Source: a virus. From it: a stretch of DNA of 38,165 bases. The DNA lies in IMG/VR virus record IMGVR_UViG_3300031463_000542, positions 1 through 38,165 of that record; one strand, written 5' to 3'. The translations under genes and the position numbers were made by a program. A model generated the notes under the pieces. That model had not been told where the DNA came from. It was given only the letters and a program-made list of their open reading frames with translations, and made no database searches. Positions 1 through 38,165 of the stretch are shown here, one piece after another (position 1 is the stretch's first letter; each line of letters begins with the position of its first letter).

Positions 1-312
1 GTCCGTGGTCAGCTGAATCCACCCTCTTTTGTTCACAAGCTGGTTAAGGAACTCCGCTTCCGCCTTCTCCAACCGTTCAATGACCGAATCATCATAGTGT
101 TTCAGTCTGATATACAAGACAAGGTATGAGTCGTCGATTTCAGGATCTTGGTAAACATCCATAACCAGCTGCGCTTCTGGAAAGTGCTTCTTTGCAGCCT
201 CTACCGCTTGTGGGATCACATCGAGGAGCTCGGTAAATTGCAATAGGTATTTCCCCATGCTGTCGAGGCTTTCGATCCGTACCCTCCGGGCCAGCCACTC
301 CATTAAAGTCAT
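1..312 (-). CDS. Partial hypothetical protein, cut by window edge
   Basis: An open frame of 104 codons on the minus strand begins with ATG at 312 and runs off the left edge. The N terminus reads MTLMEWLARRVRIE and the visible end reads KRGWIQLTTD. The start overlaps the stop of the next minus-strand gene as ATGA, so the two are probably translationally coupled. I do not recognise a family. GC content is about 50%, clearly higher than the adjoining gene (about 36%), which suggests a different origin for this fragment or a boundary with other DNA. The protein is soluble, with no signal or membrane segment in the part seen. Confidence 0.65.
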   Translation of the reverse strand, partial: MTLMEWLARRVRIESLDSMGKYLLQFTELLDVIPQAVEAAKKHFPEAQLVMDVYQDPEIDDSYLVLYIRLKHYDDSVIERLEKAEAEFLNQLVNKRGWIQLTTD

Positions 313-761
313 AACTCTTCCAAATCTATTACTTCATGGAATCCACTTGGTTTGTCTTCAAAACATACAATATTCTCCGTGGCTAATACCTCTTCAAACC
401 TAGAAACACTGGGCACTTTACCTGTCTTAATGGAAATACATATAGCATGCAAAGTCGTCAACTGAATACCTAATATATAAATGCATGTGTTTATCCAATC
501 AGCCTTATAAGATTCTAATTTTAGGTTAAGGAAATGCGTGAGTTTTTCTAAAATGAATTTTAATTGTGTATAGTTTTGCGCAATAGAGTCTCTTAAAAGA
601 AAATCTATAAAAGCAACTTTATCTACTATACTCTTGAATTCTTTCCATGATATACGATCTGACCTAGGAATAGCATCCCATATTTGTGCTGATGCAGCAT
701 AAAGAGGCCCTTCTGCTTCTGCTTCATCTATTAATTTTTTTATGAGTTCTTCTCGAGTCAT
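309..761 (-). CDS. Hypothetical protein, 150 aa
   Basis: Unrecognised soluble protein with a charged N terminus (MTREELIKKLIDEAEAEG) and a helical middle. It lies between the helicase gene and the partial gene at the left edge, with ATGA overlaps at both ends (758-761 and 309-312). The three genes therefore form one minus-strand transcript, presumably from the promoter at 2259-2286. It is AT-rich like the helicase gene and unlike the gene that follows it. No catalytic motif is visible. Because it sits directly between two coupled genes it may act with the helicase or the downstream protein, but that is inference from position only. Confidence 0.7.
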   Translation of the reverse strand: MTREELIKKLIDEAEAEGPLYAASAQIWDAIPRSDRISWKEFKSIVDKVAFIDFLLRDSIAQNYTQLKFILEKLTHFLNLKLESYKADWINTCIYILGIQLTTLHAICISIKTGKVPSVSRFEEVLATENIVCFEDKPSGFHEVIDLEEL

Positions 762-2251
762 TGTTCTTCTCCTTTCTTGTTGTGGAATCCATCCAAAAGA
801 TTCCTTGCTTGTTCAAAAGTCAAAGCAAGAGGATTTGCATCCAATCCGTCTTTCAGAATATAATGTGCTTGCCTGAAAGTACACAGCCCTTTTTCTCTGC
901 GTTCTAGATGCAAATTTATAATTTGTGAAGCCTCGCTTCTTGTTAGTGTTTCTGCTAAATAGCTATAAGGTTTTGGTAGAATACGTGCTACCCAGGCTAC
1001 TTGTTTCGGAGTAGCCATTATGGTGGTACGTAATGAGGTTTTTACCCCAATCCACTGCAGTATGTCTAATTTCTTATCTCTTGCTGATCTTTGCAGTGAA
1101 AGTAGCAAGGAAATTTCCATTTCAGATACAAGCTTGTCTGCTCTTTTCTTTGCTTCTCTGAGAGATATCCCTTGCTCCATAGATTCTCTGATCAGCTTCC
1201 TAGATTTTCCTACCTCACCTTGAGCAATCAGCGCTGTTACATCCAATGGATTCTCTTCATCCACAATCCATACTGGATCAAGGACAAGCAGATCTTTCTT
1301 CCCGGGAGCAGGCCTCAATCCTCTTCCAAGCATTTGGGAAAGCAACACAGGGGACCTGGTGGGTCGTAACAGAAGAATTGTATCTATCTCAGGAATGTCT
1401 ACTCCCTCTGTCAGAAGAAGTGCATTGGAAAGTACCTTGTATTTGCCATTTCTAAAAGCTTCAATCCTATCTTTTTGATCATGGCATTCTCCATCCACAT
1501 GAACGCACCCGATCCCATTCTGTTCAAAAAGATCACAAATGCGTTTGGATGTTCGTATCATTGGGACAAACACCACGCACCTATTCCGTTCTTTGATAAT
1601 AGGTATACTAGATTCAATTACAAATTTGATAGCTTCCTCTAAAGCGACAGCTGCCCCTTCTTCAGCAAAATCCCCATTCCTGATCCTCACTCCCGACAAA
1701 TCCACTTCTACTGGTATCCTGCGAGTCCTTACATCAACTAGATATCCTTGCTCTTGTAACTCCTCTATCGTGATAGAATCACCTACATAAGATTCGAATA
1801 TATCAGGCACAAGCTCCATCGAATCCCCACGGAAAGGAGTAGCTGTGCAGCCTAAAACCTGATCAAATCTATCTATCAGAGTCACAAAAGATCTGGCTGG
1901 TGCGTGGTGCGCCTCATCCACTATCAGACAATCGGCCGTGATGTTGCGTTTTGCTCCCGTGATGATGGAAGATACAACAATGGGCTTCCCGTTTGATCTG
2001 GACTCTCCCCAATCCAGACACACAGGAAGCCCGTATGCCTCCATGCGATGGAAAGTCTGTAATACCAGTTCTTCGCGGTGGCAGGCCACTAACACTTTTT
2101 TCCCCTCACAAGCCTTTCTCCCTGCCACCTCACTGAACATAACGGTTTTCCCTGATCCAGTGGGAGCAACAAGTAAAATTCTTTTCTTTCCCTCTCTCCA
2201 TAAGGAGAGAGCTTCTTCTACCTTTTCCCTCTGGTATGGCCTAAGTTCCAT
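758..2251 (-). CDS. DEAD/DEAH-box superfamily 2 helicase (SSL2/RAD25-like)
   Basis: Superfamily 2 DNA helicase/ATPase. From the start chosen here the order is: RPYQREKV (Q-like motif, residues 4-11), Walker A APTGSGKT (29-36), Walker B VDEAHH (about 114-119), motif III CTATPFRGD, and a C-terminal RecA-like domain with TEGVDIPEID (motif V) and QMLGRGLRP (motif VI, arginine finger). Phage enzymes of this type remodel forks or branched DNA during replication and recombination. I start at the ATG at 2251 because the ATG nine bases upstream (2260) overlaps the -10 box of a good promoter, leaving the second ATG at the expected transcription start. The C-terminal ~130 residues are helical and unassigned. 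It is first in a three-gene minus-strand operon. Confidence 0.9.
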   Translation of the reverse strand: MELRPYQREKVEEALSLWREGKKRILLVAPTGSGKTVMFSEVAGRKACEGKKVLVACHREELVLQTFHRMEAYGLPVCLDWGESRSNGKPIVVSSIITGAKRNITADCLIVDEAHHAPARSFVTLIDRFDQVLGCTATPFRGDSMELVPDIFESYVGDSITIEELQEQGYLVDVRTRRIPVEVDLSGVRIRNGDFAEEGAAVALEEAIKFVIESSIPIIKERNRCVVFVPMIRTSKRICDLFEQNGIGCVHVDGECHDQKDRIEAFRNGKYKVLSNALLLTEGVDIPEIDTILLLRPTRSPVLLSQMLGRGLRPAPGKKDLLVLDPVWIVDEENPLDVTALIAQGEVGKSRKLIRESMEQGISLREAKKRADKLVSEMEISLLLSLQRSARDKKLDILQWIGVKTSLRTTIMATPKQVAWVARILPKPYSYLAETLTRSEASQIINLHLERREKGLCTFRQAHYILKDGLDANPLALTFEQARNLLDGFHNKKGEEQ

Positions 2252-2286
2252 TGTATTCATGATATGACAGAATATTTGTTTGTCAA
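2249..2286 (-). promoter_or_regulatory. Leaderless-type promoter for the helicase operon
   Basis: On the minus strand, TTGACA (2286-2281), a 16-base spacer and TATCAT (2264-2259) are followed after 7 bases by the ATG at 2251. The expected transcription start falls on or next to that ATG, so the mRNA would have essentially no 5-prime leader. No SD sequence is present. The divergent promoter at 2300-2327 starts 14 bases away, so the two -35 boxes lie almost back to back. Confidence 0.6.
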
Positions 2287-2299
2287 CTAAAAAAATATA

Positions 2300-2327
2300 T
2301 TGACAGATTGGGTATGTTTGTTAGGAT
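2300..2327 (+). promoter_or_regulatory. Leaderless-type promoter for the early rightward operon
   Basis: TTGACA (2300-2305), a 16-base spacer and TAGGAT (2322-2327) are followed after 8 bases, mostly T, by the ATG at 2336. The geometry mirrors the divergent helicase promoter, and there is no SD site. An open frame extends upstream of 2336 from a TTG inside the -35 box, but that start is ruled out by the promoter position. Confidence 0.6.
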
Positions 2328-2335
2328 GTTTTTTT

Positions 2336-2683
2336 ATGATAACAACAAAACAATATGAGATATTGAAGGGAATTTTGCATCAATTGCAAAATTATGAAAT
2401 AGGTTGGAAGGATGTCCTCATACCTGTGTCTTCCAGGAAAAAGAAGAAGCTGGAAGAACTAGAGTCTCTAATAGATCTTCTAGATGAGGATATACTAGAG
2501 TTACTGGACATCAAAGAGGATGTCATATGGCTTGAGGTATACATTAAATGGTATCCCTTCTGTTGGTGGGATATGTATATATCCGTAATAGAGCATGCAG
2601 AGTGCCAGATTAGGACGATGCTGAAGATGTACGAAAAAGTCAACCTAGGATATACCTATTGGTGGAGAGAACTGGAGGTGTGA
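2336..2683 (+). CDS. Hypothetical early protein, 115 aa
   Basis: Small helical, highly charged protein (basic run SSRKKKKLEELESL near residues 35-48, then an acidic DLLDEDILELLDIKED segment) with an aromatic C-terminal half (KWYPFCWWDMY, TYWWREL). No family is recognised. It is the first gene of a rightward early operon. The start is the ATG at 2336, placed 8 bases after a consensus-like -10 box, so its mRNA is probably leaderless. The next gene begins two bases after its stop, behind the SD-like GGAGG at the 3-prime end of this gene. Confidence 0.7.
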   Translation: MITTKQYEILKGILHQLQNYEIGWKDVLIPVSSRKKKKLEELESLIDLLDEDILELLDIKEDVIWLEVYIKWYPFCWWDMYISVIEHAECQIRTMLKMYEKVNLGYTYWWRELEV

Positions 2684-2684
2684 T

Positions 2685-2999
2685 ATGAATAGAGCTAGAG
2701 CGGAACTGATCGGAGATTTGGCTGCACTGATGAATGATATCATAAACAGATGGGAGTATCCACAGACAAAAGATAAATTGGAAAGGGTTATGAAGATGCT
2801 CCCAGAAGATTTGAAAAATTTCCTTGCTACTTATGCCAACATGGAAGGAAATGAGGACAATCCTACTGCGGTTATATCAGAGGTGGCATTTGCTACAGGG
2901 TACTTATGGGCAATGAACAAATGTTCTTCAGTTTTTAGACGTAAACACTATGGATTGTTAAAGGATTGGAGGGATTTAATAGAGATGTTAGATAACTAG
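2685..2999 (+). CDS. Hypothetical protein with one copy of a repeated NPT/GYLWAM domain
   Basis: The 104-residue protein is one copy of a domain that occurs twice in the next gene. Shared landmarks are a helix of the type DIINRWEYPQTKDKLE, then PEDLK, then NPTAVIS, then the signature TGYLWAMN and an S-V-F-R end. The copies align without large gaps over about 90 residues. The upstream sequence (GGAGG, a short spacer, then GTGATATG) is also shared with the next gene, so the duplication included the ribosome binding site. Function is unknown. A glycine plus aromatic signature in an alpha-helical setting could form a packing interface, but nothing enzymatic is visible. Confidence 0.8.
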   Translation: MNRARAELIGDLAALMNDIINRWEYPQTKDKLERVMKMLPEDLKNFLATYANMEGNEDNPTAVISEVAFATGYLWAMNKCSSVFRRKHYGLLKDWRDLIEMLDN

Positions 3000-3018
3000 A
3001 ATGGTGCGGAGGCGTGAT

Positions 3019-3756
3019 ATGGAAACAGAAGTGGAGATGCACACAAGAAATATCGGTGAACAAATAAAAAGAACTATGAAAATAGCATTATCCTATGGAT
3101 TGATACCTGAATTGTGTGATTTGCAGTATGAAATCATGAACCACTGGAAGGATCCCAAAACCAAAGATATGATTATGGAGATTACGGGGAAAATCCCAGA
3201 AGATTTCGAAGATCTCAAATACGAATTGAAATATTATGTCAACCGAGAAGAATGCAAGAACAATCCTACTGCGATTATGTCTGTGGTGGCGTGGATCACA
3301 GGATATTTATGGGCAATGACAGATTGTGCTTCAGTTTTTAGAAATCCAAATTTAGATGGGTTTTACATACAAAGATTGATTGATGGGATCAAAGTTATTC
3401 TAGAAAGAGCAAGAGGTGATATAATCGATGAGTTATGCGTCCTGGAGTATGACATAATAAACTACTGGGATAATCCCCGGACCAAAGAAAAATTGGAAAA
3501 GATTATGGGAAAAATCCCGGAAGATTTAAAAAAACCAATAGACTTTTACATGAACAGGGAAGAATACAAGGAAAATCCTACTTGCATCATGGCTGGGTTA
3601 GGATTCATAACAGGGTATATCTGGGCAATGACAGATTTTGCCTTTGTGTTGAGGTTTGATCTCTATGAGCTAATAAAGATCTTTTATGAGATTTTGGAAA
3701 AGGAACAAAAGAAGCCATGGTTACCAGATTTAGATAAAAAAGAGATTGAAACATGA
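3019..3756 (+). CDS. Hypothetical protein with two tandem copies of the NPT/GYLWAM domain
   Basis: The 245-residue protein carries two tandem repeats of the domain seen in the preceding gene. Repeat 1 runs from about residue 28 (ELCDLQYEIMNHWKDPKTKD, NPTAIM, TGYLWAMTD) and repeat 2 from about residue 133 (ELCVLEYDIINYWDNPRTKE, NPTCIM, TGYIWAMTD). I start at the ATG at 3019 because it has the same GGAGG plus 7-base spacing as the homologous gene at 2685; an in-frame ATG at 3001 lacks this. The end overlaps the next start as ATGA. No function can be assigned. A third, single copy lies just upstream, which points to successive tandem duplications. Confidence 0.8.
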   Translation: METEVEMHTRNIGEQIKRTMKIALSYGLIPELCDLQYEIMNHWKDPKTKDMIMEITGKIPEDFEDLKYELKYYVNREECKNNPTAIMSVVAWITGYLWAMTDCASVFRNPNLDGFYIQRLIDGIKVILERARGDIIDELCVLEYDIINYWDNPRTKEKLEKIMGKIPEDLKKPIDFYMNREEYKENPTCIMAGLGFITGYIWAMTDFAFVLRFDLYELIKIFYEILEKEQKKPWLPDLDKKEIET

Positions 3757-4364
3757 GAATAGATATATCGAAGGAGGCTACGGTACATTTGAGTCCTAAG
3801 GATATAGCTCCAAATAGGAAGATTGAATTCAGCCTGCCTGATGTATTCAAATGGGGACTTTGGAGTTCACCCTATTTTGGGGATTTCAGGGTTTACGTAG
3901 ACCGATATACGGTTCTATTTACGTCTGGGTATCGGTATTATCCGACGGAGAAATTAGATTTGGAGTTTTATAACTATTTCTTAGGCAAGGATATAAAAAT
4001 AGAGTTCTTACATAATGTAATTGAGAACGATGCAAACTGGGCCAAAATCAAATTTATGAATATAAGGCCAAATTATATGAAACAAGTACTGATAAAAGAA
4101 GCGAAAAATGCTCAAAAGTATGTTGTAAACAAACTCGTAGAAATGCTACGAAAATATGAAGAAAATGTACCTGAGTATGAGATAAAACAAGGGTTCAAAG
4201 AAATAATGGAATATCTGAGAAAAAACAATCCTACCCTTTTTAAATTAACGTACATCTGGCTGAAAAAATCACCTGATGGCAAACTTTTTCGGTATCTGCC
4301 ATATGTAGGGGGATACTTCGATGCAATATTTGATATATGTTGTGCAATGGACACTAGCTTATAA
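3753..4364 (+). CDS. Hypothetical protein sharing an N-terminal domain with the late gene at 36153
   Basis: The first ~105 residues match the N terminus of the 298-residue late protein at 36153-37049. Both have YLGPQDI/HLSPKDI, then FSLPDVF, then LWSS, then a strand-rich stretch ending IKF followed by RP-D/N. The match is visible in DNA: 24 bases from GAATTC at 3825-3848 are identical to 36234-36257. The C-terminal half is different: helical and basic (YMKQVLIKEAKNAQKYVVNK, then PTLFKLTYIWLKKS). The start is coupled to the previous gene by ATGA. It could be an early recruit of a virion domain or the reverse; function unknown. Confidence 0.75.
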   Translation: MRIDISKEATVHLSPKDIAPNRKIEFSLPDVFKWGLWSSPYFGDFRVYVDRYTVLFTSGYRYYPTEKLDLEFYNYFLGKDIKIEFLHNVIENDANWAKIKFMNIRPNYMKQVLIKEAKNAQKYVVNKLVEMLRKYEENVPEYEIKQGFKEIMEYLRKNNPTLFKLTYIWLKKSPDGKLFRYLPYVGGYFDAIFDICCAMDTSL

Positions 4365-4407
4365 GAGAGAAAACATCAGAATTTATTACAAGAAAGAAGG
4401 AGAATGT

Positions 4408-4731
4408 ATGAAAAAACTACTAATGTTGTCAGTTCTTTTGTGTGCCCTGTGTTCCACCACATATGCTTTTGGGAACTTGTTTATGAACCAGGTAGGCACT
4501 ACTATTTTTGGTCAGTTCAATGGAGAAAACTTCTGGATCAATCAAGTCGGTCCAGTTGGATTAGGTTATGTAGGGAAGAAAAACATATTCTTCTATGAAC
4601 CTACTTTTGGAACGACTATGACTGTCGGTAGAATTGGGGAAGAAAATATTTGGCTGAACAATGGGAATGCATGGATGAGCTCATTTTGGGATAATTCTGA
4701 TGAGTGGACGAATGACTCTGACGACGACTAA
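4408..4731 (+). CDS. Small secreted acidic protein with signal peptide
   Basis: A 107-residue protein with a clear Sec signal: MKKLLMLSVLLCALCSTTYA followed by F, with an A-x-A-like TYA cleavage site. The mature part has loosely repeated glycine/aromatic units (GNLFMNQVGTTIFGQFNGEN, FWINQVGPVGLGYVGKKN, IFFYEPTFG, RIGEENIWLNNGN), suggesting a small beta structure, and ends in a strongly acidic tail (NDSDDD). The start at 4408 follows AAGGAG with good spacing; an upstream in-frame extension to 4321 would bury the signal peptide and is rejected. An exported phage protein in an early operon suggests an envelope target such as superinfection exclusion or host surface change, which is inference only. 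Confidence 0.75.
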   Translation: MKKLLMLSVLLCALCSTTYAFGNLFMNQVGTTIFGQFNGENFWINQVGPVGLGYVGKKNIFFYEPTFGTTMTVGRIGEENIWLNNGNAWMSSFWDNSDEWTNDSDDD

Positions 4732-4751
4732 TAAAGAATTTTCGTTGTTTT

Positions 4752-4775
4752 GAGGATCTCGCTCTAGAGAACCTC
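4752..4775 (+). terminator. Hairpin after the early operon
   Basis: GAGG-A-TCTC, loop GCTCTA, GAGA-A-CCTC: an 8-pair stem with a central A/A mismatch, 20 bases after the stop of the secreted-protein gene and before the next promoter. There is no T-run after it, so it is not a classical intrinsic terminator. It may be an mRNA 3-prime stabiliser or a weak terminator. Confidence 0.35.
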
Positions 4776-4838
4776 GCTAATCCGGAAGATGGACCATTGT
4801 AGAGCCCAAACAAATATCAGCCCTCCTCACAATTCTTA

Positions 4839-4866
4839 TTGTTTGATTTGCAATTCTAACTAAACT
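4839..4866 (+). promoter_or_regulatory. Leaderless-type promoter for the primase-helicase gene
   Basis: TTGTTT (4839-4844), a 16-base spacer and TAAACT (4861-4866) are followed after 6 bases by the ATG at 4873. The -35 match is weak, but the spacing is the same as in the stronger cases at 2259-2286 and 2300-2327. No SD is present before 4873. Confidence 0.45.
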
Positions 4867-4872
4867 GACCCA

Positions 4873-7371
4873 ATGAAACCTGAAGATTATTTATACTCAC
4901 GTGCTGTCTCTCTGCCTTGCCACCTTCCCCAAATCCATATATGGGAACCGCCATTCCCTACTGCTTCACTCTTAGAAAGACTGTGTTGTGTGAAAACCGT
5001 AGATGCAATCAAGTCTATTGAATATCAAATGTCTGGTATAGTCTGGATCAAAGGCGAAACAGACAAAGGAGAATGCTGGCAGGCTCGGTTGCTCTTCCAG
5101 AATGAAGAAGCAGCGCAGAAATTTGCGGCTCTTTTTGGGAAAAAAAAGCCTCCTAGGTTCCTAGCTCCACCAGATGCGTGGATGATATTCCCAGTAAGGG
5201 ATGGCAAAGATGAGGATTTGTATATCGTAGAAGGTGGCATCAAGACGGCATCATTCGACCAAAACACAGAAGGAAAGTTTTCTATACTAGGGGTCGCTGG
5301 ATGCTGGATGGTCATAAACAATGGAGAAGGAAGGTATGTTATACCCGATATCCTCTGCAAGCGCATAGAACAAAAAAAACGCCTTTGGTTAGTCATGGAT
5401 GGGGATTTTAGGACGAACAAAGACGTGTTCGATGCTATTGTCTCCTTCGTCTTCACTGTTTGGGCTAAAGACCTAAACAAAGAAATATATATTCTGTGCT
5501 GGGATAAAGAAAAAGGCAAAGGTATAGATGATTTTCTAGCATCTTTCCCAGAAGAAGAACGGAAAGCTGTGATTTTCAGTGAGAAGTTAGTAGAAAGAAA
5601 ACCTGTTTTGGAAGTGATCAGAAATGAGAATTCGAAAAGAAGCTCTGAATCAATCCTGTCTACACTCAAAAAAGTAGCTAAATCACTTCCAGAATTAGAA
5701 GGCATTTCGCATGAACTAGAAGAAAGGATCAGAAAAGCATTCCCTGGAGTAAGAGGACACCTCAAAAAAATCCTGTCCTTCCAAGAAGTACTCGATGATG
5801 AAGAGCAGCCGAAACCACCTGCCGGTTTTCTACAAATAAACCATCAGCTCTTTTATATAAAGACCGAAAGGGGTATACATTGCGTCAGGCTGGGCAAAAA
5901 GAACAAATGGATCATAGGGGAACCTATATGCGCTCCGTTTGATAAAATGAGATTCCTTGAAGAAGTGTATTCAGGCAACAAATCTGTAGAAATAGGATTC
6001 CATGGAGGGAAAGTTATTGTGCCTATTGGTTCTTACAAGGATCATATCTATATATTCAGACCTATAGATTTCAAGGAGTTTGTCTCAAACGCTTACCAGT
6101 CCAAATCATTCCCTACCGAGAAAATAGTGGATAGGGTTGGATTCTTAGGAGACGCATTCATCTATCCAGGTTGCTCAGAACAAATGAAAGAAGGGATAAG
6201 ATGTCATGGGATGTCTCTAGACAAAATCAAACCAATAGCAATAGAAGAAGCTAAGCCTCTCGTAAGAAAAGCTCTCACAACAAAAAGCGTTTTGTCTATA
6301 GCACTATCATTCCTGGCTGGATCATTGTTCGTTAGAAAATTAGAAAGAGCAAGCTGCCTTTATTTGTATGGCATGACAGGCGGAGGAAAGACAATTGTCC
6401 TAGATATCATCAGAAGATCTTATGGGGATTTCAAGGACAGACTTGTCTACAAAAAGAGAGAAGAGGATTATCCAATGATATCTGCCGCTCTTTGGTCTTT
6501 TCTCATGAGAACATGGCAGGATGTATGCATTCCTCTGGATGAAACCTCTATAGTATGCTTGAATAGACTCTTAATAGAAAGCGGAACAGGGAAAAGAGCT
6601 AATCTCGCAAGAGAATCTGATGAAGTCAGAGCAAACATTATAGCCGCTTGTGATATCAATCCAGTCAAGGATATTGAAGAAAATTCTCTTTATAGGAGAA
6701 CTTTGGTATTCAACATGGAAGAAGCTCCAGAAAGTTGGGGACTGAGTTGGAATGAATTGGATTTTCTCTCTAAGAATACCGCTGGTTGGTACTTCTTCTG
6801 GCTGGTCAAAGAAGCAGAGAAGTTTATGAAGATGGAAATTCCTAACCATGAAAACCTTGCAGTTCAGACTTGCTTAGTTGGACTAGAGCTATGGTCAAAA
6901 ATCTTAGATTGTGATGCGTTGTATGGTGAATTAGGACCTTATATCCTAGAAACATACAATTCATACATGGATTCTCATCCAGTAGTGCAGGTAAAAAGTG
7001 GTATAAAAAGCAAAGCAGAGAAGATATTGGACGGTCTTGTGGAGTGGATCTATGAGAGAAAAGACAATTTTTCTAGGGAATATGGCCTAGGAGCTCTAAT
7101 TGGGTCCAAATATTCATCCTATGGAATGCTGAAATTGGACAGAGATTGTATCCAGCTTTGGATCAACACTGTTGGTTGGAAACATGCGACATATAAGATT
7201 GGGATGTCTAGACCTACAATCGTCAAAATACTGAATGATCAAAATCTCCTAGGGGAAGAACGAAGAAGACTAACATCAGGGAAAGGGGATTCGATCCATC
7301 ACTATATCAAACTAGACCTGAACCTATTCTCCAGAGGCATGATCAACGACCTCTTCCCTGGCAAGGAATAA
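4873..7371 (+). CDS. Primase-helicase (DUF3854/Toprim-like domain plus DUF927-like ATPase)
   Basis: The 832-residue protein has two parts. The N-terminal part carries a Toprim-type signature of DUF3854 primase proteins: YIVEGGIK with E120, then LWLVMDGDFR with D176 and D178, then GKGIDDFLA. The middle part carries Walker A GMTGGGKT (residues 500-507) and a DUF927/D5-like ATPase body with IPLDETS (Walker B-like) and IIAACDINP (sensor-like). It would prime and unwind phage DNA. No polymerase gene is recognised nearby, so host polymerase is probably used. It stands alone between a weak leaderless-type promoter and an AT-rich tract with a hairpin, a common place for an origin. Start is the only ATG compatible with that promoter. 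Confidence 0.85.
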   Translation: MKPEDYLYSRAVSLPCHLPQIHIWEPPFPTASLLERLCCVKTVDAIKSIEYQMSGIVWIKGETDKGECWQARLLFQNEEAAQKFAALFGKKKPPRFLAPPDAWMIFPVRDGKDEDLYIVEGGIKTASFDQNTEGKFSILGVAGCWMVINNGEGRYVIPDILCKRIEQKKRLWLVMDGDFRTNKDVFDAIVSFVFTVWAKDLNKEIYILCWDKEKGKGIDDFLASFPEEERKAVIFSEKLVERKPVLEVIRNENSKRSSESILSTLKKVAKSLPELEGISHELEERIRKAFPGVRGHLKKILSFQEVLDDEEQPKPPAGFLQINHQLFYIKTERGIHCVRLGKKNKWIIGEPICAPFDKMRFLEEVYSGNKSVEIGFHGGKVIVPIGSYKDHIYIFRPIDFKEFVSNAYQSKSFPTEKIVDRVGFLGDAFIYPGCSEQMKEGIRCHGMSLDKIKPIAIEEAKPLVRKALTTKSVLSIALSFLAGSLFVRKLERASCLYLYGMTGGGKTIVLDIIRRSYGDFKDRLVYKKREEDYPMISAALWSFLMRTWQDVCIPLDETSIVCLNRLLIESGTGKRANLARESDEVRANIIAACDINPVKDIEENSLYRRTLVFNMEEAPESWGLSWNELDFLSKNTAGWYFFWLVKEAEKFMKMEIPNHENLAVQTCLVGLELWSKILDCDALYGELGPYILETYNSYMDSHPVVQVKSGIKSKAEKILDGLVEWIYERKDNFSREYGLGALIGSKYSSYGMLKLDRDCIQLWINTVGWKHATYKIGMSRPTIVKILNDQNLLGEERRRLTSGKGDSIHHYIKLDLNLFSRGMINDLFPGKE

Positions 7372-7469
7372 CTTTCATCTGGTACAAATGGAAAAAGATA
7401 GATTTGAGAGATATAACCCATTGATAATTAAGCATATATTATTTATTTATTTAATTATTTTATTTTTAA

Positions 7470-7493
7470 AATATATATATATATATATATATA
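7470..7493. repeat. AT dinucleotide run in an AT-rich intergenic tract
   Basis: About eleven AT repeats lie inside a tract (about 7430-7500) that is almost entirely A and T, including repeated TTATTTA units just upstream. It follows the primase-helicase gene and precedes a large hairpin. Such a tract melts easily, which suits a DNA-unwinding element. Confidence 0.6.
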
Positions 7494-7501
7494 AATATAT
7501 G

Positions 7502-7550
7502 GTTATCTCTACTGTATTATCAATATTTTTAATACAGCATAGTAGATAAC
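7502..7550. other. Large interrupted hairpin; candidate origin element or terminator
   Basis: Inverted arms GTTATCT/AGATAAC (7 bp) enclose CTA/TAG and then CTGTATTA/TAATACAG (8 bp), with a 10-base loop TCAATATTTT and 1-2 base bulges. It directly follows the AT-rich run. A run of eight T begins five bases after the hairpin, so on the + strand it could also terminate the primase-helicase transcript. The two roles cannot be separated from sequence. Confidence 0.5.
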
Positions 7551-7581
7551 ACTATTTTTTTTATATAGGTACCATATATTT

Positions 7582-7609
7582 TTGGGCTTTTTAATTAAAA
7601 ACTTAAACG
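7582..7609 (+). promoter_or_regulatory. Weak leaderless-type promoter
   Basis: TTGGGC (7582-7587), a 16-base spacer and TAAACG (7604-7609) are followed after 6 bases by the ATG at 7616. The -10 box closely resembles the TAAACT before the primase-helicase gene, with identical spacing. The match to consensus is poor and the call rests on the repeated geometry. Confidence 0.35.
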
Positions 7610-7615
7610 ATAGAA

Positions 7616-7882
7616 ATGAACCTAGAAAATCTTGCCTCGGACACAGTATCCCAAATACTAAAAGAAGGCATAAAGCAAGGACATTCCCCAAATAGCTGGA
7701 AGAATGAACCTTTGAGTTTCCATTTGCTCAAAGGGATCAGGCATGCCACTTCTGCTATGCTACTAATTCAACATCCAGATTTGCCTTGTTCCACTGATGA
7801 GGATGCCATAGGACATCTAGAAAGATCACTTTGCAGAATGGCAATGGCGTTGTATGTTCTGAAAATGAAAGGAGAAGAATGA
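7616..7882 (+). CDS. Small protein resembling DUF5664 (dATP/dGTP diphosphohydrolase-like)
   Basis: The 88-residue protein has the layout of DUF5664-type phage proteins: GHSPNSWKN near the N terminus, then KGIRHATSAML, then DEDAIGHLERSLCRMAMALY. The W, RH, D and HL positions are those usually conserved. Family members are linked to phage nucleotide metabolism; the small size means only the core helical domain is present. No SD precedes the ATG at 7616, consistent with leaderless initiation. It lies just before the accessory island, with GC content still like the phage core. Assignment is from remembered family pattern and is not certain. Confidence 0.6.
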   Translation: MNLENLASDTVSQILKEGIKQGHSPNSWKNEPLSFHLLKGIRHATSAMLLIQHPDLPCSTDEDAIGHLERSLCRMAMALYVLKMKGEE

Positions 7883-7976
7883 ACTACCAGAAACATTTGT
7901 ATCCTTAGAAGAAGCATAAAAGAGATTCGACGATATACTTTTCCAACAAGGAGCAGCAATTCAACAATTTATCATT

Positions 7977-8120
7977 ATGGAAGACTTACGAGAGAAGATC
8001 CAAACTCTAGAACAACGCATCAAGAAACTTGAAGAAGAGGTTAGGGAACTAAAGGCCTATTCACAATTATCGTCCTTTTTATCCACCACCACCACAAATC
8101 TTATAGCGTTCCCCGTGTGA
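7977..8120 (+). CDS. Short coiled-coil ORF, possibly remnant of a longer gene
   Basis: A 47-residue frame begins MEDLREKIQTLEQRIKKLEE, a clear heptad-type coiled coil, and ends in a T-rich, mildly hydrophobic tail. The same frame is open upstream back to TAA (7917-7919), and beyond that stop it again reads protein-like (ELPETFVSLEEA). This suggests a larger protein broken by one in-frame stop and loss of its start. The ATG at 7879 next to the previous stop is in another frame and gives only eight codons. It is therefore either a short real gene or a pseudogene of about 80 codons. It converges on the csx3 gene. Confidence 0.35.
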   Translation: MEDLREKIQTLEQRIKKLEEEVRELKAYSQLSSFLSTTTTNLIAFPV

Positions 8121-8179
8121 GATGAGATGAATGCCGAAAGGCAATGGAGACACTGTTCTTTGTGAGGAGGGCCGATAAC

Positions 8180-8488
8180 TCATTTCAAGTAGGAAGCTCC
8201 AAGGGAAGGAGTGGTTCCTACCGGTGGAGCGTCTATTCGGTGGGACTCCACAACAATGGCTCCCTGCCTCGGATCAAATACAGCAATCCAAGGATTTAGG
8301 AGTATATGGGAGAGGTAGGTATATAACCAAATGGGACCCCTCCCATATATCACGACCCCATGGCTTACGTCGAGCTCATGTGGAAGCTCGACAGAAAGAA
8401 GTTCTCTTGGGTCGAGAACCCCGTTGACTGAGATGCTGAGGATCTGGAAATACTCAGCCGGAATCACGCTTAAAGACAAATTATTCAT
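8180..8488 (-). CDS. csx3: Csx3-family protein (CRISPR ring nuclease Crn3-like)
   Basis: The 102-residue protein matches the Csx3 family in length and key motifs: GVVIYGRGPIWLY (residues 44-56), H61, AVFDPRQGAIVV (70-80) with D72 and R74, then ESH. Csx3/Crn3 proteins are ring nucleases that cleave cyclic tetra-adenylate, the second messenger made by type III CRISPR complexes; a histidine, aspartate and arginine in these places are reported as important in the Archaeoglobus protein. Carried by a phage, it would most simply blunt type III CRISPR signalling. The start follows AAAGGAG and overlaps the upstream stop as ATGA, so it is the second gene of a two-gene operon. No Cas genes or CRISPR repeats are nearby, which favours a counter-defence role over being part of a CRISPR locus. 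Confidence 0.85.
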   Translation of the reverse strand: MNNLSLSVIPAEYFQILSISVNGVLDPRELLSVELPHELDVSHGVVIYGRGPIWLYTYLSHILLNPWIAVFDPRQGAIVVESHRIDAPPVGTTPSLGASYLK

Positions 8489-8763
8489 ATTTCTTTCTCC
8501 TTTCTGTTATCGTTCCACCCATCCTTTTCCAAGGCCTTGGAGGCCTTGGAAAAGACCTCCTCTAGAGTTTGTTGTGGGGTAATATCTACCCCATGAACTC
8601 TGAACCATACCTTCACCCAGGGGAAATACTCCTGGGCAACGGCCTCGTAAGCGAGGCCGATTGTTAAAAGTATGGTATTCGTCCCAGCGCTCTGGGGGAG
8701 AACGACCTTCCTGCATGTATATGCAGAGAGCTTACTCCCGAACACTATTCTTAATGTGATCAT
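8485..8763 (-). CDS. Hypothetical protein encoded upstream of csx3
   Basis: A 92-residue soluble protein (MITLRIVFGSKLSAY start; helical charged C terminus EEVFSKASKALEKDGW). It begins at 8763 behind a strong SD (AGGAGG plus 4 bases); a longer frame to 8802 is not supported because it would place that SD inside the gene. It ends in an ATGA overlap with csx3, so the two proteins are co-produced. I recognise no family. The strand-turn-helix look with two strand-rich segments would suit a small alpha/beta fold. Given its place, it is a candidate counter-defence partner or regulator of csx3; this is inference. Confidence 0.75.
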   Translation of the reverse strand: MITLRIVFGSKLSAYTCRKVVLPQSAGTNTILLTIGLAYEAVAQEYFPWVKVWFRVHGVDITPQQTLEEVFSKASKALEKDGWNDNRKEKEI

Positions 8764-8792
8764 ATTGCCTCCTTTTCTTCTGTTTGTCTCAT

Positions 8793-8821
8793 TATATAGC
8801 ACAAACTGTACATACTGTTAA
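8793..8821 (-). promoter_or_regulatory. Candidate promoter of the csx3 operon
   Basis: On the minus strand TTAACA (8821-8816), a 17-base spacer and TATATA (8798-8793) lie about 30 bases before the ATG at 8763. Unlike the leaderless genes this leaves a short leader containing the SD AGGAGG. An overlapping TATAAT at 8796-8791 would need a 19-base spacer. Confidence 0.4.
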
Positions 8822-8917
8822 GAACTAAACATACGTAAGCTGAGCGTATATTATACTTTAATTTTTTTTTGTAGGAAGGCTTTCTACAAACCATCCCACA
8901 AGCCACCTTGTGTTACA

Positions 8918-8935
8918 GAAGAAGGGACCTTCTTC
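8918..8935. promoter_or_regulatory. Perfect inverted repeat in the csx3/A1 divergent region
   Basis: GAAGAAGG-GA-CCTTCTTC: two perfect 8-base arms with a 2-base centre. The spacing is too tight for an RNA hairpin with a normal loop but right for a dimeric DNA-binding protein. It lies in the 305-base gap between the divergent genes at 8763 and 9069. A second dyad, TGTAG-GAAG-G-CTTT-CTACA, sits at 8871-8889. Confidence 0.45.
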
Positions 8936-9003
8936 GCAATCTAGGGATTATCGAGGATTAACAAGTCCCCCTCTTCCTCATCACTCACCACTTTTCCATG
9001 CGA

Positions 9004-9023
9004 TGGTACGTATATACGTACCA
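9004..9023. promoter_or_regulatory. Perfect 20-bp palindrome, likely operator
   Basis: TGGTACGTATATACGTACCA is fully self-complementary. It lies 45 bases before the A1 gene, close upstream of a TTGACT that may be part of its promoter, and within the region that divides A1 from the csx3 operon. Such a palindrome is typical of a repressor operator. A near copy (18 of 20 bases) occurs at 26036-26055 inside the minus-strand gene at 25921-26280. Confidence 0.55.
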
Positions 9024-9068
9024 CCCTAGCCCCCTTGACTTTTACACTAGTCTAAAGGACCTTTCCTC

Positions 9069-9368
9069 ATGGTTCTAGTCTATGTAGTAGTCGGAAACGA
9101 GTTAATCCGTTTAGTGCGCCTAGATACGTTTCTTTCTAATCAACCCAAAGCTAGCGCTGAAGCCTTCCATGACACCATCAAGGAGGGGAAGGTCCCCCTC
9201 TATGTCATCGGAAGAGCGATTTGGGCTCCTATACGGGACCTTCGAAAAATAGCCGAATCGCTGAAAAAGAGAGAAAGGCTTGGGGCTGGGGGCGCATACC
9301 AAATCGTGCGAGCCATTCCTCCCGAATTGGTCCATGCAAGAGAAAAAGAAGAGGGAGGCACAGAGTAG
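9069..9368 (+). CDS. Unit 1 gene A: hypothetical protein, paralogue of the gene at 9797
   Basis: The 99-residue protein aligns with the 104-residue product at 9797-10111: both have an early LVRL/LVRV, then a segment of type LYVIGRAIWAPIRDLRKI / LYIIDKQIWIALTDLQRI, then QIVRAIPPELV / QIIQAIPPEKV near the C terminus. Identity is low, so the copies have diverged far. The middle segment resembles the wing and recognition region of small excisionase-like or regulator proteins, but that is weak. The gene ends with TAG at the left edge of a 65-base block repeated exactly in unit 2. No SD is obvious before the ATG. Confidence 0.65.
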   Translation: MVLVYVVVGNELIRLVRLDTFLSNQPKASAEAFHDTIKEGKVPLYVIGRAIWAPIRDLRKIAESLKKRERLGAGGAYQIVRAIPPELVHAREKEEGGTE

Positions 9369-9425
9369 GTGGTGTATTCCTAAGCCTGGACCTGTCCCCT
9401 GGAGGCTTTTCACTGTGGGCGAGGC
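9361..9425 (+). repeat. 65-bp exact repeat, copy 1 (A/B junction of unit 1)
   Basis: Bases 9361-9425 are identical to 10104-10168. The block contains, in order: the TAG stop of gene A (9366-9368), AAGCCT (9382-9387), AGGCTT (9403-9408) forming a 6-bp stem, GGAGG (9401-9405) partly inside that stem, and GTG (9415-9417) followed by GGCGAGGC. Outside the block the upstream genes are diverged paralogues and the downstream genes are unrelated. Confidence 0.9.
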
Positions 9426-9696
9426 CCCAAAGAAAATTTCTTGGAAACACCTTGGCTTCGATTTAGGTGAGCTCGCGCACAAGGCAAGAAAGCTACAACA
9501 TGAGAAAGGGCTCTCCCGCTGGGGGGCGTGCATAAAGATAGCCAAACAAGCTTTAGAGCAAAAAAAGCAAGAGGATCCAGACGTAATAAAGAAGGCCACA
9601 AAAAAGCTAGCTTCCTCCACAGGCAAGGATCCCCGTACCATTACGCGTGCTGAGGTTGAAAATAAACTAGCCGACGCCATCCGCCACAAGATCTAA
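9415..9696 (+). CDS. Unit 1 gene B: hypothetical basic protein
   Basis: From a GTG at 9415, placed 9 bases after GGAGG inside the repeated block, the frame encodes 93 residues: a basic helical N-terminal half (WKHLGFDLGELAHKARKLQH) and a C-terminal segment (KLASSTGKDPRTITRAEVEN). The frame is open further upstream through the shared block (reading PKPGPVPWRLFTVGEA) to ATGs at 9337 and 9280, so a longer form overlapping gene A is possible; the GTG is preferred because it also exists in unit 2, where no upstream start codon is available. I do not recognise the family. The first residues after the GTG (GEA) are shared with unit 2 and the rest is not. Confidence 0.55.
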   Translation: MGEAPKKISWKHLGFDLGELAHKARKLQHEKGLSRWGACIKIAKQALEQKKQEDPDVIKKATKKLASSTGKDPRTITRAEVENKLADAIRHKI

Positions 9697-9735
9697 AGAT
9701 AGACGCTTCTTCATATCCCCATAGACACAAAAAAC

Positions 9736-9758
9736 TTTGGAGTAAACACAACTCCAAA
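9736..9758 (-). terminator. Hairpin with T-run on the minus strand
   Basis: TTTGGAGT, 7-base loop, ACTCCAAA: a perfect 8-bp stem. Read on the minus strand the stem is followed by G and six T, the form of an intrinsic terminator. It would stop leftward antisense transcription before it reaches unit 1. On the + strand it has no T-run. Confidence 0.4.
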
Positions 9759-9765
9759 CTCCCTG

Positions 9766-9795
9766 CTACCCCTACGCCTGTGTAGTTTAGGGTAG
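9766..9795 (+). promoter_or_regulatory. Nested inverted repeat before gene A of unit 2
   Basis: CTACCC and GGGTAG (6 bp) enclose CTAC and GTAG (4 bp) with loop GCCTGT and a 4-base TTTA bulge. The right arm ends one base before the ATG at 9797, so folding in RNA would occlude ribosome access. It may therefore control translation of gene A2, or be a DNA operator. Confidence 0.35.
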
Positions 9796-9796
9796 T

Positions 9797-10111
9797 ATGA
9801 GTGAAAATTTTTTTCTTATTCAAAAAAAGGATTTAGATCGATTGGTTCGGGTAGAGGATCATCCACAATGGCTCCAGAGGGCTATTTACCAAGCTTTTTG
9901 GGAAGAGAAGCTACATCTTTACATCATTGACAAACAGATCTGGATTGCCCTGACCGACCTTCAGAGGATCAAAAAACTCCATGATGAGATAAGGCTAGAG
10001 ATTTGCAAGGAAGAGAAACAAAAAGTCGGGGAAACCAACGCTTCTCAAATTATCCAAGCTATTCCACCAGAAAAGGTGGCAGCTAGCACTAAGGAAGACC
10101 GGCCAGAGTAG
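9797..10111 (+). CDS. Unit 2 gene A: hypothetical protein, paralogue of the gene at 9069
   Basis: The 104-residue product is a diverged paralogue of the product of 9069-9368 (shared LVRV, LYIIDKQIWIALTDLQRI, IIQAIPPEK), with an added charged linker before the IPPEK motif. The stop TAG (10109-10111) lies at the start of the second 65-base repeat copy, in exactly the same position as in unit 1. The ATG is preceded by a nested inverted repeat instead of a clear SD. Its role is unknown. Constant pairing with a downstream gene through the repeat suggests A and B act together or that A translation controls B. Confidence 0.65.
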   Translation: MSENFFLIQKKDLDRLVRVEDHPQWLQRAIYQAFWEEKLHLYIIDKQIWIALTDLQRIKKLHDEIRLEICKEEKQKVGETNASQIIQAIPPEKVAASTKEDRPE

Positions 10112-10168
10112 GTGGTGTATTCCTAAGCCTGGACCTGTCCCCTGGAGGCTTTTCACTGTGGGCGAGGC
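10104..10168 (+). repeat. 65-bp exact repeat, copy 2 (A/B junction of unit 2)
   Basis: Identical to 9361-9425 at every base, 743 bases further on. It again holds the TAG stop of gene A, the AAGCCT (10125-10130)/AGGCTT (10146-10151) stem, GGAGG (10144-10148) and GTG (10158-10160). Confidence 0.9.
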
Positions 10169-10334
10169 TGCTAAAGCCCTCTCAGTGCATCTAGCCAATG
10201 TACGTAGGTGGATCGTAAGCGGTCAAATTCAATTCCGTAGGCTAGGGAAGCTTGTCCGCATTCCTGAGGAGGAGCTTGCCAGGATTGCCCAGGAAGGATT
10301 GGGCTTCTCTAGGAAGAAAGTTAGGCATGTCTAA
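10158..10334 (+). CDS. Unit 2 gene B: small HTH (excisionase/MerR-type) DNA-binding protein
   Basis: The 58-residue frame from GTG at 10158 reads GEAAKALSVHLANVRRWI, then GQIQFRRLGKLVRIPEEELA: the helix-turn-helix plus wing pattern of HTH_17/excisionase proteins (E-A-A, V-x-x-x-x-V-R-R-W-I, R-x-G-x-x-x-R-I-P). In relatives two or three residues such as FTV precede this; here they are encoded just before the GTG, so a longer product is possible, but no ATG, GTG or TTG exists upstream in frame before the TAG at 9996-9998. GGAGG lies 9 bases before the GTG. The stop is inside the first 20-base direct repeat, a likely autoregulatory or recombination site. Confidence 0.65.
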   Translation: MGEAAKALSVHLANVRRWIVSGQIQFRRLGKLVRIPEEELARIAQEGLGFSRKKVRHV

Positions 10335-10336
10335 TT
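10317..10336. repeat. 20-bp direct repeat, copy 1
   Basis: AAAGTTAGGCATGTCTAATT overlaps the 3-prime end of the HTH gene. An exact copy is at 10427-10446, and the core CATGTCTAA occurs a third time at 10340-10348. The arrangement resembles iterons for a DNA-binding protein or arm-type recombination sites. Confidence 0.75.
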
Positions 10337-10426
10337 TAGTCATGTCTAAACTTTTATTCCACGGCATTCCAAAACATGAAGTTATATCTTACAACGCATC
10401 GATAACATGATGGATATCAACAACAT

Positions 10427-10446
10427 AAAGTTAGGCATGTCTAATT
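10427..10446. repeat. 20-bp direct repeat, copy 2
   Basis: Exact copy of 10317-10336, 110 bases downstream. The 90 bases between the copies contain no credible reading frame apart from the third core motif. It lies 20 bases before the nested dyad at 10466-10511. Confidence 0.75.
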
Positions 10447-10465
10447 CGACAAAGCACTGATAATG

Positions 10466-10511
10466 AAGGACTTAATTCTCTACTAATTTAGTAGACTATT
10501 CATAAGTCCTT
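10466..10511. other. Nested dyad: 9-bp arms around a 7-bp hairpin
   Basis: AAGGACTTA and TAAGTCCTT (perfect 9-bp arms, 10466-10474 and 10503-10511) flank TCTACTA-ATT-TAGTAGA (perfect 7-bp arms, 10479-10495), with 4- and 7-base joints. It can form a coaxial hairpin or a cruciform. Together with the direct repeats just upstream it looks like a protein-DNA assembly site, such as an attachment or replication site, though no integrase gene is visible. Confidence 0.5.
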
Positions 10512-10539
10512 GATGCAGAAGGCTTTAGGCAGACGCGAA

Positions 10540-10576
10540 CAAAAGCCGCCTCGACCGCAGGTCGGGCAGGCTTTTG
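10540..10576. terminator. Strong GC-rich hairpin, likely bidirectional terminator
   Basis: CAAAAGCC/GGCTTTTG (8 bp) continues, after a small bulge, into CTCGACC-GCA-GGTCGGG (7 bp, one G.T). The A-tract and T-tract flanks are built into the stem on both sides, the usual form of a bidirectional intrinsic terminator. It closes the accessory island just before the promoter at 10627. Confidence 0.5.
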
Positions 10577-10626
10577 AAAAGCGCACCACCTCTTATTTTT
10601 TCCAAAAAAAAAATAACAATAGTAAA

Positions 10627-10654
10627 TTGACACATATAGACATATAGATAATAT
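10627..10654 (+). promoter_or_regulatory. Promoter for the 10734 operon
   Basis: TTGACA (10627-10632), a 16-base spacer made of CATATAGA twice, and TAATAT (10649-10654). It is among the best promoter matches in the window, with the same 16-base spacer as the leaderless promoters. Transcription would start near 10661, leaving a leader of about 70 bases. Confidence 0.65.
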
Positions 10655-10661
10655 TTATTAA

Positions 10662-10723
10662 GCTGGGATACGTTATGATTTAAATTTCCTAAAAATCCAA
10701 ATTTTAACATAACCTATTCCAGC
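10662..10723 (+). promoter_or_regulatory. Structured 5-prime leader (long stem-loop)
   Basis: GCTGGGATACGTTATG (10662-10677) pairs with CATAACCTATTCCAGC (10708-10723) in 15 of 16 positions, counting one G.T. The 30-base loop contains a further AAATTT/AAATTT pairing. The predicted transcript start is within a base or so of the stem, and the stem ends 10 bases before the ATG at 10734. No SD is visible. It could stabilise the mRNA, control translation or bind a protein. Confidence 0.55.
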
Positions 10724-10733
10724 CCAAAATGTT

Positions 10734-11597
10734 ATGGCAGTATTTCCAAGATATACAATTCCAAGTATAACCTCGGATGAGGATTTCCTGAATGCTTATG
10801 CCAAAGTGTACCGGCTAGAATGTTCTAAATGGAAGGAAGATTCTTGGGGCAATAGAGCATGGGAGTTGTTCTTGAAGAACCATATAAAGGAAATGGAAAA
10901 TTGGCTTGAGCAGTCAAGAGAAAGGTGGGTTTTGTACAAAGCTTTGAATGAGATATTCAATAGCAAGATAGCCATGTGTTTTATGGCGTACATGATCAAG
11001 GCACTCAAGAAAAATAAGGATGTTAATGATCTTTTAGTTGGGATAGGAGGAAATTATACGAAATGGTTATGGGCTAAAGCTTGCGACTGTAAAATAATGT
11101 ATGAAAATGGGTTTCTAAGGAAGGAACTTTTTTATGTGAGATTCCATAGATATTTCATTTTCCATTTCCATGCGTATTCAGAGAAGAAATTTACTTATTA
11201 CAGCCCAAAGATTTATTGGTATGAGACATTGAGGAGTGCTTTAGCTTATTGGTTTAAGATATGGTACAAGAACAACAGATGGAGGGGTTGGGAGCCGGAC
11301 ATGTGGTTTAGAGATGACATAGCATGTCCTGAGTGGCAATTGAAATGGGCCAAGGTACTTATCAATTCATGGTATTTAGCTCCATCGGATAAGGAGAGGT
11401 ATGATATAATCAGACCTTTGGCTAGGGAAGTAGTACTTGCGCAGGGTGATGACAAGCCTTATGGTGAGGTGCCGTTGGTATGGTATGAAGGTAGGGGATA
11501 TAGAGAGGATTTGAACGAAGAGTTTATTAAGCTTGCTAGGGTGACAGAGATGTGGAGGGATAATAAGAATGAGCTCGCCAAGATTGATGAGGAATGA
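10734..11597 (+). CDS. Hypothetical protein, 287 aa, aromatic-rich
   Basis: Unrecognised protein unusually rich in W, Y and F (for example KWLWAKACDCKIMY, YVRFHRYFIFHFHAY, YWFKIWYKNNRWRGWEPDMW). It has alternating helical stretches and no signal peptide; the hydrophobic parts are aromatic and charged and do not look like clean membrane segments. It is the first gene of the operon leading to recT and follows a strong promoter and a structured leader, so it is probably made in quantity early in infection. It overlaps the start of the next gene by 29 bases. No domain or active-site pattern is evident. Confidence 0.75.
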   Translation: MAVFPRYTIPSITSDEDFLNAYAKVYRLECSKWKEDSWGNRAWELFLKNHIKEMENWLEQSRERWVLYKALNEIFNSKIAMCFMAYMIKALKKNKDVNDLLVGIGGNYTKWLWAKACDCKIMYENGFLRKELFYVRFHRYFIFHFHAYSEKKFTYYSPKIYWYETLRSALAYWFKIWYKNNRWRGWEPDMWFRDDIACPEWQLKWAKVLINSWYLAPSDKERYDIIRPLAREVVLAQGDDKPYGEVPLVWYEGRGYREDLNEEFIKLARVTEMWRDNKNELAKIDEE

Positions 11598-11865
11598 GAA
11601 AATATTGGGAATGCTCCAAAAAAATTACTACTCATATTCAGCACTTAGGAGGGCTGGGTTTTCCCATTATTGGAAGAAAAGGATAAAAGCAATCCCAATA
11701 CGCATAGGCAGGGGGGTGTATTATCCTAAGGGAGAAATAGATGAATTTTTGGAGTCTAAAGGAATGCATATTATTGACAGAGGTAATTTTGTGTACGAGA
11801 TAGAACTGACACCAACAATCAAACAGAACAAGGAGGATCAACCAGAAGTTGATTGTGAAGCATGA
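11569..11865 (+). CDS. Small HTH_17/excisionase-like DNA-binding protein
   Basis: The 98-residue protein has an N-terminal segment YYSYSALRRAGFSHYWKKRI followed by RIGRGVYYPKGEIDEFLES, the helix-turn-helix plus wing pattern of MerR-like HTH_17 proteins (a small-to-large residue core, R-x-G-R-x-x-x-Y-P, then I-D-x-F-L). Such proteins act as excision factors or transcription regulators. The C-terminal 30 residues are acidic and polar. Start at 11569 lies inside the preceding gene; an ATG at 11587 is also possible and keeps the domain intact. It couples to the next gene by ATGA. Confidence 0.65.
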   Translation: MSSPRLMRNEKILGMLQKNYYSYSALRRAGFSHYWKKRIKAIPIRIGRGVYYPKGEIDEFLESKGMHIIDRGNFVYEIELTPTIKQNKEDQPEVDCEA

Positions 11866-12245
11866 ACGAAACAGGCACGGAATCGGCCAAAGATTTTTTC
11901 ATTTTATATCGGTTGAAATACTTAAGGGAGTGTTATGACTCACTGCTTCTCCGCTGTTGGATGATTTCTAAATATTATAAGAACAAACCCCAAAAAGTAG
12001 AAGAATTGATTGAAGACATAATAAAACTAAATGATCAGATACAACAAACAAGCTTAGTAGTTACGCCATTACCTGAACCAGTCAGGATATGTTCACAAGC
12101 AGTTGTGAATACATTGCAGGAGTTGAATGAGAAATCCCTATATACAGAGGAAATGATATCTTATATTGTTAGTGCTTCAGTGGAGATGGAGGATGTATTG
12201 ACACTATTTATATTGAAAACAATCAAACAGAAAGGAGTTGATTAG
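11862..12245 (+). CDS. Hypothetical protein, paralogue of the next gene
   Basis: The 127-residue helical protein shares its core with the 72-residue product of the next gene: a KDFF/KEFL start, then KNKPQKVEELIEDI / KNKPQKVEEIVKDT, then AVVNTLQEL / TVVNTLREI. DNA identity includes a perfect 27-base stretch (11979-12005 and 12328-12354), so the duplication is recent. This copy has an extra 30-residue acidic and hydrophobic C-terminal extension. It starts in an ATGA overlap with the HTH gene. Function unknown. Confidence 0.7.
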   Translation: MNETGTESAKDFFILYRLKYLRECYDSLLLRCWMISKYYKNKPQKVEELIEDIIKLNDQIQQTSLVVTPLPEPVRICSQAVVNTLQELNEKSLYTEEMISYIVSASVEMEDVLTLFILKTIKQKGVD

Positions 12246-12246
12246 G

Positions 12247-12465
12247 ATGAACAAAAATGTAGGCAAAGAATTCCTTTTATTTTTGTATCAGCTGAAAGAA
12301 TGGTGCGACGTATCATGTTTCCGCACTAAGAACAAACCCCAAAAAGTAGAAGAAATTGTCAAAGACACGATCAATATATTCGATTATATACAAAAAGAGA
12401 GCAAATTGCCTGAAGAAGTTAGAGAAGGTGCAAGAACAGTGGTGAATACATTGAGGGAAATATAG
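12247..12465 (+). CDS. Hypothetical protein, short paralogue of the preceding gene
   Basis: The 72-residue product is a shortened paralogue of the previous protein, lacking its C-terminal extension. I start at the ATG at 12247, which is preceded by AAAGGAG at about 12 bases; an in-frame TTG at 12238 overlaps the previous stop and is a less likely start. The product is helical, mixed charge and without signal or membrane segments. The 39-base gap to recT holds a GGAGG-preceded 14-codon frame (12480-12524) that overlaps the recT start and may be a coupling leader. Confidence 0.65.
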   Translation: MNKNVGKEFLLFLYQLKEWCDVSCFRTKNKPQKVEEIVKDTINIFDYIQKESKLPEEVREGARTVVNTLREI

Positions 12466-12504
12466 TGTTGTGGAGGAAATGAACGATTTATTACCAGGAG
12501 TGAT

Positions 12505-13176
12505 ATGGACATCAATCAACTAGCTCCCAACAATACTTGGCTTATAGCAGCCAAAGAGAAAGAGTCAGAACTCCTGTCTTTAGGCGTGCCCAAGGGTAGG
12601 ATATTAGATAGTTTGAAGGATGCAGCAAGGTGGGGTCTTTTACCTGATGGGCATGAGTATGCAATTTATTCATTTAGGAAGCGCAATGGTGAAATGACAT
12701 GTTTAGGCTTCCCTATGATAGGGGGCTTAAGGAAAATATCTCTTTCTTCAGGCAAGGTATCCATTCTAAATTCCAACGCTATTTATCCAGGCCAAAAATG
12801 GGAGTATAGGGAAGGCTCAGACCGTGTATTCGTTCACCATGTAAGCTCATCAGACAGGAAAGGCAATCCTACGCATGTATATGCATTCGTGAAGTTTGTG
12901 GGGGGCGACTGGGATGTAGAGCTATGGTCCTGGGATGAGGTAGAAAAGTTCAAGGAAACTATAGGCAGGAAAGAGGAATGGGGGAGTGTGTGGGAAAAAT
13001 TCCCTGTAGCTATGGCCAAGGCTAAAGTGACGAAGAAACTTTTGAGCCGTTATGTGATTGTACCCGAGGATGAAGAAGATGGACAAACCATATCCCAAGA
13101 TACAGGAGTTGAAGAGAAACCTTCCGAGCGCAAGCCAGCTGTGGTTAGCTCAGAAGTGTCGGGCCTCTTGGATTGA
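12505..13176 (+). CDS. recT: RecT-family single-strand annealing protein
   Basis: The 223-residue protein has the RecT/Red-beta family signature: KDAARWGLLPDGHEYAIYSF, then GEMTCLGFPMIGGLRKISL, then GKVSILNSNAIYPGQKWEY, and a final WGSVWEKFPVAMAKAKVTKK block before the low-complexity acidic tail. These proteins anneal complementary single strands in phage recombination and replication-end repair. It overlaps the downstream nuclease gene by about 98 bases; an annealing protein beside an exonuclease is the usual two-gene recombination module. SD AGGAG lies 6 bases before the ATG. Confidence 0.85.
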   Translation: MDINQLAPNNTWLIAAKEKESELLSLGVPKGRILDSLKDAARWGLLPDGHEYAIYSFRKRNGEMTCLGFPMIGGLRKISLSSGKVSILNSNAIYPGQKWEYREGSDRVFVHHVSSSDRKGNPTHVYAFVKFVGGDWDVELWSWDEVEKFKETIGRKEEWGSVWEKFPVAMAKAKVTKKLLSRYVIVPEDEEDGQTISQDTGVEEKPSERKPAVVSSEVSGLLD

Positions 13177-14098
13177 GAGCAAGGCGGCAAAAGAATCCGG
13201 TCTCTTAGCTCCACCTTCTCCATCGATGCAGATAGGCAAAAGGCTGCATCATGTGCTTTCAGAAGAGCTGCCGCCTGGGACAGACGAAGAGAAGGAACTT
13301 CTTGAATGGTCAAGGAGCGTAGTGTCAGAACTTACCAAAGGCCTGACTGTGTTATATGACTACAAGGAACTGGTATTAAGTCGGGTGGGTGAGTATGTAG
13401 GCAGGGCTGACAGGGTGATTGTTACACCTCAGCTTTTGATAGTGGTGGATTGGAAGACAGGTTACAATGATGTAGACATGCCTGGTGAGAACCTGCAGCT
13501 CAAAGCTTATGCACTAGCTGTTATGTCCTGGTGGAAGAAAGACTGCATGGTAGTGGTAGGCTATACAATGGACAGGCGTATTGAGAAAGACATATTTCCG
13601 TATACAGAGGTATGGAAACTAGAGAATGAGATTTTTGGGATTTATGAGTCAGTCAAAGAAGAGTATACGTATGGTCCGCATTGTCGGTGGTGCGCTGGAG
13701 CAGTGACGTGTCCGAAGATAGGTGAATTATGGAAGGAAATGCTTTCAGGAATTCCTCGTATAAAAGAGGATACAGGCAAACTTTTTCTGATAGTGAAAGT
13801 GATAGGCGAGGTGATATCGGGACTAGAGTCAAGGCTCAAGGAAGAAATTATGGAGAAAAAACGAAGTGGAGAAAAGTTGCCAAAAGAGGTTATGGTTTAT
13901 ATGTCTAAGAAATGGCAACTTCCACCGCTCAAGGAGCTTTGGCCTCTATTAAAGAAAATGGGAGTTAAGCCAGAAGATGTATTAGAGAACAGCTATGCAA
14001 AAGAACAATGGATCAAAAAAATCCTCGATGAAGAAAGCTTCAAACAAATCGCAAACCCAGTTCACTTCCCTGTCATCAAACTCTCAGGCACCTCTTGA
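13079..14098 (+). CDS. RecB/Cas4-like PD-(D/E)XK nuclease
   Basis: The product shows the RecB-type nuclease core: MQIGKRLHHVLSE (helix with the conserved H), VGRADRVIV, then LIVVDWKTGYND (motif II/III, D and K catalytic), and ENLQLKAYALA (Q-x-x-x-Y). One early cysteine (LAQKCRASW) and three late ones (CRWCAGAVTC) follow the 1+3 pattern of iron-sulphur nucleases such as Cas4 and AddB. It would resect DNA for RecT. I choose the ATG at 13079, nine bases after GAGG; in-frame ATG 13070 and TTG 13058 are less well placed. The C-terminal ~100 residues are helical and unassigned. It overlaps terL by 104 bases. Confidence 0.8.
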   Translation: MDKPYPKIQELKRNLPSASQLWLAQKCRASWIESKAAKESGLLAPPSPSMQIGKRLHHVLSEELPPGTDEEKELLEWSRSVVSELTKGLTVLYDYKELVLSRVGEYVGRADRVIVTPQLLIVVDWKTGYNDVDMPGENLQLKAYALAVMSWWKKDCMVVVGYTMDRRIEKDIFPYTEVWKLENEIFGIYESVKEEYTYGPHCRWCAGAVTCPKIGELWKEMLSGIPRIKEDTGKLFLIVKVIGEVISGLESRLKEEIMEKKRSGEKLPKEVMVYMSKKWQLPPLKELWPLLKKMGVKPEDVLENSYAKEQWIKKILDEESFKQIANPVHFPVIKLSGTS

Positions 14099-16004
14099 TT
14101 TAGAACTTTTTGCATATTTCGCAAGTTACCTACAATTCGTCTCCAAAGAGAAGGGAATCACCAATCTTAGGCTTTATGACATACAAAAGTTTATATTACA
14201 GGAGCTTTGCAAATATTTATCCCAGGGTATACGTAAATTCATATTCTTGAAATCCAGGCAGATGGGTTGCACAACGCTGTTTTTGGCACTGGATCTTTAT
14301 TGGCTTCTTACACATAAAGGTGTGTCTTTAGCTATAGTGGCTGACAAGGTTGATACGATGCTAGCTATACGCCAGGCCTTTAGGTTTATGGTGAAGAGCC
14401 TACCCAAAGATGTGTTCGATGTAGAAGTACTAGGTGATGATAAGGATGCAATGATATTGCCTGAGGGCAGGGTGATATACTGGCGTCATGCTGGGTCTAG
14501 GCGTACGGAGAGTGATAGAAGTGGTGGTAGGCTCGGTCGTGGTACAGGCATAACCTGTGCGCATATGACTGAAGTAGGGTATTGGAAGCATGATAGTGAG
14601 TATGATGCTATACAGGCATCCTTTTCTGAAATGCATCCAGCAAGGTTTGTAGTAGAAGAAAGCACAGCTGGCGGGGCAGGACTTTTCAAAGAACTGTGGG
14701 AACAAGCAGAGAGTGGGAACATGGTAAGCAAGCGTGCCATATTCTTGCCATGGTGGAGGGATAGTCGATATGATTTGCCAAGAGACTCAGAAGCGTTCAA
14801 GCATTATGTGAAGGCTGATCCGATAGATGGAGAATTGGATTGGGTGTATGAAATCAAGGATAAGTATGGAGTAGAGCTTAAGGACAGTCAGATTGCTTGG
14901 TATAGGTACATCGTAAATGAAAAGTACAGGGGAATGATAAGTAGGGCCTATGAGGAATTCCCTCCACTTCCAGAAATGGCATTCCAGTATCATCAGAACT
15001 CGTTTTTCAGTTTTTCATTGATCAAATCCCATGCTGATGAATTGAGGGAGAACCCTCCAGCAGAACTCAAGGTAGGTTTTCAGTTCGGAACATGGCTACA
15101 TGACACAGTGGCAAACGAGAATCCAGAAGGATCACTTACGATATGGGAAAAGCCAGAAACAGGCATGAAGTATGCAGCGGGTTGTGATCCGAAGTATGGT
15201 AGCCTGGAGAGTGATTGTGCAGCGTGCATATCGGTTTGGAAATGTTATAGTGATAAGATAGTGCAGGTAGCTGAATTCAATGATCCGAATGTATCATGCA
15301 GTCAACTTGCATGGGTGATTGCGTATTTGAGTGGGCTTTATCATCCACTTTATGTAAACATAGAATTAGGCGGAGGAGGCTATGCTGTGTTCCAAGAAAT
15401 GCAAAGAATACAACAGGAGTACACAAAAGAAGGCTCTAAGATTGTACATACAGGAGGAGGGCTAACGCATACGAATTTTATAGACTCAGTGATGCATTAT
15501 ATATGGAGAAAGCCAGACGCTTTAGGTGGAGGGGGAGCGTATCATTGGAAAACTAGTCATGACAGCAAGCTAAAGTTATTACATCAGTTCCGTGATGCGT
15601 TTATGAGAGACATGCTGCATGTGAGATCACTCATGTTATATGAGCAGATGTCATTCTTTCTTGAGGATGAGAATGATGTTTGGTCAGAGGAGACAAGCGA
15701 TCGCGTAATAGCTGCAGGGCTTGCTGTACAGGTGTATTTCGATGTTCTGTACAACATCCTCATTGAAGAAAAAATATTTTGGGATGGGAAGATAAGCAAT
15801 AGTTCTCTCTTGCAATCAGAAGAAACCCAAGTACATTCCCTGAAACCACCTACGAAGGAGGAATTGATTAGGCATTGTATATACTCTTTTATAGGCAAGC
15901 AATTAGAGAAACCGAAAGATCCTTTAGAAATATGGAGGCAGAAGAAAAGAAATGACTTTGTACAAATGCAGGGGGTGCGGCGCAGTTTACAAAAGCGTCG
16001 TTAA
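13995..16004 (+). CDS. terL: Terminase large subunit
   Basis: The 669-residue packaging motor and nuclease has an ATPase domain with a Walker A-like FLKSRQMGCTT (residues 84-94), in which the usual GKT is replaced by GCT as in many terminases, and a Walker B/acidic region CAHMTEVGYW. The RNase H-like nuclease domain begins around YAAGCDPKYGSLESDCAACI. It packages DNA through the portal encoded downstream. The N-terminal ~30 residues are basic and polar, and the first ~104 bases overlap the nuclease gene; an ATG at 14028 is an alternative start. I see no convincing small terminase; the Zn-ribbon protein that follows is in an odd place for one. Confidence 0.88.
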   Translation: MQKNNGSKKSSMKKASNKSQTQFTSLSSNSQAPLDLELFAYFASYLQFVSKEKGITNLRLYDIQKFILQELCKYLSQGIRKFIFLKSRQMGCTTLFLALDLYWLLTHKGVSLAIVADKVDTMLAIRQAFRFMVKSLPKDVFDVEVLGDDKDAMILPEGRVIYWRHAGSRRTESDRSGGRLGRGTGITCAHMTEVGYWKHDSEYDAIQASFSEMHPARFVVEESTAGGAGLFKELWEQAESGNMVSKRAIFLPWWRDSRYDLPRDSEAFKHYVKADPIDGELDWVYEIKDKYGVELKDSQIAWYRYIVNEKYRGMISRAYEEFPPLPEMAFQYHQNSFFSFSLIKSHADELRENPPAELKVGFQFGTWLHDTVANENPEGSLTIWEKPETGMKYAAGCDPKYGSLESDCAACISVWKCYSDKIVQVAEFNDPNVSCSQLAWVIAYLSGLYHPLYVNIELGGGGYAVFQEMQRIQQEYTKEGSKIVHTGGGLTHTNFIDSVMHYIWRKPDALGGGGAYHWKTSHDSKLKLLHQFRDAFMRDMLHVRSLMLYEQMSFFLEDENDVWSEETSDRVIAAGLAVQVYFDVLYNILIEEKIFWDGKISNSSLLQSEETQVHSLKPPTKEELIRHCIYSFIGKQLEKPKDPLEIWRQKKRNDFVQMQGVRRSLQKRR

Positions 16005-16473
16005 AGTATGCCCATCATGTGGCAGCAAATCATGTATAGCTGTATACAACGTAGAGGAGGATGATATACCTAACAAGAGAAGTCCTAGATACGACTTCCA
16101 AGTATCCAAGAGTGAAGTAAGGAAAAAGCTCAAACGTATCAACAAAATAGCTGAAGTGCAGCTCAAAAAGATGGGGATTAGTGATTATCCATACAATCCT
16201 GATGGTACATCTAAGATGAGCAAGATTGTGAAAGAAAAATCATTAAAAATCATCAAGGATAGCGCCAAAGGAACTCCACTTGAGAACTCGGCTCAGCTGG
16301 ATGATTCAATGAATTTCTGGGGATTACAGTTTGGGGGCCAGAGAATAGACGGAAGAAAGTTAAAACAAATGAACTTCCAGCCTCAAATAAGTCTAAAAGA
16401 TGCAGCTCCCAATCTACGTGATGTAGAAGAAGGAATATCTAGGAATCTCATAAATGTTATAAATGCAAATTGA
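15952..16473 (+). CDS. Zinc-ribbon protein between terminase and portal
   Basis: The 173-residue protein starts with a four-cysteine zinc ribbon, C6-x2-C9 and C20-x2-C23 (YKCRGCGAVY, VCPSCGS). A basic helical segment (SKSEVRKKLKRINKIAEVQLKK) and a polar remainder follow. It overlaps terL by 53 bases and the portal gene by 11. The ribbon and basic helix suggest nucleic-acid or motor contact during packaging, or a head completion role. No closer family is recognised. Confidence 0.75.
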   Translation: MTLYKCRGCGAVYKSVVKVCPSCGSKSCIAVYNVEEDDIPNKRSPRYDFQVSKSEVRKKLKRINKIAEVQLKKMGISDYPYNPDGTSKMSKIVKEKSLKIIKDSAKGTPLENSAQLDDSMNFWGLQFGGQRIDGRKLKQMNFQPQISLKDAAPNLRDVEEGISRNLINVINAN

Positions 16474-18157
16474 GAAGAAACTAGAGCATAGACTCACTCA
16501 AGTTCAGAGAATATATGAACTTTGCACTTCTTCTCAACAGCGCAGAAGAAGCAACCTAAGGAAATGGCGAGAAGCCTATGATTATGGGAAGACAGAAAGA
16601 GAGGTAGGTTCCTCGAGTGCTTTGCGCAAGATACAGCCATTCATCAACTTTTATGCCTCTCTTCTTTATCTTCCTATAACAACAAAACTCAAATTAGATT
16701 TCAATGGCGATCAAGACATCGATCTGCCCAATTTTGTGCCGAAATCTTCTGCTGCAACAAGCTACATCAACAAATGTTTCCAAACAACAAATACGGATAT
16801 AGTCATAAGCCAATCTGTTATAGAGAGCCTAATAGGCGGATCGGCTTTTATAAAATTCACCTTAAGAGAGGATGATATATCAGGTTATTCACTCCAAGCC
16901 AATCTAGTTCTTCCTGAGCAAATGGGGGTATGGAGAGAAGACAGCAACTCGTTAGATGATCAGGAAGTTGTGACATTCATGACCAAGCTCACATTCCCAG
17001 AATTAAGGAGGTGGCTGTATTCTAACCATCCTAAGGAACGGGCTAAGAAGATATTAGAAGAAATAGTGGCTAGAGGTTTTGAGGATGGTCAGACCATGGG
17101 AGAACAGCAAGGGCTTCTTGTGGTCACAGGCGCTCCTGGAGCACCCCAGGTTACTACGCATCCTGAAGCTATAGCCGATATGGTCACATACAATCCAGAA
17201 GTAGCTGCCTCGTTGTATGATTATAAGGAGATATGGGTATGGGATGATGAGTTAGAGGATTATAGGGATATAGTCACAATAGGCGATTCAACTATAGCCT
17301 TTGATTCAGGCGATCCAGAGATGGGAGGTATTCCTGGTAGACCTAATCCATTCATTGAAGGCGAACATCCGTTTTGCCAGATTGTAGTGGATGTGAAGAG
17401 TGGATGGTTTTGGGGCAAGAGTTTTGTCGAAGACATAAGCCTAATACAGGACTGGATCAACGATAGACTTCTTCAAATAGATCTTTTGTTCCAATTAGCA
17501 TTGGATCCACCAGTTGCGTTCGTAGGACCGAATCTTGCGTTGTCGGAAGAGAAAGTAAACCAATTCTTTTCCCCAGGTGGTAGGATAAAGTTAGGAACTC
17601 CTAACTCAACTGTACAAGTATTCTTTCCCCAAATCCCTGAATCCTCAATGCCGCTTATGGAATATATGGAAAGACAAATGCATGAGCAGGCCAACCTTGG
17701 TCCTATTTTGTTAGGGAAAGAAACACAAGGTACTAAAGGTGCAGAGCATGCAGCAGTATCGGCGGTGATGGGATCCAGTGATGTATTGAGAAAGAGTATC
17801 CTTTTAGAGAAGCAAATAGAAACCATTGTTAATAAGATGTATCATGCACTTAGGACGTATAATACTACGAAGCTAGTTGATGAGAATGGACTTGCATTCA
17901 TACTAGCTCAACTTCCTAAAGGGGTGAGTGTAAGAGTAGACTCTCATTCATCAAGTCCAGTAATGCGAGGCAGAAGAGAAGCACTGATCAAAGAACTATT
18001 CCAGGCAGGGATTATAGACGGCAAGACAGTTTTAGAAGAATTTGAAAGCGATCTTTCATTAGGCGAGCTTGCGATGCAAAGATACGAGAAGATGGAGAAG
18101 CTGCGCCAGATAGCTCAGGCCGCACACGAAGTCGAACAACAAGCCAAGAAAAAATAA
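16463..18157 (+). CDS. Portal (head-tail connector) protein
   Basis: The 564-residue protein has the position and features of podovirus-type portals: an N-terminal helical region (QQRRRSNLRKWREAYDYGK), then a core with SGWFWGKSFVEDISLIQDWIND, then ANLGPILLGKETQGTKGAEHAAVS before the long stem helix, and a C-terminal coiled region (KMEKLRQIAQAAHEVEQQ). It forms the ring through which terminase pumps DNA. It starts inside the Zn-ribbon gene. After it comes the one gap with a promoter-like sequence in the head gene cluster. Confidence 0.85.
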   Translation: MQIEKKLEHRLTQVQRIYELCTSSQQRRRSNLRKWREAYDYGKTEREVGSSSALRKIQPFINFYASLLYLPITTKLKLDFNGDQDIDLPNFVPKSSAATSYINKCFQTTNTDIVISQSVIESLIGGSAFIKFTLREDDISGYSLQANLVLPEQMGVWREDSNSLDDQEVVTFMTKLTFPELRRWLYSNHPKERAKKILEEIVARGFEDGQTMGEQQGLLVVTGAPGAPQVTTHPEAIADMVTYNPEVAASLYDYKEIWVWDDELEDYRDIVTIGDSTIAFDSGDPEMGGIPGRPNPFIEGEHPFCQIVVDVKSGWFWGKSFVEDISLIQDWINDRLLQIDLLFQLALDPPVAFVGPNLALSEEKVNQFFSPGGRIKLGTPNSTVQVFFPQIPESSMPLMEYMERQMHEQANLGPILLGKETQGTKGAEHAAVSAVMGSSDVLRKSILLEKQIETIVNKMYHALRTYNTTKLVDENGLAFILAQLPKGVSVRVDSHSSSPVMRGRREALIKELFQAGIIDGKTVLEEFESDLSLGELAMQRYEKMEKLRQIAQAAHEVEQQAKKK

Positions 18158-18190
18158 TTCTCTATTACTAATCCTATTGATAAAAATCTG

Positions 18191-18228
18191 TTGACTTTTT
18201 TTATATTCTCTATTAAGTCTATAGAGAA
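18191..18228 (+). promoter_or_regulatory. Candidate promoter and hairpin before the head genes
   Basis: TTGACT at 18191-18196 is followed by an AT-rich stretch with only weak -10 candidates (TATTAA after 14 bases, TAAGTC after 17). Overlapping this is a perfect hairpin, TTCTCTAT-TAAGTCT-ATAGAGAA (18206-18228), whose right arm ends two bases before the SD GAGGG. Its left arm sequence TTCTCTATTA also occurs at 18158-18167. The hairpin could act as an operator or control the SD. Confidence 0.4.
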
Positions 18229-18243
18229 AGGAGGGAATTCTAC

Positions 18244-18318
18244 ATGGACATAAGCAAAATTCTGAGATTTGAAAGACATAAAAGGAAGCATGAAAGAAAA
18301 GGCGGTCGGAGGAGATAA
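18244..18318 (+). CDS. 24-residue basic peptide
   Basis: ATG at 18244 follows AAAGGAGGG with 8-base spacing and opens 24 codons ending in TAA (18316-18318). The peptide is very basic (MDISKILRF followed by KRKHERKGGRRR-type residues). Its last codons form the SD (GGAGGAG) of the next gene, so it may serve as a leader that couples translation. The strong SD makes it more likely real than chance, but it is very short. Confidence 0.45.
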   Translation: MDISKILRFERHKRKHERKGGRRR

Positions 18319-18320
18319 TA

Positions 18321-18737
18321 GTGCCTGAGGGAAGCGATTTACCAATTGCCAATCCCCAAGACCTGGAAGGGGCCAGCCCTGGAGGTGGCCCCCAGCCTCC
18401 TGGTCAGTCTGCTCCAGAAGGTCCAGGTGGTGCTCCAGCCGAAGGGGTAACATCCAAGGCTGATCCTGCGGCTCAAATAATGCGAGCTCAGGAAACGCTA
18501 AGAGAGGCTATGGCAAGGTTGTGGGCTGCTGTGCAAATGTATGGAATATCTAGCGAGGAGGGCAAACAAATTATAGCTTCCATGCACAGGCTAAGCAGAA
18601 TCACATATGGTAGAGGCAAAGAAGGTACAGCTCTGACTGAACTTATGACATTGGAAAACCAAAAGGCTAACCTCAAGGCAAGGCAACTTCCGACACCACC
18701 AAGTCCTGCGGGACTAGAAGCTGCAATGAATGCATAG
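18321..18737 (+). CDS. Hypothetical head-region protein with Pro/Gly-rich N terminus
   Basis: The 138-residue product starts from GTG at 18321, eight bases behind GGAGGAG. The first ~45 residues are Pro/Gly-rich and disordered (SPGGGPQPPGQSAPEGPGG); the remainder is helical (AQETLREAMARLWAAVQMY). It lies between portal and scaffold-like genes and is likely a head assembly factor. No family is recognised. Confidence 0.7.
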   Translation: MPEGSDLPIANPQDLEGASPGGGPQPPGQSAPEGPGGAPAEGVTSKADPAAQIMRAQETLREAMARLWAAVQMYGISSEEGKQIIASMHRLSRITYGRGKEGTALTELMTLENQKANLKARQLPTPPSPAGLEAAMNA

Positions 18738-18749
18738 GGAGAAACAAAT

Positions 18750-18920
18750 ATGGCTTTAAAACCAAGAGCAACACCAGACAGAGGCGATTCAGTAAAAAAG
18801 AAATGGAAGTTCTTTTACAACAGAGCTCCCAATCCTGAATTCCCTTGTGGTTATCAATTAGTGAAGAAAGGCGAAACACAGAAGGTTACGAAGAGAGGCA
18901 CACATGAAGCCCAGACATAA
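18750..18920 (+). CDS. Small basic hypothetical protein, 56 aa
   Basis: ATG at 18750 is preceded by GGGAGAAAC and starts 12 bases after the previous stop. The product is basic (MALKPRATPDRGDSVKKKWK, then FFYNRAPNPEFPCGYQLVKK) and looks like a small beta-type module. It overlaps the next gene by 17 bases. The tight packing between head genes and good spacing support it as real. Function unknown, perhaps a head decoration or completion protein. Confidence 0.6.
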   Translation: MALKPRATPDRGDSVKKKWKFFYNRAPNPEFPCGYQLVKKGETQKVTKRGTHEAQT

Positions 18921-19107
18921 ATTTGAGCCTAGAGGCAATCCTATGCGATTCCTCAAACGTGTATCAACGACATACTCTACGATAGCCACTATAGGGGGGG
19001 AGGAGGATAAGTATGTAGACAGGTTTGTTGATGAGAACAGGAAAGAGAACAGCACGTTATGGAGAGATCCTAGAGGATCTGTGAGGAGGGCAGGCAAATG
19101 GCAATGA
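18904..19107 (+). CDS. Small hypothetical protein, 67 aa
   Basis: It starts within the preceding gene (ATG at 18904 behind AGAGAGG) and ends 10 bases into the scaffold-like gene. The product is strongly charged (MKPRHKFEPRGNPMRFLKRV, then GGEEDKYVDRFVDENRKEN) with no recognisable domain. Overlaps at both ends and its place in the head cluster support coding. Confidence 0.6.
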   Translation: MKPRHKFEPRGNPMRFLKRVSTTYSTIATIGGEEDKYVDRFVDENRKENSTLWRDPRGSVRRAGKWQ

Positions 19108-19670
19108 CAGATGAACAATGGGCTCAAATAGCCAAGGATGCTTGGGCGGATCCTGAGCTATCTAAAGAAGTTAGGAAATGGTATTCGAAGAAATACAAAG
19201 TACCCCTTCCAGATGTTGAAGCGGAACGAGTGGCGGAAGAAAAGCTAGAGCCTATCAAGAAAGAATTAGAAGAGCTAAAGAAAACAAAAGAAGAATTGGA
19301 TTTTGAAAAAAAAGAAAGAACGAAGAGGGAAAAGGCAGGACTTTATGCGAAAGGCTTGACTGACGAAGACATCAACGCAGCTATAAAGAAATTAGCAGAA
19401 AAGGGAATTTATATAGACAACTATGAATTGCTTGAAGAATTAAGAATGCATCCAAAATTCCAGGACATTATCCCAAAGGCACAAGCAGCCAAGGAAGAAG
19501 AACTGCCACCCTTAGATATAAATCCAGAAGAGTATGTGAAAAACAGGTCTGCCGTCCGGAGAAAAACATTAACTCAGGTATTGGGAGAGGCAGAAAAAAA
19601 ATTCGGAGGTCTTACACCAAACAAATTATTCGTTTCAGCTAAAGATTACATACCAACAACAAGGAGATAA
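19098..19670 (+). CDS. Probable scaffolding protein
   Basis: The 190-residue protein is highly charged and helical, with a coiled-coil stretch (EPIKKELEELKKTKEELDFE) and acidic and Pro-containing parts. It sits directly before the major capsid gene, the standard place for scaffold in podoviruses. SD GGAGG lies 8 bases before the ATG. The assignment rests on position, size and composition, since scaffold proteins are poorly conserved. Confidence 0.6.
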   Translation: MAMTDEQWAQIAKDAWADPELSKEVRKWYSKKYKVPLPDVEAERVAEEKLEPIKKELEELKKTKEELDFEKKERTKREKAGLYAKGLTDEDINAAIKKLAEKGIYIDNYELLEELRMHPKFQDIIPKAQAAKEEELPPLDINPEEYVKNRSAVRRKTLTQVLGEAEKKFGGLTPNKLFVSAKDYIPTTRR

Positions 19671-19675
19671 GATAG

Positions 19676-20704
19676 ATGCCGCAGCTAGGAGTAGGTTTAG
19701 TTCCCCAATCGCCAGTAGGTGTATCACTAACATATATTACATCACGTGGTATATTGCCAAACGTATATCTACAAGTTTTCACTTCGACTCCAACCTTGTT
19801 CTTGCTTCTTTCAAATAGAAGCGAGCATACAGGTGGTGTTAGTTCTATCTCTGCGCCTGTGGTGATGGACAATCTGACACCTGCGCAGTGGATAAGCTAC
19901 AATGCTAATTTCGCTCCGCCTCCATTCGATCTGCAAGGGATGATGCTTGCAGAATGGAACACAACGGTGTGCGGTGTTCCTGTTCCTATAAGTTTGCCAG
20001 AATTGCTCTTACAAGAAGGCAATGCGATATTGCCAATTCTAGATGCTCGGTGCAATTCAGTTGCTCTTGCGTTCCAAGATGCTTTATCCAATGCTATTTT
20101 CGGAAATTCTTACAATGGTGGAAATACGCTTGCCTTGGAAGGATTCCCTGACGCTATAGACAATGGGAATCAAATTGCAACCTATGGAGGTATTCTTAGG
20201 GGAGGCACAAACGCATTGTACCCTCAATTTCAATCTACTGTATATCAATTAACTGGCTCGCCTCTTCCAACAAGACAGGATGTTATACAACGCATCACTG
20301 GTGTAGCCAGGAAAATGGGTGAAAAACCCACGGCTTGCGTTATGGGGTTCGGCACATGGGCAGCGTTAGCGGAAAGCTTCGTAGGAATAGAAAATATGTA
20401 TTTAGTTCCTGGGCAAGAGAATAGATCTCTGACTTACCATTCTGGATTTGATACGTTAATGGTAGCCGGAGTTCCTATATATCCGGACGTGTATTGCCCA
20501 GAAGGAATAATGTATATCCTCAACACGAATTATCTGAAAATTTTTGTGCATGAGGATTTGTATTTTTCCTGGTCAGACTGGTACAGCTTGATACCTTCCT
20601 TCTCATTGTCTTTTATTGGAATCGAGCTTTTTTCAGGACAATTAGTTAACCTTAGGCCGAATTCTTGCGGTGTTGTTCAAGGATATGGATATATAAGCTT
20701 TTAA
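19676..20704 (+). CDS. Major capsid protein
   Basis: The 342-residue protein follows the scaffold-like gene and precedes small head and adaptor genes, the major capsid position. It is strand-rich with small residues, without long charged helices. Segments include AEWNTTVCGVPVPISLPELL and DALSNAIFGNSYNGG. Length fits an HK97-fold capsid protein of a 38-kb phage. There is no SD of note (GAGATAAGATAG before ATG). No specific capsid family is recognised; the call is mainly positional. Confidence 0.75.
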   Translation: MPQLGVGLVPQSPVGVSLTYITSRGILPNVYLQVFTSTPTLFLLLSNRSEHTGGVSSISAPVVMDNLTPAQWISYNANFAPPPFDLQGMMLAEWNTTVCGVPVPISLPELLLQEGNAILPILDARCNSVALAFQDALSNAIFGNSYNGGNTLALEGFPDAIDNGNQIATYGGILRGGTNALYPQFQSTVYQLTGSPLPTRQDVIQRITGVARKMGEKPTACVMGFGTWAALAESFVGIENMYLVPGQENRSLTYHSGFDTLMVAGVPIYPDVYCPEGIMYILNTNYLKIFVHEDLYFSWSDWYSLIPSFSLSFIGIELFSGQLVNLRPNSCGVVQGYGYISF

Positions 20705-20722
20705 TAAAAGGAGAATAAGAAT

Positions 20723-21118
20723 ATGCCGATGACGCCTGGAGTAAACTTTGAATTTCCCACTGTAACCTCTCCGCCGGCTTCCATACCTGGCGTAATGGAA
20801 ATAGGGGGTCAGCCTCCGTTTTATCAGAACGTAGTTCCTGGTGGCAGCGTATCCATAGCAGCGAGTGGTGCAGCTAGCTCCTCAAGTCTTGGGATTGTGT
20901 CTCAAGGGCTTTTCGTAGTTTTGTTACCAGCTGGGGTAGCGATTCAATACAACACGAACAACCCTAACTATGGTGGTTCTTCTAATTGGGTAACCATAAT
21001 CCCAGCCCAATCAGCTGCGACATGGCTTACTCTGATATTAGATGGAGAGAATTTCCAGTTTGCGAATACGAGTAACGCTGCGGCGGCTGTAACAACAATT
21101 CTAGCAATACAACGATGA
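20723..21118 (+). CDS. Hypothetical small structural protein, 131 aa
   Basis: A Ser/Gly/Ala-rich, beta-type protein (VSIAASGAASSSSLGIVSQG, then VIIPAQSAATWLTLILDGEN-type strands). It follows the major capsid gene with a good SD (AAAAGGAG). Size and composition suit a head decoration or fibre-like protein. It overlaps the next gene as ATGA. Confidence 0.7.
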   Translation: MPMTPGVNFEFPTVTSPPASIPGVMEIGGQPPFYQNVVPGGSVSIAASGAASSSSLGIVSQGLFVVLLPAGVAIQYNTNNPNYGGSSNWVTIIPAQSAATWLTLILDGENFQFANTSNAAAAVTTILAIQR

Positions 21119-21441
21119 AACGCATAAAGATAACGAACAGGACTGATTCTCCTATGGTGTTTAAATATGATGGCAAGGTGTATGAAATAGGGCCTAAAGA
21201 ATCTGCAACCTTGTCTCCTGATGTAGCTGCGCATGCGTTTGGGGTTGTGGTGAGGGATGGCAAACTAGAGATAGACAAAGAGCTTTTCAAGCGTGCTGCG
21301 CTTATGCGTGGGTATGGATGGATGATAGTAAGGGATCCTAACATTCCGAATGGGCACAAGCTTATACCTGAACGATTCGAAGAGTTTAGAAAAAGTTTTT
21401 CAGCAAGCCTTATTGAAGTCAAAGAAGTAGAAGTAGCTTAG
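21115..21441 (+). CDS. Hypothetical structural-region protein, 108 aa
   Basis: The product has a basic, strand-rich N-terminal half (MKRIKITNRTDSPMVFKYDG, then PKESATLS) and a helical end (ERFEEFRKSFSASLIE). ATGA couples it to the preceding gene. Placed between head protein and adaptor, it is probably a virion or head completion protein. No family is recognised. Confidence 0.7.
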   Translation: MKRIKITNRTDSPMVFKYDGKVYEIGPKESATLSPDVAAHAFGVVVRDGKLEIDKELFKRAALMRGYGWMIVRDPNIPNGHKLIPERFEEFRKSFSASLIEVKEVEVA

Positions 21442-21446
21442 AAGAT

Positions 21447-22193
21447 GTGGGCTGGACATTACAACAATATATCACATCCGTTAGAGAGAAGCTCCATGAT
21501 TTGAATGGGAACTTCTGGTCTGATCAATTGCTCACAGATTATATTCAAGAAGCTAGAGCTAAAATATTATTCGAGTCGGGATACACAAGGGCCCAGATTC
21601 TTGTTCCCATAGAACAGCTTGTTCCCACATATTCAGTATTTGTTAGCAGAGCATTGGGCGCTCCGCAAAACATCACCCCTCCATTTCAGTTCCCAGCAAA
21701 TCAAGAAAGGTATTATTTAGGAAATTTCTTAAGTTTGTTAAATGCTGAATCTATCACTGATGTTATAGACATTACGGTTGTTTGGGGGAACATTAAATAT
21801 CCTCTCAATTATTTTGTTTTTGAAGAACTCAATGCAGTACTGCGTCCGCTTTTAGGTTTCTCCATCATTCCAGTGGGGTATTCTTTTATACCAGAAACCC
21901 AGATGATTATCATAGCACCCATGCCTGCGGTCAACATGCCTTTTGAAATGGATCTTGTGTTTGAAATGCAAAGGGAAATTCCATCGGGTGGAGATTTTAT
22001 CAATACATTCGAGCTCAAAATGGCTATTGTGTTTTTAGCTTGTTCCTATGCGAAGAAATATGAGGGGAGGCTTCAAGAAGAGATGAGTTTCCTGCAGGAG
22101 CATGAGTATTATTTAAGCAAGTACGCAGAACACTGGGGAGGACAAGTCAGAAAGCGGAATCCATACGCACGCAGTCCTTTCCCAAGGATATAA
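21447..22193 (+). CDS. Head-tail adaptor-like protein
   Basis: The 248-residue protein begins with GTG at 21447 (GWTLQQYITSVREKLHDLNG, then FWSDQLLTDYIQEARAKILF), the helical start typical of gp11-type adaptor proteins that bind beneath the portal. A strand-rich middle and a C-terminal helical part (YAKKYEGRLQEEMSFLQEHE) follow. The GTG is chosen because the nearby ATG at 21445 is out of frame. Position after the capsid genes agrees. Confidence 0.65.
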   Translation: MGWTLQQYITSVREKLHDLNGNFWSDQLLTDYIQEARAKILFESGYTRAQILVPIEQLVPTYSVFVSRALGAPQNITPPFQFPANQERYYLGNFLSLLNAESITDVIDITVVWGNIKYPLNYFVFEELNAVLRPLLGFSIIPVGYSFIPETQMIIIAPMPAVNMPFEMDLVFEMQREIPSGGDFINTFELKMAIVFLACSYAKKYEGRLQEEMSFLQEHEYYLSKYAEHWGGQVRKRNPYARSPFPRI

Positions 22194-22199
22194 TTGTTT

Positions 22200-23909
22200 A
22201 TGCCTAACAACCAACAGAATTCATTTGTATACGGACGCATAGGTGGGGGATATTCTATAGGACAATTCCCAAGCCAGCCGAATTTAGGTGCTGAACAGAA
22301 CATTGATTCACGCCAATATTCTTTCAGCACATACCAAGGACTTTCTAGATCTAGTAGTAGATTTACGATAAGCGATGATTTGTTCTGGGACCAGGTGAAT
22401 CTTGTATCTATGGCAACGGAGAGCCTGAAAGCCATATCTGGATTGAGTCCAAATACTATTGCCAATTGGTCTGCATCCGTCAATACAACTAGTTATGTTC
22501 CACTCTATTGGATCAGGTATTTCAATCTAAACGGTACGGATTATATGGCAGTGATGCTCAATCAAACATTAGAAATATGGGACATAAACAGTGGCACCAT
22601 GACTACATCTATGAGTGGGCTTAGTGGAGTCAATACAGATATAGCAGTATGGTTAAACGAAGTACTCCTCATCATAGATTCTACTGGATATTATTCTTGG
22701 AATGGGTCCACATTTACCACAATTAGCACTTCCCAAACAGGATATAGAATAGTTGTATGGATGGGGTGTGCCATCATTGCAGGAGGTGCGATGAACAGGG
22801 TATTGACTTTTACTGCACCTGGAACTTATAATGGGTTTGGGCTTGGTAGCATTTCATTCCTACTCACAGACTCTTCTCTTGATGGGCAGATTGTATCGAT
22901 GGTTCCCTATGGACCTACACTGTTGATATTCTTCCCTAATGCTATTTATCAACTATCAGATTTATCAGTAACTAGCATGGGTCTTACTGTTGTATCCAGC
23001 CAAATGTTAACCAATGAAGTAGGCTGTCCTTTCCGTTGGGGAGCGACTTCGTTCGGAAGTACTATTTATTTCATCAATTATTATGGCGTATGGGCAATGA
23101 ATGGTGGAGTGCCTGTGAGGATATCCGAACACTTCAATGGTTTTTTTGATCCATTGGTTCAGGAAAGCATAAGCTTTGGAGCGAGTGTTTCTATAGGACA
23201 AACTTTACCTGCAACAAATTATATATCTTCAGGTACAGCTCAACTTTCTGGTAGACCATTTGTATGGTTCTTTGTTCCCTATCAGTATGACGCGCAAGAT
23301 AACGGATGGGATTCTTTCATGTTCATATGCGTGAGTGACATGGGGGATATATTCAGGATAAATGCGAATGCAATCAATTTTGTGAACAAGAATCCTGTAT
23401 TTGCTAAGACATATTATGTAGGCGGAAATCCATGGATAGCATTGGCTGTATCCGACACTTCTGGGAATGGGGCTATTTATACATTGAATTCACCTAGCAG
23501 TGGACAATCATTACCCTACCTAATACAGACAAAATATTATGATTATGGGAACTCTCCCATATATTGGAAAAAGCTTTATAAATTAGGAATAGGAGCACAA
23601 GGCATCCCAAGTATATCAATTCAAGCTCAGAACGAAGCTACTGTTTCTAATACTATTTCATTCTATACTTCTGGCATAACGTATGTTGGCAACACTTCAG
23701 GCCAAGTAGTATGGTTATCTAACAGTTCAAATCAACTGGTGTATATGACAGGAACACAAGCTTTATGGTCATGGGTTGCGAGTGATATAGACATGTGGGG
23801 GAGGATGATAGCATTTAATTTTTCAGGAAATACCTTGCCAGGAACAAGGAATCAGATTACTGATATAGGATCAGAATTAGAAATGTCAATGCCTTGGGGA
23901 ACACCTTAA
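22200..23909 (+). CDS. Beta-propeller-like tail protein (P22 gp10-type role)
   Basis: The 569-residue strand-rich protein has repeated W/Y/G-bearing units (LFWDQVNLVSMATE, GYRIVVWMGCAIIAGG, YGVWAMNGGVPVRISEHFNG). The SFLLTDSSLDGQIVSMVPYG and LLIFFPNAIYQLSD stretches resemble the propeller of packaged-DNA stabilisation/tail proteins such as P22 gp10. ATG at 22200 is preferred to the in-frame TTG at 22194 that directly follows the previous stop. It would close the portal channel and hold tail parts. Confidence 0.65.
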   Translation: MPNNQQNSFVYGRIGGGYSIGQFPSQPNLGAEQNIDSRQYSFSTYQGLSRSSSRFTISDDLFWDQVNLVSMATESLKAISGLSPNTIANWSASVNTTSYVPLYWIRYFNLNGTDYMAVMLNQTLEIWDINSGTMTTSMSGLSGVNTDIAVWLNEVLLIIDSTGYYSWNGSTFTTISTSQTGYRIVVWMGCAIIAGGAMNRVLTFTAPGTYNGFGLGSISFLLTDSSLDGQIVSMVPYGPTLLIFFPNAIYQLSDLSVTSMGLTVVSSQMLTNEVGCPFRWGATSFGSTIYFINYYGVWAMNGGVPVRISEHFNGFFDPLVQESISFGASVSIGQTLPATNYISSGTAQLSGRPFVWFFVPYQYDAQDNGWDSFMFICVSDMGDIFRINANAINFVNKNPVFAKTYYVGGNPWIALAVSDTSGNGAIYTLNSPSSGQSLPYLIQTKYYDYGNSPIYWKKLYKLGIGAQGIPSISIQAQNEATVSNTISFYTSGITYVGNTSGQVVWLSNSSNQLVYMTGTQALWSWVASDIDMWGRMIAFNFSGNTLPGTRNQITDIGSELEMSMPWGTP

Positions 23910-23913
23910 TAAT

Positions 23914-24696
23914 ATGAGCGCACAGAAAAGTTTTGGAGGCTACAATCCTAAAGGATTTATCCGCTATGACATGGAGAAGAAGAACTTCAGTTCCAATTGG
24001 ATGGAACTAATGAAGAACTTCAACATTCTTACTAAGACTGCTGGGTATTGGGACCATATATCAGGAGCCACGAACCCAGGCTCTGTACCAGTGCGTGATA
24101 CAAACGGAAGAATACAGGCGGCTGATCCAGCAGCGCCTCAGGATTTAGTTACAGTCAACTATCTGAACAACACAGCAAGCAGCACTTCTCCGACAGCCAA
24201 AACCCTAGCTATGCGAGATTCTAGTGGGGTGTTGTGGGCAGCAGACCCTAATGCTTCTGACACACAGGGTGTTGTTACAGTCAACTATCTGAACAACACA
24301 AAAATATATGCAAACACAGTGGCGAAAACTAATGTTAGCGCACCAGCCGTAGCATGGACTGCTATTCCATTGTCTTCTATATCTAGTTCCGTAGGCTCAG
24401 GTTGGAGCATCAATTCTAGTGGACAGTTAGTAATTCCAGTTGCTGGGAATTATATCATTGTTGTCAATGCATCGGCTATGAATGTAAGTATTACTCAGGT
24501 ATCATACTATGTAAATGGTGCTCTATCTGCTGATAAAACCAGTGTTGCTTCATACATTAGCAATAACTCCGCAGGCTTTATAATGACAATAAACACATTA
24601 AATGCTAACTCAACGTTACAACCAGCTGTCTATAATGGATCTTCAAGTGCAGTCACAGTGGGAGGAATTATTTATTTCAAGGTTATAAGTCAATAG
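23914..24696 (+). CDS. Tail fibre/appendage protein, short form
   Basis: The 260-residue protein has a capsid- or tail-binding N terminus, then two copies of a fibre repeat (VRDTNGRIQAADPAAPQDLV-TVNYLNN and MRDSSGVLWAADPNASDTQG-VTVNYLNN), and a C-terminal beta-sandwich-like head (GWSINSSGQLVIPVAGNYII) comparable to C1q/collar-type receptor-binding domains. A 27-base stretch is repeated exactly (24148-24174 and 24274-24300). It starts four bases after the previous stop without a clear SD. It probably forms trimeric tail fibres together with the next protein. Confidence 0.7.
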   Translation: MSAQKSFGGYNPKGFIRYDMEKKNFSSNWMELMKNFNILTKTAGYWDHISGATNPGSVPVRDTNGRIQAADPAAPQDLVTVNYLNNTASSTSPTAKTLAMRDSSGVLWAADPNASDTQGVVTVNYLNNTKIYANTVAKTNVSAPAVAWTAIPLSSISSSVGSGWSINSSGQLVIPVAGNYIIVVNASAMNVSITQVSYYVNGALSADKTSVASYISNNSAGFIMTINTLNANSTLQPAVYNGSSSAVTVGGIIYFKVISQ

Positions 24697-24708
24697 GAGG
24701 AGAAAAAT

Positions 24709-25989
24709 ATGGCAAGACCAGTTACGCTGCCTTTCAATGTGGCTAATGCTACAGGGACACAGACAAGTCCATATCCATTAGCCAATTTCCAACAGAACTA
24801 TACAGCATTGCAAAGTGCGATCAACGATCCTGCGTCAGGATATGTGAATTTAGTGTATGACACAGGCACAGCTAATGCTTATGCAGGCACACTCAATCCT
24901 GCACCATCGGCGATGGTGTCAGGACTTACCGTAGTCTTGAAAATAGCTAATTCTAACACAGGTGCTTCAACTTTCAATCTGAACAGCTTAGGCGCTCAGC
25001 CTATAGTGAACATGATGGGGCAGGCACTTAGCGGAGGAGCTCTGCCTGCTGGTGGATATGCAGTCTTGACTTATGACGCAACGGCAAGCCAATGGGTGTT
25101 GACAAACGTAGTGAACTTACCTTCGATATTAAACATTTCTACATCCGACACTCCAAACACGTTAGCCCAGAGGGATAATAGCGGAATACTCTATGGAGCA
25201 GATCCAGCTTCTACGGATACTCAGGGGCTTGTTACGGTAAATTATGCGAACAACAATCTAGTTGCTTCTTCATTGCTTTCTGTAAATCCAAACGCCAATA
25301 CTGTGGCATTGAGGAATTCAAATGGTATCTTGTACTCAGCCAATCCAACTTCAAGCGATACTCAAGGTACAGTAACAGTAGGGTATTTGAATTCAATCAC
25401 TTCTGTTTCGAATAAAGCTAATATGATAGCTCAAAGGGATGCAAATGGCGTACTTTATGCGGGGAGTCCACCGGCCAATAATTCTAGTGGGGTTGTCAAT
25501 CTTGCGTATCTTCAGAATGCTGTAGGCGCTATAACTGGATCCGCTTCCAATACTGGTAACACCATAGCGGTTCGGGGTCCAGAGGGGAACGCTCAATTCA
25601 CCAATGCCTTGCCGTGTATGGTTCTTGCAAATCTTAACATGAATGCTTCGGGGAATGTACCTGTCAGCAGTATTGTCACAAATTATGGAGGCTGGACCAC
25701 TAATTCTAGTGGACTGCTGGTTACTCCGGTATCAGGAGTTTTTATAGGCGGAGTTGTATGCTGGGCGTCTTATATTTATCAAACTTCTTTTACTTTATAT
25801 TCAGGTAGCACAGTGGTCGGTGGAGCAATTGTAGGATCTGCTACTACAGATTATGGTACACAATCGGGATCATTCAACATTACGTCAGCATTCTATTCTG
25901 CAGCTAACACAGTATTCTATTTAAAAGCTGGTGCAGCTATTGGGAACAATGGACTTATTTGGGCGGTACGCATACCGTTTACCTCTTAG
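24709..25989 (+). CDS. Tail fibre protein, long form
   Basis: The 426-residue protein begins MARPVTLPFNVANATGTQTS and has an N-terminal region typical of fibre attachment (PYPLANFQQNYTALQSAIND). Four copies of the same repeat follow (NTLAQRDNSGILYGADP, NTVALRNSNGILYSANP, NMIAQRDANGVLYAGSP, and a shorter NTIAVRGPEG), then a C-terminal domain (GWTTNSSGLLVTPVSGVF) homologous to the previous protein's. It has a strong SD (AGGAGGAG). Its last 69 bases are overlapped antisense by the gene at 25921-26280. The C-terminal domain is the likely receptor-binding part. Confidence 0.75.
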   Translation: MARPVTLPFNVANATGTQTSPYPLANFQQNYTALQSAINDPASGYVNLVYDTGTANAYAGTLNPAPSAMVSGLTVVLKIANSNTGASTFNLNSLGAQPIVNMMGQALSGGALPAGGYAVLTYDATASQWVLTNVVNLPSILNISTSDTPNTLAQRDNSGILYGADPASTDTQGLVTVNYANNNLVASSLLSVNPNANTVALRNSNGILYSANPTSSDTQGTVTVGYLNSITSVSNKANMIAQRDANGVLYAGSPPANNSSGVVNLAYLQNAVGAITGSASNTGNTIAVRGPEGNAQFTNALPCMVLANLNMNASGNVPVSSIVTNYGGWTTNSSGLLVTPVSGVFIGGVVCWASYIYQTSFTLYSGSTVVGGAIVGSATTDYGTQSGSFNITSAFYSAANTVFYLKAGAAIGNNGLIWAVRIPFTS

Positions 25990-26280
25990 GTGAGGTCTTC
26001 TTTTTAGGCCTACATGCCAATATACCTCATTTGGCTGGTACGTATGTACGAACCATTTGAGCCATGCCTTAGGATTCCTACCAGCGAAATAGATAATATG
26101 CGCAATGTTTCCTTCTTCTATGTCGAATATGCACCAGCTTGTTCCGTCCTGGCTTCGGATGATTCTGCCGCGGTTATATAGATAGACTAGGTAGCCCATG
26201 AGTTGGAATTCTGGTTCTTTTTTCCAGCCGTGCTCCACAAAAAAACTGTAGACATCCCCTAGAGTTTCAGGTATTTTCAT
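25921..26280 (-). CDS. Hypothetical protein, GNAT-like small virion-region protein
   Basis: The 119-residue protein has a compact alpha/beta look (GDVYSFFVEHGWKKEPEFQL, GRIIRSQDGTSWCIFDIEEG, then NPKAWLKWFVHTYQPNEVYW) and a basic end (RRPHLRGKRYAYRP). The layout resembles phage GNAT-like acceptor-free proteins near ejection genes, as in T7 gp13, but no acetyl-CoA motif is seen, so function stays open. It is the only minus-strand gene in the late block. Its C terminus overlaps the fibre gene antisense, and its ATG is five bases from the ATG of the divergent gene at 26286. A near copy of the 9004-9023 palindrome lies within it. Confidence 0.6.
   Translation of the reverse strand: MKIPETLGDVYSFFVEHGWKKEPEFQLMGYLVYLYNRGRIIRSQDGTSWCIFDIEEGNIAHIIYFAGRNPKAWLKWFVHTYQPNEVYWHVGLKRRPHLRGKRYAYRPNKSIVPNSCTSF
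26249..26277 (+). promoter_or_regulatory. Candidate leaderless promoter for the ejection gene block
   Basis: TAGACA (26249-26254), a 17-base spacer and TATTTT (26272-26277) are followed after 8 bases by the ATG at 26286. It lies inside the 5-prime end of the minus-strand gene. This geometry agrees with the other candidate leaderless promoters, and a promoter is expected here because a leftward gene interrupts the late operon. Confidence 0.4.
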
Positions 26281-26285
26281 GACAT

Positions 26286-26444
26286 ATGGGAGAGCCTAAT
26301 ATAGATTACGAGAAGTTGCAACCGTTTGCTAAGGCCGGCCAAAAGGAATCTTCTTTGTACGACGAGAGGTTGTGGGAAGAAAAATGCTTGATTTGTGTAT
26401 CTGGACTGCAAGCTAAGGAGACTATAAACAATGGGCGACAGTAA
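26286..26444 (+). CDS. Small hypothetical protein, 52 aa
   Basis: A 52-codon frame (MGEPNIDYEKLQPFAKAGQK, then a C-x-x-C near LWEEKCLICVSG) ending at TAA 26442-26444, overlapping the next gene by 14 bases. GGAG for the next gene is inside it, so the two may be coupled. No SD precedes its ATG; a leaderless-type promoter does. It is a likely small virion or morphogenesis protein of unknown role. Confidence 0.5.
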   Translation: MGEPNIDYEKLQPFAKAGQKESSLYDERLWEEKCLICVSGLQAKETINNGRQ

Positions 26445-27480
26445 TCCTAATTATGGTCCGCTTGAGGCCGCTGCTAACATTGGACTAGCAGAATCTAGTC
26501 AGTACAACCAAGCGTTCTGGCAAGGACAACCTCTGCCTGGAGTGCCTGTGCCATCACCTGATCAAAAATCTGCGATGGGTACTGAGGCATACCCTTTACC
26601 TGAGGCCGTAGGAACATCTGAAAACCTGATAGGCTCACTCTACAACCCTAGTCTAGCTCCGCCTGTACAACAACAGGTTTTCAGTGAGTTAGATCCGATG
26701 TTTACCCAACTGGGCATTACAGGACAGAAAATGCTAGGTGAAGGTACAAGTGGATTGCCTCAAACGGTTTCACAAATACAATCTGCTTCACAAGGGCTTT
26801 TAGGATTTTATGAGAATCCGCCTCCAGAAATACAAAATCTGATCAATACATCGAATCAGATCATGACAGCTTACCAAAAAGGCCAGCTACCCAAAGGCCA
26901 GGATGCTATATTTCAAGCGGCTCGTCAACGCATGACAAATCAGCTGAACGCCACGTTTGCTAGCCTTGGGCTTGTAGGATCTACAGCTCAAGCAGAAGCT
27001 TTGGGGATGATGGATATCCAGCTTGCTGGGGCAAAGGGAGAACTGTTGAACCAGGATCTGCAGCTTGCTCAATCAGGGCTTCAGGAAGCAGAAAGCCTAA
27101 GACTGAACGCAGCACAGTTAGGATTAGGAGGGTTAGGAACTGTAGGCGCATTGCAACAAGAGATGATCAGTGATTCCATGGCGGCTATAGGAATGGCACA
27201 GGAATATGGGCTAACCAAAAGTTCTATGTATACACAGAATCTTTCTTTGGGCGAAGCGTTGAGACAGTCAGAGCAGTGGCCACTGGAATACAAGCTATCT
27301 ACAGCAGGATTGTATTCAAAGAATGCTGCGGCATATTTAGGCATGGATATAAGCGCACAGGATGCTATACTAGCTGCACAAATAGCAGAACAGCAGATGA
27401 TGTGGGGGGCTATTGGCAGCTTCTTTGGAGGTATAGGAAGTCTGATGGGGTATGGTATGGGTCCAGGTTTCTTGAAATAA
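26431..27480 (+). CDS. Internal virion/ejection-type protein, 349 aa
   Basis: The Ala/Gly/Gln-rich helical protein (AAARQRMTNQLNATFASLGL-type stretches; QQEMISDSMAAIGMAQEYGL) ends in a glycine-rich hydrophobic tail (WGAIGSFFGGIGSLMGYGMG). This composition and place, first of three ejection-type genes after the fibres, match podovirus internal core proteins such as T7 gp14 or P22 gp7, which enter the cell envelope during DNA delivery. The GGAG 11 bases upstream is a usable SD. The family itself is not recognised. Confidence 0.6.
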   Translation: MGDSNPNYGPLEAAANIGLAESSQYNQAFWQGQPLPGVPVPSPDQKSAMGTEAYPLPEAVGTSENLIGSLYNPSLAPPVQQQVFSELDPMFTQLGITGQKMLGEGTSGLPQTVSQIQSASQGLLGFYENPPPEIQNLINTSNQIMTAYQKGQLPKGQDAIFQAARQRMTNQLNATFASLGLVGSTAQAEALGMMDIQLAGAKGELLNQDLQLAQSGLQEAESLRLNAAQLGLGGLGTVGALQQEMISDSMAAIGMAQEYGLTKSSMYTQNLSLGEALRQSEQWPLEYKLSTAGLYSKNAAAYLGMDISAQDAILAAQIAEQQMMWGAIGSFFGGIGSLMGYGMGPGFLK

Positions 27481-27484
27481 TAAT

Positions 27485-29128
27485 ATGCCAGAAGAACCAA
27501 ATCAACCACAAAACATAAAGGCAAACCCAGATGATGAGAATTTGGGAGGGGTAAGTTTTGCCTACAGTCTAGAAACACAGAAAGAAATAGAAAAACTTAG
27601 TGAAATACAATCTAGGTTGGAGTCTATACAGGATCAGCAAACTCAGCAAGACTTAGAAAAACTCCCTCCAGAACAGAGAGAAAGAGCAAAGCAACAAATA
27701 GATTTAGAAAAACAATATCAAAACCAACTGGAAATAGTTACACAACGCAGACTAGCTGAAATATATGGAGACATTCAACCCTTAAAAGAGAAAAGAGAGA
27801 CATTAGAAGAGGAAAGAAATCTTTATAAACAACAAATAAAAGACATCATAGAGAAGACATCCCGCTCAAAAGCTCCAGAGCTAGATATCAAAACTCAGAG
27901 AAAAAGACTTCTTATAAGTTCCCTAATACTAGGAGCTGTTGCAGGAATAGGGGCTCTTCTTGGTGGGAGAGCTAATTTTGGAGGATTCATAGGTGGTCTT
28001 GGTATGGGGCTGCAGGAACTTGTTAAAGGCAACAAAGAGGCAGCGAAAGAATATTTAGAGTATGCACGCCAGAGATACAAGGATTGGCTTGAGGAACAAT
28101 ATCATCTCGAAGAATCTTATGATAAGCTCTTACAAAACACATCTCTCTCTATTGAGGATATAGACAAACTCATGCAAGCCAAAATGAGGGAAGCTGGATC
28201 AGTCCTAAGAGATTATCAGCAATATAGGAAAGTGGTAGGAAGACTCATCAAATTCTCTGGTCCTGCTGTCAAAACTGCTCTCATGCAAGATGAGAAGATG
28301 AGGCAATATGAGCAAACAGTTGAAGATGCTAAAAAGAGAATAATAGAAGAAAATCCTGAATATAAGGATAGACCAGATGTGGTTGAGGATTATGTAAGAA
28401 ACATTTTACTGCCCAAATCCAGCGCTAACAACCAAACTCAACTAAACATGGGGCTAAAGAAATTAAATGACCAAACATATAGAACAGAACTTAGGAATTA
28501 TGATGCTAAGAAATATAAGCAGCAACAATATGAGGGTACGTTCTTAGACAAATTGAAGCGTTATACTGAACACACACCTAAAAAACAATCCATGAGAAGT
28601 GAAAAAGAAAATGAACAGCTCAATAGGGCAGTGGTAGAGAAACTCCCAGAATTGCCAGCTATAGGTATCACAAAGGAAAATAAGAACAGGACAATTCTGA
28701 GAACTATGGAGTTTGAAGGGTTTCAATCAACCCCATTCGTAGATAATGATAAGAAGAAACGTGTAGGATATAGCACATACGCCAGGGACAATGATTATTT
28801 CTCCGATGATGCTATGGGCAGAGAAGCTGCTGCGCACAGGCTCTTAGAAGAATTACAAATGAAGGCCAACACTATGAGAGAATTAATTGGAGCAGACAAA
28901 TGGAACAAACTCACTCCAGAACAAAGGTATGCGTTAACAGACCTGGCATTCCATTTTGGGGAAGGGCGGATGAAAGATATATTGAATGTCATTGCGAAGG
29001 GAGACTTCGAAGAAGTAGCTAGACTTTTAACAGAAAAGAGATACATGAAACTCCAAGGGGATCTAAACGAAGGCTTTACGGAACGAGCCCAATGGCGTAG
29101 GTCACTTTGGGAAAGTGGATTGTCATGA
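27485..29128 (+). CDS. Ejection-type protein with C-terminal T4-lysozyme-like (GH24) domain
   Basis: The 547-residue protein has a long charged coiled-coil N-terminal half, a hydrophobic Gly-rich segment (LILGAVAGIGALLGGRANFG, about residues 142-161) that could cross or touch a membrane, and a C-terminal muramidase domain. The motif FEGFQSTPFVDND gives E411 and D420, nine residues apart as E11 and D20 are in T4 lysozyme, followed by VGYST with T431; LTPEQRYALTDLAFHFGEGR is the usual second half of this fold. It probably opens the cell wall locally during DNA entry. It ends in an ATGA overlap with the giant gene. Confidence 0.75.
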   Translation: MPEEPNQPQNIKANPDDENLGGVSFAYSLETQKEIEKLSEIQSRLESIQDQQTQQDLEKLPPEQRERAKQQIDLEKQYQNQLEIVTQRRLAEIYGDIQPLKEKRETLEEERNLYKQQIKDIIEKTSRSKAPELDIKTQRKRLLISSLILGAVAGIGALLGGRANFGGFIGGLGMGLQELVKGNKEAAKEYLEYARQRYKDWLEEQYHLEESYDKLLQNTSLSIEDIDKLMQAKMREAGSVLRDYQQYRKVVGRLIKFSGPAVKTALMQDEKMRQYEQTVEDAKKRIIEENPEYKDRPDVVEDYVRNILLPKSSANNQTQLNMGLKKLNDQTYRTELRNYDAKKYKQQQYEGTFLDKLKRYTEHTPKKQSMRSEKENEQLNRAVVEKLPELPAIGITKENKNRTILRTMEFEGFQSTPFVDNDKKKRVGYSTYARDNDYFSDDAMGREAAAHRLLEELQMKANTMRELIGADKWNKLTPEQRYALTDLAFHFGEGRMKDILNVIAKGDFEEVARLLTEKRYMKLQGDLNEGFTERAQWRRSLWESGLS

Positions 29129-32100
29129 CGGATGCTCAAATAATAGAAGATCTCTGGAATAAATGGAAGGATGAGACCTTCGTGGACAAGGAAGGAAATG
29201 AAAACAAACTCCACGAACTAATGGGGCCAGATCAGTTCTATGCAATGGCAACAGGGAAAATGAAGGCCTGGTATTCTCCCCTACTAGAAGCAGGGGAGCT
29301 TTTTTTCAAAACCCCTATAGAAGATATCAAGGATCTCACAGGAAGGCTTCTACAGGTAGTAGGATGGATAAGTCCTGAACAGGTTCATAGGTATGAGAAG
29401 TTAATGGAATACCAACATAAAGTTCTATTGAGCGAAACTGTCAATGACAATCTGCAAAAAATAGTAGCTAGAACTGCAGAGAACTTAGGAGAATCTGGAG
29501 CCGCAGTTGCTAGTATGATCACTCCAGGAGGTGCGTTGTTCAAAATTCCCAAAACAGTAGGAGAAGCAGCTCGTATAATGCCCAAGGCGTTGTTCACACT
29601 AGGAGTAACCAGTGAAGCGTTAGAATCGATACGCCACCTCTACAATGACTTTTCCAGGCACGAATGGAACAAGGCTTGGGATGATGTTTCAAACCTAGTA
29701 TTTGCTTTTGCAGGCTCTTATTTTGGAATTAAGCAGGCAGAGAAGGCGGCTTTAAAGAATATGTCTGCCTTCCAGAAATTCAAAACTTTAGGATACACAA
29801 CCCTATGGACTACTACCCTACAATCTTCTCCTGACCTATACAAAGTATTTACAGGCTCAGAGAATTTTACACAAGACGCGCTTCCTAATATCCTTAGCAA
29901 TTTCTTTTTCAATACAACAATCATCGGAGCAGCTGCATGGAGCCATGGAGCATTCTCCAAGTATAAGTCAACACCCAAACCCAAAGCCCCTCCTTCCGTA
30001 GAACCTCAAACGCCTATTACCCCAGAAGAGCCACCATCCCCTACTGGAGAGACGCCTCCTGCTCCTGAGCCTACCATAAAAGTGCCATCTATGGATCTTG
30101 TGCCAGTACACCAGAGTTTGGCGCCTATACCGCAATATAACGCAGAGGATGGAGTTATTATAGATGTGCCATCTATGGATCTTGTGCCAGCAGAGAAAAG
30201 ATACCAGAGTTTGGCGCCTATACCGCATGAGGTGCAGCAGTATATCAAAGAAAAGTTTGGCGATAGCGCTATGCGGGATTTCGATGATATGCTGAATGCT
30301 ACTCCCAATCCTATTCCTTCTACAGAGAAGTTTTTGGATAGGCCAATGGCTGACGTGACAATCAATATACATCCTGCAGATATACCCCTGGTAGCTAAGG
30401 CAACCACAGAAATAGAGGAACCAGAAAAAACTGTTGAAGAACTTTTGAAAGAAGTAGAGGCTCCATTAGGAGAAATCCCAGAAGAACCGCCTCCACCTGA
30501 ACTCAAGAAAGAAATAGAATCAGAGATTGGGAAGGTAGAGGAAGAATATTCTCCTAACCAAAAGCTAAGAATGTACAAAGAACAGCTCAGGAAATTCGAA
30601 GAAGAAGGAGAAATACCAGAAGAGTTTTATGAACTGTTAGGGAAAGAAGATCCTAAAGAATTTACCGCAGAAGATCTAGACCTAATACGAAGGGAACTTG
30701 GGGAGAGGATAGACATACTAGAAAAACCACTAAAGCCGTTTCTTAAAAAACTCGAGGCTGCAGAACAAAAACAAGAGGAAGAAGAAACATCTAGAAGAAG
30801 GAAAAAGAAAGTTAGGGCAGTCAAAGATGATGTATCTATAACCGCTGTACAACAAGAGGAGCCCACGAAAAAGAAAAAGAAAACCAAGCCTAAGTTATCA
30901 GCCAAAGAAAAATCAAAGCTCAATGAAATCACTAACAAAGTATTGACTGAAAACAAAGAGGCGCCGAAAAACCTCAATGAAAAACAGGCGACTGCATTCT
31001 GGGGGATGCTTGATGATATACAAAACGCATGGAGAAAAGGTGATCCAGCCGTCCCACTAGTATTCAGAGAACCAATACTCACGGAGAAATACGGGCTTGA
31101 ACCAGGAGAAATAGAGGATGTGTTCAGGACGATGTCCCAGGTTATAGACAAACATAAAGCTGGTGATTGGATAAGAGACATAGAAAGAAGCGGGAATGAA
31201 ATATATGGAGTGTTTAAGTTTTTCCCAAATCAGCCTGCTAAGTTTATGTTTGGCATAGATCCTACGGATGTATGGCGATGGATGAAACGATCTTACAGGC
31301 TTATCACAAGTTATCCTTCAAGGCTTAGGGATGTCACACGTTATGAGACTAGCACGATATCCAAGGCACTGGTAGATTTGTTCCCATCCTTCTGGTCAGC
31401 CACTGCTGAGTCTATAAAACCGATACTAAGGAAGGTGAATGGACAAATAGAATCGATGCGCAGCAATGCTGTATTCAGACTAGCATGGGCTGCTGCTATT
31501 TTCGAGAAATATGATGAGAGCGCAAAACGTGCATTGGGAAGTTATATGGAAGATCCTAATCCTACATGGGAGAAACATAGCTATGCGATGCGGCTCATGC
31601 AGCAGAACTCTATGCTAAAGCATGCAGTCGAGATAGTGAAGAAAGTAGGTGATGAGATTTACCAAGCAGAGAACAAAGAAGGAATAGTTTATGAGAGAGA
31701 GGATGCGTACCTACCGCATCTTTATGAAGAATTTTCCAAAGCAGAGCGCTACTTCTCAAACCCAGCATGGGCAAAAAAGATAAGCAAGCCCTGGTTCATG
31801 AAGACTAGGACATTTGCTACACTTGAAGAAGCAGCGAAAGCTGGACTTACTCCACTCTCCTGGAACCCTGCAGTGCTTACGGTGATTAGGCATGATGCGC
31901 ATCTTGCTGTTATGCGAAGACAAATGCTGGTCAATTCTTTGCTTCAGAATGGTCTTATATTCAAAGATCCTAAACCTACAGGCAAAGCAGAAGAGGGTGA
32001 AGTACAGAAGTGGCAAACAAAGAAAATAGAAGCTATACGAACCAAGGCAGAACAGGCTGGATATAGACTTTTTCGTATAAACGGCAAGGATTATTGGGTA

Positions 32101-34128
32101 ATGCCTAACCCAAGCCTACTTTCAGCACTGGACATACTAGGATTAGACGCAGAAAAAAGGGCAGCTAGGAATAGCAGCAACCTGCGAAAGCTTGCTAAAA
32201 ATTTTATACATGCAGCACAAACAGCAAAGTTATTTGATCTCAAGTTCAAGTTCGCTAATCCACTCCCTCACGCATTGCACGTTACGTTTGCCAATATACC
32301 GCATCATATAGCTACCGAAATGCTCAAAGTTAAGAGCTTAGCCGACATACCAGCTGCCCTCATCAAAGGGTTAAAGAATGCTGCGAACACCATAAAAGTA
32401 GGACTGCATGATGAATCTTTAGAAAAAGTATTCAAGGCTATGCGAGGGGATGATGTAGAAGGTTGGGGGCCAGAACATGCTAGGATTCATGATATACTTG
32501 TCCGTTCAGGTATCAAACTAGAAGATCCGGACATATGGCCAAGACCAGAGGATTATATAGGCACTGACGGAAAGTTCAATGAAGGAAAGTATCAGAAGGA
32601 TATATCAGCACAAGTATGGCAGAAATACCCAGATCTAAAAAAGGAATTGAACAATCTAGTTCCTAAATCAGTCCAGGCAAAAATATTGATGGAAGAATAT
32701 TTGGACAAAGTTTTCTTCATTACAAGGGCTATCTTCAAAGCGTATATACCAAGGATGAAGGCTTATTCCATTTTGCATTATGTAGAGAACATGGAAGAAC
32801 TTGATCCACTTTTCTGGGATAAAGTCAAATCAAACCCAATGTCTAGGGAATCGCAAATGTTTAGACAGCATGCAGAACATGTAGAAAGAACCTTTGGAGA
32901 AATGAATTATAGGAATTTGCTTACTCCAGAAATGTTAAGGACTCTTGCTGTAGCATCTCATGTAAGTTGGGGCTGGAGAATCACTCAGTATGCGATGAGT
33001 CCTCTTGGAGTATTGCATAGCTTTCTGAAATACAAGATTCATCAGAAAGAAGCTGCAGAATGGATAGCACGCAGGTTGCAAGGAGAAGAGATATTCAAAG
33101 GAGGAAAAACCAAACAAGAATTGGCCAAAAGGAGAGAAGAGCTTACTAAGGAGTATAGTGACTTGCTCAGTGTAGAAGGAGAAGAATGGAAATATAAGTC
33201 CATAATGTTCATGACGTATGTAGGTCTTGCAACAATTTTAGGCAGTGCTGTATCCCAGCTTGCTAGAAGTATGATCGGATTACCAGGACCAGAAGATGGA
33301 GAAGAATATTTGAAGGATATAGCTTTCCCTGTTATTGGTAAGACTGCTGACGGCAAGCCTATACGTGCTAAGCCATTGTGGTTCATGAAGGATTATGTAC
33401 CAGAAGCTATAGCAGGATTAGAAGGGGGGCCACTGGGGGTTTTAAGTGAAATGGCTACACAGGAGATACATTCACTCAATCCTGTTGCTTCAGGGATATG
33501 GTATATGGCGCAGAACGCTGATTATTTTGGCAATGAAATATACAATCCTTATTCGCCAGCAATGGAAAAGACAAAACAATTCTTTTCTTGGTTTGCAGAA
33601 AACTTCTTCATGCCTATGAGCGTAGAACAAGAATTAGCTGGTCATGGTGGGACACTCCCAGAAAGAGTAGAGAAAATGATGACTGATTTTCCTGGTTCAT
33701 ACACAAGATTCCTAGCAGGCGGTAGGGCTAAAAGAATGGAAGACAGCCATGATGAGACAATGATCAAAGAAGCGCTTTATAGGTACAAGCACTCAATCAA
33801 ACCAAGAAGGGATGATGAAGCAAGATATCAGGCCATGAAGATTGCTGAGGAAGAAGGGCCAGATCAAGCACAAGAATGGCTCATTGAGCATTGGGAAGAT
33901 TTTGAGCTTGATCCTCAAGAGTTTGGCCGTTTGATGAAACTGGTTCGGGAGCCTCAAGAGAAGCGTCTTGGAGAGATGTTTCGGACTCTAGATCCGCAAG
34001 TTCAGATTGGGGTATTTCGAAAGTTGAAGAATCAAGATCAGTGGTGGCCGTATCTATCGAAGAAGACTCGTCAGATTCTTCTTGAGCAAGAGAACCAGAA
34101 AAAAGCGCTCGCTGGTACTCCTCAGTAG
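29125..34128 (+). CDS. Giant ejection-type/internal virion protein, 1667 aa
   Basis: The very large protein is in the place of T7 gp16 or other large internal core proteins. It starts at ATG 29125, overlapping the previous stop (ATGA); an upstream TTG at 29107 is rejected. Regions in order: helical N terminus (~250 residues), Pro-rich linker with a tandem duplication (DNA 30082-30227), acidic and basic coiled-coil segment (KKKVRAVKDDVS, KKKKKTKPKLSAKEKSKL), then a long helical body, with a hydrophobic stretch near the C-terminal quarter (FMTYVGLATILGSAVSQLA). No transglycosylase motif is obvious. It would extend or line the DNA ejection channel. The last 248 bases are overlapped antisense by the gene at 33881-34294. 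Confidence 0.75.
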   Translation: MTDAQIIEDLWNKWKDETFVDKEGNENKLHELMGPDQFYAMATGKMKAWYSPLLEAGELFFKTPIEDIKDLTGRLLQVVGWISPEQVHRYEKLMEYQHKVLLSETVNDNLQKIVARTAENLGESGAAVASMITPGGALFKIPKTVGEAARIMPKALFTLGVTSEALESIRHLYNDFSRHEWNKAWDDVSNLVFAFAGSYFGIKQAEKAALKNMSAFQKFKTLGYTTLWTTTLQSSPDLYKVFTGSENFTQDALPNILSNFFFNTTIIGAAAWSHGAFSKYKSTPKPKAPPSVEPQTPITPEEPPSPTGETPPAPEPTIKVPSMDLVPVHQSLAPIPQYNAEDGVIIDVPSMDLVPAEKRYQSLAPIPHEVQQYIKEKFGDSAMRDFDDMLNATPNPIPSTEKFLDRPMADVTINIHPADIPLVAKATTEIEEPEKTVEELLKEVEAPLGEIPEEPPPPELKKEIESEIGKVEEEYSPNQKLRMYKEQLRKFEEEGEIPEEFYELLGKEDPKEFTAEDLDLIRRELGERIDILEKPLKPFLKKLEAAEQKQEEEETSRRRKKKVRAVKDDVSITAVQQEEPTKKKKKTKPKLSAKEKSKLNEITNKVLTENKEAPKNLNEKQATAFWGMLDDIQNAWRKGDPAVPLVFREPILTEKYGLEPGEIEDVFRTMSQVIDKHKAGDWIRDIERSGNEIYGVFKFFPNQPAKFMFGIDPTDVWRWMKRSYRLITSYPSRLRDVTRYETSTISKALVDLFPSFWSATAESIKPILRKVNGQIESMRSNAVFRLAWAAAIFEKYDESAKRALGSYMEDPNPTWEKHSYAMRLMQQNSMLKHAVEIVKKVGDEIYQAENKEGIVYEREDAYLPHLYEEFSKAERYFSNPAWAKKISKPWFMKTRTFATLEEAAKAGLTPLSWNPAVLTVIRHDAHLAVMRRQMLVNSLLQNGLIFKDPKPTGKAEEGEVQKWQTKKIEAIRTKAEQAGYRLFRINGKDYWVMPNPSLLSALDILGLDAEKRAARNSSNLRKLAKNFIHAAQTAKLFDLKFKFANPLPHALHVTFANIPHHIATEMLKVKSLADIPAALIKGLKNAANTIKVGLHDESLEKVFKAMRGDDVEGWGPEHARIHDILVRSGIKLEDPDIWPRPEDYIGTDGKFNEGKYQKDISAQVWQKYPDLKKELNNLVPKSVQAKILMEEYLDKVFFITRAIFKAYIPRMKAYSILHYVENMEELDPLFWDKVKSNPMSRESQMFRQHAEHVERTFGEMNYRNLLTPEMLRTLAVASHVSWGWRITQYAMSPLGVLHSFLKYKIHQKEAAEWIARRLQGEEIFKGGKTKQELAKRREELTKEYSDLLSVEGEEWKYKSIMFMTYVGLATILGSAVSQLARSMIGLPGPEDGEEYLKDIAFPVIGKTADGKPIRAKPLWFMKDYVPEAIAGLEGGPLGVLSEMATQEIHSLNPVASGIWYMAQNADYFGNEIYNPYSPAMEKTKQFFSWFAENFFMPMSVEQELAGHGGTLPERVEKMMTDFPGSYTRFLAGGRAKRMEDSHDETMIKEALYRYKHSIKPRRDDEARYQAMKIAEEEGPDQAQEWLIEHWEDFELDPQEFGRLMKLVREPQEKRLGEMFRTLDPQVQIGVFRKLKNQDQWWPYLSKKTRQILLEQENQKKALAGTPQ
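30082..30227 (+). repeat. Imperfect tandem duplication in the Pro-rich linker
   Basis: GTGCCATCTATGGATCTTGT plus five bases occurs at 30082-30106 and exactly again at 30166-30190. A second 24-base element (starting CCAGAGTTTGGCGCC) occurs at 30111-30134 and 30204-30227. The encoded unit is VPSMDLVP...YQSLAPIP. It is a recent in-frame duplication of a linker and probably changes spacing between domains. Confidence 0.8.
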
Positions 34129-34294
34129 CTCGGATGAGTGGGTTGATACGTTGTGAGAATTCTAATGCGCCTGCTACAACTATACGTTCCATGAGTGCAT
34201 CAAACATCATTCCTGATTTGTTGCAAATAGATTTAAGTTTCCTATACAATCTAGTGGATATGTTTATTTTGATAGCAATAGTTTGTCTTTTCAT
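33881..34294 (-). CDS. Ribbon-helix-helix-like protein with acidic tail, antisense to the giant gene
   Basis: The first ~50 residues (MKRQTIAIKINISTRLYRKL, then KSICNKSGMMFDALMERIVV) look like a ribbon-helix-helix module: a basic strand, then two helices separated by a turn. The remaining ~85 residues are polar and acidic (ESDESSSIDTATTDLDSSTF) and disordered. It follows a PAVS-type small gene with an ATGA overlap, which supports it as real although 248 of its 414 bases are antisense to the end of the giant gene. The acidic tail is encoded in that overlap, so its sequence is constrained by the gene opposite. It may regulate the divergent promoters beside it. Confidence 0.6.
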   Translation of the reverse strand: MKRQTIAIKINISTRLYRKLKSICNKSGMMFDALMERIVVAGALEFSQRINPLIRATEEYQRALFSGSLAQEESDESSSIDTATTDLDSSTFEIPQSELADLESETSLQDASLEAPEPVSSNGQTLEDQAQNLPNAQ

Positions 34295-34467
34295 TTTCTT
34301 TTGGTTCTTCCATGATGACGTTTCTTGAGGCGTTTTGCGAAGTGCCTTATCTTGCTTTCTGGCATATGCATAGCTATCTTCTGTGCCTTACGAAATGTTG
34401 AATGTCCACGTTTTGCAGCTAATGCTGCACCAAACAATCTTCTTTGACGTTCGCTGACCGCTGGCAT
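34291..34467 (-). CDS. Small basic PAVS-type phage protein (DUF3008-like)
   Basis: The 58-residue protein starts MPAVSERQRRLFGAALAAKR and ends with a basic HFAKRLKKRHHGRTKRK-type tail. The opening P-A-V-S-x-x-Q-x-R-x-x-G-A-A-x-A-x-K is that of small phage proteins with DUF3008-like layout (helical, then a PESKIRHFAK segment). Their function is not settled. The ATG at 34467 is 13 bases from the divergent ATG at 34481, with a candidate leaderless promoter overlapping that gene. It ends in ATGA with the ribbon-helix-helix gene. Confidence 0.65.
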   Translation of the reverse strand: MPAVSERQRRLFGAALAAKRGHSTFRKAQKIAMHMPESKIRHFAKRLKKRHHGRTKRK

Positions 34468-34472
34468 ATCTT
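34444..34472 (+). promoter_or_regulatory. Leaderless-type promoter for the 34481 operon
   Basis: TTGACG (34444-34449), a 17-base spacer and TATCTT (34467-34472) are followed after 8 bases by the ATG at 34481. The hexamers lie inside the 5-prime end of the minus-strand PAVS gene. Confidence 0.55.
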
Positions 34473-34500
34473 ACAATATCATGAACAATCCAGAAGACAA
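34473..34500 (-). promoter_or_regulatory. Leaderless-type promoter for the PAVS operon
   Basis: On the minus strand TTGTCT (34500-34495), a 16-base spacer and TATTGT (34478-34473) are followed after 5 bases by the ATG at 34467. Its -10 box directly abuts the -10 box of the divergent promoter, so only one could be occupied at a time. Confidence 0.45.
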
Positions 34501-34954
34501 GTTATTAGAAACATGGAAATCTATTTATTCACCAAGCTTAAATGCTAACTGCCCTCCACACATTTTGAATGGAATAATCACAGTTGCATTATCGCTCATA
34601 AGAAGTCCGTATAAACAGAAACTTTTAGCTGACAATCAGTTTTCTGAGGACATGTCTAGATTGGCTCATTTGGTATCTAAGGCTATATTGGTAGCTGATG
34701 ATATAAAAACTCAGCTGACGCTAACAAAAAAACTGATATCATTAGAAAGGTATTTGTGCGATTATGAGACACTCAAACGATTTGAATTCAGAACAACAAC
34801 AAGAGACTCTATCCGAGCCAGGATCAGAGAATTTCCAGAACTCGCAGATCTCCTTAGTGAGGACTTTGATATTGGAGATAGTGAAGACGAGATTCCTTCA
34901 ACTCCTCGCAATGGTCGTCGACGCAGGAATCTGCGTAACGATGCTAATAACTAA
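34481..34954 (+). CDS. Hypothetical protein, 157 aa
   Basis: Helical protein (MNNPEDKLLETWKSIYSPSL, then HLVSKAILVADDIKTQLT) with a highly basic C-terminal tail (STPRNGRRRRNLRNDANN) after an acidic stretch (DFDIGDSEDE). It starts at a leaderless-type promoter, 13 bases from the divergent PAVS gene. It is first in the membrane/lysis operon and overlaps the following frame. The length, absence of signal peptide and basic end suggest a nucleic-acid-contacting or small terminase-like role, but no motif supports a choice. Confidence 0.65.
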   Translation: MNNPEDKLLETWKSIYSPSLNANCPPHILNGIITVALSLIRSPYKQKLLADNQFSEDMSRLAHLVSKAILVADDIKTQLTLTKKLISLERYLCDYETLKRFEFRTTTRDSIRARIREFPELADLLSEDFDIGDSEDEIPSTPRNGRRRRNLRNDANN

Positions 34955-35033
34955 TAAGGTATCACTTCTCGATTCTCTTGTGTTCTTTATGTTCCTAACA
35001 ACCCAGATCTTTGTTATATCACTTAAGAAATGA
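34764..35033 (+). CDS. Small membrane protein, holin candidate
   Basis: The C-terminal half has two likely membrane segments (LQLLAMVVDAGICVTMLI and SLLDSLVFFMFLTTQIFVIS) ending in a short basic tail. Two small segments just before an XhlA-like gene suit a holin. The stop overlaps the next ATG (ATGA), which supports coding. The true start is uncertain: the ATG at 34764 overlaps the previous gene by about 190 bases, while an ATG at 34911 gives 40 residues but trims the first segment. Confidence 0.5.
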   Translation: MRHSNDLNSEQQQETLSEPGSENFQNSQISLVRTLILEIVKTRFLQLLAMVVDAGICVTMLITNKVSLLDSLVFFMFLTTQIFVISLKK

Positions 35034-35314
35034 ATAACATCATGTACGGAGAGGAAGACAGAGACCGTTTAACTAGGGTAGAAGTGAATTTCAAACATTT
35101 AGAAGATAGGGTAGAATCGCTTAGGAACAATATAACTGATAAGATGGAAGACATGAAGTACAACATCGATGACAGAATCGATGATTTAAAGAAGAGACTA
35201 GAAAACTTGGAAAAATCGCTTGATTGTCTAAAGAGAACCATTTATATAGCTTTGGGGATTTTCTCAGCTGTAACATGGTTTATACAGATAATTATTGAAA
35301 CAACAAGGAGGTGA
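35030..35314 (+). CDS. XhlA-like coiled-coil membrane protein
   Basis: The 94-residue protein has a charged coiled coil (LEDRVESLRNNITDKMEDMK, then IDDLKKRLENLEKSLDCLKR) and a single C-terminal membrane segment (TIYIALGIFSAVTWFIQIII). This is the layout of haemolysin XhlA-type holin partners in phage lysis cassettes. It is coupled to the membrane protein upstream by ATGA. A second ATG at 35042 is also usable. The SD of the next gene (AGGAGGTGAT) overlaps its stop. Confidence 0.65.
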   Translation: MNNIMYGEEDRDRLTRVEVNFKHLEDRVESLRNNITDKMEDMKYNIDDRIDDLKKRLENLEKSLDCLKRTIYIALGIFSAVTWFIQIIIETTRR

Positions 35315-35315
35315 T

Positions 35316-35477
35316 ATGTTTTCAGACTGGAAAACTACATTATCAGGGATGTTAGTTGCTCTGTTAGGATGGGCTGCACAAGCATTTCCTAAGTACAAGG
35401 ATATAATTGAAGCAGCGCAGAACCTAGCATTGGCTTTGTTAGGTTTTTTTGCTGCTGATTCCGCAAAAAAGAAATAA
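35316..35477 (+). CDS. Small membrane protein, putative holin
   Basis: The 53-residue protein begins MFSDWKTTLSGMLVALLGWA, has one or two short hydrophobic segments and ends in a basic KKK tail. Very similar small W-K-T-T-L-S-G proteins are common in phage lysis regions and are usually considered holin-like. The start at 35316 is decided by a perfect SD (AGGAGGTGAT); an upstream in-frame ATG at 35295 overlaps the previous gene and is rejected. Confidence 0.65.
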   Translation: MFSDWKTTLSGMLVALLGWAAQAFPKYKDIIEAAQNLALALLGFFAADSAKKK

Positions 35478-35480
35478 GAT

Positions 35481-35786
35481 ATGGACCCAGGACTAGCCAT
35501 AGCAGCCGCAAGTTCTGCTATACAGGATGTAGCTTCTGTCGTCAAAGCCATCAAAGGAATGGACAAACAGAATTTGCGGCTGCATTTAGCACATTTAGAA
35601 GACCAGATTTATGGAGGAAATACTAAATCAAAAGATGCGTCATGGAAAGAATGGCTTGAAATACTCAGAGCTGAGCTTGCTAAAGCAGGGCAGATACCAG
35701 CCATTGAGAGCGATGAGTGGGTCGTCATTCCTTTTGAAATTGTCAAGGATCTTACTCTTGTGCTCCTTAATACTACTGGGGATTAG
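35481..35786 (+). CDS. Hypothetical lysis-region protein, 101 aa
   Basis: The N-terminal part is small-residue rich (GLAIAAASSAIQDVASVVKA) and the remainder is charged and helical (LRLHLAHLEDQIYG). It could be an i-spanin because a lipoprotein gene is embedded in its 3-prime end in another frame, the classic Rz/Rz1 arrangement; the lack of a strong N-terminal membrane segment counts against this. It starts three bases after the previous stop. Confidence 0.6.
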   Translation: MDPGLAIAAASSAIQDVASVVKAIKGMDKQNLRLHLAHLEDQIYGGNTKSKDASWKEWLEILRAELAKAGQIPAIESDEWVVIPFEIVKDLTLVLLNTTGD

Positions 35787-35910
35787 CTGTGCTCACAACA
35801 AAGCGCGAATTCCTTCTAACGTGAAGCCTCCGCCTAAATCACAGTGGGTATATCCTGAAGGAACAAAAGAATGGGAACCGCAGAAAGAACCAATTGCACC
35901 AGCGTCTTGA
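35713..35910 (+). CDS. Outer-membrane lipoprotein, o-spanin (Rz1-like) candidate
   Basis: From the ATG at 35713 the protein has a signal with hydrophobic core (SRILLLCSLILLGISC) and a lipobox L-G-I-S-C, giving a mature part of about 39 residues that is Pro-rich (NVKPPPKSQWVYPEGTKEWE). Size, lipobox, prolines and nesting within the preceding gene all match o-spanins, which fuse inner and outer membranes at lysis. A host with an outer membrane is implied. A longer in-frame start at 35611 would displace the signal and is rejected. Confidence 0.7.
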   Translation: MSGSSFLLKLSRILLLCSLILLGISCAHNKARIPSNVKPPPKSQWVYPEGTKEWEPQKEPIAPAS

Positions 35911-36083
35911 TCAGAAGATCGAGTGGGGATCAGAACTACCCTGCATTCCATAGAATGGTTATACCTACTGAGTTAGGGATCATATTCGTAGATGGAAATA
36001 TGTACCAGAAAGGTGGGTATTTGTTAAAAATAGAGAATGAAATGGAGCTTGACCTAAGGGAAATAAGCTGGGAAAAGAAATGA
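35871..36083 (+). CDS. Hypothetical protein, 70 aa or shorter
   Basis: A small frame whose C-terminal part (MVIPTELGIIFVDGNMYQKG, then a charged KIENEMELDLREISWEKK) looks protein-like and is coupled to the next small gene by ATGA. The start is unclear: ATG 35871 inside the spanin gene, TTG 35907 overlapping the spanin stop (TTGA), or ATG 35955. The longest form is listed. Function unknown. Confidence 0.45.
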   Translation: MGTAERTNCTSVLIRRSSGDQNYPAFHRMVIPTELGIIFVDGNMYQKGGYLLKIENEMELDLREISWEKK

Positions 36084-36184
36084 AATACATAGCCTTGTGC
36101 GCTCTTTTTGTCTTGCTATATTGGCTGATGCATATATTGTTGGTGTTGAACTATGAACATGTTTGTTTCCCAATTCTTAGATGA
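36080..36184 (+). CDS. Single-pass membrane peptide, 34 aa
   Basis: ATG at 36080 overlaps the previous stop (ATGA). The 34-residue product is mainly one membrane segment (ALCALFVLLYWLMHILLVLN). It overlaps the next gene by 32 bases in another frame. Short hydrophobic peptides of this kind are common in lysis clusters. It may instead be a signal-like remnant. Confidence 0.45.
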   Translation: MKYIALCALFVLLYWLMHILLVLNYEHVCFPILR

Positions 36185-37049
36185 GGCTGCCGTCTATTTA
36201 GGGCCTCAGGATATAGTGCCTAATGGAGTGGTGGAATTCAGCCTGCCTGATGTATTCCCTTGGGCACTTTGGAGTTCTAACAATTTTGGGTACTTCCAGG
36301 TGTACTCAGGCCAACAGAATAATAATTATACGCTGCTGATAAGTGAGCCCTCACCATATCTGTATGGTCAGATGGGTTATTTAGAATTCGGGTTTTGCAA
36401 TGCGAACTTAGGCACGAATTTCCAAGTGCAGTTCGCATCCAATGTACCTACGTCTGCTTCTAACGTAGCCACTATCAAATTCTTTAAAAAACGTCCAGAT
36501 TGTGGACCTATAGCGACTGTTACGAATGCACCTGCGATATCTCAAATAACAGGAACTAGCTCCGCTGCGGCGTATACCACAAGCTTCAATTCTCCGCCTG
36601 CATTGGCTCAAGGGTATGTTGTACAGATAGCATTGGAAAGCGTTTCAGCAACTGGTGGGTCTATGGCAAGCTGGCAGGTTCAGACAGTGCAAGGGTTGCC
36701 GAATCGTAATGTGTATGCAGGTTTAAATACCAATTATATAGTAGACGTATCTACTGGTACGGATTTTACTACTGATGTAGTGAATTTTACGCTTGTGAAC
36801 CTGTGGGGATATCCGAACAGGTGGTTTACTAATTCTACTGCTTCACTACCTAATTCTATCAGCAATCCTGTTGCTGTATTCCCTGTGACGGATTTGAGCG
36901 GTGCTATATACAGCGGCAGAGTCATGAAGTTTATAAGCACGCCTACCTTCCCTAACAACAACATGCTTGTCATCTTCCAGGTTACTCCAGGCATTGGGGT
37001 GACTTCATTCACTGTGGATTTCTTCCTGTATTTCTGGTATATATTTTGA
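36153..37049 (+). CDS. Late structural-type protein sharing its N-terminal domain with the 3753 gene
   Basis: The 298-residue strand-rich protein has an N-terminal ~110 residues (YLGPQDIVPNGVVEFSLPDV, LWSSNNFGYFQVYSG, ending ATIKFFKKRPD) homologous to the early protein at 3753-4364. The rest is Ser/Thr/Asn/Gly-rich beta structure (TGTSSAAAYTTSFNSPPALA, then NLWGYPNRWFTNSTA), of the sort found in virion fibres or decoration proteins. It lies between the lysis genes and the resolvase gene. The stop TGA overlaps the next ATG. Its role is likely structural, without firm family support. Confidence 0.7.
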   Translation: MNMFVSQFLDEAAVYLGPQDIVPNGVVEFSLPDVFPWALWSSNNFGYFQVYSGQQNNNYTLLISEPSPYLYGQMGYLEFGFCNANLGTNFQVQFASNVPTSASNVATIKFFKKRPDCGPIATVTNAPAISQITGTSSAAAYTTSFNSPPALAQGYVVQIALESVSATGGSMASWQVQTVQGLPNRNVYAGLNTNYIVDVSTGTDFTTDVVNFTLVNLWGYPNRWFTNSTASLPNSISNPVAVFPVTDLSGAIYSGRVMKFISTPTFPNNNMLVIFQVTPGIGVTSFTVDFFLYFWYIF

Positions 37050-37702
37050 TGAACAAGGATTTCAAATGGGTAGGAGTAGATCCAGGTCAGCAGGGGTATG
37101 TTGCAATTCTTGGGATAGGGACTGACCTTGTTTATTTTCCTTTGCCGCTTTTGAGGTTGTATCCTAACAGGAACACAAGAATCTTGGATTCGAAAAAGTT
37201 CTGCGATATTTTGAAATACAATGTGCCTACAAAATCCAGGTGCCATATTTTGATAGAATCTGTGCCAAGAGGTTCTGCGAATATCCCCATAGCAAACCTT
37301 CAACCCATAGCGATCCAACTAGGCCAACTCATTGCGATCATGGAACTAGAATGTTATCCTTATACACTCATTCATCCTAGGTCTTGGCAAATGCAGATTT
37401 TAGGAGGCGGTATAGCCAAGGGACTGACCAAACAAGCAGCCGCATCGGTAGTCTGGCAAAGGTTCCCTGAGATTAGGAATTTAAGCCCACGCCAGCTTAG
37501 GGAATGTGCTGATTCAATATGCCTTTCTTTGTTATCACGCAGAATGTTCCCCACGCCTGAGTCTGGGGTTTTAGAGGCTGCAAAACCTCAATGGAGAAAT
37601 CTAGTGTATATACCAGAAAGGATAGACCAAAATGAAAGACACACTCAGGATCAAAACATGGATACCAATAGTTCTATGGATGGAGACAAGCTGGCAGGAT
37701 GA
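37049..37702 (+). CDS. RuvC-like Holliday junction resolvase
   Basis: The 217-residue protein has the RNase H-fold RuvC layout: WVGVDPGQQGYVAIL with the first catalytic Asp (D11), CHILIESVP with Glu, then LTKQAAASVVWQRFP and RECADSICLSLL with the final Asp. Such enzymes cut four-way junctions before packaging. The start is the ATG at 37049 (TGATG overlap with the previous stop); a TTG at 37046 is the alternative. The C-terminal ~20 residues (NERHTQDQNMDTNSSMDGDK) overlap the endolysin gene and look disordered. Confidence 0.8.
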   Translation: MNKDFKWVGVDPGQQGYVAILGIGTDLVYFPLPLLRLYPNRNTRILDSKKFCDILKYNVPTKSRCHILIESVPRGSANIPIANLQPIAIQLGQLIAIMELECYPYTLIHPRSWQMQILGGGIAKGLTKQAAASVVWQRFPEIRNLSPRQLRECADSICLSLLSRRMFPTPESGVLEAAKPQWRNLVYIPERIDQNERHTQDQNMDTNSSMDGDKLAG

Positions 37703-38165
37703 TGGCCATGCTAGGGCAGAGAATGATCCCGATGATCCAGGAGGGGTTACGAAGTATGGTATAGACAGGGCCTCGCATCCTGGAGTTGATATTGATGGGT
37801 TAGATCTGCAATCGGCTATCAATATCTATGAGCAAGAATTGAAATCACACAGGTTCTTCCTGTTTCCTTCTTCCTATGGGTTCTGTGTGTATGAATGTGG
37901 GGTGAATATGGGGTACATCACCGCAATCAAGATGTTCCAACAGGCTATAGGCGTTGAGCAGGATGGGATCATTGGACCTGTGACCTTGGGGCATGCAAGC
38001 AAGTTTGACACATTCGTGCTGAGGAATAGGTTCCACCAGATTAGGATTGAGAGGTATAGGACTCTTACTGCAAAGAACCCGAAGCTAGGGAAGTTTCTGC
38101 ATGGATGGATCAATCGAGCAGACTTCTCATACCGTATTGCAGAAAACCTTGAGAGATATGATTAA
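37632..38165 (+). CDS. GH108-type muramidase (endolysin)
   Basis: The 177-residue protein matches the GH108 N-acetylmuramidase layout: E18 in LWMETSW as the probable catalytic Glu, then ENDPDDPGGVTKYGID (residues 30-45), and a C-terminal peptidoglycan-binding-like part (GVEQDGIIGPVTLGH, then RTLTAKNPKLGKFLHGWINR). Members usually have E-G-G at the catalytic site; here it is E-T-S, a small departure. It cuts the glycan strands at lysis with help from the holin and spanin genes upstream. It starts 71 bases inside the resolvase gene. Its stop codon ends the window. Confidence 0.8.
   Translation: MKDTLRIKTWIPIVLWMETSWQDDGHARAENDPDDPGGVTKYGIDRASHPGVDIDGLDLQSAINIYEQELKSHRFFLFPSSYGFCVYECGVNMGYITAIKMFQQAIGVEQDGIIGPVTLGHASKFDTFVLRNRFHQIRIERYRTLTAKNPKLGKFLHGWINRADFSYRIAENLERYD

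Follow-up and report, generated by a model that had tools for sequence, protein, structure and literature searches.

The DNA analysed here (further on, the window) is an entire virus record of 38 kb and carries on its minus strand, amid long plus-strand genes, a two-gene cassette whose second gene, csx3, encodes a Csx3/Crn3-family protein. Bacteria and archaea employ proteins of this type to break down cA4, an alarm molecule of CRISPR defence. Over positions 8180-8488 the plus strand is interrupted by stop codons, and the frame of csx3 belongs to the minus strand. The features considered below are:

8180..8488, minus strand: csx3, Csx3/Crn3-family protein of 102 aa
8291..8311, minus strand: csx3 codons 60-66, TCC CAT ATA CTC CTA AAT CCT, with HILLNP in place of the family's HxxHP(T)
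8485..8763, minus strand: upstream partner gene of 92 aa, whose stop codon and the start codon of csx3 overlap (ATGA)
8791..8821, minus strand: possible promoter of the cassette, weak and read from sequence, TTAACA (8821-8816), 19 nt, TATAAT (8796-8791)
13995..16004, plus strand: terminase large subunit (PHROG phrog_2, E 2.2e-14)
16463..18157, plus strand: SU10-like portal protein (Pfam E 0.00025, below gathering score; phrog_1216, E 4.6e-5)
19676..20704, plus strand: major capsid protein (phrog_9953, E 7.8e-15)

The open reading frame of the partner gene is listed from GTG at 8802, and the ATG at 8763 was preferred since AAGGAGG lies ahead of it. No relatives or families of its product were found by Pfam, PHROG, and homologue searches, and its fold is predicted as beta-beta-alpha-beta-alpha with low confidence (pLDDT 61). 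Ribosome-binding sites of the cassette are good. The pair TTAACA/TATAAT was not listed by the consensus promoter scan, its 19-nt spacing falling outside the range of the scan; between these candidate -35 and -10 boxes (8791-8821, minus strand) lies an imperfect inverted repeat, AACAGTATGTACAGTT, perhaps an operator. The G+C content of the cassette is 0.483 versus 0.416 overall, above 98% of equal-sized windows, and might be consistent with its acquisition from elsewhere.

Phage record and search for its host

The terminase at 13995-16004 identifies the carrier of csx3 as a phage, and further genes of the window are RecT-like, exonuclease, helicase, primase-like, lysozyme, and tail ones. Neither Cas10 nor a CRISPR-like repeat was found in the 38 kb, and among the window proteins scanned with PADLOC no Cas match came up besides Csx3, except helicase-domain cross-matches at 758-2260. 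The surroundings described in an earlier note on this DNA—clear phage genes (terminase, portal, capsid, lysozyme, and tail in a virus record) and no Cas genes nearby—are thus confirmed. The terminase shares 32% identity with that of a Manatee Spring phage and 29% with that of Hydrogenobaculum phage 1. Close relatives of the window phage were found neither with the exact terminase query nor by searches with csx3 itself and with its partner gene. Two small plus-strand reading frames, 9069-9368 and 9797-10111, look like mutual paralogues; no protein family was found for the latter.

Comparison of 20 kb of the window with 136 Aquificota genomes gave weak short matches only, and none of the 15 match loci inspected lies within a CRISPR-like array; the terminase had no match in Aquificota genomes, and 394 archaeal genomes from the phylum of Methanosalsum gave none at the DNA or protein level. 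Searches of these Aquificota and archaeal genomes by spacer and by terminase thus identified no host with a type III system. Codon usage of the window resembles that of some archaea and of Hydrogenobaculum phage 1, and decides nothing on the host.

Csx3 fold and the loss of H60

By sequence and by fold, the 102-aa product is a member of Csx3 far beyond chance, this assignment being to the family and not to the active Crn3 ring nucleases. It matches Pfam PF09620 (E 5e-21, 74.8 bits, cut-off 21), the NCBIfam equivalog TIGR02579 (72.6 bits, 2.3e-20, cut-off 55.4), Csx3 in PADLOC, and AfCsx3 chains in the PDB (E 1e-15), and is approximately 30-41% identical to known Csx3 proteins. The structure predicted as a monomer from a 59-row alignment has pLDDT of 93.8; its best solved structural matches are AfCsx3 chains (TM 0.82-0.86), headed by 6yud, the complex of AfCsx3 with cA4 (TM 0.86). 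The motifs GRGPIWLY and FDPR are present, so both they and the homology to Csx3 proposed earlier were borne out, while the description as full-length is nearly right: no strand is predicted in place of the C-terminal one of AfCsx3 (EGDVIDV), and no frameshift masking it was seen by eye.

In AfCsx3, residues H60, D69, R71, and H80 matter for catalysis, H60 being absolutely conserved and essential, while H57 and H60 are the likely metal ligands, and ring nuclease activity of the H60A and D69A mutants was not detectable (PMC7371418). The window protein retains H57, D69, R71, and H80 as H61, D72, R74, and H83, but the position of H60 is taken by Leu64 or by a gap: HxxH of the family is replaced by H-I-L-L with a one-residue deletion, and the loop is shorter. 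The loss does not depend on alignment, because H61 and H83 have no further histidine between them, and the earlier statement that the His/Asp/Arg set is intact proved wrong. A single base-calling error behind the lost histidine was rejected, as converting CTA to a His codon takes two base changes and a codon is missing as well. The residues holding cA4 on the D69 face of AfCsx3 (G45, R46, I49, and R71) are kept together with the pinning H80, as is the GRxPxW segment that holds cA4, with D69 and R71; S44 of AfCsx3 corresponds to Tyr48. Counted over 106 other Csx3 domains, HxxH is found in 39 of 41 stand-alone cellular matches (one of the two exceptions is a fragment), in all 13 viral or prophage copies (12 IMG/VR records and one prophage-like plasmid record), and in 38 of 52 longer, mostly AAA-fused, cyanobacterial proteins.

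Judged from these residues, ring nuclease activity of the window protein is doubtful. It is rather unlikely that cA4 is still cut by a rearranged metal site, with H57, H80, or the neighboring Asn65 in place of H60. Such a site would accord with the retention of every other catalytic residue, with the catalytic appearance of the remaining viral copies, and with the unsettled metal coordination in AfCsx3, where H57 and H80 are possible ligands; however, H60A alone abolishes detectable cleavage of both cA4 and RNA by AfCsx3 (PMC7371418), and here, in addition, the loop has one residue fewer. Clearly unlikely, too, is a gene in decay, gained as an active Csx3 and now losing its function, which would explain the missing H60, the changed S44, the unpredicted C-terminal strand, and the longest branch in the family tree (2.13 changes per column), but hardly the open frame, good ribosome-binding sites, confident fold, and retention of all seven positions that do not vary across the 59-row alignment. 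Survival of the motif residues other than H60 over about 2.1 changes per column argues for selection over most of this branch.

Csx3 in other phage records

IMG/VR scans yielded 14 other records with Csx3, their lengths ranging from 7 to 272 kb. Eight of them have hallmark or typical phage genes: a terminase match above 40 bits in six, an endolysin with a KilA-N gene in one more, and primase, UvsX-like recombinase, and ribonucleotide reductase in another. Records of the Planctomycetota-like group may be proviruses or wrongly sorted pieces of host DNA. Cas10 was found in none of the 13 records where it was sought. Twelve of the 14 entered the HxxH count; of the other two, L221, read separately, keeps all five residues, and L132, a near relative of L127, has a frameshifted Csx3 domain. 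In a tree of 89 Csx3 domains, built on few columns and with many open forks, well-supported branches force five or more changes of the viral label, which indicates that viral Csx3 was acquired several separate times.

In L127, a phage record of 107 kb, the gene at 9401-10282 encodes a fusion in which an intact Csx3 domain follows a segment that matches NUDIX weakly (E 0.006, below cut-off) and whose RAVEEELGI resembles part of a Nudix box. In the phage-like L221 (9989-11007), intact Csx3 is followed by a separate P-loop gene resembling (QRGCPDGEGE) the AAA part of cyanobacterial Csx3-AAA fusions (QRAHWDGEGN). A Pyramidobacter record filed as a plasmid (L004, NZ_CP133039.1) is prophage-like, with genes for a LexA-type repressor, integrase, and DNA polymerase, and carries intact crn3. 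Cyanobacterial tandems (L002, L023, L054, L058, L060, L061, L063, and L070) combine a mostly intact stand-alone Csx3 with a following AAA-fused copy having a degenerate active site.

No Csx3 was found by tblastn with three queries in 50,697 phage records, no PHROG match for the window protein, and no significant match to its model among BFVD viral structures. AcrIII-1, Csx20, and Csx16 appear in the list of a published survey covering 28,114 phage genomes, but Crn3 does not (PMC12409355), and no published description of phage Csx3 was found in a literature search covering few subscription papers or preprints. Csx3 of phages therefore makes up a class of viral genes missing from published surveys, and the window copy is its odd member.

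Proposed action against type III CRISPR

Counter-defence is the likely role of the window protein, being the most economical one because no Cas genes stand alongside and other phages acquired Csx3 independently; several separate acquisitions fit an antidefence benefit. The earlier note had likewise considered counter-defence against type III CRISPR probable, and the same two lines of evidence support it; its further claim that cA4 is destroyed is not supported as stated, the essential H60 being missing. We tentatively favor, at somewhat short of an even chance, the reading that this phage protein blunts type III CRISPR by sequestering cA4 with little or no cleavage. The phage would express csx3 during infection of a host presumed to carry a cA4-signalling type III system, the protein would bind cA4 between stacked dimers, and the bound messenger would be withheld from defence largely or wholly uncut. 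Sequestration is preferred over cleavage since H60 is lost while most of the face that holds cA4 is kept, AfCsx3 H60A still binds cA4, having been crystallized with the ligand between dimers (PMC7371418), and orphan PfCsx15 acts as a sponge, sequestering cA4 rather than being mainly a nuclease and forming higher oligomers upon binding (PMC13148439). Mixing AfCsx3 H60A with cA4 turns the solution milky, which its authors read as fibres (PMC7371418). A fuller account, possible but to be taken with distinct reserve, is that phages repeatedly took Csx3 from type III systems as an anti-CRISPR and that in this lineage, with the catalytic histidine lost, it turned into a cA4 sponge that forms filaments, nature's own equivalent of the H60A mutant made in the laboratory.

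Several points stand against a sponge. The side chain of S44, which contacts cA4, is replaced by Tyr, and the C-terminal strand looks degenerate. H60 is present in all 13 aligned viral or prophage relatives, which suggests that other phages rely on cleavage; since the window copy is single, function is not separable from recent decay. Type III systems make much messenger, which, according to the authors of the Csx15 study, could render sponging fruitless (PMC13148439). Quite improbable is a different ligand or role, for instance binding of RNA or of another cyclic nucleotide; Tyr in place of S44, the partner gene without known relatives, and weak RNA binding by AfCsx3 (PMC7371418) speak for it, but the key cA4 contacts G45, R46, I49, R71, and H80 are retained. 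The chance is slight that the window protein and a host Csx3 join in a mixed tetramer, the former supplying the D69 face and the latter that of H60, and thereby accelerate cA4 removal: inactive H60A and D69A mutants of AfCsx3 regain activity when mixed, their half-sites complementing across dimers (PMC7371418), but the host Csx3 would have to stack with a protein as divergent as this one.

Family, fold, and most active-site residues are common to the window protein and cellular Crn3/Csx3 such as AfCsx3 and M. mazei Csx3, from which it differs in its location on a phage without Cas10, the lack of H60, and the shorter loop. Other phage copies (e.g., L006, L125, L126, and L128) likewise reside in phage records without Cas10 but, unlike the window copy, keep H60 along with H57, D69, R71, and H80. 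The proposed mode—sequestration of an immune nucleotide—is shared with the phage sponges Acb2, Tad1, and Acb4, known against CBASS or Thoeris, although the proteins are unrelated. Orphan PfCsx15 offers the likeness of cA4 sequestration within a ring nuclease family, but its family is different and Csx15 was not seen in phage genomes (PMC13148439). AcrIII-1 (DUF1874) is also a viral protein aimed at cA4, but its fold is unrelated to that of Csx3 and it is described as an active enzyme (PMC7371418, PMC12409355). AcrIII-2, a viral SAVED protein, represents a host-type cA4 sensor domain taken by a virus, with a composite site between stacked units (PMC12751052); it differs from the window protein in its SAVED fold and in being catalytically active.

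With intact Csx3 of several origins in uncultured phages, one of them with a 272 kb record, the viral arsenal gains a further family of ring nucleases. That sequestering cA4 alone can blunt type III immunity is doubted in the Csx15 study (PMC13148439), and a natural copy without H60 would offer a test of whether it does.

Follow-up and report, generated by a model that had tools for sequence, protein, structure and literature searches.

Organization of the A/B locus

The window, that is, the whole 38,165-nt stretch of viral DNA that was analyzed (IMG/VR record IMGVR_UViG_3300031463_000542), contains two consecutive gene pairs, A1-B1 and A2-B2 (units 1 and 2), joined by the same 65-bp block. 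In the following list, Yel denotes the mobile element of Methylacidiphilum sp. Yel described in the next section, with its genes A, B and C.

9069-9368, + strand: A1, a 99-residue orphan protein and paralogue of A2, without a Pfam or PHROG match
9361-9425, + strand: block copy 1 (putative recipient), covering the A1 stop region, the B start region and the first B1 codons
9376-9696, + strand: B1, an apparent in-frame fusion of the block-encoded B start to a tail like that of Yel C (open frame, protein comparison)
9797-10111, + strand: A2, 104 residues, its N-terminal half diverged from Yel A and its C-terminal half near-identical to it (sequence comparison, AlphaFold model)
10104-10168, + strand: block copy 2 (putative source context), collinear with Yel on both sides
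10119-10334, + strand: B2, a predicted HTH_17 (Xis/MerR-like) DNA-binding protein (PF12728, E=3.3e-11)

Direct comparison confirmed that bases 9361-9425 and 10104-10168 are identical over 65 bp and that their flanks are diverged, as an earlier note on this DNA had claimed. Ungapped identity between the units falls at once to 25-40% on either side, giving sharp borders at 9361 and 9425, and a 30-base core of the block had just two matches in the window at ≤3 mismatches, with none expected by chance. The block is the joint of the A and B genes: it comprises the last A codon and the TAG stop, the B start region with the ribosome-binding sites of B, and the first B codons. Its translation in the B frame is QSRWCIPKPGPVPWRLFTVGEA for B1 and B2 alike, and it is in frame in both units. 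The block is less stably folded than shuffled sequence (z=+2.1 for the window copy, +1.1 for the Yel copy) and no Rfam family was found within it, and on these grounds a structured RNA or terminator there was rejected.

The view of the A genes as distant paralogues was borne out by 30% identity over 100 residues (E=4e-15 in a single pairwise comparison). A matched no known family in Pfam, PHROGs or PADLOC. The AlphaFold model of A2 has a compact N-terminal domain and a long helix, with pLDDT of about 90 for the first 60 residues; searched against structures with VIA-align, it gave weak matches (Z up to 4.6), mostly to MerR-type winged-helix proteins, and Foldseek returned nothing below E 0.5. 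Profile comparison with hhalign (probability 2%) did not establish a relationship of A to HTH_17 proteins and failed to support full-length kinship between A and B2.

B2 matched PF12728 with 43.7 bits (curated cut-off 27) over profile positions 1-49 of 51, the match beginning inside the block, and its best PHROG is 'excisionase and transcriptional regulator'. From these matches we infer for B2 the role of a small, excisionase-type regulator with an HTH_17 domain. B1 had no Pfam or PHROG match and shares with B2 solely its block-encoded N-terminus. The B genes had been described as different, one an HTH protein and one unknown; this holds for B2 and for the B1 tail as judged by Pfam and PHROG, but not for the shared N-terminus, nor for the ancestry of the B1 tail, which is related to the C-terminal part of a Methylacidiphilum gene (see below).

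The palindromic motif TTAGNCATGNCTAA occurs in three exact copies (10321-10349 and 10431-10444) at or just past the B2 end and nowhere else in the window, and these copies are probable operator sites. A perfect 18-bp palindrome, GGTACGTATATACGTACC, lies upstream of A1 at 9005-9022; it has a second copy with 2 mismatches at 26037-26054, between the tail and late genes, so that the pair may be a shared early/late operator. Tandem duplication was also seen elsewhere: positions 2685-3756 hold three repeats of about 109 nt (62-75% identity), corresponding to tandemly duplicated domains in two small orphan proteins, and two adjacent orphan genes at 11862-12465, in the same early region, are diverged tandem duplicates with stretches 72-77% identical.

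A third copy in a host-resident element

A protein search of one genome per species found a single relative of B2, in Methylacidiphilum sp. Yel; the host of the phage is Methylacidiphilum, a heat- and acid-loving methane eater. The gene lies in a 9.85-kb element at a tRNA-Arg(CCT) gene (G001:C88:23153-33002, equal to L095 3153-13002), with the gene order integrase, C (297 aa), a 60-bp leader, A, B and a large DUF3854 primase/ATPase. The last 46 bases of the tRNA-Arg are repeated 9.8 kb away and mark the element ends, the integrase lying beside the second copy. No relatives of the window terminase, portal or capsid were found in the element. We adopted a working definition of satellites after PMC13376191, with a size range of 7-20 kb and an integrase between attL and attR as the test of membership. 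The Yel element has the integrase, the 46-bp end repeats, a length within this range and, besides the primase/ATPase, an HTH_17 protein; with no phage structural gene recognized among the genes scanned, it appears satellite-like. A survey of the three closed genomes of the genus found no prophages (PMC6688271).

Yel B is 85% identical to B2 at the protein level and likewise exceeds the curated cut-off of PF12728, its match spanning the whole domain. It opens with an ordinary ATG that overlaps the A end and that reads ATT in window B2. Yel A is 40% identical to A1; its N-terminal half is unlike that of A2 and just loosely resembles A1. In the satellite C is the gene immediately before A, and in the window B1 takes the corresponding place before A2.

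Tracts shared by the phage and the satellite-like element

Three features around the module recur in the Yel element.

8856-8915, + strand: leader of 60 bp, found directly upstream of the single A in Yel (blastn, 97%)
9990-10303, + strand: 314-bp tract common to the Yel element (94.6% identity), covering the A2 end, the block and most of B2
10479-10495, no strand assigned: 17-bp palindrome TCTACTAATTTAGTAGA, a possible shared operator, also in the Yel element

The long tract differs from Yel at 17 of 314 positions and has sharp borders at both ends; no difference falls within its last 98 bases, suggesting that another exchange took place more recently. The leader includes 50 bases of unbroken identity and can form two hairpins (RNA fold z = -2.45). 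Exact runs shared by phage and Yel measure 27, 44, 50 and 98 bases, and outside the shared tracts similarity is slight. Between the leader and the conserved end formed by A tail, block and B lie about 1.07 kb in the phage and about 0.19 kb in the satellite; the phage's 1.07 kb holds an extra A, a second joint copy, B1 and a different N-terminal half of A2.

Since the host carries a third copy within a small mobile element, the virus and the element appear to have exchanged the module. Module exchange by recombination, one of the two origins offered in the earlier note, is thus supported, the Yel copy having sharp similarity borders. A search with the block for what lies on each side of it had been proposed there; in the Yel copy the B flank is shared and the A flank chimeric, the N-terminal half being the part that differs. 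Relatedly, a small-protein gene with a signal-like N-terminus at window positions 4448-4684 shows 93% DNA identity to a copy in the Yel chromosome (G001:C16:36643-36873) and 72% to a copy inside the element (L095 about 4657-4931), and probably reflects another recent exchange.

Searches of viral contigs, phage records, one genome per species and 387 genomes of the phylum turned up nothing beyond the two window copies and Yel; these collections may omit records very near the window's own, so absence elsewhere is no proof. Exact-pattern scans of the viral contigs for the block core and the leader gave no match. A scan of the genome contigs with part of the block was likewise empty, a weak null because the pattern misses Yel by one base. 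Protein-pattern searches of the viral contigs with A2, portal and terminase found no relatives; the capsid has hundreds there, the best 80 of them merely 38-40% identical, and neither A nor B was present in the loci of capsid relatives examined. tblastn with A1, A2, B1 and B2 in phages, and with B1 in plasmids, gave just weak HTH matches. With three copies known, the sequences support module exchange, while the small swappable cassette system proposed in the earlier note is not shown as a general arrangement.

Starts of the B genes and origin of B1

In both window copies of the block the B start has changed from ATG to ATT and the first ribosome-binding site from GGAGG to GTAGG, relative to Yel. 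B1 could begin at ATT (9376), where ATG is expected, or at GTG (9415) with GGAGG 9 nt upstream; the sole standard in-frame start of B2 is GTG at 10158. A programmed A-to-B frameshift was entertained because the B frame (+1) stays open further upstream and the beginning of the HTH_17 domain precedes this sole standard start, but was dropped as first choice because the Yel orthologue has an ordinary ATG at the ATT position. Degradation of the start codon and first ribosome-binding site in both copies suggests that B may be poorly expressed in the phage. Relative to Yel, seven of eight changed codons in the first half of B2 (start codon counted) alter the amino acid, a pattern that would fit decay as well as altered specificity.

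The B1 tail is 43% identical to the C-terminal part of Yel C over 49 aa (E=2e-9; z=11 against shuffles); the whole tail could also be aligned to the C tail, and it is in frame with the block. In the B1 model the tail is helical and the block-encoded N-terminus disordered. On these comparisons the B start appears to have been fused, in B1, to the tail of the satellite gene C. Because C precedes Yel A as B1 precedes A2, the ancestral order may have been C-A-B-C-A-B, with a deletion that joined the first B start to the second C tail. The right-hand junction of B1 joins non-homologous sequences, which counts against a purely homology-driven origin and calls for a deletion or illegitimate join.

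Judged by the HTH_17 match and the weak winged-helix similarity of A, B2 and perhaps A would bind DNA and regulate early genes or the element. We favor, with moderate confidence, A/B as a regulatory pair.

A possible counter-CRISPR role

Two further features lie less than 1 kb from A1.

8124-8152, + strand: solitary, intergenic CRISPR-repeat-like sequence, resembling the 37-nt type III-B repeat of Methylacidiphilum genomes
8180-8488, - strand: stand-alone Csx3/Crn3, 102 aa (PF09620, E=5e-21)

These features bear on another reading of the module, in which A1 and A2 would be anti-CRISPR (Acr) proteins, B2 an Aca HTH repressor and the block an acr-aca junction, so that phage and satellite would have swapped a counter-defense module. 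In phage (A2-B2) and satellite (A-B) alike, a small orphan gene of a mobile element has an HTH gene as its next neighbor downstream, as the acr-aca layout requires. The satellite also carries the repeat core beside B, hosts of the genus Methylacidiphilum have type III-B CRISPR, and solitary repeats are known to adjoin acr genes (PMC10651486). On the other hand, the first 60 residues of the A model are weakly most like MerR-type winged-helix DNA-binding proteins, and the satellite A-B pair sits between integrase and primase, where regulators are usual. We regard the acr-aca assignment as possible but doubtful.

The neighboring features were compared with their host counterparts. The phage Csx3 shares 65% identity with the corresponding domain of a Csx3-AAA protein from Methylacidiphilum; aligned to AF_1864, it keeps the DPR motif (D69, R71) and H80 and lacks the essential His60. 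It is therefore predicted either to bind cA4 without cutting, as a sponge, or to use another residue. The solitary repeat differs from the host repeat by one inserted base and by a handle changed from ATTGAGAC to ATGGAGAC. The phage and the Yel element each have one copy of the 20-base repeat core, GCCGAAAGGCAATGGAGACA (at L095 10100-10119 in the element), with the same altered handle, and the first 19 bases of the core were found nowhere else in the five Methylacidiphilum genomes searched. The repeat is thus a Racr-like candidate present in two mobile elements. Comparison of 99 unique Methylacidiphilum type III spacers with the window and the element gave matches of chance length only. A broader proposal would make the whole of 8.1-10.4 kb a counter-CRISPR island directed against type III-B, with a cA4-binding, His60-less Csx3, a Racr-like repeat and acr-aca genes in A1-B1-A2-B2, its parts traded between phage and satellite; this we consider unlikely. 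Csx3 and the repeat mimic are nevertheless the most promising lead in the neighborhood, and a good place to seek type III anti-CRISPRs, although they are not needed to explain the block.

Origin of the block

We consider it likely that the blocks are the A/B joint of an early-region module, probably regulatory, that is shared with the Yel element, and that they were made by recombination. The evidence comes from comparison with Yel. The block differs from the Yel copy at 4 of 65 positions (6.2%) and the flanks at 13 of 249 (5.2%; Fisher p=0.76), and both window copies bear the same four differences, one of which brings the A stop forward. Because the block is conserved no better than its flanks, and because the four differences are common to both copies, it appears to be the product of recombination, received by unit 1 from unit 2, rather than a control element under special conservation. 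Most simply, unit 2 would have arrived with the module and served as the source, its joint being copied into unit 1 later, since collinearity with Yel extends to both sides of the block in unit 2 and to neither in unit 1. The sharing of all four differences would point to one recent copying event within the phage lineage; with one outside copy known, a single comparison underlies both the direction and the number of exchanges. The earlier note had held that a block found only here, or always between the same two flanks, would indicate one recent local duplication. The shared differences come close to that case.

The same comparison bears on an old tandem A-B duplication, after which the A and B genes would have drifted apart and purifying selection for a control element at the joint would have preserved the 65 bp. 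A1 and A2 are indeed tandem paralogues, and the block contains the A stop, the ribosome-binding sites and the B start. The Yel block, however, has changed at the same rate as its flanks, two of its changes from the window hit the B start codon and a ribosome-binding site, and the shared differences mark the window copies as recent copies of each other. Strong selection on a control element, the second origin offered in the earlier note, is therefore unsupported, also by the folding of the block, and the old duplication is quite improbable.

The second block could instead be an assembly artefact, produced where two related phages or elements, both with the block, were wrongly joined. In favor of this, the sequence is an IMG/VR virus contig and presumably a metagenome assembly, the repeated stretch is short, and the two copies agree in their odd changes (ATG to ATT). 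A 65-bp repeat is, however, shorter than usual reads and normally resolved, and the block runs in frame into B1, whose tail resembles the gene preceding satellite A, as a real rearrangement predicts; we judge a mis-join very improbable. A site-specific, integron-like cassette system with the block as recombination site, suggested by a perfect block with variable sides, appears extremely improbable, there being no integrase or reverse transcriptase among the window ORFs scanned, a block that is coding and without strong structure, and exchange borders also elsewhere (9990, 10303 and 8856/8915).

A probable recombination route

Homologous recombination between the phage and a Yel-like element finds a likely agent downstream of the module.

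12505-13176, + strand: RecT single-strand annealing protein (PF03837, E=5.7e-16; phrog_148, E=4.9e-19)
13058-14098, + strand: PD-(D/E)XK exonuclease, RecT partner, with its true start inside the listed ORF (PF12705, E=8.3e-8; phrog_69, E=7.8e-21)

The two genes lie about 2.2 kb from the module, and RecT is the likely agent of short-homology recombination. Phage Rad52-like recombinases, RecT among them, build mosaics with resident defective prophages, and for Red-beta 23-27 bp of identity suffice (PMC3945230); the 65-bp block and the runs shared with Yel (27-98 bases) meet or exceed this threshold. The transitions expected of a mosaic are present and sharp, at 9990, 10303, 8856 and 8915 against Yel and at 9361 and 9425 between the units.

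In the proposed sequence of events, a phage would infect a cell carrying such an element, and its RecT and exonuclease would most likely drive homology-based mosaic formation. After the split from the Yel lineage, the joint would have been copied from unit 2 to unit 1, where it would give a B start region to the satellite C tail and so create the fusion B1. Were the two blocks to recombine, 743 bp would be lost and a simple pair, A1-block-B2, would remain.

Comparison with known systems

The event is of a known kind and well resolved, in a poorly known phage-satellite-host setting. It offers an ordered case in which a phage and a host-resident, satellite-like element swap pieces of an early-region module, and the block shows how a start region with its first codons, once copied before another frame, makes a new fusion gene. 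If A/B switches both elements, their sharing it would tie phage infection to satellite control.

The module resembles acr-aca operons in having a small gene followed by an HTH gene near counter-CRISPR features, and departs from them in that A weakly resembles a DNA-binding protein. It resembles loci of HTH_17/excisionase (AlpA/Xis-like) regulators through the PF12728 matches of B2 and Yel B and the best PHROG of B2; the pairing with an orphan A and the altered B start codon in the window are unlike them. Like the phage satellites PICI, SaPI and StCI (PMC13376191), the Yel element has an integrase, tRNA-derived repeats, a replication gene and an HTH regulator. It has been assigned to none of the named families and has only short tracts in common with this phage. 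The closest likeness in process is to RecT/Red-type mosaicism (De Paepe et al. 2014, PMC3945230; Martinsohn et al. 2008, PMC2327257). Unlike the cases described there, the joint occurs twice in one phage genome, a fusion gene, B1, is present and the event itself is inferred. As in those cases, short shared stretches border segments that are diverged or unrelated, a recombinase of the family is encoded by the phage, and the partner element lies in the host chromosome.
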